From the IMG/VR virus record IMGVR_UViG_3300003323_000259, positions 1-48,876 of that record: 48,876 nt of DNA; one strand, 5' to 3'. Each line of letters opens with the position of its first letter. The stretch's first letter is position 1. Below are positions 1 to 48,876 of this stretch, one piece after another. A program made the translations under genes and the position numbers. A model generated the notes under the pieces. The model worked only from the letters and a program-made list of their open reading frames with translations. It made no database searches and was not told the DNA's origin. Source of the stretch: a virus.

Positions 1-22
1 GTCTCTATTCAAAAGGAAACAC

Positions 23-199
23 ATGAAGGACTTCTCCTACCTCGATGCCGAAATTGACCCACCAGACTGGGTTAGTTGTACTACTTGTAGCATTGTAGTA
101 GTTACATGGGTAGGATTCTGGATTTGGCTTACTAAGTCCACTGCCAATAATCGTTCGAGCTATACTGGTTATAGCCCACGCGGTGCTCGTCGTTTTTAA
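23..199 (+). CDS. small single-pass membrane protein
   Basis: This 58-residue frame starts at ATG 23, preceded by AAGGA at 13-17. One hydrophobic segment spans about residues 19-37, rich in Val, Ile and Trp. The N-terminus is acidic, and the short C-terminal tail is basic and ends in RGARRF. No family was recognised. It lies directly upstream of another membrane protein (222-812) and is probably co-transcribed with it. The frame, the Shine-Dalgarno site and the membrane segment are seen; a role at the host inner membrane is inference. Confidence 0.6.
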   Translation: MKDFSYLDAEIDPPDWVSCTTCSIVVVTWVGFWIWLTKSTANNRSSYTGYSPRGARRF

Positions 200-221
200 C
201 TCAACTAGAAAGGGAATGCCA

Positions 222-812
222 ATGAAGAAACAACACGGTGCAATTTCGAGCAATCTTATCGCCGCCCTCGCAGGTAGCGTACTGCTGGTTTTCCTCGTAC
301 TGCTGGTGTGGGTCCAATACACCGGGGCCTACCGCTACGGTAACAAAATGGAACAGCAACTAATTGCCATCCGCGAAAATAATCAGAACATCTACGCCCA
401 AGGTACTCAAAAAGTAATGGAAATTGCGCAGGTACCTGGCATGTACAAGGATGACTACACGCAGGTCATCAAGGCCAACATTGAGGGCCGCTACGGCAAG
501 GATGGTTCGAAGGCTTCCCTTCAGTTCCTGAAGGAGCATGACATCCAGGTGGATGTTGCGATGTATACCAAAATCCAGCAGACGGTAGAATCATTCCGTG
601 AGGAACTCAAGAACAACCAGACCCGCATGATCGACGTGAAGCGTTCCTATACGACCTCACTCGGCAATAACTACTTTATGGGTCACGGATGGTGGCTTAG
701 CCTCGCTGGTTATCCGAAGATTAACCTCTCTGACTTCAAGTCAATTATTACAGATTCGACCGAGGAAGTGTACAAGCGCGGTAAGGAGACCGTACCGCTG
801 AAGTTGCGCTGA
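222..812 (+). CDS. LemA-like membrane-anchored protein
   Basis: The protein has 196 residues from ATG 222; an in-frame codon at 183 gives a longer but less likely start. A short polar N-terminus is followed by one hydrophobic segment (about residues 12-32). A long helical, mostly soluble region then contains the words YGNKMEQQL and NNQTRMIDVKRSY, and a C-terminal stretch GYPKINLSDF. This layout (N-terminal anchor, helical bundle, NNQ-x(3)-D-x-KR-x-Y, GYPxI(N/D)L) resembles LemA-type proteins, which are known from bacteria and some large phages but lack a firm biochemical role. The similarity is judged by eye. The protein probably sits in the inner membrane with the bulk on one side. Confidence 0.55.
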   Translation: MKKQHGAISSNLIAALAGSVLLVFLVLLVWVQYTGAYRYGNKMEQQLIAIRENNQNIYAQGTQKVMEIAQVPGMYKDDYTQVIKANIEGRYGKDGSKASLQFLKEHDIQVDVAMYTKIQQTVESFREELKNNQTRMIDVKRSYTTSLGNNYFMGHGWWLSLAGYPKINLSDFKSIITDSTEEVYKRGKETVPLKLR

Positions 813-829
813 ATCTGTTAGCGCAACTT
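801..829 (+). other. RNA hairpin across a stop codon
   Basis: Ten bases at 801-810 (AAGTTGCGCT) pair perfectly with 820-829, enclosing a 9-base loop. The stem includes the last codons and the stop of the LemA-like gene. No clear T-run follows, so it may be a weak terminator or an mRNA 3-prime stabiliser. Confidence 0.4.
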
Positions 830-896
830 CGCTCGTAAGCTCGTAAAAAGATTTTTCATGAATTCCTTAGATTCGACAGGTTACTAGGAGCTAATA

Positions 897-1256
897 ATGA
901 ATTATGAACGTGCAGTGATGTTGGCCGCCGCCTTGGAAAGTGGTGAATACAAAAAGGGTAAAGGCCAATTACGGGATGAGAAGAATTGCTTTTGTGTTTT
1001 GGGAGTTGCTTGCAATATCTACGCCCAGCATCATCCTGAAATCGCAGCCGCAGAGAAAAATCCAATGAGCTTCCTGGGAGAAGAATTCGGTCTTCCGAAA
1101 AAGGTTCAGGAGTGGTTCGGCTTTAAAACAGACTCAGGCCATATGGAATCCGACGGAAGGTTCCTCGGTAGTTCATTGATCTTCATGAATGATACCTCCG
1201 GGTACTCGTTTAAAAAGATCGCTGCCCACATTCGCAAGAATTGGGAACTCCTCTAA
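897..1256 (+). CDS. hypothetical protein with C-x-LG-V-A-C motif
   Basis: The 119-residue protein starts at ATG 897 with TAGGAG a few bases upstream. It begins with a helix (YERAVMLAAALESGEY), then KGKGQLRDEKNCFCVLGVACNIYA, a later LPKKVQEWFG, and a C-terminal helix ending in WELL. Small phage proteins with an ALxSGxYxQGxGxLR-(C)CLGVLC pattern are widespread but uncharacterised, and this looks like a member. Cys residues near 43, 45 and 51 could bind metal, which is speculation. It is the first gene of a run of small genes leading to the helix-turn-helix regulator. Confidence 0.65.
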   Translation: MNYERAVMLAAALESGEYKKGKGQLRDEKNCFCVLGVACNIYAQHHPEIAAAEKNPMSFLGEEFGLPKKVQEWFGFKTDSGHMESDGRFLGSSLIFMNDTSGYSFKKIAAHIRKNWELL

Positions 1257-1265
1257 GGACCGATC

Positions 1266-1454
1266 ATGAACAACGTACTTGAAACCGACGAAGTGGATGT
1301 GCAGCTGCGTTTCCCATGGGAGGTGACCTGTGGTATCGCAGTGAAGGCATTCCTGCTAGGCATAACCTTCAGCGAAGCCATTCGCTGGGCTTTGGAACGA
1401 CACCTTATTAACGAAAGGCCTAAAGATGAACCCCGAAAACATAAGCGCAAATGA
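1266..1454 (+). CDS. small hypothetical protein upstream of regulator
   Basis: The 62-residue protein starts at ATG 1266, nine bases after the previous stop, with AAGGA at 1255-1259. It has an acidic N-terminus, a middle amphipathic/hydrophobic helix (about residues 22-44) and a very basic C-terminus (KDEPRKHKRK). Its last 29 bases overlap the next gene in another frame. No family was recognised. The overlap suggests translational coupling to the DNA-binding protein that follows. Confidence 0.5.
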   Translation: MNNVLETDEVDVQLRFPWEVTCGIAVKAFLLGITFSEAIRWALERHLINERPKDEPRKHKRK

Positions 1455-1887
1455 ACGTCAGGCTTTTAGTGCCCGCCTGACGGAAGTAATGGTAAGGGCA
1501 GGCGTACCTAAAAGTCCAACAAGGCTGAGTCGCCTTTACAACAATAACACCGCAGGTGACGAAATCACGGTGCACGCTGCTCGTAAATGGATGATTGGTC
1601 AGGCCATTCCTACTCAGGCTAAGATTCAAGAGCTGGCCGTACTGTTCAACTGTGAGGCGCAGTGGCTTCGCTTTGGCGAAGGGCCTGCACAAACAGAGAA
1701 TCAAGAATATACTGCTTTGGAGCGTAGCCACTTGAAGGCATTGCGCAAGCTCTCGTTAGCCGAAACTAAAGTCGTTCACGATCTGGTAGCATCTCTGTTG
1801 GCCTTAAAGGAGACCAGTCAGCGGAATCAATTCGTACCTCCTAAGGGTTCCCATCCTTATTATTGTCGTTGTGGTAGTTGCGTTTGA
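1426..1887 (+). CDS. helix-turn-helix DNA-binding regulator
   Basis: The protein has 153 residues. Residues about 10-85 read like a phage-repressor (Cro/CI, XRE-like) DNA-binding domain: FSARLTEVMVRAG, then TVHAARKWMIGQAIPTQAKI as the turn and recognition helix, then an ELAxLFNCEAQWLRFGEG ending typical of that family. A helical segment follows (LERSHLKALRKLSLAETKVV), and a short tail YYCRCGSC carries three Cys. No peptidase domain of the LexA/CI type is present, so SOS-style self-cleavage is unlikely. It probably controls an early promoter; the target cannot be named. The gene starts inside the preceding one. Confidence 0.65.
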   Translation: MNPENISANERQAFSARLTEVMVRAGVPKSPTRLSRLYNNNTAGDEITVHAARKWMIGQAIPTQAKIQELAVLFNCEAQWLRFGEGPAQTENQEYTALERSHLKALRKLSLAETKVVHDLVASLLALKETSQRNQFVPPKGSHPYYCRCGSCV

Positions 1888-1938
1888 TAGAAACCCTACA
1901 ACATACCTGGAGTAAATTGAAAACAAAAGGCTAATCTC

Positions 1939-2262
1939 ATGTACATGATTACTCGATACAAGTCTGACGATGGCAGCGAACATTTGACTGCATACGATGC
2001 CATCAAGCAAGATGCGGCCCTTAAGGGTCTTCATCACCAATGCCCTAAATGCAAGGGCGAGGCAACAATAAACGGAAAACCAAAGATTCAACAGGTAGAA
2101 GATCGTGAAGCTACCGCGGCCATGGGCTTCTTTGCTTCTACGCAGTTCAAAGATGAAATCGTAGGCTACGAAAAGATTCCTTGCGACGTATGTAAAGGCC
2201 TAGGTTGGACTGCGGAGCCAAAACGTCCAATCGTAAAGACGACCGTGGTTGGCTACGAATAA
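1939..2262 (+). CDS. DnaJ-type zinc-finger small protein
   Basis: The 107-residue protein has two CxxCxG elements: CPKCKG at about residues 35-40 and CDVCKG at about 80-85. They are separated by a helical linker, as in one DnaJ-style zinc-binding unit. Basic residues are common near the C-terminus. Start choice is open between ATG 1939 and ATG 1945; no strong Shine-Dalgarno is visible. The zinc binding is inferred from Cys spacing. Partner and function are unknown. Confidence 0.6.
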   Translation: MYMITRYKSDDGSEHLTAYDAIKQDAALKGLHHQCPKCKGEATINGKPKIQQVEDREATAAMGFFASTQFKDEIVGYEKIPCDVCKGLGWTAEPKRPIVKTTVVGYE

Positions 2263-2272
2263 GGAGATCGCA

Positions 2273-2707
2273 ATGCTTCCCCTCTCATTCGAAACTCAAG
2301 TGCGCGAGTTCATTCGAGCCGGCCATGAAGTTGTCGGCCGTTCCGCGTGGATCGAGCATGAAGATATCAAGGTGTACCTACGCAGCATCAACCAGTTCTA
2401 CAAAACACCAGACCTCGATGGCTACTATCCAACTGTGGTGATAGCAAACGTTGCTGTTTATCCTATTCGGCGACACCAAGGTCTTTACAATGCACTACTT
2501 AATGTGGTAATGGAGGAAGCTATTAAACGTAATAGCGTGTGCTATATAGAGAACGTGCAGGAACGAGATCACGAACCAATCTATCTGCGCAGAGGATTTA
2601 ACTACATCCCGTTACCGCCATCCATAATTTGCCGCACAAATGTGCCGTGTAGTTTTTATAAGGTTCCGCTCTGTCCCAATGATTCGCCTAAAATCGAGAA
2701 ACCATGA
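2273..2707 (+). CDS. GNAT-family acetyltransferase
   Basis: The protein has 144 residues from ATG 2273, chosen because AAGGAG lies six bases upstream; an in-frame ATG at 2249 lacks this. The central part, VVIANVAVYPIRRHQGLYNALLNVV, fits strand 4 plus the acetyl-CoA pyrophosphate loop of GNAT enzymes (usually R/Q-x-x-G-x-G/A, here R-R-H-Q-G-L-Y). YLRRGFNYI fits the usual xxYxxxGF end. GNAT proteins transfer an acyl group from CoA to an amine; the substrate cannot be deduced. The gene overlaps the next by ATGA. AT-richer than the NAD genes downstream. Confidence 0.6.
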   Translation: MLPLSFETQVREFIRAGHEVVGRSAWIEHEDIKVYLRSINQFYKTPDLDGYYPTVVIANVAVYPIRRHQGLYNALLNVVMEEAIKRNSVCYIENVQERDHEPIYLRRGFNYIPLPPSIICRTNVPCSFYKVPLCPNDSPKIEKP

Positions 2708-2916
2708 TCAGTCGCAATAAACGAGAAGGCAAATTCATTGGACGTGTGAAGTATCGCCAATGGATTAATGGAGCGTGGACTCCTTGGGAGTTCAAACGTC
2801 GTCAAGGCCAGACAGTTTTGAAAAACCATCTACCACTTTCGGATTTTAAGAAAGCATACCGCAATTTCAATCGCATTTACGGGACGAAGTTACCACTGAA
2901 ACGTCCTAGTAAATAA
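2704..2916 (+). CDS. small basic hypothetical protein
   Basis: This 70-residue protein is strongly basic (many Lys and Arg, few acids) and starts at ATG 2704 in an ATGA overlap with the acetyltransferase gene. Words such as GRVKYRQWINGAWTPWEF suggest a short beta fold followed by a helix. It may bind nucleic acid because of its charge. No family was recognised. Confidence 0.55.
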   Translation: MISRNKREGKFIGRVKYRQWINGAWTPWEFKRRQGQTVLKNHLPLSDFKKAYRNFNRIYGTKLPLKRPSK

Positions 2917-2973
2917 ACATTGTAGAAACCAGAGTGGTCCTACATAACCCGGCCAGACGAAAGGAGCTTTCAA

Positions 2974-4101
2974 ATGGCAAACACACGCCGTAGACAAATC
3001 GCAGTCTACATCGGGCGCTTCCAGCCCTTCCACCGAGGACACGAATACGTCCTCAATCACTGCCTTGAACACTACGACCATACAGTGGTCTTGATTGGCA
3101 GTGCATTCAAAGCACGCGACATCGAAAATCCATTCACCTACAATCAACGCCGTCAAGTAATTATGAGATGGTTGGATGAGGAATGGGCGGCAAATCCAGA
3201 AATCTCCATCCATCCTCTTCAAGACCATCCATATAATGATGCCGAATGGATTAAGTCGGTGCAAGGAATTGTTTCCTTCACAGTCTCCGGTATCGAAAAT
3301 GCCGAGATCACGCTTGTCGGCTGTGATCGCGATTCCACTACATGGTATCTCAAGGCATTCCCCCAGTGGGAGCGAGACTTCATCGAACCTTATCGGAACA
3401 TTCCTGGACTATCTGCCACGCAGGTGCGAAAGCATTATTTCGGCCGTCAGGACGGGCATAAGTATCAACCGATCCATAAATGGGCTGGCGTTCTGGAAGT
3501 AACTGCTGACTTCCTTACCGAGTTCGAGAAGACGGATACTTTTAAGTCCCTGTGCTGGCAATATCAGTTCCTACAGGACTACCATGAAAAATGGGGAACC
3601 GGTCCATTCGTAACTGCCGATATCTGTGTCGTACAATCAGGTCATATCCTGGTAGTCGAACGTGGTCCAGAGGAATACGGTGCCGGCCTGATCGCTCTAC
3701 CTGGCGGATTTGTAAAACCGCATCAGCGTATTAAGGACGCTGCAGTGGATGAGTGCATTGAGGAAACCGGTATTCGTCTTACCGAAGGTAAGCGCAGCGA
3801 GGAGATCACCCGCCATATGCTGTTAGGTTCGATCCGCGACTATGAACAGTTCGATCATCCGAAGCGCTCGTTGAGGGGCCGTATCTTCACCACGTGTTAT
3901 CTGGTGCGCCTTGACGACACAAAACCGCTACCTAAGGTCAGCGGACAACTCGTGCCCTTAGGCGAAGAAGGAGGTGGAGTTCGCGTTGAAACTGCTAATG
4001 CCAAGTGGATGCCCTTCGCCGAGGCTTTAGATAATCCAAGCATTTGGTTCGAAGATCATCACTCGATGGCCGAAACGATGATTTCGTTGATAAGGGACTG
4101 A
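2974..4101 (+). CDS. nadM: bifunctional NMN adenylyltransferase / Nudix hydrolase
   Basis: The 375-residue protein has two domains. Residues 8-165 are a nucleotidyltransferase of the NadM type, with GRFQPFHRGH at 14-23 (HxGH-like ATP site) and LSATQVR at 146-152 (second signature). This domain joins NMN and ATP to give NAD. Residues about 205-375 are a Nudix domain; in related fusions it hydrolyses ADP-ribose or similar. The Nudix box at 244-267 keeps the ExxEE core (ECIEETG), but the usual early Glu is Gln and the Arg before Glu is Asp. The start follows AAAGGAGC at 2960-2967. It heads a three-gene NAD cassette with the DUF1937 gene and nadV. Confidence 0.88.
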   Translation: MANTRRRQIAVYIGRFQPFHRGHEYVLNHCLEHYDHTVVLIGSAFKARDIENPFTYNQRRQVIMRWLDEEWAANPEISIHPLQDHPYNDAEWIKSVQGIVSFTVSGIENAEITLVGCDRDSTTWYLKAFPQWERDFIEPYRNIPGLSATQVRKHYFGRQDGHKYQPIHKWAGVLEVTADFLTEFEKTDTFKSLCWQYQFLQDYHEKWGTGPFVTADICVVQSGHILVVERGPEEYGAGLIALPGGFVKPHQRIKDAAVDECIEETGIRLTEGKRSEEITRHMLLGSIRDYEQFDHPKRSLRGRIFTTCYLVRLDDTKPLPKVSGQLVPLGEEGGGVRVETANAKWMPFAEALDNPSIWFEDHHSMAETMISLIRD

Positions 4102-4103
4102 TC

Positions 4104-4547
4104 ATGCATCCAAGCTGGGAACGATACTGTAAGTGGTTGGCTGAGGAATATCCTGCAATTGCCGCAACCAAGCCACAAGATGAGCTGATCTATCTGGCAG
4201 CTCCCTACTCCAAAGTGGACGATAAAGAGTTGCTGATGCAACAGATCATGGCTTTCTCGGGGACCTACATGCTGCACTGTCCCGGACACCACATCGTCAG
4301 TCCACTGTTCAATCACTTCTCATTGGACAAAGTGCCCGGGCTCGGTAGCGACTATGCCTTTTGGGGAGCATACTCTGTCAATCTGCTGAGACGGTGTGAC
4401 CACCTGATGGTCATCTGTTTGCCGGGTTGGCAAAACTCCACTGGAGTGGAAGACGAAGTTCGCCGGGCAACAGAAGCCGGTATCCCAATCGAATACGTAA
4501 GTGCCAACTTGTTCCAAGTAATGGCCAACCTCTCAATCAAAAACTAA
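4104..4547 (+). CDS. DUF1937 nucleoside deoxyribosyltransferase-like protein
   Basis: The 147-residue protein starts at ATG 4104, two bases after the adenylyltransferase stop; a longer in-frame version from 4044 would overlap that gene and is less likely. It shows the DUF1937 pattern: IYLAAPYS near residue 29, HHIVSPLFNH near 71, a FWGAYSVNLLRRCD helix, and LPGWQNSTGVEDEV near 110. The family is placed with nucleoside 2-deoxyribosyltransferases (Rossmann-like fold cleaving N-glycosidic bonds), but most members are untested. The Glu in GVEDE may be catalytic by analogy. Its place between two NAD biosynthesis genes suggests it acts on a nicotinamide or ADP-ribose related compound (inference). 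Confidence 0.72.
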   Translation: MHPSWERYCKWLAEEYPAIAATKPQDELIYLAAPYSKVDDKELLMQQIMAFSGTYMLHCPGHHIVSPLFNHFSLDKVPGLGSDYAFWGAYSVNLLRRCDHLMVICLPGWQNSTGVEDEVRRATEAGIPIEYVSANLFQVMANLSIKN

Positions 4548-4557
4548 GGAGCTTACC

Positions 4558-6123
4558 ATGCAAACCCAACTGAACCTAATCGCTCAACTGTTCGCCCCTA
4601 ACGGTTTTGATGTCCAGTACATCCCGAAACCACCCCTGAAGATCGCGCTGATCCTGCGCATGGACAGTTACAAGTTCGGCCACCCGTTTGCCTACCGCAA
4701 AGGTATCGAGGCCATGACGTGCTATGGCACGGCGCGCGTGTCTGCCGATATCGATATCGTGTACACTGGCAAGCAGCAGCTGCTGCAATCCACGTTTCAG
4801 GACCCGATCACTGCCACAGATGTGGACGCAGCACGTGAGTTTGCGAAGAAACACTTCGGTGTCGAACTGTTCAGCTACGATGACTGGATGGAGGTCGTCA
4901 ACAAACACGGCGGCTATCCTCCACTGGTCATTCGCTCCATCGACGAAGGCTCGGTGGTGCCAGGTGGCACAGCGCTGTACAACGTAACCTCGTTCGATCC
5001 GAAGCTGAACTGGATGGCCGCAGGATTCGAGACCGTCGTGTTGCGCGGCAACTGGTATCCGACTACCATCGCTACCGACGACTTCGATATCCGCGAGTCG
5101 ATCATCGAGTACTACAAGCTGACTAACGCCGACATGAACATGCTGCCGTTTGCGCTGCACGATTTCGGCGGTCGTGGCGTAACGTGCTCGGAGCAAGCAC
5201 AGATCGGCGGTGCCGCTCACCTGCTGAACTTCATGGGCTCCGACACCATCGAGGGCATCGTCGCTGCCAACCACTACTATGACGAGGACATGGCGGCATT
5301 CTCTGTCTTCGCTACCGAGCACAGCGTCGAATGCTCGTTCGGTCTGGACGAGGCTGGTGAATATGAGTACGTTGTTCAGCAAATCAAGACCGCCCACAAG
5401 ATGGGACTGCCTATCGCTTCCATCGTCATCGACGGCAAGGACGCGATGCGTTGCGCCAAAGTCTTCTGCCGACCGGAGATCGTTGAACTGGTGAAGAGTG
5501 GTCCGACCAAGATCGTGTTGCGCCCGGACAGTGGTGACATGATGGTCATTGTTCCGGCCATTCTGGAATTGCTGGCTGAAGCCTACGGCGTAACCTATAC
5601 AAGCTGTGGCAAATATCGCATGTTGAATAACGTAGGTGTGATCCAAGGCGACGGCGTTGATCACCAAGCTGTTCGCATGCTGCTGGGCAAGCTAATGGTA
5701 TTGTGCTGGGCCGCATCGGTCATGGTCTTCGGTTCGGGCGGTGCTCTGCTGCAAAAGGTCAACCGCGACAAGTACAAGTTCGGGCAGAAGGCCAGCGCTA
5801 TTCTGGTACGCGTACCTAAGTGCAACTGCGAACGTGGTTGCATGAGCGACGAGATGTGCCCGTACGATCATGCGCCGACAGACCTGAAGTGGATTGGCAT
5901 CGCAAAAGATCCAGTGACCGATCAGGGTAAAAAGTCGTTGGAGGGCGTCATCACTGCGATTCGCAACACGGAGACCGGTGAGTATCGCAATCACGACCTG
6001 CTGCAACCGATTCCCGAAGGCTGGGTCGACGCAATGAAGTTGCGCTGGGATACCGGCGTGTTCTACAACAAGGTTCGTTTGGCCGAAATGCGTGCTCGCG
6101 TTAACGCCGCATTGGGCTTGTAA
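4558..6123 (+). CDS. nadV: nicotinamide phosphoribosyltransferase
   Basis: The 521-residue enzyme joins nicotinamide and PRPP to NMN, the first step of the two-step salvage to NAD. Family signatures are clear: LHDFGGRGV at 200-208 (Asp202), ATEHS with His255 (the phosphorylated His in human NAMPT is 247), LRPDSGD at 321-327 (Arg322, Asp324), VIQGDGVD at 361-368, and GGALLQKVNRDKYKFGQK at 394-411. Length is near the family norm. An odd insert at residues 418-440 has four Cys (422, 424, 428, 434) and may bind metal. AAGGAG is at 4546-4551. Codon use is GC-richer and more CTG-heavy than in neighbours, which suggests strong expression or separate origin. Confidence 0.92.
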   Translation: MQTQLNLIAQLFAPNGFDVQYIPKPPLKIALILRMDSYKFGHPFAYRKGIEAMTCYGTARVSADIDIVYTGKQQLLQSTFQDPITATDVDAAREFAKKHFGVELFSYDDWMEVVNKHGGYPPLVIRSIDEGSVVPGGTALYNVTSFDPKLNWMAAGFETVVLRGNWYPTTIATDDFDIRESIIEYYKLTNADMNMLPFALHDFGGRGVTCSEQAQIGGAAHLLNFMGSDTIEGIVAANHYYDEDMAAFSVFATEHSVECSFGLDEAGEYEYVVQQIKTAHKMGLPIASIVIDGKDAMRCAKVFCRPEIVELVKSGPTKIVLRPDSGDMMVIVPAILELLAEAYGVTYTSCGKYRMLNNVGVIQGDGVDHQAVRMLLGKLMVLCWAASVMVFGSGGALLQKVNRDKYKFGQKASAILVRVPKCNCERGCMSDEMCPYDHAPTDLKWIGIAKDPVTDQGKKSLEGVITAIRNTETGEYRNHDLLQPIPEGWVDAMKLRWDTGVFYNKVRLAEMRARVNAALGL

Positions 6124-6130
6124 CCCATAA

Positions 6131-6199
6131 GTCTATCACACTGGCGAGTTCTACAGCGAAACTACATTGGCTGAAGTGCGTGAACGCGCTGCCAAGTAA
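6131..6199 (+). pseudogene. remnant of a second nadV 3-prime end
   Basis: Just after the nadV stop, an open stretch without a start encodes TGEFYSETTLAEVRERAAK and a stop at 6197-6199. It aligns with the true nadV C-terminus, TGVFYNKVRLAEMRARV. The DNA is diverged, so this is not a fresh duplication. It is probably the tail of an older or different nadV copy left by recombination. Confidence 0.6.
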
Positions 6200-6208
6200 T
6201 TGAAGTCC

Positions 6209-6243
6209 GGCCTACGTCTGTCAAAAGGCGTAGGCCTTTTCTA
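6209..6243 (+). terminator. rho-independent terminator after NAD cassette
   Basis: GGCCTACG (6209-6216) pairs with CGTAGGCC (6229-6236) and is followed directly by TTTT. It closes the nadM-DUF1937-nadV transcription unit. Confidence 0.75.
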
Positions 6244-6259
6244 TTTATCGGAGATAATT

Positions 6260-6802
6260 ATGACCGAGGAAGAAGTTCTCGCCATAAAACGTAAGTACGA
6301 GATTTGCAACTCCTATATTCGTCTTACAGATTCACAATTAGCATACGCTTTGCGTGAAACGATTCGTGAAGGGAAACCAGGTTGGTCTTATTATAAAGGG
6401 CATTGTACATATCCAGGGTACATTCTACTCAAGACAGAACCATCTAATGTTTCGTTGGAAGAATTTCTTCTGGCGAAGAACGAAGACGGATCATGGAGTA
6501 GACACAACCTGTTCAGTACATTTTTAGATTGCATCGATGTTCTACTGGTTGAGGACTCCGGTGAAACCGTCGTGTTAATCAAGATATGGGATGGAGACAG
6601 CTATGATGGACATCGTACACATATCCGTTGTGAGTTCTATCTCAAAGGTCCTTGGTGGACCGTCAAAAGCTTCCAGGAATGTGTTGAGCGCGAATGGCTT
6701 AAATACACACAGTCTCTGGTAGAGCAGGAAGAGCTTGCACGTTTGGAGTTGCGTCGCAAAGAAATTTCAGACTTGGTACTGGCAGGACAATACTGTAAAT
6801 AA
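6260..6802 (+). CDS. hypothetical protein
   Basis: The 180-residue protein starts at ATG 6260 after CGGAGAT; the longer frame from 6200 would run through the terminator and is rejected. It has a helical N-terminus (EEEVLAIKRKYEICNSYIRL), a mixed beta core (VLLVEDSGETVVLIKIWDGDSYDG) and a charged C-terminal helix rich in Glu, Leu and Arg. No family was recognised. First gene after the NAD-cassette terminator, so it probably has its own promoter in 6244-6259 or relies on read-through. Confidence 0.6.
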   Translation: MTEEEVLAIKRKYEICNSYIRLTDSQLAYALRETIREGKPGWSYYKGHCTYPGYILLKTEPSNVSLEEFLLAKNEDGSWSRHNLFSTFLDCIDVLLVEDSGETVVLIKIWDGDSYDGHRTHIRCEFYLKGPWWTVKSFQECVEREWLKYTQSLVEQEELARLELRRKEISDLVLAGQYCK

Positions 6803-6831
6803 GAAGTGTCTATTTTCTGTTGAGGTGCACT

Positions 6832-6951
6832 ATGCTGATAGTCCTTGGGTTTCTAGTTCTTGCATTTGTCGTTATTGGGGTGATGCACCGAAAATACGTG
6901 ACGAATTCTTTCAAATCAAAAACAAAACAACGCGCAGAATGCGGAGGGTAA
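6832..6951 (+). CDS. 39-residue single-pass membrane peptide
   Basis: ATG 6832 follows a GAGG site. Residues 1-18 are hydrophobic (LIVLGFLVLAFVVIGV) and are followed by a basic tail (HRKYVTNSFKSKTKQR). The next gene starts one base after its stop, with GGAGGG inside its last codons, so translation looks coupled. An N-in membrane peptide is the likely form; function unknown. Confidence 0.55.
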   Translation: MLIVLGFLVLAFVVIGVMHRKYVTNSFKSKTKQRAECGG

Positions 6952-6952
6952 A

Positions 6953-7267
6953 ATGACTGTCCGGGAACAAGCTTATAATGAAACGTACGCATGGTTGGAA
7001 AATAGCAACGGTGGCCCACCTCCTGTAGCTCCGGCAGACCTTCATCCGATTGCTGCCGAAGAATGGAAAGCTGGATGCGAAGCCGCACATAAAGCATTTG
7101 TCGCCGAGGAAGACGAATTTCTAAACGTTGTGGAAGACCTTGTGGTTTTCGTAGTCAAAAGTACCGTGCTCTTTTCAATCATGGGTGTGGTATACTGGAT
7201 TCATGAACCTTACTCCATGATCACCGGTGGCTTGATCACCTTATGGCTTCTGTGGAGGTGGCTTTGA
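6953..7267 (+). CDS. membrane protein with soluble N-terminus
   Basis: The 104-residue protein has a soluble, acidic N-terminal half containing LENSNGGPPPVAPADLHP and a helix EEWKAGCEAAHKAF. Two hydrophobic stretches follow (about residues 63-80 and 86-104, the second ending in LWLLWRWL). GGAGGG precedes ATG 6953. Its stop overlaps the next gene. No family was recognised. Confidence 0.55.
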   Translation: MTVREQAYNETYAWLENSNGGPPPVAPADLHPIAAEEWKAGCEAAHKAFVAEEDEFLNVVEDLVVFVVKSTVLFSIMGVVYWIHEPYSMITGGLITLWLLWRWL

Positions 7268-7818
7268 TGGAGCAATTCGAAGATGAGTATGAGCGTGCGC
7301 TGCGATACACCATGGAGAACTTCAAATCCATGTCCGAGAAGATCCTCATAACGCCATCTCGCCTTAGGGCAGGAAGGCTCCAGAGCGAGGTCGTTAGACA
7401 CGCTGCAGATGACGAAGAGGCTTGGACGTGGTTGATGCCGAGAGTTCCAGCTAGCAAGGTCCGTATGAATATTTTAAAGGAGCGCTTAAACGTCGGCCAA
7501 TGGATTGAAAAACCATTCAAGATCGAACTGCCTACCGATCCTGTTGTGTTTGAAGGACTTAGCTGGACTCCAAATAGTTCTGAACAAACCCAAAGTCGTT
7601 TATTACGACATCAGCAGGTGATCAACGCCATCAAACTACTTGGCAAGCAGGATTCGCGTAATCAACGGGAAGGTCGCTTTACAGGCTACAAAATAGACGG
7701 AAAGTATCAACGGCGCAAAGTATGGCAACCAAAAGTGATTCAACTTACCGTTGGTAACAGACTAGCAAAGAAGATTATGGAAACTATCGAGGCTAAACAT
7801 GGGAAAACCAGCACCTAG
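7267..7818 (+). CDS. hypothetical basic protein
   Basis: The protein has 183 residues from ATG 7267, which overlaps the preceding stop (TGATG) and follows GGAGGTGG at 7254-7261. An in-frame start at 7243 is possible but has no good ribosome site. The N-terminal third is helical and acidic. The C-terminal third is basic, with GRFTGYKIDGKYQRRKVWQPKV, and ends in a helix that could bind nucleic acid. No family was recognised. Confidence 0.55.
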   Translation: MEQFEDEYERALRYTMENFKSMSEKILITPSRLRAGRLQSEVVRHAADDEEAWTWLMPRVPASKVRMNILKERLNVGQWIEKPFKIELPTDPVVFEGLSWTPNSSEQTQSRLLRHQQVINAIKLLGKQDSRNQREGRFTGYKIDGKYQRRKVWQPKVIQLTVGNRLAKKIMETIEAKHGKTST

Positions 7819-8023
7819 CTTCTGGTGGGATTTTCGAGGCGACAAAGTTATAGTGCAGTCTGATTATCCAGGTGGCCAGTGTCTCGCGGAGTTCACTTTA
7901 GAGACGGATGGTTACAATAAGCTGTTTGAACTGAATCCTGCTATCGTTAAAGCGGAAGCGTTGATTGACGATTACAGAGCCGGTCGTAAAACACCGAATT
8001 GGAATAAACATGACCCATCCTGA
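7799..8023 (+). CDS. small hypothetical protein
   Basis: The 74-residue frame begins inside the previous gene (20-base overlap) with GAGG upstream of ATG 7799. It contains a beta-rich half (SFWWDFRGDKVIVQSDYPGGQ) followed by a helix. No family was recognised. It is kept because spacing and overlap match the rest of the operon. Confidence 0.5.
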   Translation: MGKPAPSFWWDFRGDKVIVQSDYPGGQCLAEFTLETDGYNKLFELNPAIVKAEALIDDYRAGRKTPNWNKHDPS

Positions 8024-8033
8024 GAGGGCAAAA

Positions 8034-8195
8034 ATGAAGATCATCGATTATGAAATCGTGCGACATACGTATGCACTAAACTTGACTATTGAAGTTGACA
8101 AGTTTATCAAAGACGGGTGGGTACCACAAGGCGGAGTTACCTTCTGTTCGCGTGATAGCGAATATGCACAGGCAATGGTGAAGTATGAATCTTGA
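8034..8195 (+). CDS. DUF1737-like small protein
   Basis: The 53-residue protein starts at ATG 8034 after GAGAGGG. The pattern YEIVRHTY, then a helix VDKFIKDGWVPQGGVTF, then YAQAMVKYES matches DUF1737, in which an LxxxVNxxIxxGWxPxGG core is followed by QAMV. Function of the family is not known. Its end overlaps the ligase start by 11 bases. Confidence 0.6.
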   Translation: MKIIDYEIVRHTYALNLTIEVDKFIKDGWVPQGGVTFCSRDSEYAQAMVKYES

Positions 8196-10071
8196 CGAAA
8201 TGAAGGCCTTATACAAGAAGGCCAACAAGGCGTACAACAATGGACTACCTAGCGGATTAACCGACGCGCAGTTCGATAATCTGGAAAAGAAAATTCGCAA
8301 GCTCGATCCGCAATGGAAAGAACTGCGCAAAACTGGTGCGCCTGTCATCAATAAAAAGACAGAGGTTGAACTGGAAGAGTTCATGCCTTCTTTAAGCAAG
8401 GCCTATCCAGAGACCATCGGTAAATGGCTCGCCAAACAAAAGGCCAAGCTCTTACTGTTCATGCACAAGCTTGACGGTTCTTCACTGCAAGTCAAGTATA
8501 TCAACGGAAAGCCAACCAAGGTCGTAACTCGAGGCGACGGCACCTTAGGTGGCGACATTTCGTTTCTGATCCCTCACCTAAACCTACCTAAGTTAGTGTC
8601 TACCGGAACCAACATTACGCTTCGCTGTGAAGCAGTAATGAAGACCAAGACATTTGAAAAGAAATGGAGTAAGGCAGCCAAGGGCGAAAAGGACGGATTC
8701 GATAACGCCCGAAACATGGTGGCTGGCCTGCTTAATCGAATGAAGCCGCATCCAGGCTTGAAAGACATCGATATTGTGGTCCTAGGAATGTACCATGAGG
8801 AGATTCTTAAAGGTCTCACCTGGTGTCGTGACCAAGGTCTTCAAGTGGTTGAGCATGCACTTACTTCCGTTGATGGAAATTTTGAGGAACTGCTTTCTGT
8901 TCAGCGTAAGAGATCAGAATATGAGATTGACGGATTAGTCCTGATAGCTCCTCGTCAAGTGTTTGAGTACGAAAACGCACAGCGCCCTAAATTCTCCATC
9001 GCGTTTAAGGTCAATGGCGATGAAGATGCAGCCGAAACTGTGGTCGACGAGGTGATTTGGCAGCATTCGCGTACAGGTCGTTTGACTCCAAAGATCAAGG
9101 TCAAGCCTGTGAAGATGAAAGGTGTAACTGTAACCTACGCGACAGCTCACAATGCTAAGTGGATGCAGGAACGTGGAATTGGTGTCGGTGCAGTAGTGCG
9201 CCTCGTCCGTTCAGGGGACGTTATCCCTAAAATCGTCGGCGTAGTCAAAAAGGCCAAGAAACCTGCTGTGCCTGACTGTAAGTATGTACAAGAAGGTGTA
9301 CATTTTATGTCGGCCGAACGCCACCAGGATTCTGACGTGCGTGAGATTCACCATTTCTTTGCTACACTTGGTATTGAGCATATTGCGCAGAAGACGGTGG
9401 CTAAGCTTTACACCGCTGGATTCCCTGACGTGCTGGCCTATCTGATTTCATATGAACAGCGCATGACAGGTTTCGCAGAAGCCGGTATGGGTAAAGCCAT
9501 GACGCAAAAAATCTATGTTGAATTCAGCCGTGTTCTGATAGATGAAGGCGTTACTCTGCTAAAGTTGATGGACGCCTCCAACTGCTTCGAGTCGTTTGGT
9601 GAGCGTAAACTGGAAATGATTGAGCAACACTTCCTAGGTAAAGGTGATTCAGATCCTTTGAAGGGCTTCGTGAAGCTGTCGTTTGAAAATCTTCAGAACG
9701 AACGTAACTGGGGCGCCGTAGAGATGATCAAAGGCATGGGTCCTGCCTCTGCTCGCCAATTCTTCGAAGGCGTTCAACGTTTCAAGTTGTGGTTCGCCCC
9801 TATCCTGAAGCTGAAGCTCCTGAAGATCAATCCGCCGAAAGTGATAAAGAAAAAGAAACCGACCAATGGGAAATTAAATGGAGAGCGAGTGTCATTCACA
9901 GGATATCGCAATCCTGACCACGAAGCCGCCGTCGAAATTCTTGGCGCTGAGGTCGTTAAATACGGAGCAAAGACAACTATTTTGCTGTACAAGAAGGGTG
10001 GCAAGGCTAGCACCAAAGTCGAGGCAGCTCGCGCCAAAGGAATTCGTGTCTGCACAATCGAGGAGATTTAA
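8185..10071 (+). CDS. ligA: NAD-dependent DNA ligase
   Basis: The 628-residue enzyme seals nicks in duplex DNA using NAD, releasing AMP-DNA intermediates and NMN. Visible signatures: MPSLSKAY at 67-74, the adenylated lysine in HKLDGSS (Lys95), TRGDGTLGGD at 115-124, RCEAVM (Glu149), FKVN near 275, then an OB-type part with GAVVRLVRSGDVIPKI. A helix-hairpin-helix region follows (GMGPASARQFF), and a C-terminal BRCT domain from about residue 562 (NGERVSFTGYR). The family's four-Cys zinc finger is not preserved; only one Cys remains near residue 363. The N-terminal Ia domain is shortened. It uses the cofactor that the nadM-nadV cassette supplies. Confidence 0.9.
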   Translation: MNLDEMKALYKKANKAYNNGLPSGLTDAQFDNLEKKIRKLDPQWKELRKTGAPVINKKTEVELEEFMPSLSKAYPETIGKWLAKQKAKLLLFMHKLDGSSLQVKYINGKPTKVVTRGDGTLGGDISFLIPHLNLPKLVSTGTNITLRCEAVMKTKTFEKKWSKAAKGEKDGFDNARNMVAGLLNRMKPHPGLKDIDIVVLGMYHEEILKGLTWCRDQGLQVVEHALTSVDGNFEELLSVQRKRSEYEIDGLVLIAPRQVFEYENAQRPKFSIAFKVNGDEDAAETVVDEVIWQHSRTGRLTPKIKVKPVKMKGVTVTYATAHNAKWMQERGIGVGAVVRLVRSGDVIPKIVGVVKKAKKPAVPDCKYVQEGVHFMSAERHQDSDVREIHHFFATLGIEHIAQKTVAKLYTAGFPDVLAYLISYEQRMTGFAEAGMGKAMTQKIYVEFSRVLIDEGVTLLKLMDASNCFESFGERKLEMIEQHFLGKGDSDPLKGFVKLSFENLQNERNWGAVEMIKGMGPASARQFFEGVQRFKLWFAPILKLKLLKINPPKVIKKKKPTNGKLNGERVSFTGYRNPDHEAAVEILGAEVVKYGAKTTILLYKKGGKASTKVEAARAKGIRVCTIEEI

Positions 10072-10314
10072 ATGGAGGTCAATCATGCCAGTGCTATGGA
10101 GAAAGCACGTGCCTTCATTGCCAAGCATCTTGCGGAATGTTGCGAAGAACTGATCGAATGGGATACGACGGCCTTATTAAGAAACGGTAAGGTAAGAGAG
10201 GCAGCCTCGATCTACAAAACTGTTAGCAGTAATTCCGCACTCTCCATGGTTCGCAGTGAAGTGGCCTTACAGGCCATGACAGAGCTGATCAAATTTCGAA
10301 GGAAATTCAAATGA
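10072..10314 (+). CDS. small helical hypothetical protein
   Basis: The 80-residue protein starts at ATG 10072, directly after the ligase stop, with GAGGAG at 10061-10066. It is almost all helical and contains CC in the middle and a basic C-terminus (KFRRKFK). No family was recognised. Probably translated with ligA. Confidence 0.55.
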   Translation: MEVNHASAMEKARAFIAKHLAECCEELIEWDTTALLRNGKVREAASIYKTVSSNSALSMVRSEVALQAMTELIKFRRKFK

Positions 10315-10335
10315 ACAAGTATGAGGAACTATAGA

Positions 10336-10764
10336 ATGAGTACCGCTGTCTTGCAAGGCCTATCCATTATTGGCCAACTGTTTAGTCCATCCGTTGATCC
10401 TGCGGACGTGAAGAACGCTATTGAACTGTCAGCACAAGTCCTTGCAGGCGTACATGACAATGCCTTATTGTGCGCATTCGTATTTAAGCAAACCGGCCAG
10501 GCAGTAAATGCTGATGCAGCACGTACTAATGAAGGTGCTATCGCTGCCCTCAACGTTCTAAAGTCAATGATTCGTAGAAGCATCCAGAAAGTAATCGGCC
10601 TTCAAATTAAGGAGGAACGCTCCGCACTTCTTGATGAACTTAAGAAGAGCCAGAAGCCTCATGCTATGGGAACCACCAAAGAAATTGCCCAGAAGCTGGG
10701 TGTAAGCATCAGTGAAGTTCGACGCATGAAAGCCTCTGGAGCGTTGGACGCCCTCAACAGCTAA
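10336..10764 (+). CDS. hypothetical protein with C-terminal HTH-like motif
   Basis: The 142-residue protein starts at ATG 10336 after GAGGAAC; an in-frame start at 10321 is too close to the upstream gene end to have its own site. The N-terminal part is helical and hydrophobic, and the last 35 residues (TTKEIAQKLGVSISEVRRM) look like a helix-turn-helix or MerR-type excisionase motif. It could be a DNA-binding protein of unknown target. Similarity is by eye only. Confidence 0.55.
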   Translation: MSTAVLQGLSIIGQLFSPSVDPADVKNAIELSAQVLAGVHDNALLCAFVFKQTGQAVNADAARTNEGAIAALNVLKSMIRRSIQKVIGLQIKEERSALLDELKKSQKPHAMGTTKEIAQKLGVSISEVRRMKASGALDALNS

Positions 10765-10774
10765 AGGAAGATAA

Positions 10775-11224
10775 ATGAAACGCGAACAGTTCGAGCAACA
10801 CATACGAGATACCTCGACTGCCATCGGATCGAATACGTTCAAGCGTAATCCCGATGGAACGTACCAACTCACTTCAGTCCGTGAACTGTATGGGGTTTGG
10901 GAGGCGGCATTAGAAGTTTTCGATGAGGACCTGAATGCCCTGCATCGACGCCTAGCCGCAGAAACTCTGAGGGCCGATCAAGGCTGGAGTCGTTACGAAA
11001 GCGCCAACAAAGAACGTATCGAATTGCAAAAGCAACTTGCTAATTCAGAACGCGTGCCCTTTTGGCGTCAATTTTCTGAGGAGCCTCCAGAAGATGGAGC
11101 ACATATCCTTTGGCGTTTACCTACCCACGCCGATCAAATCGGTATCGGCTGGTATGTATCCCCGAAGACGCAACTGAATGGACAGGTGAATGGATTCCAA
11201 TCTCTGAACTCCAATCACTTATAA
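10775..11224 (+). CDS. DUF551-like protein with probable C-terminal frameshift
   Basis: As read, the protein has 149 residues. The first two thirds are helical. From residue about 104, FSEEPPEDGAHILW and GIGWYVSP look like the DUF551 type of small beta domain. The last 20 residues after CCCC at 11160-11163 look unnatural. One frame away, 11164-11235 encodes EDATEWTGEWIPISELQSL and ends at TAA 11233-11235, a much better ending because WxPxxxL is typical. One missing C in the run would restore it. The gene is real; its C-terminus as annotated is doubtful. Confidence 0.6.
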   Translation: MKREQFEQHIRDTSTAIGSNTFKRNPDGTYQLTSVRELYGVWEAALEVFDEDLNALHRRLAAETLRADQGWSRYESANKERIELQKQLANSERVPFWRQFSEEPPEDGAHILWRLPTHADQIGIGWYVSPKTQLNGQVNGFQSLNSNHL

Positions 11225-11238
11225 ACAGTAAATAACAT

Positions 11239-11266
11239 GGCAGACTCAGCAATGGGTCTGCCTTTC
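11239..11266 (+). terminator. weak rho-independent terminator before rtcB
   Basis: GGCAGAC (11239-11245) pairs with GTCTGCC (11256-11262), followed by TTTCT. A seven-pair stem with a short T-run. Confidence 0.55.
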
Positions 11267-11284
11267 TCATATCTGGAGTAAAAT

Positions 11285-12166
11285 ATGAAAGCATTCACCG
11301 AAGAGAACTTTAAACTGTTCATTGCCTCTGAACCTGACTACGATAAAGATGACCATTTCGCAACTTCCCAGGAACGCGCTCATCATGTCTTGGAGAAATT
11401 CAATGCTTGGCGAGCAGAACCGCACCATGCTGGTACTCTAGGTACAGGCAATCACTTCATTGAAATATGCTTGGATGAGAATCAGGATGTTTGGATTATG
11501 CTTCATTCAGGCTCTCGCGGTATCGGCAATGCTCTTGGCCAGCATTTTATCGAACTGGCAAAGAAAGAGATGGAGCGTTGGCATATCCAGCTACCTGATT
11601 CGGACTTGGCCTATCTTCCAGAAGGAAGCTCCTACTACACGGACTATATGATGGCCGTTTCCTGGGCACAGGACTTTGCGCAGAACAATCGGATGCTCAT
11701 GATGGGAGCAGTAAAGGATGCCTTTGAGAAGTTCATGGGACGCCCTATCGAGAGCCAAGAGCACGCAGTAAACTGTCATCACAACTACGTTCAGAAAGAA
11801 AACCATTTTGAACAGAATGTTTGGGTGACCCGCAAAGGTGCAGTAAGTGCTAGGCTCGGCGAGCTTGGAGTTATACCTGGTTCGATGGGTGCCAAATCGT
11901 TTATCGTGCGTGGTAAAGGAAATCCTGAATCCTTCTGTTCCTGTTCCCACGGTGCCGGACGTAAAATGTCGCGTGCTGAAGCAAAGCGTCGGTTTACTGT
12001 GGAAGATCATGTCAAGGCAACCGAAGGAGTCGAATGCAGAAAAGATGCATCCGTTATCGATGAGACTCCCGCGGCTTACAAGAGCATCGATGAAGTTATG
12101 GCAGCACAGTCCGATTTGGTAGAGGTTGTGCACACCTTAAAACAAATCCTCTGTGTAAAGGGATGA
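11285..12166 (+). CDS. rtcB: RtcB-like RNA ligase, N-terminally short
   Basis: The 293-residue protein carries most RtcB signatures: GTGNHFIE (His57), LHSGSRGIG (His74), VNCHHNYV (His165/166), and SHGAGRKMSR with the His222 that takes GMP. RtcB joins 2',3'-cyclic phosphate or 3'-phosphate RNA ends to 5'-hydroxyl ends. Typical enzymes have about 370-480 residues; here the N-terminal segment with the metal-binding Asp and Cys (GxGxDxxCG) is absent. No upstream frame supplies it. It may be inactive, act with a host RtcB, or use a different metal arrangement. GGAG precedes ATG 11285. In phages RtcB-type enzymes are thought to repair tRNA cut by host defences. Confidence 0.85.
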   Translation: MKAFTEENFKLFIASEPDYDKDDHFATSQERAHHVLEKFNAWRAEPHHAGTLGTGNHFIEICLDENQDVWIMLHSGSRGIGNALGQHFIELAKKEMERWHIQLPDSDLAYLPEGSSYYTDYMMAVSWAQDFAQNNRMLMMGAVKDAFEKFMGRPIESQEHAVNCHHNYVQKENHFEQNVWVTRKGAVSARLGELGVIPGSMGAKSFIVRGKGNPESFCSCSHGAGRKMSRAEAKRRFTVEDHVKATEGVECRKDASVIDETPAAYKSIDEVMAAQSDLVEVVHTLKQILCVKG

Positions 12167-12168
12167 AC

Positions 12169-12528
12169 ATGATTTACGTTCAGGATGATTTAACTAAACA
12201 GACCTTTGCATTCAATACGGAGGCTGAATGCATCCAAGGTACGCGTATTCCCGCCGTCAGGATGGTATTCCGCAGTATGTTCAATATCTTCAATGATCAC
12301 GATCTGCTGCGTGATGATCTGCGGCAAGAAGTTCTGAATAGTCGGGCCTCCTATCGCATACGTGAAATGCGTTACAAACAACTTCTTGTAGGTAATGTTA
12401 TACTAGATAAAAACAATAAGGACGTTCTACAAGAGGGTCAGTCAATAGTCACTATTCTATTTAAGGCTTCCTTAGGATCTGGACAATACCAATACTCTTT
12501 CTCGAATAAGGAATTCCCAAAATGCTAA
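12169..12528 (+). CDS. hypothetical protein
   Basis: The protein has 119 residues from ATG 12169; ATG 12163 in the same frame overlaps the rtcB stop but lies directly against the AAGGG site, so 12169 is preferred. It is a mixed alpha/beta protein with a long central helix (DLLRDDLRQEVLNSRASYRI). No family was recognised. AT-rich in its second half. Confidence 0.55.
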   Translation: MIYVQDDLTKQTFAFNTEAECIQGTRIPAVRMVFRSMFNIFNDHDLLRDDLRQEVLNSRASYRIREMRYKQLLVGNVILDKNNKDVLQEGQSIVTILFKASLGSGQYQYSFSNKEFPKC

Positions 12529-12788
12529 TCAAATTTTCCAAAACAAAAGCCATCCAAGTGGAGTTGATCCAAATGGAGAAGAAGGGTCCAGTGCTGTTGA
12601 GCCTACGTCAAATGTACGCCACAGCCAAGGACCCTGAATTCAAGGTTGGGCGCCAAGGTATCACCTTTCAAACCGAAGAAGGTGAAGACGGCCGTTCGGA
12701 AGCCTCTCGCGTCCTCAAGGCAATGGCAAAGGTACTAAAGAACGAAGACCAGAAGAAACCTAAGCTGATTCCTAAAAAGGAGAAATGA
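12522..12788 (+). CDS. small basic hypothetical protein
   Basis: The 88-residue protein overlaps the previous gene by 7 bases. It starts with a beta hairpin (LIKFSKTKAIQVELIQM) and ends in a very Lys-rich tail (PKLIPKKEK). The tail suggests nucleic acid binding. No family was recognised. Confidence 0.55.
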   Translation: MLIKFSKTKAIQVELIQMEKKGPVLLSLRQMYATAKDPEFKVGRQGITFQTEEGEDGRSEASRVLKAMAKVLKNEDQKKPKLIPKKEK

Positions 12789-12949
12789 TGGCCCGGTTAA
12801 TCGCAAACATAAAAGAAGCTCTGGAAGATTTCTATCTGGAAAAGGAAAGCTATTTCATGATGTACTTGATGGCCAGCGGCTTGGTCGTCAATGCCACGGC
12901 CGTACTTTACGTCCTCTATTGGCTATTCAAACACGTGAGATTCGTATGA
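12785..12949 (+). CDS. 54-residue single-pass membrane protein
   Basis: ATG 12785 overlaps the previous stop (ATGATG), and TGA 12947-12949 overlaps the next start. An N-terminal helix of about 25 residues with mixed charge is followed by one membrane segment (MMYLMASGLVVNATAVLYVL) and a short basic end (KHVRFV). Function unknown; the tight overlaps on both sides support it. Confidence 0.55.
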   Translation: MMARLIANIKEALEDFYLEKESYFMMYLMASGLVVNATAVLYVLYWLFKHVRFV

Positions 12950-13224
12950 ACGATCTCTGGAAGTGGCCTCCTGAAGAAAAGCAATGCGGTAAGCGAATGA
13001 TGGAAATATTGGACCTACCTTACACAATCAAGGTGTACAAAGGCTTTGCTCCGCTCAAGGTACGCTCAGCTAAAGCACGCAGGCGAAAAGCGTTACGTTG
13101 GACTCGGTTCTACATGCATTACTACTTCGATTTTGAGTCCAATCCTGGTTCCCTCGTAACAGGGCGAAGAGAAACTAAACCCCAATTTCAGGAGCTTCCA
13201 CGTCATGAACTGCAAGTTCAATAA
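12946..13224 (+). CDS. small basic hypothetical protein
   Basis: The 92-residue protein starts at ATG 12946 in an ATGA overlap. It is basic and aromatic (KARRRKALRWTRFYMHYYF). The end overlaps the next gene by 20 bases. No family was recognised. Confidence 0.5.
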   Translation: MNDLWKWPPEEKQCGKRMMEILDLPYTIKVYKGFAPLKVRSAKARRRKALRWTRFYMHYYFDFESNPGSLVTGRRETKPQFQELPRHELQVQ

Positions 13225-13618
13225 ATCCAGCGTGCATGAATGCGGTTCGTATCAATGTGCTACCGCTAATCGTTGCTGCTATCCTTACGACAAGTTTGTC
13301 AGTCTGAATCCAGTTCCTGATGAAGTACAGAAGGTATGTGATGAGATCAACAGAGACCTTAATTATTCCAAGGAGACAGTGAAGCTAGTTCCGTATTTAA
13401 TGCGAGAACGAGATCCAGTGGATTGGCGTGTGAAAATCTTCCGCTTACCAGATCAAATGTTACTTGTTGATTATCTGGTACCTGAGAAACTGGATCGACA
13501 TACTGTAATGCTGTTCCTTGGTGCCATTAAAAGGCAAGGCGAAATCGAATTCAAACGTGGTCAAGAGAATGCAGTAAATATATTGAGCCAGAAATTTAAG
13601 GAATGGTTACCGTTATGA
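13205..13618 (+). CDS. Cys-rich hypothetical protein
   Basis: The 137-residue protein follows CAGGAG at 13189-13194. Its first 26 residues hold six Cys (NCKF, ECGSYQC, NRCCYP), a possible metal-binding knuckle. The remainder is alpha/beta, with a DRHTVMLFLGAI helix and a basic end. No known family was recognised. Confidence 0.55.
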   Translation: MNCKFNKSSVHECGSYQCATANRCCYPYDKFVSLNPVPDEVQKVCDEINRDLNYSKETVKLVPYLMRERDPVDWRVKIFRLPDQMLLVDYLVPEKLDRHTVMLFLGAIKRQGEIEFKRGQENAVNILSQKFKEWLPL

Positions 13619-13818
13619 CAAATCTGTGTGAGGCAGCAGAGAATTACATCAGGGCTGTTAATGCTTTAGACCGAGAAACTCAGGAGCTTTCCCACGCCAC
13701 AGGTATTAGAGCTTTCGTTCAGGCTGATGCTGTAAACGAGGCTCGCCAAGAATTGAAATCAAAAGAAATCGAATTGCAAGCAGCCATCCGATCAACTCGT
13801 CTTATCCATAAGGACTAA
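13615..13818 (+). CDS. small coiled-coil protein
   Basis: The 67-residue protein starts at ATG 13615 in an ATGA overlap. It is entirely helical with heptad-like spacing (ENYIRAVNALDRETQEL). No family was recognised. Confidence 0.5.
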   Translation: MTNLCEAAENYIRAVNALDRETQELSHATGIRAFVQADAVNEARQELKSKEIELQAAIRSTRLIHKD

Positions 13819-13831
13819 AATAGGAACTCCC

Positions 13832-14047
13832 ATGGAACTTCAGCCACATCAAAAACGAGTAGTAGACGAAAAGCAAGACCTGGATAATCGCATTCAAGGT
13901 CTGAGTACCTTCATTGACACCAATCCGACTTACAAAACGCTGCCTCCTACCGAGCGAGATCGTATGCAGCGTCAGCTGCGCGCAATGATTACCCTCAGTT
14001 GGATTCTCGGTGAGCGTATCGACTACTTCAATGGAGTTCGTCAGTGA
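13832..14047 (+). CDS. small conserved phage protein, helical hairpin
   Basis: The 71-residue protein has the pattern HQKRVVDEKQDLDNRIQGL, then TLPPTERDRMQRQ, then a helix with LGERI. Short phage proteins with ERVxxEKxELDxKIxxL, LxxxExxxLxxQ and LxxRI are common in many tailed phages; their role is unknown. Probably a two-helix protein. The stop overlaps the GTG start of the next gene. Confidence 0.65.
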   Translation: MELQPHQKRVVDEKQDLDNRIQGLSTFIDTNPTYKTLPPTERDRMQRQLRAMITLSWILGERIDYFNGVRQ

Positions 14048-14343
14048 ATCTGGCTTTGGATTTTGACGATACCTACACTCGTGACCCTGAAATGTGGAAC
14101 GAGTTCATTGATTTGATGCACCGAAACGGCCACAACGTCTATTGCGTAACCATGCGTACTCAAGCCGAAGGTCGTACTGTAAAGGAAGTGCTTGGTAAGC
14201 GAGTAGACGGCATTTTCTTTACCGCCCGGAAGGCCAAGCGCCCTTATATGTTTGCCTTAGGCATTCGCATTGACGTATGGGTAGACGACGAACCAGGCTG
14301 GATTCTGCAGGATGCTGCTGACGCCGTACAGCAGGAGGCTTGA
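14044..14343 (+). CDS. HAD-like phosphatase
   Basis: The 99-residue protein starts with GTG at 14044 (GTGA overlap). Motif I is DFDDTYT (nucleophile Asp6, acid/base Asp8), motif II is VTMRT near residue 35, a Lys lies in ARKAKRPYM, and the acidic motif is WVDDEP near residue 78. This is a minimal, capless HAD fold that removes phosphate from a small substrate such as a nucleotide. Substrate is not known. A gene symbol cannot be justified. Confidence 0.7.
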   Translation: MNLALDFDDTYTRDPEMWNEFIDLMHRNGHNVYCVTMRTQAEGRTVKEVLGKRVDGIFFTARKAKRPYMFALGIRIDVWVDDEPGWILQDAADAVQQEA

Positions 14344-14666
14344 TGGGAGTTTGTTATTACCTGGTGAATCGAAAAACCAAGGAAACTTTTGAGCTGAATA
14401 AATTTTCACCTGCGCCAGCTGTGAAGTGGGATCAGTTGGATAAGGAACCTGAGAAGTTGGCTTTCGATATTCATAAAGAATATCTTAACGTAGGTAATCC
14501 AAACTTTGATTATCAATGGTGTTTGTCATTGGTTTCATACATGCGCCTGTGCTTTACCAATCGAACTGGGTTTGAGATTCTAACAGAAATGCCAGATGAT
14601 CCAATGGAAGCAGCAGCTTATACTTTGGTAGGCACTAGATTTGATTCGTTTAAAGGTCAATCATGA
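14343..14666 (+). CDS. hypothetical protein
   Basis: The 107-residue protein starts at ATG 14343, after CAGGAGG, overlapping the stop of the HAD gene. It is acidic and aromatic and begins VCYYLVNRKTKETFELNKF. Residues around MPDDPMEAAAY are helical. No family was recognised. Confidence 0.55.
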   Translation: MGVCYYLVNRKTKETFELNKFSPAPAVKWDQLDKEPEKLAFDIHKEYLNVGNPNFDYQWCLSLVSYMRLCFTNRTGFEILTEMPDDPMEAAAYTLVGTRFDSFKGQS

Positions 14667-14734
14667 AATACATTCCAATCCTATTGCTGGCATTTCTTGT
14701 CGCTGCTGACGTCGCACAGGAGGAACCGGCATGA
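14663..14734 (+). CDS. tiny signal-peptide-like frame
   Basis: A 23-residue frame (MKYIPILLLAFLVAADVAQ...) begins in an ATGA overlap, and GGAGGA lies at its end. It reads like a signal or anchor sequence. A 16-residue frame follows at 14731-14781, again in ATGA overlap. Either may be a real micro-gene or a leader that couples translation to 14768-14968. Confidence 0.3.
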   Translation: MKYIPILLLAFLVAADVAQEEPA

Positions 14735-14767
14735 AAAGCCTAAAGAAAATGGTATCGGAGACCAGTC

Positions 14768-14968
14768 ATGGCCTCAATTAACTGGCTCACTCACGTACAG
14801 AACTGCTGGTCTAGGGACTTCGATTACGAACAGTACGCAGAACTCGCACGCAGTTATAAGTGTCACGTAGCATCGGAGCACGTGTACAAGATGCTTTGTG
14901 CCGCGCTCCATCAAGACATGGTCGAGAACATCGGCATCCAATCACCTACAACCGAAGAGCGGAAATGA
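14768..14968 (+). CDS. small hypothetical protein
   Basis: The 66-residue protein is helical, rich in Tyr, His and Cys, and contains EQYAELARSYKCHVASEHVY. It ends in a TGA that overlaps the next start. No family was recognised. Confidence 0.5.
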   Translation: MASINWLTHVQNCWSRDFDYEQYAELARSYKCHVASEHVYKMLCAALHQDMVENIGIQSPTTEERK

Positions 14969-15414
14969 ACACCATATTCCTGGTCAATATCATTCTGCAC
15001 CATCCGGCAGAAAAGAATCGAGCAATGAACTCGAACTTCGTGTTCGATAATCAACCAACCGAAGACGATGTGTTCAATGCTTTCTGCGAGGAACCGCGCA
15101 TCAGACGTATCGACGACTTCGACAAATATGCACCTGTCTTGAAACAAGCGCTGGCCGCATATGGTGTTCCAAAGATGCACATGCTAAGGATGGAGCAGAC
15201 GGACGGTTTCGTCATTGGCGTGCCGCGCATTCGCGTAGATTGGTACGCCAATATCGTTGGTCCAAACTACGCTGTACCTGACGCGCCGCTTGGATCTATC
15301 TCTGTAAGTATTCAGCCTGTCCATCCAGTCACGGTAGCCGTAACAACCCAGTCGGAAGTCAAAACCAAACGCGCACGCAATCCTGCATTGCGCACAACCA
15401 AGGAAAAGAAATGA
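14965..15414 (+). CDS. hypothetical protein with basic tail
   Basis: The protein has 149 residues from ATG 14965 (ATGA overlap); an internal ATG at 15025 is an alternative. The core (about residues 20-110) is alpha/beta and contains VPRIRVDWYANIVGP. The C-terminal 20 residues are strongly basic (VKTKRARNPALRTTKEKK). No family was recognised. Confidence 0.55.
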   Translation: MNTIFLVNIILHHPAEKNRAMNSNFVFDNQPTEDDVFNAFCEEPRIRRIDDFDKYAPVLKQALAAYGVPKMHMLRMEQTDGFVIGVPRIRVDWYANIVGPNYAVPDAPLGSISVSIQPVHPVTVAVTTQSEVKTKRARNPALRTTKEKK

Positions 15415-16295
15415 CTCAAAAATCGCCATTAGCAGAAATGCTTGAACTTCAGGATCGTATGAATTCTAAAATCGATCAAAATTGGAAACAAACCAAGAAT
15501 CCATTCCTGCGGGCTGTTGCTGTAGAAGGCGTGGAAGGTTTGGAATCGTTGGGTTGGAAATGGTGGAAGAAGCAGGTTCCGGATATGCAAAATGTCAAGA
15601 TGGAACTCGTTGATATCTGGCATTTTATTCTCAGTCAGACAATTATTTATGCAGGTGAAAAAGGTGAAAATGCTGAGCGGTTCCTGAATTCTACTTACTG
15701 CAAAGCAGGATACGTGCCGGACCCTTTTTATCCGGGAGCCGAGTATGCATTGGTTGAGCTAACTCCTCAAGACCGAATGGAACTTCTGTTTGGTTTTGCT
15801 GCTTTGCGTGCTCCTTTGGAATATATCGTAAGTATCTTCCGCACCATTCAATCTCAGGACTGTAAGATGTCCGATGAAGAACTGTACACCGGCTATCTGG
15901 CAAAGAATGTCCTGAATTTCTTCCGCCAAGATCATGGATACAAAGAAGGATGGTATCATAAAATCTGGTTCGGCCAAGAGGACAATGTGTGGCTTACGCA
16001 GTTTGCAGATGAACTGTCTGCTTCCAATGAACTTAACGAAAAGACTCTGTACTCCAAACTGGAGGCAAAGTATGCAGAAGTGGTGAATGATATCGAAGAA
16101 GACGAGGAACCTGAAACAGAACTGGATCACGATGACGAGTACGCCAATCGTCTGCAAGGTCGTAATTCCGACGGAACTGACATTCAAGAACCACGTGAAG
16201 ACCAATCTGAAGAGTCTATGACTGAACTTCAGTGTCAGCATGAGAATTCTGAAGATAACGCCGCCGATGATAGTTCTTACGCCCTGGAGCCTTAA
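15411..16295 (+). CDS. dimeric dUTPase (all-alpha NTP pyrophosphatase)
   Basis: The first 200 of 294 residues fit the all-alpha dimeric dUTPase/MazG-like fold. NWKQTKN near 24 and VEGVEGLESLGWKWWKK at 38-54 give the ExxE metal motif (Glu39, Glu42). MELVDIWHF at 64-72 gives ExxD (Glu65, Asp68). The reaction is dUTP to dUMP and pyrophosphate, which keeps uracil out of phage DNA. The last 80 residues are a very acidic, low-complexity extension not expected for the family. It overlaps the upstream gene by 4 bases. Confidence 0.82.
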   Translation: MTQKSPLAEMLELQDRMNSKIDQNWKQTKNPFLRAVAVEGVEGLESLGWKWWKKQVPDMQNVKMELVDIWHFILSQTIIYAGEKGENAERFLNSTYCKAGYVPDPFYPGAEYALVELTPQDRMELLFGFAALRAPLEYIVSIFRTIQSQDCKMSDEELYTGYLAKNVLNFFRQDHGYKEGWYHKIWFGQEDNVWLTQFADELSASNELNEKTLYSKLEAKYAEVVNDIEEDEEPETELDHDDEYANRLQGRNSDGTDIQEPREDQSEESMTELQCQHENSEDNAADDSSYALEP

Positions 16296-16870
16296 TGTTC
16301 CCGAATTCTCTTTATATCGACCGACGTCTGTTCCCTGCTGTTAATGCCATCACGATCTTTGACGCACCTCTGTTTATGGAGTCACGTATGCGTAGTGGTC
16401 CTGGCGAACACACCCTGAGGGCGGATATGTGCGCTGCTGCTTTCAACGGTACTGCGTTGTTTAGCACGGAGAAATCCTCGTTGATTGGCGTGGAGTTCAA
16501 GGCCAACCCAGGAACAACATTGCTGCGCCAACGTTTGGGCCTACATCACAAAGAATTCTCCAGTGTGATTCTCGATCCATCGGAACCTAACGTTGTTACC
16601 TTCGTTGGTCCGCGTCCTGTACCAACTGAAATGCCTGAAGGTGCACGCATGATCGAGATCGACGAACTGCTAGGTCGATTCGACACGTTGAATTCGGCCA
16701 ATAAGGCAACGGTAGCCATGCTAAAGTTTTCGACTGTGCGCGATCCCTCGACTTCTCATGTACGCCTAGGCCTAGGCAACGGGTGGGGTATCCAGTGCAT
16801 TGGTGGTCGTCATCCTTGCTTTATTTTGACCGAGAACTCAACAGGTAACGCCGCACCAGATAGCGTATAG
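16295..16870 (+). CDS. hypothetical protein
   Basis: The 191-residue protein starts at ATG 16295, overlapping the dUTPase stop (TAATG). It is a mixed alpha/beta protein with Gly-rich turns (LGLGNGWGIQCIGGRHPC) near the C-terminus. No family, signal or membrane segment was recognised. Confidence 0.55.
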   Translation: MFPNSLYIDRRLFPAVNAITIFDAPLFMESRMRSGPGEHTLRADMCAAAFNGTALFSTEKSSLIGVEFKANPGTTLLRQRLGLHHKEFSSVILDPSEPNVVTFVGPRPVPTEMPEGARMIEIDELLGRFDTLNSANKATVAMLKFSTVRDPSTSHVRLGLGNGWGIQCIGGRHPCFILTENSTGNAAPDSV

Positions 16871-16888
16871 CCTTCTAAGGAGAAAATC

Positions 16889-17110
16889 ATGGACAAACCA
16901 AAACGCGGATTCGCAGCGATGAGTCCGGAGCAACGAAAAGAGATCGCTTCTCAGGGTGGTAAAGCAGCTCATGCTAAAGGAACTGCTCACCAATTCACTC
17001 CAGAGGAGGCTCGTGCTGCAGGAAAGAAGGGTGGAGCCTCTTTGTCACGAAATAAAAAGCATATGGCAGAAATCGGTTCAGCTGGAGGTAAGGCAAAAGC
17101 CAGTAAATAA
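16889..17110 (+). CDS. KGG-repeat stress-type protein
   Basis: The 73-residue protein has repeated KGG units: SQGGKAAHAKG, AAGKKGGASL and SAGGKAKASK, plus the PEQRKEIASQGG lead typical of GsiB/Con-10-like KGG proteins. Such proteins are very hydrophilic, disordered and basic. In bacteria they appear under desiccation or stress. In a phage a DNA-condensing or packaged role is possible but unproven. CTAAGGAG sits at 16875-16882. Confidence 0.7.
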   Translation: MDKPKRGFAAMSPEQRKEIASQGGKAAHAKGTAHQFTPEEARAAGKKGGASLSRNKKHMAEIGSAGGKAKASK

Positions 17111-17121
17111 GAGGAACTATA

Positions 17122-17136
17122 AATTTAATCGTTGTC
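17122..17136 (+). promoter_or_regulatory. AATTT-type promoter candidate
   Basis: AATTTAATCGTTGTC lies 33 bases upstream of ATG 17155. It resembles the elements found after terminators at 24592, 36060, 40772 and 17638. Confidence 0.25.
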
Positions 17137-17154
17137 TGTCTTTTGGAGGCAATA

Positions 17155-17565
17155 ATGTCGGTCCTCTTTTTCCTAGGCTTGTTGGTGCTAGCACTGCTAG
17201 TCCTATTTTTCGTGGTTCATCACCGTCCTAGGCCACGGTTATTTCTGGCCTATCGTTGTTCTAACCTCACTGTAAAGGCACATCAAATGCAAATCCAAGG
17301 CACTATCGGAACCTCCAAAGTCTTCGACGTTACCGCTGAAGGTACCCAAGGCGAAAGCATGAACGTCCCTGTGGACTTCACTTTCGACGCTCCAGTCGGC
17401 TCTGCCGTGTTCGATCAAGCGTCCATGACTGTAACCATTGCGTTCACTGCTCTGGGCACAGCCAACCTGGTAGAAACTGCAACCGGTACTTCGGTATCAA
17501 CCATTCACACTGTTACGGTTGTAGATGCCGTAGCAAAGGTTGATCTGAAAGAACACGTGGCGTAA
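17155..17565 (+). CDS. membrane-anchored Ig-like beta protein
   Basis: The protein has 136 residues from ATG 17155, eight bases after GGAGG. Residues 3-24 are a hydrophobic anchor, followed by a basic stretch HHRPRPRLF. From about residue 45 the sequence is Thr/Val-rich beta (GTIGTSKVFDVTAEGTQ), resembling an Ig-like fold. An internal ATG at 17287 with TAAAGG nearby could give a soluble 92-residue form of the beta domain. Role unknown. It is the last gene before the strong terminator. Confidence 0.55.
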   Translation: MSVLFFLGLLVLALLVLFFVVHHRPRPRLFLAYRCSNLTVKAHQMQIQGTIGTSKVFDVTAEGTQGESMNVPVDFTFDAPVGSAVFDQASMTVTIAFTALGTANLVETATGTSVSTIHTVTVVDAVAKVDLKEHVA

Positions 17566-17586
17566 TCTACAACGAGTAGTTCCTAA

Positions 17587-17627
17587 AAAGGAGACCCTTC
17601 CCTTGTGGATCGGTCTCCTTTTTTTCG
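17587..17627 (+). terminator. strong rho-independent terminator
   Basis: AAAGGAGACC (17587-17596) pairs with GGTCTCCTTT (17612-17621), followed by a run of T. This marks the end of the metabolic block. Confidence 0.9.
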
Positions 17628-17637
17628 TTTGTATCCT

Positions 17638-17652
17638 AATTTCATCACATTG
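17638..17652 (+). promoter_or_regulatory. AATTT-type promoter candidate
   Basis: AATTTCATCACATTG lies 31 bases before the topoisomerase start and directly follows the terminator. The AATTT core is shared with the other post-terminator gaps. Confidence 0.3.
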
Positions 17653-17668
17653 AACCAAGGAGCAGACA

Positions 17669-19333
17669 ATGATTATTACCGCATCCCGAGCAACAGATTT
17701 TTTAGCGATTATGTACGCAATGTTTGCCGAGCGCTATCAGAATCCTACTGGTAAGGCTGACGAAGAAATGGTTTTAGAGGTCTCTAAATTGGCTAAGCAG
17801 GTGCTTCCAGTTTGGGGTAAGTCCATTCCTGCCTTGCATGATATTCTGGTGGACATCCTAAAAGGTCGTTCCAAAGAGGAAGCTTTCCAAAAGCTTGGCT
17901 TAATACTCAAGCAGCTAGTACCTCAAGGTAAAGGCGACTACGAAGTCCCTGCTCAGGAGATTGAGTTGCTCCACGCTATTGGTTCCTACTTTAGGACTGG
18001 TAGTGAAAACATGGCAAAGAAATTGGTCAAGTTTGCAAGCCTCTCTAAGTCACCATTTGTTGTTCAACGCCTGGCCCCTAAAGTAGGCGATCAACAGTCT
18101 ACTAAAGCCAAATTGGAGAAAATGGTTCGACAACTGGTAGGTCGCAAAGACACTGCGATGACTCCAGAGGAAGCTCAAAAGGTTCGCGAACTTAATCCAG
18201 AGACCTACCGTGAGTACCTGGCGCTACGTCGTGATTTTAACCAAAGCTGGAAAGATGCGCTGGCTTCCTATATTCGCAAGTCCGGTCACCACATGGTCCC
18301 ATTCAAGGAAGTGAACGACTACCTGCGATTGAATGGTATCGATCACATGCTGCCTGTTGGGTTCACCGGTATGGTTGACGATCTCGGTCGCTTCTACACC
18401 AACAAAGGCAAGCTGATTGAAGGTGTTCCATCGGCAGTTAATTTCCCTTCGGTAGAGATGAACCCGAATTTTGGTCGACCTGATGGTGGTGATTGGGTCT
18501 TCATGGCCAAGCGACCAGACGGTAGCCCAGGGCCTTATTTCTACACCTCCGATTTCAAAAAAGATCAATCGATGGCCAAATTCAAAAAGGTTGAAGCCTT
18601 GATGAAGAAGGTAGATTCGATTCGCAAACGATGGTTAGGATTAGCTCAGAAGTTTGATCCGGAAAACCCGATTACTGTGGCCGCTACCATCCTGGAAATT
18701 CTGTATGAATTCTCAGCACGGGTAGGTTCAGTAGGTAATGAGGCACGAGGTTCGGCCACATTTGGTGTTTCAACGCTTCTGGTTAAGCACGCTACCATCA
18801 CTCCAAACGGCTCCATTACTCTGCGCTATAAGGGCAAAGACGGAGTACCTACTACACATAAAATCACACAATCGACCCCTCAGGGTAAGATGTTGATTCA
18901 CAACTTGAATGAACTGTTGGCCAACAAAGATCCGAAGGACCGAATCTTTACTGTGCAGAAGGGCAATCGACAAATTCCAGTTACTGCAACCCAGGTCAAT
19001 CAACTGTTCCGTCAATGCGGTGCCCCAGAAGAAGTTTCTGTCCACAAGTTACGCACGGTAAAAGGTAGCGGTTTATTCGCGCAGGCTATGGAGAAAGCTT
19101 TTGAAAAAGGCAAACCGAAAAATGAAGCACAGGCTAAAGCATTGTTCACCAAATTAGCTGAACAGGTGGGTAAAGCCTTGAACCACATGCGTACTGTGGC
19201 AGGTGGTGGAAGCAAAGTCACTGGAGCAACGGCTCTTCAGAGTTATGTGGATCCTTCGCTTCAAATCCAATACTGGACCACCGTGGGATTCCGCTTACCC
19301 AAGTCGCTTGAGAAATTCGCTGGGGTCGAGTGA
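17669..19333 (+). CDS. type IB DNA topoisomerase
   Basis: The 554-residue protein relaxes supercoils through a 3'-phosphotyrosine bond. The catalytic C-terminal half is clear: Arg351 in SARVG followed by GNEARGSATFGVSTL, YKGKDG with Lys388/390, HKLRTVKGS with Arg462, a helical stretch ending NHMRTV, and Tyr526 in SYVDPSL as nucleophile. The N-terminal 200 residues are helical and unfamiliar. It opens MIITASRATDFLA, a loose relative of the RL tag. GGAGCA precedes the start. Type IB enzymes are typical of eukaryotes, poxviruses and some bacteria, and are less usual in phages. It leads region 2; its stop overlaps the next start. Confidence 0.82.
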   Translation: MIITASRATDFLAIMYAMFAERYQNPTGKADEEMVLEVSKLAKQVLPVWGKSIPALHDILVDILKGRSKEEAFQKLGLILKQLVPQGKGDYEVPAQEIELLHAIGSYFRTGSENMAKKLVKFASLSKSPFVVQRLAPKVGDQQSTKAKLEKMVRQLVGRKDTAMTPEEAQKVRELNPETYREYLALRRDFNQSWKDALASYIRKSGHHMVPFKEVNDYLRLNGIDHMLPVGFTGMVDDLGRFYTNKGKLIEGVPSAVNFPSVEMNPNFGRPDGGDWVFMAKRPDGSPGPYFYTSDFKKDQSMAKFKKVEALMKKVDSIRKRWLGLAQKFDPENPITVAATILEILYEFSARVGSVGNEARGSATFGVSTLLVKHATITPNGSITLRYKGKDGVPTTHKITQSTPQGKMLIHNLNELLANKDPKDRIFTVQKGNRQIPVTATQVNQLFRQCGAPEEVSVHKLRTVKGSGLFAQAMEKAFEKGKPKNEAQAKALFTKLAEQVGKALNHMRTVAGGGSKVTGATALQSYVDPSLQIQYWTTVGFRLPKSLEKFAGVE

Positions 19334-19950
19334 TGGACATCCCAAAGTTCATGCAAGAGTACATGAAAGGAACTAAACCTCCAGCGGCGTCTGATCTGGA
19401 CTATCGCAATTTCGGTACAGTGCGGTTAACTCTAGAGGAACGTCCTGTGGACGTTTATATCTGGAGGATAATAAATGTTGACCAAGGCAACGGACAGGCT
19501 TCGAAGGCATTAGATTGGCTCTGTGGGTTGGCCGACAAGTACGGAGTCCCATTGGAATTGTTCCCTGAACGTATGAATGGTTACGGCAAAGGCGTACCAA
19601 CTGTGCTGCTTAAGAAGTGGTACGGAAGCAGGGGCTTTGAGAAGGATGCGAAATTTGGATTCTACAGAAGGGAACCTAAGGTGAAGATACGTGCCACATA
19701 CAGGCTAATAGCTGGACGTCAGCTACGTATTCTACGCAAGAATCCTCCTAAGCCTTACTTCGTTCTTCGATACCTACACCTAGATGATCAAGATAAGGCG
19801 AGCGGCCGCATCTACACCACTATAGATAAAGATCACTTAGTTGGATTGGACGAAGCAGATAAGTTTAAGTCACGTGAAAACGCTAAAAAATTCCTGAGCG
19901 AGATGGGAGCTTATAAAGATTCGGATTTTTACATAGAACAGATTATATAA
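19330..19950 (+). CDS. GNAT-like domain joined to a second domain by an internal RL tag
   Basis: The 206-residue protein has a GNAT-like N-terminal domain: VYIWRIINVDQGNGQASKAL gives the strand-4 and CoA-loop pattern, and WYGSRGFE plus FGFYRRE give the family ending. The tag motif KIRATYRLIAG follows at residues 119-129 (19687-19713), and then a different C-terminal domain (YFVLRYLHLDDQDKASG...FYIEQI). In other genes the tag lies at the N-terminus, so this may be a fusion of two former genes or a polyprotein to be cut. ATGA-type overlap with the topoisomerase. Confidence 0.6.
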   Translation: MMDIPKFMQEYMKGTKPPAASDLDYRNFGTVRLTLEERPVDVYIWRIINVDQGNGQASKALDWLCGLADKYGVPLELFPERMNGYGKGVPTVLLKKWYGSRGFEKDAKFGFYRREPKVKIRATYRLIAGRQLRILRKNPPKPYFVLRYLHLDDQDKASGRIYTTIDKDHLVGLDEADKFKSRENAKKFLSEMGAYKDSDFYIEQII

Positions 19951-19961
19951 GAGGAACCATA

Positions 19962-20432
19962 ATGAAGATTGAAGCACTACACAGATTACGCGCAGGACGT
20001 GAAACAGGTACTGGGGCTGGAGCACTTTTCTACTGCACAGAAACAGAAAACTTCCTGATCCTTCTCCGCTCCGATGATGGTGACGACGGCAATTGCTGGT
20101 GTTGCTTAGGTGGCGGCGTTGACGACGACGATCCAGACATCCGGCACACAGTAAGGCGCGAGGCTTTCGAGGAAGCTGGACTCGATATGGATCATCCTTA
20201 CGATTTGCATCTAGTAGGTGTCAAACATTATCCTGATGGATTCAAGTTTACCAATTTCCTGGCCTTGGTAGACGAGGAGTTCTATCCTGTGCTTAATGAG
20301 GAGCACAAAGGTTACCAGTGGTGCAAGTACAAGGACTTCCCGGAGAACATGCACCAAGGAATGATGGAAGTATTCCATACACCTGAAGGCCAACGAGTTT
20401 TAAAGCAACACACAACCGCACTTGATTATTGA
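19962..20432 (+). CDS. RL-tagged Nudix hydrolase
   Basis: The 156-residue protein opens with the tag IEALHRLRA (residues 3-11). The Nudix domain starts with ALFYCTETENFLILLRS, and the box is at 50-74 with REAFEEAGL intact at 66-74; the earlier part of the box is replaced by a run of Asp (GGGVDDDDPD). Nudix enzymes hydrolyse nucleoside diphosphates linked to another group (NDP-sugars, dNTPs, ADP-ribose, RNA caps); substrate is not clear. GAGGAACC lies before ATG 19962. If the tag directs packaging, this enzyme would enter the host with the DNA. Confidence 0.72.
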   Translation: MKIEALHRLRAGRETGTGAGALFYCTETENFLILLRSDDGDDGNCWCCLGGGVDDDDPDIRHTVRREAFEEAGLDMDHPYDLHLVGVKHYPDGFKFTNFLALVDEEFYPVLNEEHKGYQWCKYKDFPENMHQGMMEVFHTPEGQRVLKQHTTALDY

Positions 20433-20443
20433 AAGGACGGATC

Positions 20444-20566
20444 ATGAATTTCGTGTCTCTTGTAGTGGGTATCGCATTAGGTGCCGCATTTTCTCCGTTC
20501 TGGATGAAGGTTTATTCCTTCACCAAATCCAAAGTTAAATCTATCCTCAATAAGGAAACAAAATGA
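20444..20566 (+). CDS. 40-residue membrane peptide
   Basis: ATG 20444 follows AAAGGACGG. A hydrophobic segment at residues 3-21 (VSLVVGIALGAAFSPFWM) is followed by a Lys-rich tail. It overlaps the next gene by ATGA. Function unknown. Confidence 0.5.
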   Translation: MNFVSLVVGIALGAAFSPFWMKVYSFTKSKVKSILNKETK

Positions 20567-20796
20567 TTCAGGTCAAAGCTGCGCAGCGCCTAAAAGCCTT
20601 TGAAGGTGACGATCCACACGGAGATCATCAACGTATGGAAGACCTTCGTAAGGAAATCAAATATTTGGTAGAGGACATCGCCGATATGAAGCGGGAAGGC
20701 GATGATCCATCGCAGGAGCAAGATCAACTTGATCGCCGTCGTGAAGAATTACGCCATCTTCAAGAAAAAGTCCGCAGGGACGAAGGAAAGGAATAA
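20563..20796 (+). CDS. RL-tagged coiled-coil protein
   Basis: The 77-residue protein begins with the tag VKAAQRLKA (residues 4-12). The rest is a highly charged helix with heptad-like pattern (RKEIKYLVEDIADMKREGD, EELRHLQEKVRRD). No enzymatic motif is present. It could be a structural filler or DNA-associated internal protein; its tag is one of the closest to the consensus. Confidence 0.6.
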   Translation: MIQVKAAQRLKAFEGDDPHGDHQRMEDLRKEIKYLVEDIADMKREGDDPSQEQDQLDRRREELRHLQEKVRRDEGKE

Positions 20797-20799
20797 AAC

Positions 20800-21615
20800 A
20801 TGCCTACCGCGTACATTGAAAAATTGGCAAAGGAAGGACATGGTACTGTTGCCGAACTCGAAAAGAAATGGGACGAAGCGAAAGCCCAGGCCGCTAAATC
20901 AGGTCAATCTGATAACTTCGCCTATGTGACTTCCATATTTAAGAATCTTTCTCACATAAAGGGGAATGCAATGAACATCAATGCGTCACATCGCCTGAAG
21001 GCCTATGCTCCACAAGGCCCTATAACACCTCGACAGACTTCCGAACTGATGGCCGGTGATAATGCCTATCTCGATAAGCTTGTGGACTCTGGCAAGTTCA
21101 CTCGTGAAGAGGTAGACACTGCGTGGGCACAAGCCAAGAAGATCGCAAACAAGAATGCAAAAGAGAATCCAAACATTGTGGAATCTTATGCATACACCAC
21201 TGCTATCTTCCAAGACTTATTAGGTATCAGGTCAACGGCGTCAGTTCAGGTTAACGCTACCTATCGTATTAAAGCAGCAGGTGCAGGTGGGCGTGCTGAT
21301 TTAGATATGGCTGTCAAATATTTTTATGATATTACTGGACTCAAGGCACGTGATCCCGGAAAGCCAATTAAACCACATATAAATAGAAAAGGTGAAATAG
21401 CTTTTACTTTTCCTACTTTTCCAAAAGCAGTAATTCCTAAAATTATTGCCCACATAACAGATAAATTAGGAAATCCTACCTATAAGGGTTCTGATCGTAA
21501 AGGTATTTATCGCAGTTGGTCTACTGAACACGGTACTGTGGATTTCTATTTTGGTTTTCAAGGACAGTCATTTAATTCTCTGGTGACTTTCACAGATACC
21601 AAAGGTGTAAAATGA
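20800..21615 (+). CDS. multi-module protein with two internal RL tags
   Basis: The 271-residue frame reads as three modules. Module 1 (residues 1-55) has YIEKLAKEGHGT, KKWDEAKAQAAK and FAYVTSIFKNL. The tag INASHRLKA follows (20977-21003). Module 2 repeats the same plan: YLDKLVDSGKFT, TAWAQAKKIANK and YAYTTAIFQDLLG. A second tag, VNATYRIKA (21250-21276), precedes module 3, an AT-rich alpha/beta domain. ATG 20971 lies at the first tag and is preceded by AAAGGGG, so a separate shorter protein may also be made. A polyprotein cut at each tag by the prohead protease is an attractive but untested reading. Confidence 0.6.
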   Translation: MPTAYIEKLAKEGHGTVAELEKKWDEAKAQAAKSGQSDNFAYVTSIFKNLSHIKGNAMNINASHRLKAYAPQGPITPRQTSELMAGDNAYLDKLVDSGKFTREEVDTAWAQAKKIANKNAKENPNIVESYAYTTAIFQDLLGIRSTASVQVNATYRIKAAGAGGRADLDMAVKYFYDITGLKARDPGKPIKPHINRKGEIAFTFPTFPKAVIPKIIAHITDKLGNPTYKGSDRKGIYRSWSTEHGTVDFYFGFQGQSFNSLVTFTDTKGVK

Positions 21616-22076
21616 GGATCAATGCGTCTGCAAGATTATTGGCAGCCAAAGCTGATGAAGGACTGGCCCGCAAATACATTCGCCAGTACGCAGGTATAGA
21701 TGCGGACGACCTCAGGTTTGTGCCGAATAGCTGGAATTCTCATGAAAGCATCATGTTTGAAATGCCATCTAGCCAGACATTTCATGAGGCTGCAAAGAAC
21801 CTGGAAAAGCATTTCGGAAAGCCAGATAGCTCATTTTCTACCACGTTCAACAAGCAGTACACGTGGAAGCTCGATCCAGAGAAAAGTATTCACCTGTCTG
21901 AACATGATCGCGAGGGCCATCACAACACGATCACTCTATACGACAGGCGTGAGCTTACCGAGGAAGAGCGAATAGATGAGGCACGCAGGAAAAGAGCTTT
22001 GCTTTATCCTCAGTCGCATCCAAAGGGTCCGGTGCCGTCAAATATGTCCTACAGGAATGGTCGCCGCTACCGCTAG
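21612..22076 (+). CDS. RL-tagged protein
   Basis: The 154-residue protein starts in an ATGA overlap and carries the tag INASARLLA (residues 3-11). The core has the order helix, FVPNSWNSHESIMFEMP, a helix KNLEKHFGKPD, then YTWKLDPEKSIHL and NTITLYDRREL. This order resembles module 3 of the preceding protein (helix, FTFPTFP, LGNPTYKG, RSWSTEHGTVDFYF), suggesting a paralogous domain. C-terminus is basic. No known family. Confidence 0.6.
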   Translation: MRINASARLLAAKADEGLARKYIRQYAGIDADDLRFVPNSWNSHESIMFEMPSSQTFHEAAKNLEKHFGKPDSSFSTTFNKQYTWKLDPEKSIHLSEHDREGHHNTITLYDRRELTEEERIDEARRKRALLYPQSHPKGPVPSNMSYRNGRRYR

Positions 22077-22083
22077 TAAATAT

Positions 22084-22108
22084 AAAGTGAAGGTACTCTT
22101 TCACTTTT
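22084..22108 (+). other. AT-rich hairpin with T-run before DHH gene
   Basis: AAAGTGAA (22084-22091) pairs with TTCACTTT (22100-22107), and the T-run continues to 22108. It could act as a weak terminator or as an attenuator-like structure just upstream of the DHH gene. Confidence 0.4.
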
Positions 22109-22119
22109 GCGAGAAGACA

Positions 22120-22959
22120 ATGAACAAACCTTTGGTAATCTATCATAAGGGTTGCTGCGATGGACAAGGCGCAGCAGCCGCTTTCTACCACAAGCATCAA
22201 AACGCGGAATTCTATCCAGGAGTTTATTCGCATGAACCTCCTGACGTAGCAGGACGAGATGTTTATCTCGTTGATTTCAGTTACCCGCTTGAAGTTCTTA
22301 AGCGTATGCTGGCTCAAGTAAATTCGCTGACGATCATCGATCACCATAAGACTGCTATTGAATTCCTGCAGGATTTTGAACATCCAAGGCTTACTAAATT
22401 CCTGGACACCAACCACAGCGGAGCAGTTCTAACATGGATGTGGTGCTATCCAGATACTCCTGTTCCTGATCTGTTGCTCTACATCGAGGACCGTGACCTC
22501 TGGCGTTTCCAATATCCAAACACTCGTGCAGTAAACGCATTCCTGTACTCCATGGAATTTGACCTCATAGGTTGGTTGCTATGGTTAAATAACGGAACAT
22601 TGGATCAAAATCTTAAGGCCATACTAGAGGCCGGCAATGCGTTGATTAGGCAAGATACGCAACGAGTTAAGAGTCTGTTAGGCAATCAGCGATACCTTAA
22701 CATTAAAGGTCACGTGGTTCCAGCTGTGAACACCAACCATTTCCACGCTTCTGATCTAGGTCACGAATTGGCGAAAGGTCATGACTTTGCTGCTACCTAC
22801 TTTGACACCAAGGACGGGCGGGTATTTAGCTTGAGGTCCAATCCTGATGGAGTCGATGTATCATTGGTAGCCCAACATTTTGGAGGTGGAGGACACCGAA
22901 CTGCAGCAGGCTTCAAGGTGTCTTTTGATGACGCACGTTCCTTTGAGATTCCAACATGA
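22120..22959 (+). CDS. DHH/DHHA1 family phosphoesterase
   Basis: The protein has 279 residues from ATG 22120; a longer frame from 21976 would overlap the previous gene and is rejected. Motifs are complete: CCDGQGAAA (Asp14), VDFSYP (Asp52), IDHHKT (Asp74, His75, His76), an IEDRDLW region, and the DHHA1 signature GGGGHRTAAGF near residue 260. The enzyme is a metal-dependent hydrolase of the NrnA/RecJ superfamily that could degrade short oligonucleotides or cyclic dinucleotide products. No RL tag is visible. Recycling nanoRNA or cleaving signalling nucleotides are both possible. Confidence 0.8.
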   Translation: MNKPLVIYHKGCCDGQGAAAAFYHKHQNAEFYPGVYSHEPPDVAGRDVYLVDFSYPLEVLKRMLAQVNSLTIIDHHKTAIEFLQDFEHPRLTKFLDTNHSGAVLTWMWCYPDTPVPDLLLYIEDRDLWRFQYPNTRAVNAFLYSMEFDLIGWLLWLNNGTLDQNLKAILEAGNALIRQDTQRVKSLLGNQRYLNIKGHVVPAVNTNHFHASDLGHELAKGHDFAATYFDTKDGRVFSLRSNPDGVDVSLVAQHFGGGGHRTAAGFKVSFDDARSFEIPT

Positions 22960-23366
22960 ACTTCTGGATAGCCTTAGATAACTCTTATTGGAAGAAACAG
23001 CCGTTGGAGACGTTGCTGCGGCCTTCGACGTTCCCGCGCTTTCAGGTGAGGCCTAATGAACTGCCTTCGGAGCGAGCACAACGATGGCGTGCAGAGTACA
23101 AGGATCTATCAGAACAACAGAATCAGTTCATTCTCGCTGTGGTATGCTGGGCCATCCATGATTCCAAAGGAGTACCTTCTTTAAGAGAGGCGCTCCAGAA
23201 ATGGGGTGATTCCTTCGCGGCCAATCAAGACCTTGATCTCTTTAGTTTCCGAGTAGTAGCAGAACCTCGCGAGGTCTGCGTGAATTACAAGTTGGCTGGT
23301 AGCTCCCGTACACACCAACTTTCAGTTTCTTCCAGTAGTCCTTCAGAACAGGAGCAACGTAAATGA
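22956..23366 (+). CDS. hypothetical protein
   Basis: The 136-residue protein begins in an ATGA overlap with the DHH gene. It has an aromatic N-terminus (FWIALDNSYWKK), a helical middle and a Ser-rich end (SVSSSSPSEQEQRK). No family was recognised. Confidence 0.55.
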   Translation: MNFWIALDNSYWKKQPLETLLRPSTFPRFQVRPNELPSERAQRWRAEYKDLSEQQNQFILAVVCWAIHDSKGVPSLREALQKWGDSFAANQDLDLFSFRVVAEPREVCVNYKLAGSSRTHQLSVSSSSPSEQEQRK

Positions 23367-23671
23367 CCCAACGACTCTTCCGCCGTGATTCCACTGTCAT
23401 GGGTGACCTTCGACAGATCACTATGAAAGCTTTGGCCGAACGATTGAAGGAGGCACCACCTGATTGGTACACGTGTTTGTCTCCATCTAGTTTGCTAATG
23501 ATTTCTCCTGATCGAAATCGAATTATCAAGATCGATTCCTCGAGGATTTACACGTTGGACGTTAAGAAGCCGGACGGATCATACAGGAGCACAAGGTTCA
23601 CGTGCAAGACAGTAGACGAAGCATGGGGAATGGCGTCGCAAATACTGAAGGTCTACAATGCAGTCCATTGA
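23363..23671 (+). CDS. hypothetical protein
   Basis: The 102-residue protein starts in an ATGA overlap. It is alpha/beta, with a helix ALAERLKEAPPDW, and beta strands RIIKIDSSRIYTLDV. The end overlaps the next gene by 14 bases. No family was recognised. Confidence 0.55.
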   Translation: MTQRLFRRDSTVMGDLRQITMKALAERLKEAPPDWYTCLSPSSLLMISPDRNRIIKIDSSRIYTLDVKKPDGSYRSTRFTCKTVDEAWGMASQILKVYNAVH

Positions 23672-24146
23672 TTTTCAAGAAGCCCAGCAGAGACTAAATG
23701 CGTTCCTGACGAAAAAGCTGGCAGGTGAAAAACAGAACGGAGCGCTTGAGCGAAGGGCACAGAGATTGGTCGACAAATGGTGGCAGTCTCAAAAGCTACC
23801 AGTCATCATGGGAACCTCGAATCTGCAGGTAGTAGGATGCACCTTAGGTTTCGACATAGGCGAGATCAAAGTCACTCGTTGGCATACTAAGTTTGTGAAT
23901 GATACTAATAATGTGTCACAAAGGAACCCTAGTGCTGTAGCGTTAGGTAACTGTAATGGATTCCAGCTGTTCTTGGTGCCTAACCTTGAGTACCCAACGC
24001 TGGTTGCCTTATCTCCTTTAATGACACATAAGTGGTCAGTAGAACAGAAATTTATACCTCCTAAAGAGAGTCCTCTATTTATGGCTCTGGAGCGTGCAAA
24101 ACATTTGGGTTACCTTTCTATGCTGAGGAAACAAGATGGACATTGA
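23658..24146 (+). CDS. hypothetical protein with partial RL tag
   Basis: The 162-residue protein opens MQSIDFQEAQQRLNAF. The A-x-x-R-L-x-A core of the tag is present at residues 9-15, but the preceding hydrophobic residue is offset. A helical basic segment follows (RRAQRLVDKWWQSQ), then a beta-rich part with WHTKFVNDTNNV. No enzyme motif was seen. Probable distant member of the tagged set. Confidence 0.5.
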   Translation: MQSIDFQEAQQRLNAFLTKKLAGEKQNGALERRAQRLVDKWWQSQKLPVIMGTSNLQVVGCTLGFDIGEIKVTRWHTKFVNDTNNVSQRNPSAVALGNCNGFQLFLVPNLEYPTLVALSPLMTHKWSVEQKFIPPKESPLFMALERAKHLGYLSMLRKQDGH

Positions 24147-24390
24147 ACAACTTAACGACCTTCGCCAAAAGGGCGTGGACATAGAATACACCGTTGATCC
24201 GGATGGTACTCCTGTGTTGAATATAAAGAGTCGAAATCGGATATACGTTGAACTCAACGGTTCTCTTCTACACGGCGGTCATGTCAGTGCAGTGTCAACC
24301 CAACGTCTGGCGCAGGAAGGACACGCTAAGTACTGGCAACCAGACGGTACTCAAACGGACGTTCCACCGCCCAATCTGCGAGGTGGTTAA
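24136..24390 (+). CDS. small hypothetical beta protein
   Basis: The 84-residue protein overlaps the previous gene by 11 bases. After a short helix it shows strands such as VDIEYTVDPDGTPVLNI and NRIYVELNG, and a Gly/Pro-rich end. No family was recognised. Confidence 0.5.
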   Translation: MDIEQLNDLRQKGVDIEYTVDPDGTPVLNIKSRNRIYVELNGSLLHGGHVSAVSTQRLAQEGHAKYWQPDGTQTDVPPPNLRGG

Positions 24391-24540
24391 ATGGATCCCT
24401 TTGGTCTACAGCGCATTGATTTAGTCTTGAGTCTCTGTCAAATAGGTGGATCAATTCCAGTTGAACCTCTTAACAAACCTGAGAATAAGGTGCCGCAAAG
24501 CAATAAGGCACCAGACAATGGAGTAGTGGATTACGAATAA
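24391..24540 (+). CDS. 49-residue hypothetical protein
   Basis: ATG 24391 directly follows the previous stop, with GAGGTGG at 24380-24386. The N-terminal half is a helix (GLQRIDLVLSLCQIGG) and the rest is Pro/Asn-rich and probably disordered. It is the last gene before a strong terminator. Confidence 0.5.
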   Translation: MDPFGLQRIDLVLSLCQIGGSIPVEPLNKPENKVPQSNKAPDNGVVDYE

Positions 24541-24543
24541 TCA

Positions 24544-24579
24544 AACCCGGCCCTTCTAACTGATCGGCCGGGTTTTTTC
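24544..24579 (+). terminator. strong rho-independent terminator
   Basis: AACCCGGCC (24544-24552) pairs with GGCCGGGTT (24566-24574) and is followed by TTTT. Confidence 0.9.
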
Positions 24580-24591
24580 GTTTCTGCTGGC

Positions 24592-24606
24592 AATTTAATC
24601 GTTTCA
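24592..24606 (+). promoter_or_regulatory. AATTT-type promoter candidate
   Basis: AATTTAATCGTTTCA stands 30 bases before ATG 24622, directly after a terminator. Nine bases (AATTTAATC, plus GTT) match the element at 17122. Confidence 0.35.
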
Positions 24607-24621
24607 CGCAAGGAGGCTATG

Positions 24622-25851
24622 ATGCCAGTCCGCACCTCCAACTCAAATAAAATACTGTCCTCTAATGCGCGTCAGTCGGATGTTGCGACTCGTGCTATTC
24701 AAGAAATTTTGCCGACTCAGCAGATGCGTTCCCAGGCAGCTATGCGAGTCCAAGGATTCGAAGGATGTCTGTACAATCGTTTGTACCAGGGTCAGAAATG
24801 TACCTGCAAATCCAGCCAGAAGCATTTGGCTTCCCGTCTCGACGAATCAGGGAAAGCGAAACCTGGAGTAATAAACGAATTAATCTCAGGCGCGGTCTTT
24901 GATGTATCAGCCTACGGACATGATGCACTGCGCACTAATCCCTTTGACTCCGTTGTAAGTCCTGCTGCACCTGTAAACAAATTCCAGGAAGGCTTCGACA
25001 ATGTATCGGAGTCTCCTGATTCATTGCCAGCACGGATTCCACTTGATAGGAATTACGGAGACAACGGACCAGTCGATGTAGAGTTCAACTTGGATGAACT
25101 AGCGTCTGATTTCGATTCATCCTTACCGGGATTCACCGAGGCTTCTTGTGCCGTATGCTTTGGCAGTGGCTATGTAGGTGGATACACTGTTCTTTATGGA
25201 CGTCGCATCGTTCGTTCTGCGGATCAAGTGGAGCTTCAATCCACGGATGCCCTGGATGTGCGATACACTCCATGGAGGGCAACCACTGAAGGATTTTCTT
25301 TCACCGAGGTCTTACCTTACGGTGCAGTGGCCTTAGATATCTTCAGGGTCATGCTGGATCATAAACCGTTGGCCGCAAATTTCACTATAGACGGTAATCC
25401 AGTTAATGAGATTTCGATTCTCAAGTACTGCGATGGTCGACCTCATTTGGTAGGCGTATCTTTTGCTGAGCCTACAGTGTTCACTCACGTGGAAATTCAA
25501 TTCAAGACTTCTTCCGAGGATGCGTTCTTTGAGTTTCCAAGACTTAACAAGTCCTCTGACACCACGCTTCTTGATAGCACAGAACCTTTCCAGATTGTGC
25601 TAAGTCCATTGGTTCCTTCTGTGCAGGCTGAAGACATCTTTACTGACTCTACCTACGGAAAGGCGTTGATCGTCCAGTCGGTTAATACCTGGAACACTCG
25701 TAATCGACAAACCTTAGGCTGGGAATGCCAGGTCCGAGTAATTCAACCACAAGAACTTTACAACATACTGCCCCGTAGAGGGCGCGTCCAAACCAAACCC
25801 CAGACCTCTAATCTGGTACATGACAACTCTACAGGCTATCGCCGTACCTAA
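24622..25851 (+). CDS. probable virion structural protein, Cys-motif
   Basis: The protein has 409 residues; ATG 24622 is favoured over ATG 24619 by spacing from AAGGAGG. A basic N-terminal helix region ends in a tag-like word QAAMRVQGFEG (about residues 39-49). Two Cys clusters follow: GCLYNRLYQGQKCTCK and ASCAVCFGSGYVGGY. The C-terminal 230 residues are beta-rich, as expected for a virion protein. No exact family can be named. Its own terminator/promoter boundary upstream and the large structural gene 27605 nearby suggest a neck, baseplate or head-completion role. The tag-like word may be a maturation site. Confidence 0.55.
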   Translation: MPVRTSNSNKILSSNARQSDVATRAIQEILPTQQMRSQAAMRVQGFEGCLYNRLYQGQKCTCKSSQKHLASRLDESGKAKPGVINELISGAVFDVSAYGHDALRTNPFDSVVSPAAPVNKFQEGFDNVSESPDSLPARIPLDRNYGDNGPVDVEFNLDELASDFDSSLPGFTEASCAVCFGSGYVGGYTVLYGRRIVRSADQVELQSTDALDVRYTPWRATTEGFSFTEVLPYGAVALDIFRVMLDHKPLAANFTIDGNPVNEISILKYCDGRPHLVGVSFAEPTVFTHVEIQFKTSSEDAFFEFPRLNKSSDTTLLDSTEPFQIVLSPLVPSVQAEDIFTDSTYGKALIVQSVNTWNTRNRQTLGWECQVRVIQPQELYNILPRRGRVQTKPQTSNLVHDNSTGYRRT

Positions 25852-25864
25852 GAAAAGGAACATC

Positions 25865-27076
25865 ATGGAAGTCCCAACTTTCCGTTACATGCAAGACGCT
25901 CAGCGTTTTCTCCAAGAGATTAATAAAGAGGTTGATGAGGCGAAGCAGTTGCTGAAAAAACAGCAGCAAATGATTGGTGCGTCCTTCAAAGCTATGGCGG
26001 CCACCCTCCCTCCAGTGTTCTTTGATCTAACTCCGTCCGACATAAAGGAACAGCGCAAACTCGTCAATCGCCTGAAGCACAAGATTGATCCTGAGCTGAG
26101 CAACGTTGTGGTTCCAAACATGAAAAAGCTTCAGTCCCAGTACAATATGGCTGAAGACCTGTACGAGAAACTGCGCGGGCTTGAACAAGCAGAAACGCAA
26201 GTTCAAATGACTTTCAGTACTCGCCGTGGACCAGAATACGAAGCTTTGATGCGCCAGTTTACGGTTCTCAAAGAGAAGGTGCAGTCTGCTCTCAAAGACT
26301 GTTTGCAGTTCCTGGCCACTGTAGCGCAAAAGCATGTGCCTGAGCAGTTCCAGAAATACGTGGACATGGTAGCCTCCTTGGTAAATGAACACGTAATTTT
26401 TAGGGACTCTCAAACCTTCCTGTACGTATCGGTTAGTCCAGACGGTGATTTGGTATTTACCGCCTACATCATGCTACAGGACGTATCCAACGATGAGGGC
26501 CAGGTTGCTCCTCACCTGTATATCTCGATTCAATGGGTGTTGTCCAAAGAACCTACCGTATCGATTGATCTCAACCACGAATACGAGGTGCCTAACAAAC
26601 TGTTAGGCCAAGGTGAAGTCGTTGATTCCGTTGGAGAGGCAGTTAAGGCAATCTCTACATTGCTGAGCCTTGAAAACTACTCCAGTGCGCTGGGAGTGGT
26701 GCCTTTGGCAATCCAGCTGAACGTGGACCCAACCACAATTCATCTAGGTATGTTCCACTACAAGGATGCGTTCTCAAAGTTTGAGATGGACGACAACTCG
26801 ATGAAGTTCACGCTCCGAAAGGAAATAAAGAATCCTGAGGCTATCACCGAGATCGCAGCTCAAATCTACAAAGAGCTGAAGGCCTTGATGAAACCAAAAG
26901 GCGTGCAGCTTAATATGAGGCCGACGAAGGAGAAAGGCTCGACTGTTCTGAACTTCCAAATAGTTCGAGTCTCTGAGGGCAGTGAGCTAAACGAATACGA
27001 TCTGGAATGGCTGCGCGACAAGTTTGGTCTTAGCACAACACAACTGCGCAAGATCGCCAACATCATTAATCGCTGA
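25865..27076 (+). CDS. large coiled-coil protein, probably virion-associated
   Basis: The protein has 403 residues from ATG 25865, after AAAAGGAAC; an earlier in-frame start at 25820 lies inside the preceding gene. Residues 8-60 and 70-180 are long helices with coiled-coil character (FLQEINKEVDEAKQLLKKQQQ). The middle is beta (FLYVSVSPDGDLVFTAYI) and the last 100 residues are mixed. No known family. Between two large structural genes, it may be a head or tail component. Confidence 0.55.
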   Translation: MEVPTFRYMQDAQRFLQEINKEVDEAKQLLKKQQQMIGASFKAMAATLPPVFFDLTPSDIKEQRKLVNRLKHKIDPELSNVVVPNMKKLQSQYNMAEDLYEKLRGLEQAETQVQMTFSTRRGPEYEALMRQFTVLKEKVQSALKDCLQFLATVAQKHVPEQFQKYVDMVASLVNEHVIFRDSQTFLYVSVSPDGDLVFTAYIMLQDVSNDEGQVAPHLYISIQWVLSKEPTVSIDLNHEYEVPNKLLGQGEVVDSVGEAVKAISTLLSLENYSSALGVVPLAIQLNVDPTTIHLGMFHYKDAFSKFEMDDNSMKFTLRKEIKNPEAITEIAAQIYKELKALMKPKGVQLNMRPTKEKGSTVLNFQIVRVSEGSELNEYDLEWLRDKFGLSTTQLRKIANIINR

Positions 27077-27084
27077 GGACGTCC

Positions 27085-27309
27085 ATGACTATCTACGCAT
27101 ACACTCAGCCTCATAACGACTACCCTGCCTTGGTTAATCTTAGTGCACACGAAGACGGTGTAAAGGTTTCAGTTCGTAGCACCGGGAATTCAGGTAAGGA
27201 CTACGCGAGCATTCCATTGTCAAAAGAGATTGCAGTTGAAATGGCGCTCGCGGTATTAAATCACTATGGTATAAATGCCGTGGAATGTTTTGCGAGGTTG
27301 AAGAAATGA
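27085..27309 (+). CDS. small hypothetical protein
   Basis: The 74-residue protein follows GAGGACG. It is a beta domain (DGVKVSVRSTG) with a final helix (VEMALAVLNHYGINAVECFARL). No family was recognised. Its end overlaps the next, tagged gene. Confidence 0.55.
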   Translation: MTIYAYTQPHNDYPALVNLSAHEDGVKVSVRSTGNSGKDYASIPLSKEIAVEMALAVLNHYGINAVECFARLKK

Positions 27310-27608
27310 AGATCAACGCAGCCATTCGGTTAACTGCAGCTTTGACCTCTGGCACTATAGAGAAAGCCGTCAAGAAGAAATTTGGTCTTGAAGTTAAACT
27401 ATACAAAGGCAAAGGCTATTACTATTTTGCAGATCCTGAGGGCAGATCAACGGAGCTCACAGGATGGCCGGACACTTCAGTCCATGTGACAAAATTAAGT
27501 GAATTCAGCCTTGACCAATGGATGGAAGCTTTCAAAAGTCTCAAAGATGAAGCAGATCCAGAGCTTCAACATCGCAAAAACGAAGAACGTTACGGGAAGA
27601 AAAAATGA
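27306..27608 (+). CDS. RL-tagged small protein
   Basis: The protein has 100 residues from ATG 27306 (ATGA overlap), carrying the tag INAAIRLTA at residues 3-11. A compact domain follows: a helix TIEKAVKKKFGLEV, strand GYYYFADPEG, a WPDTSV turn, and a helix WMEAFKSLKDEA. The second part resembles the C-terminal domain of 33559-34170 (LELHRLGYTATT, AFYTTEFHPEDGEG). C-terminus is Lys-rich. Confidence 0.6.
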   Translation: MKINAAIRLTAALTSGTIEKAVKKKFGLEVKLYKGKGYYYFADPEGRSTELTGWPDTSVHVTKLSEFSLDQWMEAFKSLKDEADPELQHRKNEERYGKKK

Positions 27609-29116
27609 AAACCTTTGTCTTCTCCAAAGACCCAAATACCGATACTGAGGTAGTGGCGGATATTACAGAACTCCTAAAGTTCGGTGAAATCATTACCTCC
27701 ATTGTTCCTCAATCTGTTTCACCTGCGTCCCCTAGCCAGCTCCTGGTGTTCCAGGAATCTGCAATTGATGATCCCTTGGTAAAGCTGTTGCTCCAGAACG
27801 GTGATCTCAACGTGGACTACGGATTTCAACTGCTGATAACCACCAATGCCCGTGTCCTAACTGCATTGGTGGCCGTCACCATTTCTGATCCAAATTTCGT
27901 ACCTTACACCACGCAGGACCCAAATGCTTTCACTGACTTAGTGGATACTATTCAAGCCGGTCAGTCTGCTATTGGTACTGCCATCTTCTCATTCCCGGCA
28001 ACCGTGGACCCTACAGGTGGTTATGTCACCTGGGAATTTATGGATGCCGTCGGTACAGTGTACTCGTCAGGTAACGCCTTCGACTACCAAATTCAGTCCA
28101 ACGGTTTATCGAACACGGTGATAGCACGTGCAGTCATTAACTGCCCTTCGTCGGTTCCTCCTTCGGACATTAACAGCAAGTACCAGCTGCGGTACACTCT
28201 GACCTTAAAGCCTTTAGATAAAAGCCAACAGTCACAGTATTTCTCGGCCGAAAACGTCACCGTAACCGGGTTAACTACAACACCAATCGGTACTCAGGAT
28301 CAGATAGAGCTTCGTGGAAAACCTGCTAAGCTTTCCATAGTTCTGGATCGCCTGTACGATACTGTAGTCTTGGAGGTCTACAAGGATAATACCTTGCTAG
28401 GTTCGGCCCCAGTTCAGCAATACGAACGGGTTGCTGGAGGATATTACTACGCGGCTACTGTTGACACCACACCAATGACCGAATCACTGGAGGCTTACAA
28501 TGTGGTATGGAACTATGGTAATGCTGTGGATCCAAATACTGTTTGGTCCGAGACAGCCCAGCTCTGGGTCACAAACCCCTCCATCGGAAATGCAATCAAG
28601 GACGTAAAGGCTAAAATCAATAAGGCACGAACCACTTTGTTTGGTACTTCTGACTTGATTTTCCCTGACGAAGTTGTAATGACCTGGCTGCGCCGTGGTA
28701 TGGACATGTTCAATGGCTATTCTGGAGTGTTCACCAACTTCACAATGACCAATGCCAAAGGTCCTGTGCGTGAATACTGGCTGCTGTGTGCTGAAGTTCA
28801 GGCTCTCCAGTCACAAGAATTAGCCGAAGGCGAGAAGCAGTTTGATTTCCAAGGTGCTGCGATTTCGTTGAACGTGGATCATGCTGCTGCCTACGGTGGG
28901 TTGGCCGACAAGATCGAGAATCGTTTAAACAACGAACTGAAGCCCTTGAAACAGAACTTGATCATTAAGGGAAACACATCTGGCGCTGGAGATGCAGATC
29001 CTACAAAATTGGGACGAGGTGCAATTGGTTCCGTAGGTATCACCATCACTCCTGCCTCTCCATGGGGACCTTACAGGAGCGGCCTACCGTATCCACAAGT
29101 GTCAGTTATTACTTAA
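27605..29116 (+). CDS. large virion structural protein
   Basis: The 503-residue protein is Thr/Ser/Val-rich with many beta strands in residues 20-330. The pattern suggests two or more Ig-like or fibronectin-like domains (SFPATVDPTGGYVTWEF, KPAKLSIVLDRLYDTVVLEV). The last 170 residues become helical (IKDVKAKINKARTTLFG, EVVMTWLRRGMDMFNG) and end in a Gly-rich tail. Such an arrangement fits a neck, baseplate or portal-associated protein, but no family was recognised. ATGA overlap with the tagged gene before it. Confidence 0.55.
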   Translation: MKTFVFSKDPNTDTEVVADITELLKFGEIITSIVPQSVSPASPSQLLVFQESAIDDPLVKLLLQNGDLNVDYGFQLLITTNARVLTALVAVTISDPNFVPYTTQDPNAFTDLVDTIQAGQSAIGTAIFSFPATVDPTGGYVTWEFMDAVGTVYSSGNAFDYQIQSNGLSNTVIARAVINCPSSVPPSDINSKYQLRYTLTLKPLDKSQQSQYFSAENVTVTGLTTTPIGTQDQIELRGKPAKLSIVLDRLYDTVVLEVYKDNTLLGSAPVQQYERVAGGYYYAATVDTTPMTESLEAYNVVWNYGNAVDPNTVWSETAQLWVTNPSIGNAIKDVKAKINKARTTLFGTSDLIFPDEVVMTWLRRGMDMFNGYSGVFTNFTMTNAKGPVREYWLLCAEVQALQSQELAEGEKQFDFQGAAISLNVDHAAAYGGLADKIENRLNNELKPLKQNLIIKGNTSGAGDADPTKLGRGAIGSVGITITPASPWGPYRSGLPYPQVSVIT

Positions 29117-29128
29117 AAGGAGATGGTC

Positions 29129-29878
29129 ATGCGTTGTCCAGAATGTGGCTCTCCTGCTCAGGCCACGTATAAAGAAAGCCAGTCCAATGTGGCTGAGTGC
29201 TACAACAAACATATGTGGAACATACCGGTGAAGATCAGTGCTGCACAACGACTACTGGCAGAGACGGCGTATGAGTACGTGAAACGTCTCGGCAAGTTAG
29301 GCATACAAAGTCTCGGCAAAGGAATGTATGGTCAGGTGTTTCAGCATCCAACAATGCCAAACGTAGTGGTCAAACTCTTGCTTGAGACTGACCCTATGTA
29401 CCAAAAGTACGTGACGTTCTGCCAGAAACATCAAAGCAATCCGTATGTCCCGAAGATCATAGGTGTAGAGTCCGCGCAGAAGGCTTTTGATACAAAAGAT
29501 CGATGGAACCTAGAGCAGGCCAATCTGTATCTGGTGTTCATGGAAAAACTTACTCCGGCATCAAACAAACAGTACAAAGCATTTGGTGATTATGCGGCGA
29601 ACTTGGCCAATACTCAGTGGAGAAAGCAGTATTCCAAGAAGCGTACTGATATAGCGGATAAGATCAATGACAGCACTTTATTTTGGGGTGGTGAGGAAAC
29701 TGCTAATGAACTTAGTCGTCCAAACATCTGGCGATACTTGGAGACCCAAAAGGTTGACAAAAATCTCGCTGTCTTAGCCAAGTTCTTTTTTCCTGATGGC
29801 CTGTACCTCGACATACACCAAAATAACGTGATGATGAGAGGTCAGCAAATAGTCATCATCGATCCGTTCATGTCTTAG
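29129..29878 (+). CDS. zinc ribbon plus RL tag plus kinase-fold protein
   Basis: The protein has 249 residues; ATG 29129 has better spacing from AAGGAG than ATG 29123. Residues 3-24 hold CPECGS and a later Cys and His (CYNKH), a small zinc ribbon. The tag ISAAQRLLA is at residues 36-44. A protein-kinase-like fold follows: glycine loop LGKGMYGQV at 62-70, Lys82 in VVVKL, hinge LVFMEKL, catalytic Asp228 and Asn233 in DIHQNN, and metal Asp245 in IIDPF. The catalytic loop resembles small-molecule phosphotransferases more than eukaryotic HRD kinases. If packaged, cleavage at the tag would remove the ribbon. Paralogue: 30733-31361. Confidence 0.68.
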   Translation: MRCPECGSPAQATYKESQSNVAECYNKHMWNIPVKISAAQRLLAETAYEYVKRLGKLGIQSLGKGMYGQVFQHPTMPNVVVKLLLETDPMYQKYVTFCQKHQSNPYVPKIIGVESAQKAFDTKDRWNLEQANLYLVFMEKLTPASNKQYKAFGDYAANLANTQWRKQYSKKRTDIADKINDSTLFWGGEETANELSRPNIWRYLETQKVDKNLAVLAKFFFPDGLYLDIHQNNVMMRGQQIVIIDPFMS

Positions 29879-29887
29879 GAACCTACA

Positions 29888-30736
29888 ATGATTAAGATCA
29901 ACGCATCAACTCGATTACGAGGGTTCTCCAGTGATATGGACTATCAGACTCGCATGCAGCAATTGTGCGCGCTAATTGATGAACCTAACTGGATGGTATT
30001 GACAGCCTCCATTATTCAACCAAAAGTACTGACGGCTTCTCAAAAGGTAGAAGCCCTCGATCTATGGAAGAAGGTCAAAGACCTTGGCATGGTAAAACGC
30101 TTGACCGAGTTCATTGAACACTTCCGTAAAATGGCTGAAAAGTTGTCTCATGAATTCGGATTGGAAATACATGAGATTGTGGAAGCCTTCCAAACTGCAC
30201 CCATGCTTGGCTTCTTTAAGGCCATTAGGTTTTCGATTGCCCTGCTGTTGAAACCTATCAAGGCTTTCGCTGATCTCTACAAAGAAGGTATCCTGAAGGT
30301 CTTCCATGAACTGCACACTACACAGGTCTTTCAGAAGTTGCATTCAGGCGCCTTAAAGGTCGATGAATTTCTGGAGCAATATCCGATCATGCGTAAACTC
30401 GCAGGTCCGGCTATTGCAGGTCTTCTGCTTTGGATCTGGCTTAGTGGTAACTTTACTGGTGCTCCTGCTATAGATATGGATCTTACGGCAATGATGAAGG
30501 CTGCGTTACAAGGGCACTGGTCGGCAGCTGAGTTGTTTACCTCCAAAGAAGGATTGGCGATGCTAGGTCTACTTGTAGCCGGGTTAACCACACCTTGGCC
30601 GTCACCAGTCTGGCTGTCGATGGCATTGCCCTTCAATTTGTTGGTCGCCCTCTGCTATACCGCGTTCAAGCATCTTAAAGGTGAAAACGCTGTGGTTCAA
30701 AAGATCAAGCAACATATAAAATGGGGCCACCTATGA
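29888..30736 (+). CDS. RL-tagged membrane-active protein
   Basis: The 282-residue protein starts with the tag INASTRLRG (residues 4-12). Residues 40-140 are helical. Hydrophobic stretches lie at about 172-190 (AGPAIAGLLLWIWLSG), 224-238 (LAMLGLLVAGLTT) and 244-260 (VWLSMALPFNLLVALCYTAF). Helices and several membrane segments in a protein predicted to be packaged suggest a pore-forming or DNA-injection role, which is inference. The end overlaps the next gene by ATGA. Confidence 0.6.
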   Translation: MIKINASTRLRGFSSDMDYQTRMQQLCALIDEPNWMVLTASIIQPKVLTASQKVEALDLWKKVKDLGMVKRLTEFIEHFRKMAEKLSHEFGLEIHEIVEAFQTAPMLGFFKAIRFSIALLLKPIKAFADLYKEGILKVFHELHTTQVFQKLHSGALKVDEFLEQYPIMRKLAGPAIAGLLLWIWLSGNFTGAPAIDMDLTAMMKAALQGHWSAAELFTSKEGLAMLGLLVAGLTTPWPSPVWLSMALPFNLLVALCYTAFKHLKGENAVVQKIKQHIKWGHL

Positions 30737-31361
30737 TAAAGGTTCAGGCTTTTTATAGACTGATGGCTGAAAGAAAATCAGAATACATAAAACGTCTAAA
30801 GAAATGGGTCTTAAGCAACTAGGTAAAGGTAAATGGTCATACGTATTTCAGCACCCTACTTTGCCAAGTGTAGCAGTGAAGGTTAATGAATTTGATCATG
30901 GATTTTCAGCGTATGCTGAATTCTGCTTAGCGAATCCTAAGAATCCCTATCTGTTAAGGATCTTTGAAATAAGTTCTAAGCCAAAGGGTAAAGGATTTCA
31001 TTATGAAGGGCCTTGGGGAGACCTATCTGGTGCAGAAGGTAAATCATCTTCCAATATTATTTTTATGGAGAAGTTTAGACCTGCTTCTCAGGAAGAACTG
31101 CAGAAATTTAAAGCTTACTGCGAAGAACTTGCAGGCATCAAGAAAACAGGAAATACCTTCCCACACCTTCGTAATTACGACGAACAACTGGAGCAAATAC
31201 ACCTGTGGAGAAGTCTGTCCAAACAAACAAAGGATAGAAATTTAAAACAGTTTGCACAGTGGTTTGTACACTACGTGGATACTAAAGGTACACCGGACAT
31301 AAATGACGAAAACATTATGATGCGAGGTTCCCATCCAGTATTTAGTGATCCGACATTATAA
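30733..31361 (+). pseudogene. frameshifted RL-tagged kinase-fold gene
   Basis: Frame 1 (30733-30822) encodes MIKVQAFYRLMAERKSEYI, a full tag, and stops. The second part, in another frame to 31361, encodes GLKQLGKGKWSYVFQHP and later DINDENIMM and FSDPTL. It is clearly paralogous to the kinase-fold protein at 29129. One extra A in AAA at 30798-30800 would give KRLKEMGLKQLGKGK and align without a gap to KRLGKLGIQSLGKGM of the paralogue. Either a real mutation, a sequencing error, or a -1 frameshift on AAAG is possible. The region is AT-rich. Gly loop and the D-x-x-x-x-N are kept, so the protein was functional recently. Confidence 0.7.
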
Positions 31362-31444
31362 GTTCGGTAAACTTTAGTTAAGCTCCGCTTGCAAGTGAAG
31401 CACCTATATAAAGCCTAGCAAACGCTTTTTAAGGAGTGATGGCT

Positions 31445-31678
31445 ATGTCAACCAAGACTACGAATTATTTGGGACTGCATATCACCGTTCCAAGTTGGAC
31501 AACCTATATGGCTATGGATGAAAACAACTTCATCTATGCTTTCGATGGTACACCGACCTACGACACAGACGCAGACGAATGGGATTTTACTTCCATAAAT
31601 CAATATCAGTTCATAGGAACTCTGCAACAACTTAGTGGTATGCCGTTGTCTGCTCTTCAGGTAACCATCAATCTATAG
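31445..31678 (+). CDS. small hypothetical protein
   Basis: The protein has 77 residues; ATG 31445 is favoured because AAGGAG (31431-31436) lies 8 bases before it. It is beta-rich and acidic in the middle (YDTDADEWDF) and may form a small sandwich. No tag is present. The preceding 83 bases (31362-31444) hold no gene; they may contain a promoter (CACCTATATAAAG). Confidence 0.5.
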   Translation: MSTKTTNYLGLHITVPSWTTYMAMDENNFIYAFDGTPTYDTDADEWDFTSINQYQFIGTLQQLSGMPLSALQVTINL

Positions 31679-31687
31679 GAGGTATAA

Positions 31688-32485
31688 ATGTATAAGCCCT
31701 TACAGGTTGCTCTATCAGGATCAGGTTTCAAGTTTCCTGCCCACGTAGGGGCTTTGATGGCCATCCGCGACAAAGGTTACACCATCAATAAAATCGCAGG
31801 GACTTCTGGAGGTTCCATAGTTGCAGCCTTATTGGCTTCCGGTATGTCTGTGGAGGAAATGAAAGACCTGGCCATGACTACCGACTGGTCGTTTACTATG
31901 TCCTGGTCTCCTTTGTCGACTTTTAAGTTCAGCTACTGTAATGGTAGAGCCTTACATCGATGGCTTCAAATCGCAACTGAATGTAAGACCTTCGAGGACT
32001 GCGATATCGATTTGGTAATAGAGGCCTCTGATATCCTGCACGAAAGTGGCATTGAATTCAGTTACCTCACCACACCTGAAATGAGTGTGGCTGACGCCGT
32101 ACGAGCATCGACCTCCATCCCGTTTGTGTACGAACCTTTTATGTATGAAGGGCGTCCGCTTATGGACGGAGGCATGGCGAATAATATTGCCATAGACCGT
32201 CTTGATTTAGATATGCCTCGTATCGGAATTCAATTGGTTTCAAACGCGGCAAGCGGTGCCAATCTTCTGAGTCGTGTGGGTCATATGATTAATCTGATGC
32301 TCAGCGCTCAGGAATCCACCCACGTGGAATTGGGTAAGCTTAGAGGTGCAACTATGGCCTTCATAGAGACCAGTTACGCCAATTCATTAGATCCTAATCT
32401 GTCTCCGTTGGTACGCAGTCGTTTGATAGCCGACGGATACCGTAAGACTATAGAAACATTGACCCAGATGGAGAACTCAAAATGA
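31688..32485 (+). CDS. patatin-like phospholipase
   Basis: The 265-residue enzyme has the family layout: an oxyanion loop SGSGFKFPAHVG near residue 10, nucleophile Ser40 in GTSGGS, and catalytic Asp160 in MDGGMANN. These act as a Ser-Asp dyad that cleaves fatty acyl chains from phospholipids. ATG 31688 follows TAGGAGG. It has no RL tag and no signal peptide, so it acts in the cytoplasm or comes to the membrane late; a part in lysis or membrane remodelling is possible. Its end overlaps the next gene by ATGA. Confidence 0.82.
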   Translation: MYKPLQVALSGSGFKFPAHVGALMAIRDKGYTINKIAGTSGGSIVAALLASGMSVEEMKDLAMTTDWSFTMSWSPLSTFKFSYCNGRALHRWLQIATECKTFEDCDIDLVIEASDILHESGIEFSYLTTPEMSVADAVRASTSIPFVYEPFMYEGRPLMDGGMANNIAIDRLDLDMPRIGIQLVSNAASGANLLSRVGHMINLMLSAQESTHVELGKLRGATMAFIETSYANSLDPNLSPLVRSRLIADGYRKTIETLTQMENSK

Positions 32486-32757
32486 TTAAGATTGAAGCTG
32501 CACAGCGCTTGGCCGCCGACAAATGGAGTGCTGACGTTGAGGAGAAGCACCACACTCCAGAAGGTCTGTTCTCCAAGTCTGCTGGAGAGATTGCCAAAGA
32601 GATCAAGAAGGAGCATGGTGGTAACTTCAAGGGCGCAATGTCTGCCTTGAATTTTTACTACAACCGCGGAGGTAAAAATCTTAGCGAGGCTGATAAGGCA
32701 AAGGGTGAAGCAGCCAAGAAGGCACTGCGTAAACTCTATGGCAAGGACGAAGAATGA
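32482..32757 (+). CDS. RL-tagged DUF3175 protein
   Basis: The 91-residue protein carries the tag IEAAQRLAA at residues 4-12. The DUF3175 domain follows: KWSADV, GLFSKSAGEIAKEI, then FKGAMSALNFYYNRGGKNLS and a closing helix ALRKLYG. DUF3175 proteins are found in bacteria and have no assigned role; the family pattern (FxSAMSMLxFYINRAGKxL...LRxLFG) is recognised from memory. A second copy is the C-terminus of the following gene. Confidence 0.7.
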   Translation: MIKIEAAQRLAADKWSADVEEKHHTPEGLFSKSAGEIAKEIKKEHGGNFKGAMSALNFYYNRGGKNLSEADKAKGEAAKKALRKLYGKDEE

Positions 32758-33671
32758 ACGTTTACGATATGCCGTGTCCTGTTTGTGGGGCGAAAATCGT
32801 AAGCACGGCTAAAATGCCAGATGACACCGCGGCCCCCACCTATTGTGCAGAAGGTCACAAGTTCATGAGAAGTGAAGCCTTTGCATCACATAAGGCTTCA
32901 GTTGCCAAGTTCTATCACGACCTGCGTGCTGATCTCGGACAAGCGCCTGTCAAGATCAACGCCACACGGCGTCTTAAAGCTTCTCTCGAAGACCGCATTG
33001 AAGACATCCGTAACATGCTTGCAGTTGACGGTTACTGTATTCAACACAACAACCAATCCATCACTTTTCAGTTCTACGTGCATCCAGCTCCTTCGTACCT
33101 AAGAGCTTTGGATAAGGCACATGGTCCGCATAAAGAAGGGCACGCCGCAACAGAAACAATTTATAGATGGATCCTACCAGGGCTAGGTATTAACTATTAC
33201 CTTCCAAAAGATTCCAACAAAGCTGCACGGATTCAAATCTATAACAGGGACGAACAATACGCTACTGTCTTAAAGGCCTACGATAAGACGTGGATCCACA
33301 AGATGGAACAGCATCGTCAGTACAAGCCAAAGTACGAAGGTCAACAGAAGCCTTCTCAGCTTACCGACGAACACATTTTTACATTAGAGCCGTCAGCACT
33401 GGCACAACGACTCAAAGCGATTTATAAAGACGATTTCGGTTCGGCGATGAAGGCCCTTACAATGTTCAAAAATCGTATGGGTAAAAATCTGTTGAGCCCC
33501 GATAGAGATCGCATTGAAAAAGCCAAAGATCAACTCCGCAAACTTTATGGACAAAATGATGACCAAAATTCTGGCAGCAAAACGCCTTCAGGCACTGAAC
33601 ACTCCGTACCGAGTGGAACAACCGATGACCGGAAGCCAATCGGATCAAAACCAACAACCAGAACAATATGA
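32754..33671 (+). CDS. zinc ribbon, RL tag, alpha/beta domain and DUF3175
   Basis: The 305-residue protein has four parts. Residues 7-35 are a ribbon (CPVCGA, later YCAEGH). The tag INATRRLKA is at residues 68-76 (32955-32981). A middle domain contains ITFQFYVHPAP, YRWILPGLGINYYL and AARIQIYNRDEQY. A DUF3175 copy follows near residues 205-265 (FGSAMKALTMFKNRMGKNLLS, LRKLYGQ). The last 40 residues are low-complexity and overlap the next gene by 113 bases, so they may be an accidental extension. The ribbon-tag order is the same as in 29129-29878. Confidence 0.65.
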   Translation: MNVYDMPCPVCGAKIVSTAKMPDDTAAPTYCAEGHKFMRSEAFASHKASVAKFYHDLRADLGQAPVKINATRRLKASLEDRIEDIRNMLAVDGYCIQHNNQSITFQFYVHPAPSYLRALDKAHGPHKEGHAATETIYRWILPGLGINYYLPKDSNKAARIQIYNRDEQYATVLKAYDKTWIHKMEQHRQYKPKYEGQQKPSQLTDEHIFTLEPSALAQRLKAIYKDDFGSAMKALTMFKNRMGKNLLSPDRDRIEKAKDQLRKLYGQNDDQNSGSKTPSGTEHSVPSGTTDDRKPIGSKPTTRTI

Positions 33672-34170
33672 GTCGTACGAATCGTATGAGCCTGCCGAGC
33701 CTTCAGAAGGCTTGATTGAGTCTGATCTGAAGGCCGAACACGGTCAAATGCCTCCTTTCACTGCGGCTTTAAAACGTCTGACTGCCGCGGAAGAAATTAA
33801 AACGGCGGTCCGACTGATGGCTAGGACCACGCAGGTTTCCAAGATTGCCACAGAAGGCAAAAAGAAGATCGAGTTAGAGCTGCATCGTTTAGGTTACACT
33901 GCGACCACCACTCAAAACAAGGCTTTCTACACTACGGAATTTCATCCTGAAGATGGTGAGGGCCGTACATTCCAGATGGTTGGTTGGCACGGCACAGGTC
34001 GATATATTGGCGGTGAGAAGGCCATCCTGGAATTCTATGACGATGAGAAATCGAAGGTTCACCCTGTAGTTAGCATCGGTGTTATCAATGAGGAGAACAT
34101 CAATCCGGCCAAGCAGCTGGAAGTCATCCAACACATCATCGACTACGTTAAACACCACGGAGTACACTGA
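33559..34170 (+). CDS. RL-tagged protein with acidic linker
   Basis: The protein has 203 residues from ATG 33559; ATG 33547 and 33556 are in frame upstream. The tag ILAAKRLQA is at residues 4-12. An acidic, repetitive linker follows (QYESYESYEPAEPSEG), then AALKRLTAA and IKTAVRLMAR, which look like two further degenerate tags. The C-terminal domain (about 110-203) has LELHRLGYTAT, AFYTTEFHPEDGEGRTF and QLEVIQHIIDYVK. Its start lies inside the end of 32754-33671 and no strong Shine-Dalgarno is seen, so translation is probably coupled. Confidence 0.6.
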   Translation: MTKILAAKRLQALNTPYRVEQPMTGSQSDQNQQPEQYESYESYEPAEPSEGLIESDLKAEHGQMPPFTAALKRLTAAEEIKTAVRLMARTTQVSKIATEGKKKIELELHRLGYTATTTQNKAFYTTEFHPEDGEGRTFQMVGWHGTGRYIGGEKAILEFYDDEKSKVHPVVSIGVINEENINPAKQLEVIQHIIDYVKHHGVH

Positions 34171-34181
34171 AAGGAATCATC

Positions 34182-34604
34182 ATGGATGTCAGTACCGTAA
34201 CCTTACGAATGTTGCTTGAGCATCCTCTTGATATACCTGTGTTTCAGTGGGCACTAGTTTTGGTGGCCTTGGCTTTCATAGCCATACTGGCCTATGTGCA
34301 AATGAAGGACGATGCTCTGGATTTACGTTGGTTGATAATGGATCGACCACATCGTCCTTCGTTGACTAAAATCGCCCAAGTTGTTGCTCTAGTTGTTTCC
34401 ACCTGGGGTTTTGTGGTGTTGACCATGAAGGGCCTTCTAACTGAAGGCTATTTCCTTTCGTATATGGCCACCTGGAGTGGTTCTGCCGCCCTCGATAAGT
34501 ATCTCAATAAAGGTAACGGCGGTGCTGAGCGTTCGAGTGATAGGATGGGTGATCGTAGAGCCAGCGATAGGTCCGATGGATCGACCAACGGAGGTCAATC
34601 ATGA
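34182..34604 (+). CDS. small membrane protein, possible holin
   Basis: The 140-residue protein has two to three membrane segments: about residues 20-40 (FQWALVLVALAFIAILAYV), 64-82 (IAQVVALVVSTWGFVVLTM) and perhaps 86-100. A basic, Ser-rich tail follows (RSSDRMGDRRASDRS). Size, segment number and charged C-terminus suit a holin, but similar architecture appears in other phage membrane proteins and no endolysin lies nearby. AAAGGAATC precedes the start. Overlaps the next gene by 4 bases. Confidence 0.5.
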   Translation: MDVSTVTLRMLLEHPLDIPVFQWALVLVALAFIAILAYVQMKDDALDLRWLIMDRPHRPSLTKIAQVVALVVSTWGFVVLTMKGLLTEGYFLSYMATWSGSAALDKYLNKGNGGAERSSDRMGDRRASDRSDGSTNGGQS

Positions 34605-35044
34605 GCTGGGAATGCAAATTGGTTGATGTGGAGCTTAAGCATTATAATGGTGCGGACTATCCAGTAGGCACGATGTTTTATGGACCAACTCAAGAGGAGA
34701 TCGAGGCAGACTCAAAACGAGAAAAGTTCAACGGTTGGTTTCGCCTACAAGCTCTCCACCTAAGCGAATACTACAAGGCTAACAACAGTCATCGGCGTCC
34801 GCTTTTTGTTATCCTGCCAGATAAAATACTGTGGTGCATCGATGGCTGCTGCTGGAGCAACGGTGAACATTATGGTGGTTGGACAGTAACGGGAGAAGCT
34901 CCGAACATCACAGTCCAACCTTCGATTAACATTGGTGGTGCCTATCACGGTTGGCTGCAAAATGGTGTGATCTCCGATGATTGCGAGGGCCGCAAATATG
35001 ACGAAGTAGGTCATCAAATAAGGACTCCAAATGTTCCAACGTAA
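34601..35044 (+). CDS. DUF6527-like protein
   Basis: The 147-residue protein ends in GGWTVTGEAPNITVQPSINI, then YHGWLQNGVISDDCEG. This resembles the DUF6527 pattern W-x-(3)-G-x-(3)-P-T-x-x-PSI and then C/YHxxxxxGxIxxxxD. The N-terminal half has FVILPDKILWCIDGCCW, with a Cys pair. Role unknown. The assignment is by eye. Confidence 0.5.
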   Translation: MSWECKLVDVELKHYNGADYPVGTMFYGPTQEEIEADSKREKFNGWFRLQALHLSEYYKANNSHRRPLFVILPDKILWCIDGCCWSNGEHYGGWTVTGEAPNITVQPSINIGGAYHGWLQNGVISDDCEGRKYDEVGHQIRTPNVPT

Positions 35045-35342
35045 GGCGGCGTCCTTCCGCAGAGGCGCAAACGGAGTAACCAAGATTCGACGCGACGGCT
35101 ACTCGACAGTCAACGGTTTCTCCAAGGCCAATGAATGGTGGGAAATCAGTGCGCAGGTTCGCAAACGCTCTGGTGGTTGGTGTGAAGACCATTTACGCCG
35201 CAATCTCAAGGTCAAAGGGGTGGAAGTCCATCACATTATTCCCTTAGGTAGGGGAGGGCGAACGGTGCTATCCAATCTCCTGCATTTATGTAAAGACTGC
35301 CATGATCGGCGCCACAACCATTTATATAGGAGCAGACGATGA
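35031..35342 (+). CDS. HNH endonuclease
   Basis: The 103-residue protein overlaps the preceding gene by 14 bases. The basic N-terminus (KAASFRRGANGVTKIRRDG) is followed by GGWCEDH, VEVHHIIPLGRGG, NLLHLCKDCHDRRH, the HNH fold with a zinc pair. The first knuckle is CEDH rather than CxxC. It cuts DNA in a metal-dependent way; it may be a free-standing homing type, or support packaging. No RL tag is present. Confidence 0.75.
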   Translation: MFQRKAASFRRGANGVTKIRRDGYSTVNGFSKANEWWEISAQVRKRSGGWCEDHLRRNLKVKGVEVHHIIPLGRGGRTVLSNLLHLCKDCHDRRHNHLYRSRR

Positions 35343-35545
35343 AGATCCTTGCAGGTCAACGCCTGCTCTCACAAAAAACCAATCAGGAAAAGATCACGCA
35401 TTATTCCAGGATGCTCCAGCGAGTAAAGCATCGTCTGCACCAGCTCGATCATGATCAACAGCCAAAGACCACTCAGCGCTATTTAGCATGGGCCGTTCGA
35501 CTGGAAAAGCGTATTCACAAACTCAAATCACTACACAGACATTAG
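35339..35545 (+). CDS. RL-tagged small basic protein
   Basis: The 68-residue protein begins with the tag ILAGQRLLS (residues 3-11). The rest is a basic helix pair (RMLQRVKHRLHQLDHD, RLEKRIHKLKSLHRH). Strong positive charge suggests DNA binding, fitting a packaged internal protein. ATGA overlap with the HNH gene. Confidence 0.6.
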   Translation: MKILAGQRLLSQKTNQEKITHYSRMLQRVKHRLHQLDHDQQPKTTQRYLAWAVRLEKRIHKLKSLHRH

Positions 35546-35554
35546 GAGCCTACC

Positions 35555-35989
35555 ATGTACGAAGAAATCATATCGCTTTTCCTGAAGATCAATCCCCATC
35601 CTTCGGATCATCAGTTCCACTGTTTGGCTGAAGCCCTTGGTTGCGACAAGGAACAACTGGAAAGCATTAGTTACGCAATGCTTAGCAACGCCGAGGATCT
35701 GCTGGAGGATCCAATGACAGCTTCCCTGATCCATCAAATCAATGCCAATGCTCGTATTCACGCAGAGGAAAGCCAGGCTCAGGAAACTCTGAATGATCCG
35801 ACAGTTGATCCTGACGAACTGCCGTTAACCGACGTGGCTCTAAACGATGGCGATCCAACGGACGATGACTTAGGTCTACAAGACGAAACAATGGACGACG
35901 GCTATACCGAACATGATGTTGGTGTAGGTCTGACAAACAATCCGAATGACGTGCTGACAGACGATGGTGTGCCGGATATGTCAGTATAG
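35555..35989 (+). CDS. DUF5661-like helical domain, RL tag, acidic tail
   Basis: The 144-residue protein has an N-terminal helical domain (HQFHCLAEALGCDKEQLESI, SYAMLSNAEDLL) that resembles DUF5661. The exact tag INANARIHA follows at residues 62-70 (35738-35764). The remaining 75 residues are acidic and disordered (DDDLGLQDETMDDGYTEHD). If the tag is a processing site, cutting would separate the helical head from the acidic tail, as happens in phage core proteins. GGAG precedes ATG 35555. Confidence 0.6.
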   Translation: MYEEIISLFLKINPHPSDHQFHCLAEALGCDKEQLESISYAMLSNAEDLLEDPMTASLIHQINANARIHAEESQAQETLNDPTVDPDELPLTDVALNDGDPTDDDLGLQDETMDDGYTEHDVGVGLTNNPNDVLTDDGVPDMSV

Positions 35990-36006
35990 TAAATAATAGC
36001 TGAAAC

Positions 36007-36044
36007 AAAGGGAGGTAGGCTCTGGTCTACCTCCCTTTCGTCGT
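36007..36044 (+). terminator. strong rho-independent terminator
   Basis: A perfect 12-base stem: AAAGGGAGGTAG (36007-36018) with CTACCTCCCTTT (36027-36038). The T-run is short. Confidence 0.85.
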
Positions 36045-36059
36045 CTCCACACAAATATC

Positions 36060-36074
36060 AATTTCACAGGTGAC
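36060..36074 (+). promoter_or_regulatory. AATTT-type promoter candidate
   Basis: AATTTCACAGGTGAC lies 39 bases before ATG 36099 and after the terminator. It shares AATTTCA with 17638. Confidence 0.3.
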
Positions 36075-36098
36075 GTTCACTAAAACCTAAGGACCATC

Positions 36099-39000
36099 AT
36101 GACTATCCAGTTACGGCCTACCACAAACTTGGTTATATCGCCTCACCTCCAGCTGTCTCGAAAGGAACTTCAGGCAAAGTTCCTTTATGTTTATTCCAAA
36201 AAGTATGCCGGCCTTGCACCGGTGTTTATGCAGAAATTGTGGATGTCCTCAGTGTTTCCAGAGATCGCGGACGATCCTTCTTTCGGTAAAGATCGCGGCA
36301 ACATTCGTAAATATGCGGCTGTTGTCGAGAAAACCCAAAAGGCAGGTCTGCTGAAACTCAAAAAGGTTAATGATCCAGAGGATCCACACTTCATTGTGGC
36401 CGTACCTTTAGCTGAATTCGAACGCCACGGGGTGTCTGTCTTCATGAACAGGATGCGCTTCTGGTTCACCAATGGAAAAGGTGAGGCGCCTGACGACAAA
36501 GTCGCTGCTCTGGCAGACGAGTTGAAAAACACGGCGCAGACTCCAGGTATTCAACAGCGACAAATTACTGCTGAACACGCGATTAAGGCAGCCAAGTTCG
36601 ACGCTAAAACACAACTGGAACTCAAGGAATGTCTGCTCGGTGTTCGCCTTCAGTACACCGGTGGAGTGGCTGTTATCTATGCTGACTTTAAGATCACTAA
36701 GGCCGAAGCTCAACAACTTACTTCCACTGAATGGCTGTTGATTCGTAACGTTGATCTGTATCCGCTGTTGCTCCAATGGCAGGTTTCACTGTGGGGCTAC
36801 AAAGGCAATGCACCGACGTCCTCCTTCCCGATGTCTAAGGTTTCCAAGACACTGCCACCTATTCATGAAGGGCAGGCACGCATCAACGAATTTGGACTTT
36901 CCATTGCACCTGACGGCTCACCTATGTGGCTACCAGAGAAGTTGGACCAAACTTCGCGATACGAAGACCTGTATTCACAGATTGGTGATCGTGGTGATGA
37001 TACGTTCAGTCTCGTTGATTTGCATGAGGCAGGTGAAGCTGCTATGGCAGGGACGCCTCTGCACGTTAAACTTCCATCCAATATTCCAGTCCTTATCGAC
37101 TGGGTAAATAATCGTTACGCCTATACCCAATCCAATGGTGTTCTGAAAGTCCAAGACCTTACTCGCTTTAAGGTTTGCGATGCTGCACACGCTCACAATC
37201 TTCTGGATCATTGGAAATGGGATGATGATCAACTGAAGATGATTGTCGGTATGGCTGCCACTGCAGGAGTCGCAGATGCTTTGTTCTTCACCGAAGAAGA
37301 AGCCAAGGAAATTGAGACCAACGATCCGGTAGCTGCGTCCAAATTGATCGCTCAAGGCGGTATTCCTTTTGAGGAGTATTGGCCTGTAGCACTAACCTAT
37401 CACGACCGATTTATCTCGGACAAAGCACCTAAACTCAAGGACTTTTCCATTGAAGGAGATCCAATCTGGCGCCCATTGGCTCGTTTCATCGATCAAGCGC
37501 AAGCTGCGGTTATCCAAAATATGGATGCAGTGAACGCCAGGTACTCGGTTAGCGGTACTTCTGTACGCCTGGGTATGATGACTCTGATCGCCAAGTACGG
37601 TAATGACCTGGCAAATACAGTGGCTAGAGCCAATACCATCTGTGCAGCAGCTCGAAATCAAAGGGTAGATCCTAACTGGACTCCACCTTCGGTTCCTCTG
37701 ATTATGGACAATCCTGACCGTCCATTCTCTCTGTTGCCTCACCAGGTGAAGGTCCGTAATCTACTCAAAGATTCTCCAGACTTTGCAATCCTGCCTGTGC
37801 AGGCAGGCGGCGGCAAGACTCCGTTGGCTATCATTGACATCCTGATGGAAATCAAAGCTTCGCGGAGCCAACCTTACCTGGTTCTGTGCCCTGCAGCCCT
37901 GGTGCCTCAATATGTGAAAGAGGTCACTTACTTCACGGCAGGTAAGATTAACTGCATTCCTATCGTCTCGGACGTGCTGTTCCGATCTGGTATGGAACGT
38001 CTGACCCAGATGATTGAGAGCGCTCCTCGCAACTCTGTGGTTATTGTGAACTATGACGTCCTGCGCAACAAAGCCTACGACGTTTGCTACGGAACTACGA
38101 ACGTCAAGATTTACCCGATCATCGAGTTCCTCCGTCAGTTCAACTTTGGCTACGTGATGTGCGATGAATCGCATAATCTGAAGAACGATTCGCAGCGTAC
38201 CCGTGCTGCTCTCCAGTTGATCGCAGACATTCCGAAAAAGCGCCTGGCGTCCGGTACGATGGCCCACGATTCTCCGTCCGACCTGGCGTTGCAGATCGCG
38301 ATGTTGGACCCAACCTTGTTTGGTTCGCGTTCTGAATTCAATGCGCGGTTTGGTGAGGTCGTAAAAGGCAACCGAGTTGTTCAATGGAAGCCAGGCGCCC
38401 AGAGCCATATCATGTCGATGATCAAATCGCGTATCGTGGTTGCCAAGGCAATGCGTAAGGAATGGGCGGCCTTACTTCCTACTGCAGAGGAGAAGATGCA
38501 CCCGGTCCAGCTGTCGGATGCGCAGCAGTCGGTGTACGAGGCTATTCTTACCGAAGCGTTGGATAAACTGCGGGAAGATGCCAAGAGCAATCCGACTCTC
38601 AAGAAATTCTTCGAGAACCAACCTTTACAGCTGGAAAATCCGCAGAAGAACGGAGATGAGGGTCCTGACGAGGAAGAAGACGAAGAGGCCGAAGATGCTG
38701 CTGATGAATCCGCTGGTGAGGATCTAGAAAGTTTACTGGGATTCTATCTGGCTCGTATAGAACAGTTCCTGACTGCACCTGGTCGTGACGAACTTGGTCG
38801 CCGGGTCCTTAAAGGTGATGATCTGCGCAGTCCTAAGGTCAATATGATTCTTAAGATCGTCGAGGAACATATAAAGGCAGGACTGCCTGGTAAGGTTCTG
38901 ATCTTCACCAACTATATCGATTCTGCTGAGGAGATTTTTGCTGCGGCTTCGCCTGAACTTCAGAAATCAGGTATTCTCTACACTGCGGCTAACAAGGTGG

Positions 39001-40697
39001 AAGACGGTGCAGCATTCGAGACTTCTGATGCCAAGAGGTGGATGGTTGGTGTCGAGAACTCGATGAACACTGGTTTGAACTTCCAGTTCGTGAGTCGTCT
39101 GATCCGCGTGGAGAACGTTTGGAACCCTGGTACGTTGGAGCAAGGTAACGCTCGTATCAACCGCCCGGAGATGAAGAAGGCAGAAGAGCGTAACAAAATC
39201 TACTATGACTGGATCGTTACAAACAAGACTGTTGACGTAACCAAGGTTAGCCGTCTGATTTCCAAAATGGTAGCCGTAGCCAAGTTTGAGAATACTGATA
39301 ATGACAGGTACGAAAGGGTGCCTGACGTTCCAGTGATTCCAATGAACGCGGAATCCATTGAATTACGTAACACCTGGGAGGACCTGGCTTCCTATGCCAA
39401 CGCCTACCGGGAGCTTAATCAAGCCCGTTACGATGATTACAAGGAGTACCGTGAAAAACACGGCGGTCTAACTCTTCACCCTCTGCAGGAAGCTCCGTTA
39501 CCTAAGGACGCAGCATTGATGGCTGAAGTTCCTTACGTACCAGGTCTGGAACTGTTCAAGGGTTCGGAACATGGACTGATTCGTGTTGATGAATACCTTC
39601 GTCAGAATGACACTGGAGTGGAAGTTGAAGAGGAAGAAGCTGATGACTCCGAAGACGCCAAAACTCCTGAGCAACGTAAACGGGAGGAACTTGCTCAGTC
39701 CATTATTGGGCAGGCAGTTCACACCGAATTTGGTGATGGCGTAATCAAGAGCGCGTCGGTTAAACAGAAGCGTGTCTCCGTGGTACTGTCCAGTGGGTAC
39801 TTGGTTGGTCTGAAGTTCTCGGCAGTGTTCATTGTAACCAAGAAGGTTTCCGAGGATATAACCGTGAGGGAACAAATCCTCAAGAGTATCCATGACAAGA
39901 TGCCTTTGGTTGCTCCTCCTAAAGCAATGGGTGCCCGATTCATGCCGTACAAGGCAGGCGCTCGTCAGGCTGAAAAGGAACGACTGCTGAAGGAGAAAGA
40001 GGAGCTGAAGAAAGCGAAGATTCGTCAGGTTGAAGAGGCTCTGAATGTGGAGCTGCAATTCAACGTATCGAATGGATTCCTCTCCATCGTCTATTACCCT
40101 GAAGAGGATAACGACGCTTCCAAGGCACTTGAAGCGCTGGGCTTCCGACCAGTTGAACCATATGTGTTTGCTGAAATAAAGACCGCGCAGGTTCTAATCA
40201 AGCAATTCAACAAATGGCAGGAAGCTGGTTTCACCATGGAGAAGCAATTCCAAAAGACTGGTGCGGCCAACGCTATTCATGATCTGTACCAACTGTTGAA
40301 ATCTGGTAAGGTTGCGAGTGGTTCTATGAACTACAAGTTCAGTGCCAAGAACCAATTGCAGAACTTCTTCAGGATGGAACTTAAGCCAAGTGCGTCCAAA
40401 AATGAGTTCAAGCCTTATCCTATGATCGAGGATGGTGTTGCCTATCTGGTAATGCATACCCGAGGTCAACCTGCAACCCAAAGGGCTATGCAGGTTAAGG
40501 TAGCTGGAATTCGTTGGCAACACTCTGCTCCTTGTGTTGCATACTATGGTCTGGATATTAACCATACCAGTCAGAAGATGCGTGACATTATTGCGTCAGG
40601 TATTCAAATCTCCAACATCAAGGATCTCCAAAAGGAATTCAAGATGTTGAAGAAGATGAAGCTCCGCAACAGTGAGTCGGAAGACGTTTCCAAATAA
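36099..40697 (+). CDS. SNF2-type ATPase, very large
   Basis: The 1532-residue protein has an SNF2/superfamily-2 motor in the middle: Q-like PHQVKVRNLL near 548, Walker A QAGGGKT at 568-574, PYLVLCPAALVPQYVKEV motif Ia, motif II CDESHN (Asp689, Glu690, Ser691, His692), motif III ASGTMAHDSPSD, an acidic insert (about 860-885), and motif VI EQGNARINRP near 1014. The N-terminal 540 residues and the C-terminal 400, including a Lys/Glu coiled coil near 1290 and a late beta part, are not recognised. It probably translocates on duplex DNA. Terminators on both sides make it a one-gene unit. Confidence 0.8.
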   Translation: MTIQLRPTTNLVISPHLQLSRKELQAKFLYVYSKKYAGLAPVFMQKLWMSSVFPEIADDPSFGKDRGNIRKYAAVVEKTQKAGLLKLKKVNDPEDPHFIVAVPLAEFERHGVSVFMNRMRFWFTNGKGEAPDDKVAALADELKNTAQTPGIQQRQITAEHAIKAAKFDAKTQLELKECLLGVRLQYTGGVAVIYADFKITKAEAQQLTSTEWLLIRNVDLYPLLLQWQVSLWGYKGNAPTSSFPMSKVSKTLPPIHEGQARINEFGLSIAPDGSPMWLPEKLDQTSRYEDLYSQIGDRGDDTFSLVDLHEAGEAAMAGTPLHVKLPSNIPVLIDWVNNRYAYTQSNGVLKVQDLTRFKVCDAAHAHNLLDHWKWDDDQLKMIVGMAATAGVADALFFTEEEAKEIETNDPVAASKLIAQGGIPFEEYWPVALTYHDRFISDKAPKLKDFSIEGDPIWRPLARFIDQAQAAVIQNMDAVNARYSVSGTSVRLGMMTLIAKYGNDLANTVARANTICAAARNQRVDPNWTPPSVPLIMDNPDRPFSLLPHQVKVRNLLKDSPDFAILPVQAGGGKTPLAIIDILMEIKASRSQPYLVLCPAALVPQYVKEVTYFTAGKINCIPIVSDVLFRSGMERLTQMIESAPRNSVVIVNYDVLRNKAYDVCYGTTNVKIYPIIEFLRQFNFGYVMCDESHNLKNDSQRTRAALQLIADIPKKRLASGTMAHDSPSDLALQIAMLDPTLFGSRSEFNARFGEVVKGNRVVQWKPGAQSHIMSMIKSRIVVAKAMRKEWAALLPTAEEKMHPVQLSDAQQSVYEAILTEALDKLREDAKSNPTLKKFFENQPLQLENPQKNGDEGPDEEEDEEAEDAADESAGEDLESLLGFYLARIEQFLTAPGRDELGRRVLKGDDLRSPKVNMILKIVEEHIKAGLPGKVLIFTNYIDSAEEIFAAASPELQKSGILYTAANKVEDGAAFETSDAKRWMVGVENSMNTGLNFQFVSRLIRVENVWNPGTLEQGNARINRPEMKKAEERNKIYYDWIVTNKTVDVTKVSRLISKMVAVAKFENTDNDRYERVPDVPVIPMNAESIELRNTWEDLASYANAYRELNQARYDDYKEYREKHGGLTLHPLQEAPLPKDAALMAEVPYVPGLELFKGSEHGLIRVDEYLRQNDTGVEVEEEEADDSEDAKTPEQRKREELAQSIIGQAVHTEFGDGVIKSASVKQKRVSVVLSSGYLVGLKFSAVFIVTKKVSEDITVREQILKSIHDKMPLVAPPKAMGARFMPYKAGARQAEKERLLKEKEELKKAKIRQVEEALNVELQFNVSNGFLSIVYYPEEDNDASKALEALGFRPVEPYVFAEIKTAQVLIKQFNKWQEAGFTMEKQFQKTGAANAIHDLYQLLKSGKVASGSMNYKFSAKNQLQNFFRMELKPSASKNEFKPYPMIEDGVAYLVMHTRGQPATQRAMQVKVAGIRWQHSAPCVAYYGLDINHTSQKMRDIIASGIQISNIKDLQKEFKMLKKMKLRNSESEDVSK

Positions 40698-40702
40698 CTC
40701 TT

Positions 40703-40738
40703 AAGCCCTCCCGGTCTTTATGGCCCGGAGGGCTTTTC
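40703..40738 (+). terminator. rho-independent terminator
   Basis: AAGCCCTCC (40703-40711) pairs with GGAGGGCTT (40727-40735), followed by TT. A single-base bulge lengthens the inner stem. Confidence 0.85.
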
Positions 40739-40771
40739 CTTGGCTACAGCCTTACTTTTGGCGCACCTTTC

Positions 40772-40786
40772 AATTTGATTCTTTCA
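40772..40786 (+). promoter_or_regulatory. AATTT-type promoter candidate
   Basis: AATTTGATTCTTTCA lies 31 bases before ATG 40803 and after a terminator. The AATTTxATxxTTTCA form is shared with 24592. Confidence 0.35.
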
Positions 40787-40802
40787 ACAGAAAGGATTCA
40801 AA

Positions 40803-41294
40803 ATGTACGCCAAACTCAAACAACTGATGAAAGATCATGGATACGAAGTTTCGGAAGGCGGTCACTGGCACGCGTCCGACACTGTTTCCTTTAGCACCTT
40901 CGCCCACTTCGTTTTAGGCGTTCCAGTGCGTATTGCCCATCGCGTACTGGCCTATCCTCACGCCTTCCCGCAGGCCATTGAACGCCTGGAGAAACTGGTT
41001 GGCATTCCTGTTGCAGCGCCCGCGCCTGTTCAAACACCTCCAGCACCTCCGGTAGCCCCTCCAGCAGATTTGACTCCGCCTGTGGTTGAACAGGATGACA
41101 CCCACACAGAAGAATCTACGCCATCTACTGCCTTTGATCTGTCTGCCCAGGACAACTCGGAAAAAGAGCCTGAAGTGAAATCGGAACCTCAGGAGCAGCC
41201 AAGTGAGGAGCCAACTGAATCCAAACAGGAACCACAGGCCGAGGAAAAACCAGAAGAAGAACAGCCGACCGAAGAATCTAAACCACAGGAGTAA
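40803..41294 (+). CDS. small protein with Pro/Glu-rich disordered tail
   Basis: The 163-residue protein has a folded N-terminal domain of about 75 residues (MKDHGYEVSEGGHWHASDTVSF, then a helix AIERLEKLVGI). An Ala/Pro hinge follows (PAPVQTPPAPPVAPPADLTPP), and then about 70 residues nearly all Glu, Pro, Gln, Ser and Thr. Heads the capsid operon after the terminator; AAAGGATTC is the ribosome site. A scaffolding helper or decoration protein is possible; no family was recognised. Confidence 0.6.
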   Translation: MYAKLKQLMKDHGYEVSEGGHWHASDTVSFSTFAHFVLGVPVRIAHRVLAYPHAFPQAIERLEKLVGIPVAAPAPVQTPPAPPVAPPADLTPPVVEQDDTHTEESTPSTAFDLSAQDNSEKEPEVKSEPQEQPSEEPTESKQEPQAEEKPEEEQPTEESKPQE

Positions 41295-41297
41295 AAT

Positions 41298-41690
41298 ATG
41301 GGCTACGTTGTCTTTCAAGGTAACCATCACCATGGTTATAAAGGCAAAGGTTCATGGGGTACTGGTGACCAGAATGTTACTGTTCAACTTGGTTGGGGTT
41401 CCGCTACAGGCAAAGACGGCGATGTCTGCCTCATTCAACTAAGTTCAATGGTAACAGGTGACATCAACCAAGGTGTATTCTTTCAATCGGAATGTCCTGT
41501 CACCGTAGATTACACACTCTGCAATCCAGGTATCGCTATCTCACCTGATCCTGAGAATCAAGCAATGACCATGTGGACTAATCCGCAGTCTGTTGCTGCC
41601 AACCAAATGGTAAAGGCTGACTGGCCAGTATTCACGGTCATAAAGGTGACGTTCAACGGTGATGGTACTTTCTACGCTGGAGTACGATAA
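41298..41690 (+). CDS. small beta-rich probable virion protein
   Basis: The 130-residue protein is Gly/Thr/Val-rich with strand-like words (VVFQGNHHHGY, NVTVQLGWGSATG, TVIKVTFNGDGTFYAGV). A His triplet sits near residue 10. It has no signal peptide or enzyme motif. Next to the protease and capsid genes, it is probably a head decoration or capsomere-binding protein. Confidence 0.5.
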   Translation: MGYVVFQGNHHHGYKGKGSWGTGDQNVTVQLGWGSATGKDGDVCLIQLSSMVTGDINQGVFFQSECPVTVDYTLCNPGIAISPDPENQAMTMWTNPQSVAANQMVKADWPVFTVIKVTFNGDGTFYAGVR

Positions 41691-42406
41691 TGGCTGAACG
41701 AATTATTTTGAGTTCTCAGAGTGAACAGGTAATGTTGCCTGACTCTGAGGCAGCCCGTCAAGCCCTTCAACACCTAGATTTCGCCACGTGGTTGCCTTTT
41801 GCTGCCAAGCTTTACAAAATTAGTCCGAACATCGAGGACTATGTCCTGGCCACAGTGCCTGTGTGTCCTTCTGATATTCCGAATCGAAACGGTATCGGTT
41901 TTCCATTGGCTGAACTTGTAAAGTTTCAGGCACCTCCAATCGCACGTCAATCGTATAAAGCCTGGACTGGATGCCCCCTCCATTACGAGCACCGCAATGA
42001 AATCCACGAAGAGGCCTACGGTGTGATCTTCGATACCGCACTGCGCCGTATTGTAGGCTATGGTGGAGGTAAATTGTGGAAGGTTATGGCCCTTGTAGGT
42101 CTAGATCGTACCAAGTATCCAGATATGGCACGCCGTGTTATGGAGCGGGACATCAATACCTACTCCATGGGAGCTTTGGTTGATGCGTTCTCCTGTTCCT
42201 ACTGTGGTTGTGAGGTCACCAAGAAAAGTAGCTGTGGCCACATTAACTTAAATCGTGATATCGATTGGAATGAGGTTCGCTCGTGGGATAACAAACGGCA
42301 CATCGCCTTCAGGAACGCCCATGGTATTCAACCTATAGAACTTTCCTTGGTTGAAAGCCCTGCCTGGACTACCGCTCTGTCAGACGCCATTCATACAAAG
42401 GAATAA
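41690..42406 (+). CDS. prohead maturation protease
   Basis: The 238-residue protein has the features of phage prohead proteases of large myoviruses: IPNRNGIGFPLAELVKF near 63-79, GCPLHYEH with candidate catalytic His98/His101, EAYGVIFD, KVMALVGLDR, then INTYSMGAL with Ser159 as the likely nucleophile. Four Cys (CSYCGC...CGH) may bind zinc near 169-184. The pattern IELSLVESPAW closes the domain. It cuts scaffold and capsid propeptides during head maturation. The start overlaps the previous stop (TAATG). It directly precedes three RL-tagged genes and the scaffold. Confidence 0.75.
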   Translation: MAERIILSSQSEQVMLPDSEAARQALQHLDFATWLPFAAKLYKISPNIEDYVLATVPVCPSDIPNRNGIGFPLAELVKFQAPPIARQSYKAWTGCPLHYEHRNEIHEEAYGVIFDTALRRIVGYGGGKLWKVMALVGLDRTKYPDMARRVMERDINTYSMGALVDAFSCSYCGCEVTKKSSCGHINLNRDIDWNEVRSWDNKRHIAFRNAHGIQPIELSLVESPAWTTALSDAIHTKE

Positions 42407-42408
42407 TC

Positions 42409-42615
42409 ATGATCCAGATCAATGCAAGTCAGAGGATTAAGGCGATGAACGCCAAAGAGGCAATAAAGAAAGATAAATCAGTCTATGTTGAAGAGGAAGA
42501 TGGTGACTGGTGCGTATTTGGTGACAACTCTGGATTCTGCTACGAAAAGTGCTCCAATAAAACAGAGGCTACTAAAGCAGCAGGTGAGTGGAATAAGAAA
42601 CTAAAACGCACTTGA
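42409..42615 (+). CDS. RL-tagged small protein 1 of capsid operon
   Basis: The 68-residue protein carries the tag INASQRIKA at residues 4-12. The rest is acidic then helical (DGDWCVFGDNSGFCYEKC) with three Cys. It starts two bases after the protease stop, so it is surely co-translated. No family was recognised. Confidence 0.6.
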   Translation: MIQINASQRIKAMNAKEAIKKDKSVYVEEEDGDWCVFGDNSGFCYEKCSNKTEATKAAGEWNKKLKRT

Positions 42616-42628
42616 CAAAGGAATGAAC

Positions 42629-42880
42629 ATGATCGAAATCAATGCAGCTGTTCGCCTGAAAGCTAGTTGGTCAACCAACCGTTTGGCTGATGCAATCAAA
42701 GGCGATAAAGACGCTCTTGAGGATATTCCAAAGATAGTGGATGACGCTATTAGGAATTCCACTTCAAGTCTCAAGGCAACCAAGGATCGTATCGAAAGTT
42801 TGATTGAGCTGGGAGATAAGAAGGAGCTGATGCGCGAGTTAAAAGCTCTTCAGAAACTGATAACTGCACTGGAGTCCTAA
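42629..42880 (+). CDS. RL-tagged small protein 2 of capsid operon
   Basis: The protein has 83 residues from ATG 42629 (an ATG at 42623 lies in frame), and the tag INAAVRLKA is at residues 4-12. The remainder is all helix (RLADAIKGDKDAL, ALQKLITALES). AAAGGAAT lies 7-14 bases before the start. It may be a minor core protein. Confidence 0.6.
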   Translation: MIEINAAVRLKASWSTNRLADAIKGDKDALEDIPKIVDDAIRNSTSSLKATKDRIESLIELGDKKELMRELKALQKLITALES

Positions 42881-42881
42881 C

Positions 42882-43316
42882 ATGGCGATCGAAATCCGAG
42901 CCGCTCAGCGCCTCAAGGCAAAGATTTTTGTGTCTCCAGAGCGCAAGAAAGAATTGATTCGGCAGATGATGGACAAATGCAAGTGCGATGAATCCACGGC
43001 ACGGCACTACCTAGACTCGGAAGAATGGATCATCGTAGACGCAGAGGACTCCTACAAAGCCGACAAGAAGGCGGGCTTGCACGCCAACAAAATAAAAGCA
43101 GCAAAGCGGTACCTAGGAAAAGGTGAATGCAACATTGTTGCTCAAGCTGTTGAATCTGCTCTTAACGATATTGGAGGCACCCTTGATCGTGAGTCCATAG
43201 AAGCTGCTCTTGACTATATTCATGGCAATCCAGCATTTAAGAAAGCAGATGAGATTCTGCGAAAGGTTGGTGCTGGATATGCAGTTGTACCAGAGCTGCT
43301 AGAGTACATGATTTAA
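42882..43316 (+). CDS. RL-tagged small protein 3 of capsid operon
   Basis: The 144-residue protein carries the tag IRAAQRLKA at residues 5-13. A helical domain follows (KELIRQMMDKCKCDEST, ARHYLDSEEWIIVD), then KIKAAKRYLGKGE, which looks like a degenerate second tag, and a helical end. It sits immediately before the scaffold gene. Confidence 0.6.
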   Translation: MAIEIRAAQRLKAKIFVSPERKKELIRQMMDKCKCDESTARHYLDSEEWIIVDAEDSYKADKKAGLHANKIKAAKRYLGKGECNIVAQAVESALNDIGGTLDRESIEAALDYIHGNPAFKKADEILRKVGAGYAVVPELLEYMI

Positions 43317-43368
43317 TCACATCACACATTTTTACACAGTAGTTCAACACATTTGGAAGGAACCTAAA

Positions 43369-44931
43369 ATGCCGATCCTGAACAAAGCGCAGGTCAAGCG
43401 CAAAGTTAAGGCTTCGACTTCGCTGCACTATTGCAACGAAACCACCGAGGCCATCGAAGAAAGCGACCACGAAGTAGAAAATAACATGAGCGTAGATACT
43501 CTGATTGACCCAGAAGACTACGATGCTGCAGGTTCGACCCACTTCTCTAACGAAGAAGCTTCGCATCCGGTGCTGGCTTCCAAGGACAAGAAGGTAACCA
43601 AATCGGTTACGGCCAAGAAAGCTGTTAAGGCTGGTGAATCGAAAGATTGCGAACCTGGCGGTAGCCCACTAAATCCTGGGACCACCAACATTTCGACCAT
43701 CGACAACCTAGTTGATCCTGACCAAGGTTACATCGGTGCGAACGACATGGAAGAAGTCGATCCAGATATGGATGATGACGTGGACTTCGATTTCGATGAT
43801 CCGGACGCTTCTGATCCAGCCAAAGATCCTAATCAAAACAAAGGAGCCGATCCTGATGCGGTTGCAACAGCTTCGGAAGACGGTCTGGAAAACAACATGA
43901 AGCCTCCTGTCCTGGAAGCCAATGAAGGCGGTTCGACCCACGAAGGCAACGAACAAGACTTCAAGATGGAAGCCTCTGAAGATGAAGACTGGGATCCTAC
44001 TCCTTCGGAAGATTCGGAGGATGACATCGAGGAGATGGCAGAGGAAGACGAAGAGTCTGGTGAAGGTGGCGTCGAAATCGAAGACGTGGAAAATGAGCCA
44101 GAGGAAGCCGCAGCTTCCGACGAAGACCTTAGCATTCTGGACGTTGACGAAACTCCAGATCACGAGGTGGAAGACGTTGCCTTCGCTACCGCTGGTACCC
44201 GTCTGATGGTGATCAAAGCCAATCGCATCATCGCCTCCATGACTGGTCGTATGGCAGTCAAGGCAGGTCGCAACGATCTGTACCTGACTGACCAATTCCA
44301 GCAAGTCACTGCAATGCAGCTTAAACAGCATGGTCTGCGCAAAGGTCTGAAATCGATGGGCTTCGCTTTGGCTAAAGTAAATCTGGCTAAGCAATCGGTA
44401 CTCAAGGCTCAAGTCGCCAAGGAAGTTCACAAGACCACTGCTGCTGTGCGTCGCGTTGCTTCCGAGAAGGATAAGGCCTTCGAGCAATCGCTGGCTATTG
44501 CTTCGGTAGGTCTGAACCGCAATATGTTCAAAGATCAATCGAATGAACTGCGAGCACACCTGGAAGCTGAATTCCGCCGATTTGGTTTTAGCGGTGCCAA
44601 GCGTATTCTGGCTCACGCCTTTGCCGAACACGGCCCAGCTTACGCCAAGCAGGTAATCGAGCTGGCCAAGAAAATCGCTGCAATGCCTGAAGAGGTACGC
44701 GATGGTTATGTTGAGGCCCTTGATATGAATACCGGCGTGATGGACGAGCCTGATGAAGATATGGTTCCAGTTGGCGCGGAAACAGACGAGGAAATGGAAG
44801 ACGATTTCGGTGAGCCGATTGAAGCTTCCCTGAGCCGTCCTGGTCATGTTCTCAAGGCTTCGGCAGTAACTTCAGGTAAATTCTCGGTCACCGCGAACGA
44901 GATCCTGAACGGCACCCGTCGTCTGTTCTAA
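43369..44931 (+). CDS. acidic prohead scaffold/core protein
   Basis: The 520-residue protein is very acidic in residues 40-270 (SEDEDWDPTPSEDSEDDIEE and similar), as in phage scaffolds. Residues 285-500 are helical and mixed in charge. Repeated Lys-Ala words sit at region edges: VKAS (13-16), AVKAG, KANRIIAS (about 283-290), AVKAG again, LKAS and VTAN near the end. These resemble the RL-tag context and may be protease cut sites. It is placed between the tagged genes and the capsid genes. GGAAGGAACC precedes ATG 43369. Coding is GC-richer than in region 2. Confidence 0.65.
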   Translation: MPILNKAQVKRKVKASTSLHYCNETTEAIEESDHEVENNMSVDTLIDPEDYDAAGSTHFSNEEASHPVLASKDKKVTKSVTAKKAVKAGESKDCEPGGSPLNPGTTNISTIDNLVDPDQGYIGANDMEEVDPDMDDDVDFDFDDPDASDPAKDPNQNKGADPDAVATASEDGLENNMKPPVLEANEGGSTHEGNEQDFKMEASEDEDWDPTPSEDSEDDIEEMAEEDEESGEGGVEIEDVENEPEEAAASDEDLSILDVDETPDHEVEDVAFATAGTRLMVIKANRIIASMTGRMAVKAGRNDLYLTDQFQQVTAMQLKQHGLRKGLKSMGFALAKVNLAKQSVLKAQVAKEVHKTTAAVRRVASEKDKAFEQSLAIASVGLNRNMFKDQSNELRAHLEAEFRRFGFSGAKRILAHAFAEHGPAYAKQVIELAKKIAAMPEEVRDGYVEALDMNTGVMDEPDEDMVPVGAETDEEMEDDFGEPIEASLSRPGHVLKASAVTSGKFSVTANEILNGTRRLF

Positions 44932-44935
44932 CATA

Positions 44936-44960
44936 GGTTGTTAATCACAACCCACACTTT
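44936..44960 (+). other. short hairpin before decoration gene
   Basis: GGTTGT (44936-44941) pairs with ACAACC (44947-44952), followed by CACACTTTT. It shares the word ACAACCCAC with the larger palindrome after the capsid gene. It may be a weak terminator or processing site. Confidence 0.35.
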
Positions 44961-44996
44961 TATTTCGTATCACAAATCAATCATGGAGGTTTCAAA

Positions 44997-45668
44997 ATGA
45001 TCTACGGTCCTTTCTCGAAATACGTAGACTCCGCTGAGGCAATCGTTGCCCCAGGCGCAGTCATCGACGCAGAAGGCATGGCTCTGGTTCGTGCTCAAGG
45101 CGCTCAAGCTGCTGGTGTTCTGCCATCGACTGGTACTTCGGCTGACCTGTTCGCAGGTTTCTCGATTGCTGGTACTTCGGCTGCCCCGTTCATGGAAGGC
45201 TTCACCAACAAGATGGAAACGTTCACCGTTCCAGCTACCGGTAAAGTCACCCTGCAGTTCGCTCCTGTTCCGAACCAAGTGTTCGTTTATGACGTTACTG
45301 CCGGTGCTGCCGTTTCTTCGCCAAGCGTGTCAGGCAAACAAATTACCGGTCTGACTGTTGGTGATCAAGTGGTCGTGACCTACAAGTACACGCTGACTGT
45401 TGTTCAAGCGCGCGCTCTGCAAGGTGACGTTCAGCCTGGTGGCTACTCGGGTGCTTACATCGGTCAAATCGGTCTGCTGAAGCGTGGCCAAGTCTGGACT
45501 TCGGAATTCGACGCTTCCAAGGACTGGTCGGCAGCTACCGCGATCAAGCTGGCTGCAGGTGGTCAAGTGACCGACCAGTCGGGTTCTGGCAACGCAATCA
45601 ACGGCCAGATCATCGGTGTTCCTACTTCGGAAGTTACCTTCCTGGGTATCGAATTCTCGGCCGTTTAA
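44997..45668 (+). CDS. probable capsid decoration protein
   Basis: The 223-residue protein starts at ATG 44997 with GGAGG 8-12 bases upstream. It is Ala/Gly/Val/Thr-rich and beta in the middle (TVPATGKVTLQFAPVPNQVF, GDQVVVTYKYTLTVVQA), with no Cys. Its codons are highly biased (GCT, GTT, CTG, TCG), matching the major capsid gene, so both are strongly expressed. Between scaffold and major capsid genes, a decoration (head-stabilising) protein is most likely. Family not recognised. Confidence 0.6.
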   Translation: MIYGPFSKYVDSAEAIVAPGAVIDAEGMALVRAQGAQAAGVLPSTGTSADLFAGFSIAGTSAAPFMEGFTNKMETFTVPATGKVTLQFAPVPNQVFVYDVTAGAAVSSPSVSGKQITGLTVGDQVVVTYKYTLTVVQARALQGDVQPGGYSGAYIGQIGLLKRGQVWTSEFDASKDWSAATAIKLAAGGQVTDQSGSGNAINGQIIGVPTSEVTFLGIEFSAV

Positions 45669-45698
45669 TCGACGCCAGCTACTAAATAGGAGAAACAA

Positions 45699-46781
45699 AT
45701 GTCGAGCAAAATCAAAGTACAAGCTGCGCGTACCCCAACCGTAGCTTCCGAGTATCGCTTCTCGGGTTCCAATGAACGCGCCATCGGTGCAGGCGGCGAG
45801 ATCAATGCATCGTCGAAGAAAGACCTGCTGAGCAAGCAAATGCAATTCCTGCAGGCTGCTTCGAACGGTTCGCTGGTTTCGGATGCTACCGGTCATCAGA
45901 TCGAAGCTGCTGCTAAGGCAAATCGTGAACTGCTGATGGCAGCTCAAAACGATCCAGCCGTTCATCGCGTCCTGGGTGAGCGTATGGCTGAATCGCTGTA
46001 CATCACCGCGAATCGTCAGGGCTTCATGCGTAAGTATCTGAGCAAGATCACCGTTGATCAAGGTACTGTTCCGCGCTTCCCTCTGCGGACCAAGAACGTG
46101 ACTGCGGTGTGGTCGACTTCGCCGACTCGCATCGAAACCCAGATCACCCGCGACAAATGGTACACTCCACCAGAGCTGTCGATTGTTACTCGTCCGTTCG
46201 TGACTCAAAACGAACTGAATCAGAGTGCAGGCGACGTTCTGCAAGAGAAGTATGTGGAAGCTACCGAAGCAGTGATGGTCACTGAAGACCGTCTGTGGTA
46301 TAACCAGGTGAACGCACTGGTTGGTGTTGACAACAACCTGTCGATCATCTCAGGCCAGCTGACTCCGTACACCCTGATGCAAGTTGTGACCAACGTGACT
46401 CGTTGGGGCCTGAAAGCTCCTCACGTTCTGATCGCTACTGACCTGTACCAGGACATCATCGGTAACAGCGAGTTCTACTCGGCAATCGATCCAGTCGCTC
46501 GCCACGAACTGCTGCTGACAGGTGAACTGGCAGTGATGTACGGTATGACCATCACTTCGGATGCGTATCGTCATCCAGAACACAAGGTTCTGAACCAAGG
46601 CGAGTTCTATGTGATCTCGGAAGCTCTGAATCACGGTGCTTACTCGGATCGCGGCGGCATCAATTCGGCTCCGATCGACATCGTGAACGAGAAGATTCCT
46701 GGCAAGGGTTGGGTCATCCACGAAGAGATCGCAATCTCCATCGCCAACAGCCGCTCGGTTGCTAAGGGCCTGCGCATCTAA
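45699..46781 (+). CDS. major capsid protein
   Basis: The 360-residue protein starts at ATG 45699 with TAGGAGA upstream. The first 60 residues are polar and end in a helical stretch (GEINASSKKDLLSKQMQFLQAASNG), as expected for a propeptide. The rest fits an HK97-type capsid: ITVDQGTVPRFPLRTKNVTA, then EALLxLxRD-like EATEAVMVTEDRLWYNQVNAL, and IHEEIAISIANSRSVAKGLRI at the end. Strong codon bias fits its abundance. It lies after the scaffold and before the tail genes. Words IKVQAA and INAS in the propeptide resemble the tag core, suggesting common protease recognition. Confidence 0.8.
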   Translation: MSSKIKVQAARTPTVASEYRFSGSNERAIGAGGEINASSKKDLLSKQMQFLQAASNGSLVSDATGHQIEAAAKANRELLMAAQNDPAVHRVLGERMAESLYITANRQGFMRKYLSKITVDQGTVPRFPLRTKNVTAVWSTSPTRIETQITRDKWYTPPELSIVTRPFVTQNELNQSAGDVLQEKYVEATEAVMVTEDRLWYNQVNALVGVDNNLSIISGQLTPYTLMQVVTNVTRWGLKAPHVLIATDLYQDIIGNSEFYSAIDPVARHELLLTGELAVMYGMTITSDAYRHPEHKVLNQGEFYVISEALNHGAYSDRGGINSAPIDIVNEKIPGKGWVIHEEIAISIANSRSVAKGLRI

Positions 46782-46788
46782 TGTCGCA

Positions 46789-46814
46789 GTGGGTTGTTTC
46801 ATGAAACAACCCAC
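46789..46814 (+). other. perfect 26-base palindrome after capsid gene
   Basis: GTGGGTTGTTTC (46789-46800) is followed by AT and the exact complement GAAACAACCCAC (46803-46814). As RNA it folds into a hairpin 8 bases after the capsid stop. No T-run follows, so it may protect the 3-prime end or lower read-through rather than fully terminate. Confidence 0.6.
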
Positions 46815-46846
46815 GCCTACTTCCAAGAACTCGAAAGGAATCAAAA

Positions 46847-47269
46847 ATGAAGCAATATAATCACGCCCTGGACTTTACTGTTCTGGCACTGGCAAGTGCA
46901 GCTAACGGCAATTTGGAAGCTGCTGGTAAACTGCTGATCAAAGCTTCCAAGGCTCACGACGTTAAACGCGCCGTGGCTATTCTGGAAGCCTCCAATGCTC
47001 AGGCTTTTGCTGCTCAGGAGAAAGCCAAAGTCGAAGCATCCAAAGGTAAGGGTAAAGTTGGTGCCGCTTCCCGTGTGAAGGCCGCCGCCAAAACTCAAGT
47101 CAAGGCTTTCGACATGGGTGACGAGGACGATCTGCAAGAACTGACTGAAGACGAGGAAGAAGTCGAGGCTTCTGAACATGACGAGCAAGAAGAAGAGCAA
47201 GAAGATGAAGAGCACTTCGATAAATCTTTCGCTTCGGTGCTGCGCGGCATGACCGGCAAGCGTAAGTAA
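46847..47269 (+). CDS. Lys/Ala-rich then acidic protein with internal RL tag
   Basis: The 140-residue protein has a helical N-terminal half (residues 1-65, Ala-rich). The exact tag VGAASRVKA is at residues 71-79 (47057-47083), with further Lys-Ala words (VEAS, VKAF) around it, then an extremely acidic tail (EEEVEASEHDEQEEEQEDEE). A small core or assembly protein processed at the tag is a fair guess. GAAAGGAATC precedes the start; it follows the capsid hairpin. Confidence 0.6.
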   Translation: MKQYNHALDFTVLALASAANGNLEAAGKLLIKASKAHDVKRAVAILEASNAQAFAAQEKAKVEASKGKGKVGAASRVKAAAKTQVKAFDMGDEDDLQELTEDEEEVEASEHDEQEEEQEDEEHFDKSFASVLRGMTGKRK

Positions 47270-47284
47270 GAACGTTCCACATAG

Positions 47285-47326
47285 AGGCCGGATGCAGCTA
47301 AATCATAGGCTGTCATCCGGCCTTTC
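47285..47326 (+). terminator. rho-independent terminator
   Basis: AGGCCGGATG (47285-47294) pairs with CATCCGGCCT (47314-47323), followed by TTCTTC. It separates head genes from tail genes. Confidence 0.8.
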
Positions 47327-47343
47327 TTCATTTTGGGTACCTT

Positions 47344-47976
47344 ATGGAAATCCAACCTATCGAGAGTTTTGTCCTTGATGGATTGCTTAAAAGGTTCGCC
47401 ACTGTTTTCCAGTGTAGAGCCATTATCACAACAACCAACGATAAAACAAAAACCTTGCAAAAGTTCTTTGATGGTAAGGATGTGGAGTACCCCTATGCGT
47501 TTCTTACCATTCAATCGCTGGCCCATAACAAAGAGAGTTACCAATCGACTTCGCTAACACGACGCGGCGTACCAATAGCGTCAGGTCAGGATCAGGCGTT
47601 TACGGCCAGGATGTTGCCTACGAACTTCAACATAGAAGTCGAATTCCATACGAACAAATACAGCGGCTTGGAACCTCAGACCGTCCTGGGATATGTACGC
47701 AGATGGCTCTTCGCCTATAAGTGCGGGTATCTCAAATTTAATATTCAGTATGGCCAAGTACCGATCCGTATCGGAATCACAATGGATGACAATGTACCAA
47801 CTCCTCCATTAGAGAATAAAGTGGAACAGGAATCAGTCTACAAGATTACGAGTAACCTCGTAGTGCATGGATGGACTTCTGAACCAATATTAGGTTCTCA
47901 TGGCGTGATTTCCGAAATTGATCTTCAAGAGGTATTTGGTCCAGCGCAAGGTTTCACTTTCGTTCCTTTTGAATAG
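47344..47976 (+). CDS. tail-associated structural protein
   Basis: The 210-residue protein is mixed alpha/beta (KFFDGKDVEYPYAFLTIQSL, FNIEVEFHTNKYSGLEPQTVLGYVRRW) and lies directly upstream of the sheath region. By position and size it could be a tail terminator or sheath-completion protein, comparable to T4 gp15 or gp3, but no family motif is certain. The start ATG 47344 follows GGGTACC, and a strong Shine-Dalgarno is absent. Confidence 0.5.
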   Translation: MEIQPIESFVLDGLLKRFATVFQCRAIITTTNDKTKTLQKFFDGKDVEYPYAFLTIQSLAHNKESYQSTSLTRRGVPIASGQDQAFTARMLPTNFNIEVEFHTNKYSGLEPQTVLGYVRRWLFAYKCGYLKFNIQYGQVPIRIGITMDDNVPTPPLENKVEQESVYKITSNLVVHGWTSEPILGSHGVISEIDLQEVFGPAQGFTFVPFE

Positions 47977-47985
47977 GAGTTTACA

Positions 47986-48270
47986 ATGGACAATGTACTG
48001 GTCATTAACCTGACCAAAGTTACCCAGCACGTAGGGGTGGTCCACGCCGACGGTAAACAGGATCATGTTCAGATCATGCCACGCCGTAGGGTTCACCTGC
48101 GTGCAGGTATGACTGTCGATCCTTCGTGGGTAGGCCGGAATCCAGGTGCTATACAAATTCACCTACCAGTCCCAAAAGTGGCAGTAGCCCTGAGGGCCGA
48201 ACCTTCCGAACCAGCTGTGGTCCGGACCAAGCCGGAAGAGGCTCAATCACCTGAAGGAGCCGCCGAATGA
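47986..48270 (+). CDS. small protein before tail sheath
   Basis: The 94-residue protein has a beta N-terminal domain (VLVINLTKVTQHVGVVHADG, HVQIMPRRRVHLRAGMTVD) and a Pro/Glu/Ala tail. TAGGAG lies at 47975-47980. Its stop overlaps the sheath start. No family was recognised; a virion or chaperone role is possible by place. Confidence 0.5.
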   Translation: MDNVLVINLTKVTQHVGVVHADGKQDHVQIMPRRRVHLRAGMTVDPSWVGRNPGAIQIHLPVPKVAVALRAEPSEPAVVRTKPEEAQSPEGAAE

Positions 48271-48876
48271 GTATCTTAGTCCAACGTGCTTCCGACGTTC
48301 GAGTGCAAGAAATCGATCTGTCGCAGGTCATCACCTCCACATCCACTGCAGTTGGATGCCAAGTTGTTGTGTCCAACCAAGGTTCACCTGATCCGAAGTT
48401 TTTTACCAATGCAGACGACTACAAAGCTGAATACGGTAATCCGAATGCACAGATTTCGTTCGACGTTTACTGCGGTTTAGATTTCTTTACTGAAGGCGAT
48501 CAAATGTGGGCTCGCCGTGCCGTACACTCAGACGCGGTATACGCTGGTCTGCTGATGTACGATACTGGCACAACTACCCACCTGCTGGGCACCACAAGCG
48601 GCGTTGCCAATCCAACGGAACCTGATTGGTCGACACTGATTACGGCGCCTACTGATACCCCGATTGCTTTGTTCTATCCAATCCGCGGGCAGGGTTCTTA
48701 CGCTAATAGCCTGGCCGTTTCTCTGGTATCGAATAATATCGATGCCCCTACCAACTTGGCGGCTACTTCGCAAGCCATTGGCGGAACCCTGCTTGCAGGT
48801 TCCTACCAATACCAGGTGTCTGCAATTGGTAGCAATGGTGAGACGCTGGCATCCACGCCGTTCGTGATTAACATCG
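48267..48876 (+). CDS. tail sheath protein, N-terminal part
   Basis: The frame is open from ATG 48267 to the window end (203 codons shown). The N-terminus VRVQEIDLSQVITSTSTAVG, then FFTNADDYKAEYGNP, YCGLDFFTEGDQMWARRAV, is the typical sheath opening (xVxExDxSxxIxxxSTS, FFxNxxDFxxxYGxP, FFxxGxxLWxxRVV). An inserted domain starts at about residue 175 (APTNLAATSQAIGG, Ig-like). The sheath contracts to drive the tube through the envelope, so the phage has a contractile tail. The C-terminal part lies outside the window. Confidence 0.8.
   Translation, partial: MSILVQRASDVRVQEIDLSQVITSTSTAVGCQVVVSNQGSPDPKFFTNADDYKAEYGNPNAQISFDVYCGLDFFTEGDQMWARRAVHSDAVYAGLLMYDTGTTTHLLGTTSGVANPTEPDWSTLITAPTDTPIALFYPIRGQGSYANSLAVSLVSNNIDAPTNLAATSQAIGGTLLAGSYQYQVSAIGSNGETLASTPFVINI

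Follow-up and report, generated by a model that had tools for sequence, protein, structure and literature searches.

A probable NARP2-type NAD salvage operon with a linked DUF1937 gene in a relative of the jumbo phages BcepSauron and Motura

Three neighbouring genes of a jumbo phage like BcepSauron and Motura, encoding NadM, a DUF1937 protein and NadV, most probably form, as judged from sequence, an operon for NAD salvage of the NARP2 type, with DUF1937 as a linked accessory. We recognize NARP2 by a phage nicotinamide phosphoribosyltransferase (NAMPT) with its catalytic residues and an NMN adenylyltransferase (NMNAT) in the same operon, and both are found here. This composition, proposed in the preliminary description, is borne out by catalytic residues that are intact in the two enzymes and by the absence of the clamp of the NAMPT homologue Namat. 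If the enzymes are active, as we infer, NadV would make NMN from nicotinamide and PRPP, and NadM, through its adenylyltransferase half, would form NAD from this NMN and ATP. NAD that a host NADase had split into nicotinamide and ADP-ribose would be rebuilt in this way, and NAD would also be kept up for phage enzymes, for example the NAD-dependent DNA ligase encoded downstream. NARP2 was reportedly described by Osterman et al. 2024, and phage KVP40 is said to possess a phage NAD salvage pathway. Reviews characterise NARP2 only by its use of alternative metabolites.

The window, by which we mean the whole analysed stretch of 48,876 bases, is the IMG/VR virus contig IMGVR_UViG_3300003323_000259. 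Its major head protein is 72% identical to its counterparts in the Burkholderia phages BcepSauron and BcepSaruman and 62% to that of Achromobacter phage Motura. On this similarity the window represents part of a jumbo phage akin to BcepSauron and Motura, with a suggested size of 220-265 kb. Apart from short patches of nadV, no close DNA relatives of the window were present in the phage collection. The three genes lie on the + strand at the coordinates given in the preliminary description, each supported by family searches: nadM at 2974-4101 (375 aa), the DUF1937 gene at 4104-4547 (147 aa) and nadV at 4558-6123 (521 aa), with intergenic gaps of 2 and 10 bases. Shine-Dalgarno sequences reading AAGGAG precede nadM (2961-2966, +) and nadV (4546-4551, +). 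The operon had also been said to end in its own terminator, and an intrinsic terminator is indeed found at 6209-6236 (+), where GGCCTACG...CGTAGGCC forms a stem of 11 pairs followed by the T-rich tail TTTTCTATTT, 85 bases past the NadV stop. The region has 7 terminator-like matches where 4.5 are expected, so this assignment depends on the quality and position of the hairpin. No convincing promoter was detected (2 sites, with 4.8 expected by chance), and no Rfam family matched near the operon.

Elsewhere in the window, many otherwise different proteins encoded near the portal and capsid genes share an N-terminal motif like MIxINAAQRLKA (at 19962, 20563, 27306, 29888, 32482, 35339, 42409, 42629 and 42882), possibly a signal for capsid targeting or a propeptide. 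The structural region also contains a patatin-like phospholipase gene (31688-32482) that matches PADLOC phospholipase effector models (E 7e-10). A eukaryotic-type IB family topoisomerase (17669-19333; PF01028, 9e-25) and an RtcB-like RNA ligase of 293 aa (11285-12166), matched only over the C-terminal part of its family (profile 138-426), are encoded as well.

The identity of the salvage pair is secure, and the pair is an ordinary one for large phages, representing a known pathway. NadM joins an NMN adenylyltransferase and a Nudix domain in one protein, with Pfam matches to CTP_transf_like (1e-8) and NUDIX (2e-11), a match to phrog_395 (1e-57), a match to the NCBIfam bifunctional NMNAT/Nudix model that is strong (2e-76) yet under the curated cut-off, and PDB relatives 2qjo (4e-51) and 2qjt. 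Its nucleotide-binding motif GRFQPFHRGH (3013-3042, +) includes G14, R15, H20 and H23, which are invariant across all aligned phage NadM sequences covering these positions, and the HIGH-type NMNAT motifs are conserved; NadM keeps GRFxPxHxGH as well as the SxTxxR region. NadV matches NAPRTase (5e-28) and NAMPT_N (7e-15) in Pfam, phrog_448 (5e-108), NCBIfam PRK09198 (6e-114; 381 bits, under the curated cut-off of 405) and the Xcc NAMPT structure 7yqo (3e-82). Every NAMPT catalytic position examined is present (Y38, F203, R206, D229, H255, R322, D324, D365, R403, K411 and K450), with roles that we take to be those assigned in established NAMPT structures. The matches of NadM and NadV extend over nearly the full length, and their E-values, 1e-57 to 1e-114, exclude chance for both. 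The identities of NadM and NadV covary between cassettes (r 0.94), and in the survey of Iyer et al. 2022 NadV accompanied NadM in every phage with NadM; the two were proposed to counter NADase effectors or NAD depletion (PMC9503650). The counter-defence function that we infer here is extrapolated from other phages, by which analogy defeat of Thoeris-type or NADase defence is plausible.

DUF1937 is a linked third component of the NAD cassette and is worth follow-up. Viral contigs were scanned for DUF1937, with neither NadM nor NadV required, using a profile biased to NAD-linked members (four of them, plus one unlinked), and 14 loci were returned. Six of these loci, at 50% identity or more, followed NadM directly or lay close to it, and NadV was no more than 4 kb away (five distinct loci, as L173 and L174 are nearly identical), and the 8 more distant loci had neither NadM nor NadV within the retrieved flanks. 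Because this profile favours linked members, the search was repeated with the independent phrog_355 model on 50 contigs carrying NadM or NadV, where 10 of 13 DUF1937 genes were no more than 1.5 kb from NadM or NadV and 2.0 were expected (p about 3e-9 under uniform placement, ignoring kinship between contigs). Among contigs of at least 90 kb the figures were five of seven linked against 0.22 expected (p about 5e-7, kinship ignored). In the control family PF15891, deoxyribosyltransferases of related fold, 3 of 18 genes were linked, with 1.3 expected (p 0.12). A pattern scan of cellular genomes confirmed no DUF1937, and scans of viral contigs with single DUF1937 and NadM sequences found nothing, whereas alignment-based scans succeeded.

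The distribution of these genes leaves a substantial possibility that DUF1937 is a general nucleotide-metabolism gene that entered one lineage of NAD cassettes and has been carried along, as would fit with the distant DUF1937 genes that lie away from NadM and NadV and with the confinement of NadM-adjacent carriers to one 17-member NadM clade (support 0.92). However, the linkage is maintained in phages with different capsid genes and recurs in two arrangements, one with DUF1937 behind NadM and the other with it behind NadV, and no significant linkage is seen in the PF15891 control, all of which argue for more than passive carriage. Among the NadM-adjacent carriers only L175 has a capsid gene like that of the window, so the NadM-DUF1937-NadV unit apparently passes from one phage lineage to another. 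DUF1937 co-diverges only weakly with NadM (r 0.15) and with NadV (r 0.38). The order NadM-DUF1937-NadV recurs, together with an eroded Nudix box and a NAMPT-type clamp, in the IMG/VR contigs 3300012212_000040 (L006/L170) and 3300049001_000044 (L171), which differ from the window in an N-terminal extension on DUF1937 and in NadM and NadV identities of 54-57%.

Other genes also occupy the space between NadM and NadV in phage cassettes. By eye, macro-domain-like genes recur there (L155, L134, L137, L105, L064, L085 and others; 12 proteins in one cluster), and in L155 a deoxyribosyltransferase-like gene comes after one of them. A conserved block found between the two genes in L093, L100, L102, L110, L120, L007 and L018 consists, by eye, of adenylosuccinate-synthetase-like and VWA-like genes. 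At L002:6848-13426, NadM and NadV are followed by PnuC-, NadR- and TonB-dependent-receptor-like genes, again by eye, which suggests that this phage takes up nicotinamide riboside as well.

The NAD genes could also serve metabolism alone, the operon supplying replication, ligation and host metabolism with more NAD and not being selected for counter-defence, an account that we regard as rather unlikely. It draws on the NAD-dependent DNA ligase gene at 8185-10071, 2 kb downstream of the operon, on the likewise adjoining ligase gene of BcepSauron, and on the frequent occurrence of NadV and NadM in large phages (PMC9503650). Against it, Motura has the ligase with no annotated NadV or NadM beside it, indicating that ligase function does not need them, and the fast evolution of DUF1937 in one gene pair suggests conflict, as far as DUF1937 is concerned. 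BcepSauron, the closest isolate by capsid, has the same order of NadM, a small gene and NadV, without DUF1937 in the retrieved stretch; its NadM and NadV are only 29% and 33% identical to those of the window despite the 72% capsid identity. Such divergence in NAD genes that adjoin the ligase in BcepSauron is consistent with exchange.

The DUF1937 protein matches PF09152 (7e-8; 33.4 bits, passing the gathering score of 23), as do all 16 aligned homologues, and has a deoxyribosyltransferase/N-glycosidase/TIR-like fold in its AF2 model (pLDDT 86). In Foldseek, significant similarity was restricted to the DUF1937 protein 1T1J; sub-threshold matches with TM-scores of about 0.4-0.5 comprised 6qai, a deoxyribosyltransferase, MilB (a CMP N-glycosidase), DNPH1, a SPARTA TIR domain and Thoeris EcThsB2, and the match to PF05014 was not significant. 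The fold class and a conserved Glu appear to be shared with 1T1J, DNPH1, MilB/BcmB, nucleoside deoxyribosyltransferases and TIR NADases, at TM-scores of about 0.5, and the Tyr position seems to be as in deoxy-specific enzymes. E118 occurs in every complete homologue, and E118 and Y30 are at predicted active-site positions, corresponding by alignment to motif positions of BcmB and DNPH1; the alignment of E118 with the BcmB-motif Glu is a weak sequence match, and no clear equivalent was seen for the Asp that serves DNPH1 as general acid. In DNPH1 and nucleoside deoxyribosyltransferases a Tyr beside the Glu accompanies 2'-deoxy specificity; MilB has Phe there and ribose substrates (PMC10603095, PMC11204291). 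Members of the window clade have Tyr, whereas homologues located after NadV have Phe, which predicts cleavage or binding of a 2'-deoxynucleotide by the window protein, outside the salvage pathway itself, and of ribonucleotides by the post-NadV homologues.

In the one pair compared, L170 and L171, DUF1937 has a dN of 0.445, while the values for NadM and NadV are 0.111 and 0.074; dS is similar among the three and near saturation. Fast protein evolution, the NDT/TIR-class fold, the conserved E118 and Y30 and the linkage to the NAD genes would all fit a DUF1937 protein that destroys or binds the nucleotide signal of a host NADase system or its deoxynucleotide precursor, and one NADase defence, Kongming, is triggered by the deoxynucleotide dITP (PMC12774641). 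We consider this role unlikely, as we do the two-pronged cassette that it would imply, with the trigger blocked by DUF1937 and the damage repaired by NadV and NadM: the substrate of DUF1937 is a prediction, the Asp expected from DNPH1 lacks a clear counterpart, and the rate difference comes from a single gene pair with near-saturated dS.

Set against NARP2 and the phage NadV-NadM systems, the salvage operon shares a close NAMPT and NMNAT pair on one strand, a large phage and intact catalytic residues, and differs in the DUF1937 gene between the enzymes, an eroded Nudix box, an apparently replaced nadV allele and a four-cysteine insertion. The Nudix box, GGFVKPHQRIKDAAVDECIEETGI (3703-3774, +), departs from the canonical Gx5Ex7REUxEExGU in that the signature Glu is replaced by Gln and the signature Arg, present in 123 of 127 aligned phage NadM sequences, by Asp; the metal-binding glutamates E260, E263 and E264 are retained. 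The Nudix half of the window protein is therefore probably weakened, with reduced ADP-ribose hydrolysis predicted from these substitutions, and recycling of ADP-ribose through it is doubtful. The box is also altered in L170, L171, L175, L010 and L093. On the NadM tree, the altered boxes of the window, L006, L171, L175 and L010 form one clade (support 0.996); L093 falls outside it next to a canonical sequence, and two or more separate origins of the change are therefore probable. A strict tie between erosion of the box and DUF1937 was rejected, since the box is eroded in L010 and L093, where DUF1937 was not found, and canonical in L172 and L173, where DUF1937 is present. PADLOC models gave a weak match on the Nudix half only, with none for DUF1937 or NadV.

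NadV itself carries an insertion of about 22 residues with C422, C424, C428 and C434 (5809-5880, +) that is unique to the window among 128 aligned phage NadV sequences and missing from the other 127. The insertion is a possible metal site and could disturb NadV; its placement was left uninterpreted because the AlphaFold model of the core is poor (active-site segments below pLDDT 50, Foldseek rmsd about 20 A). The GC3 of nadV, 0.71, is the highest in the window (gene mean 0.478, sd 0.065, z = 3.6). Immediately downstream, at 6131-6199 (+) and in a frame different from that of nadV, lies VYHTGEFYSETTLAEVRERAAK*, which is what is left of the C-terminal end of another NadV. This remnant scores 39.0 bits (E 8e-14) against a NadV C-terminal profile built without the window sequence, compared with 22 bits for nadV's own tail and 5.8 bits for the best of 10,809 other tiles of the window. 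The better fit to the family profile (39 versus 22 bits) makes a tandem duplicate of nadV's own tail the less likely origin, and, most simply, an incoming nadV would have displaced a resident copy, of which the last 22 codons were left behind.

NARP1 employs another phage-encoded enzyme, Namat, which is homologous to NAMPT and uses ADP-ribose pyrophosphate (PMC12774641). F392, Y396 and A362 of SpbL1 Namat align, at the TRD/NRD motif, with A396, K400 and G366 of the window NadV, which reads QGDG with G366 standing where Namat has A362. The SCH adenine-clamp positions, as aligned, are thus in the NAMPT state and the Namat clamp residues are absent. A PF13793 search for the PRPP-synthetase-like Adps gene, positive in 14 of 14 control genomes, gave no match in the 48.9 kb record, itself a fragment. 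Despite the homology of Namat to NAMPT (PMC12774641), a NARP1-like system in which NadV is a Namat using ADP-ribose pyrophosphate is therefore highly improbable; it was rejected on the clamp residues, in a comparison covering the SCH positions, and on the lack of a detected Adps in the window, and the NMNAT encoded in the operon also argues against it.

Rebuilding NAD is a general and recent response of phages to NADase immunity. Within the NARP2-type operon favoured here, erosion of the Nudix box points to a change in, or loss of, ADP-ribose hydrolysis in part of the cassette lineage, and the nadV remnant is a direct sign of gene exchange between phages, as expected for genes engaged in an arms race. 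The persistence of DUF1937 beside the two salvage genes in phages whose capsids are unrelated makes it a promising candidate for an accessory counter-defence factor of a kind not yet described.
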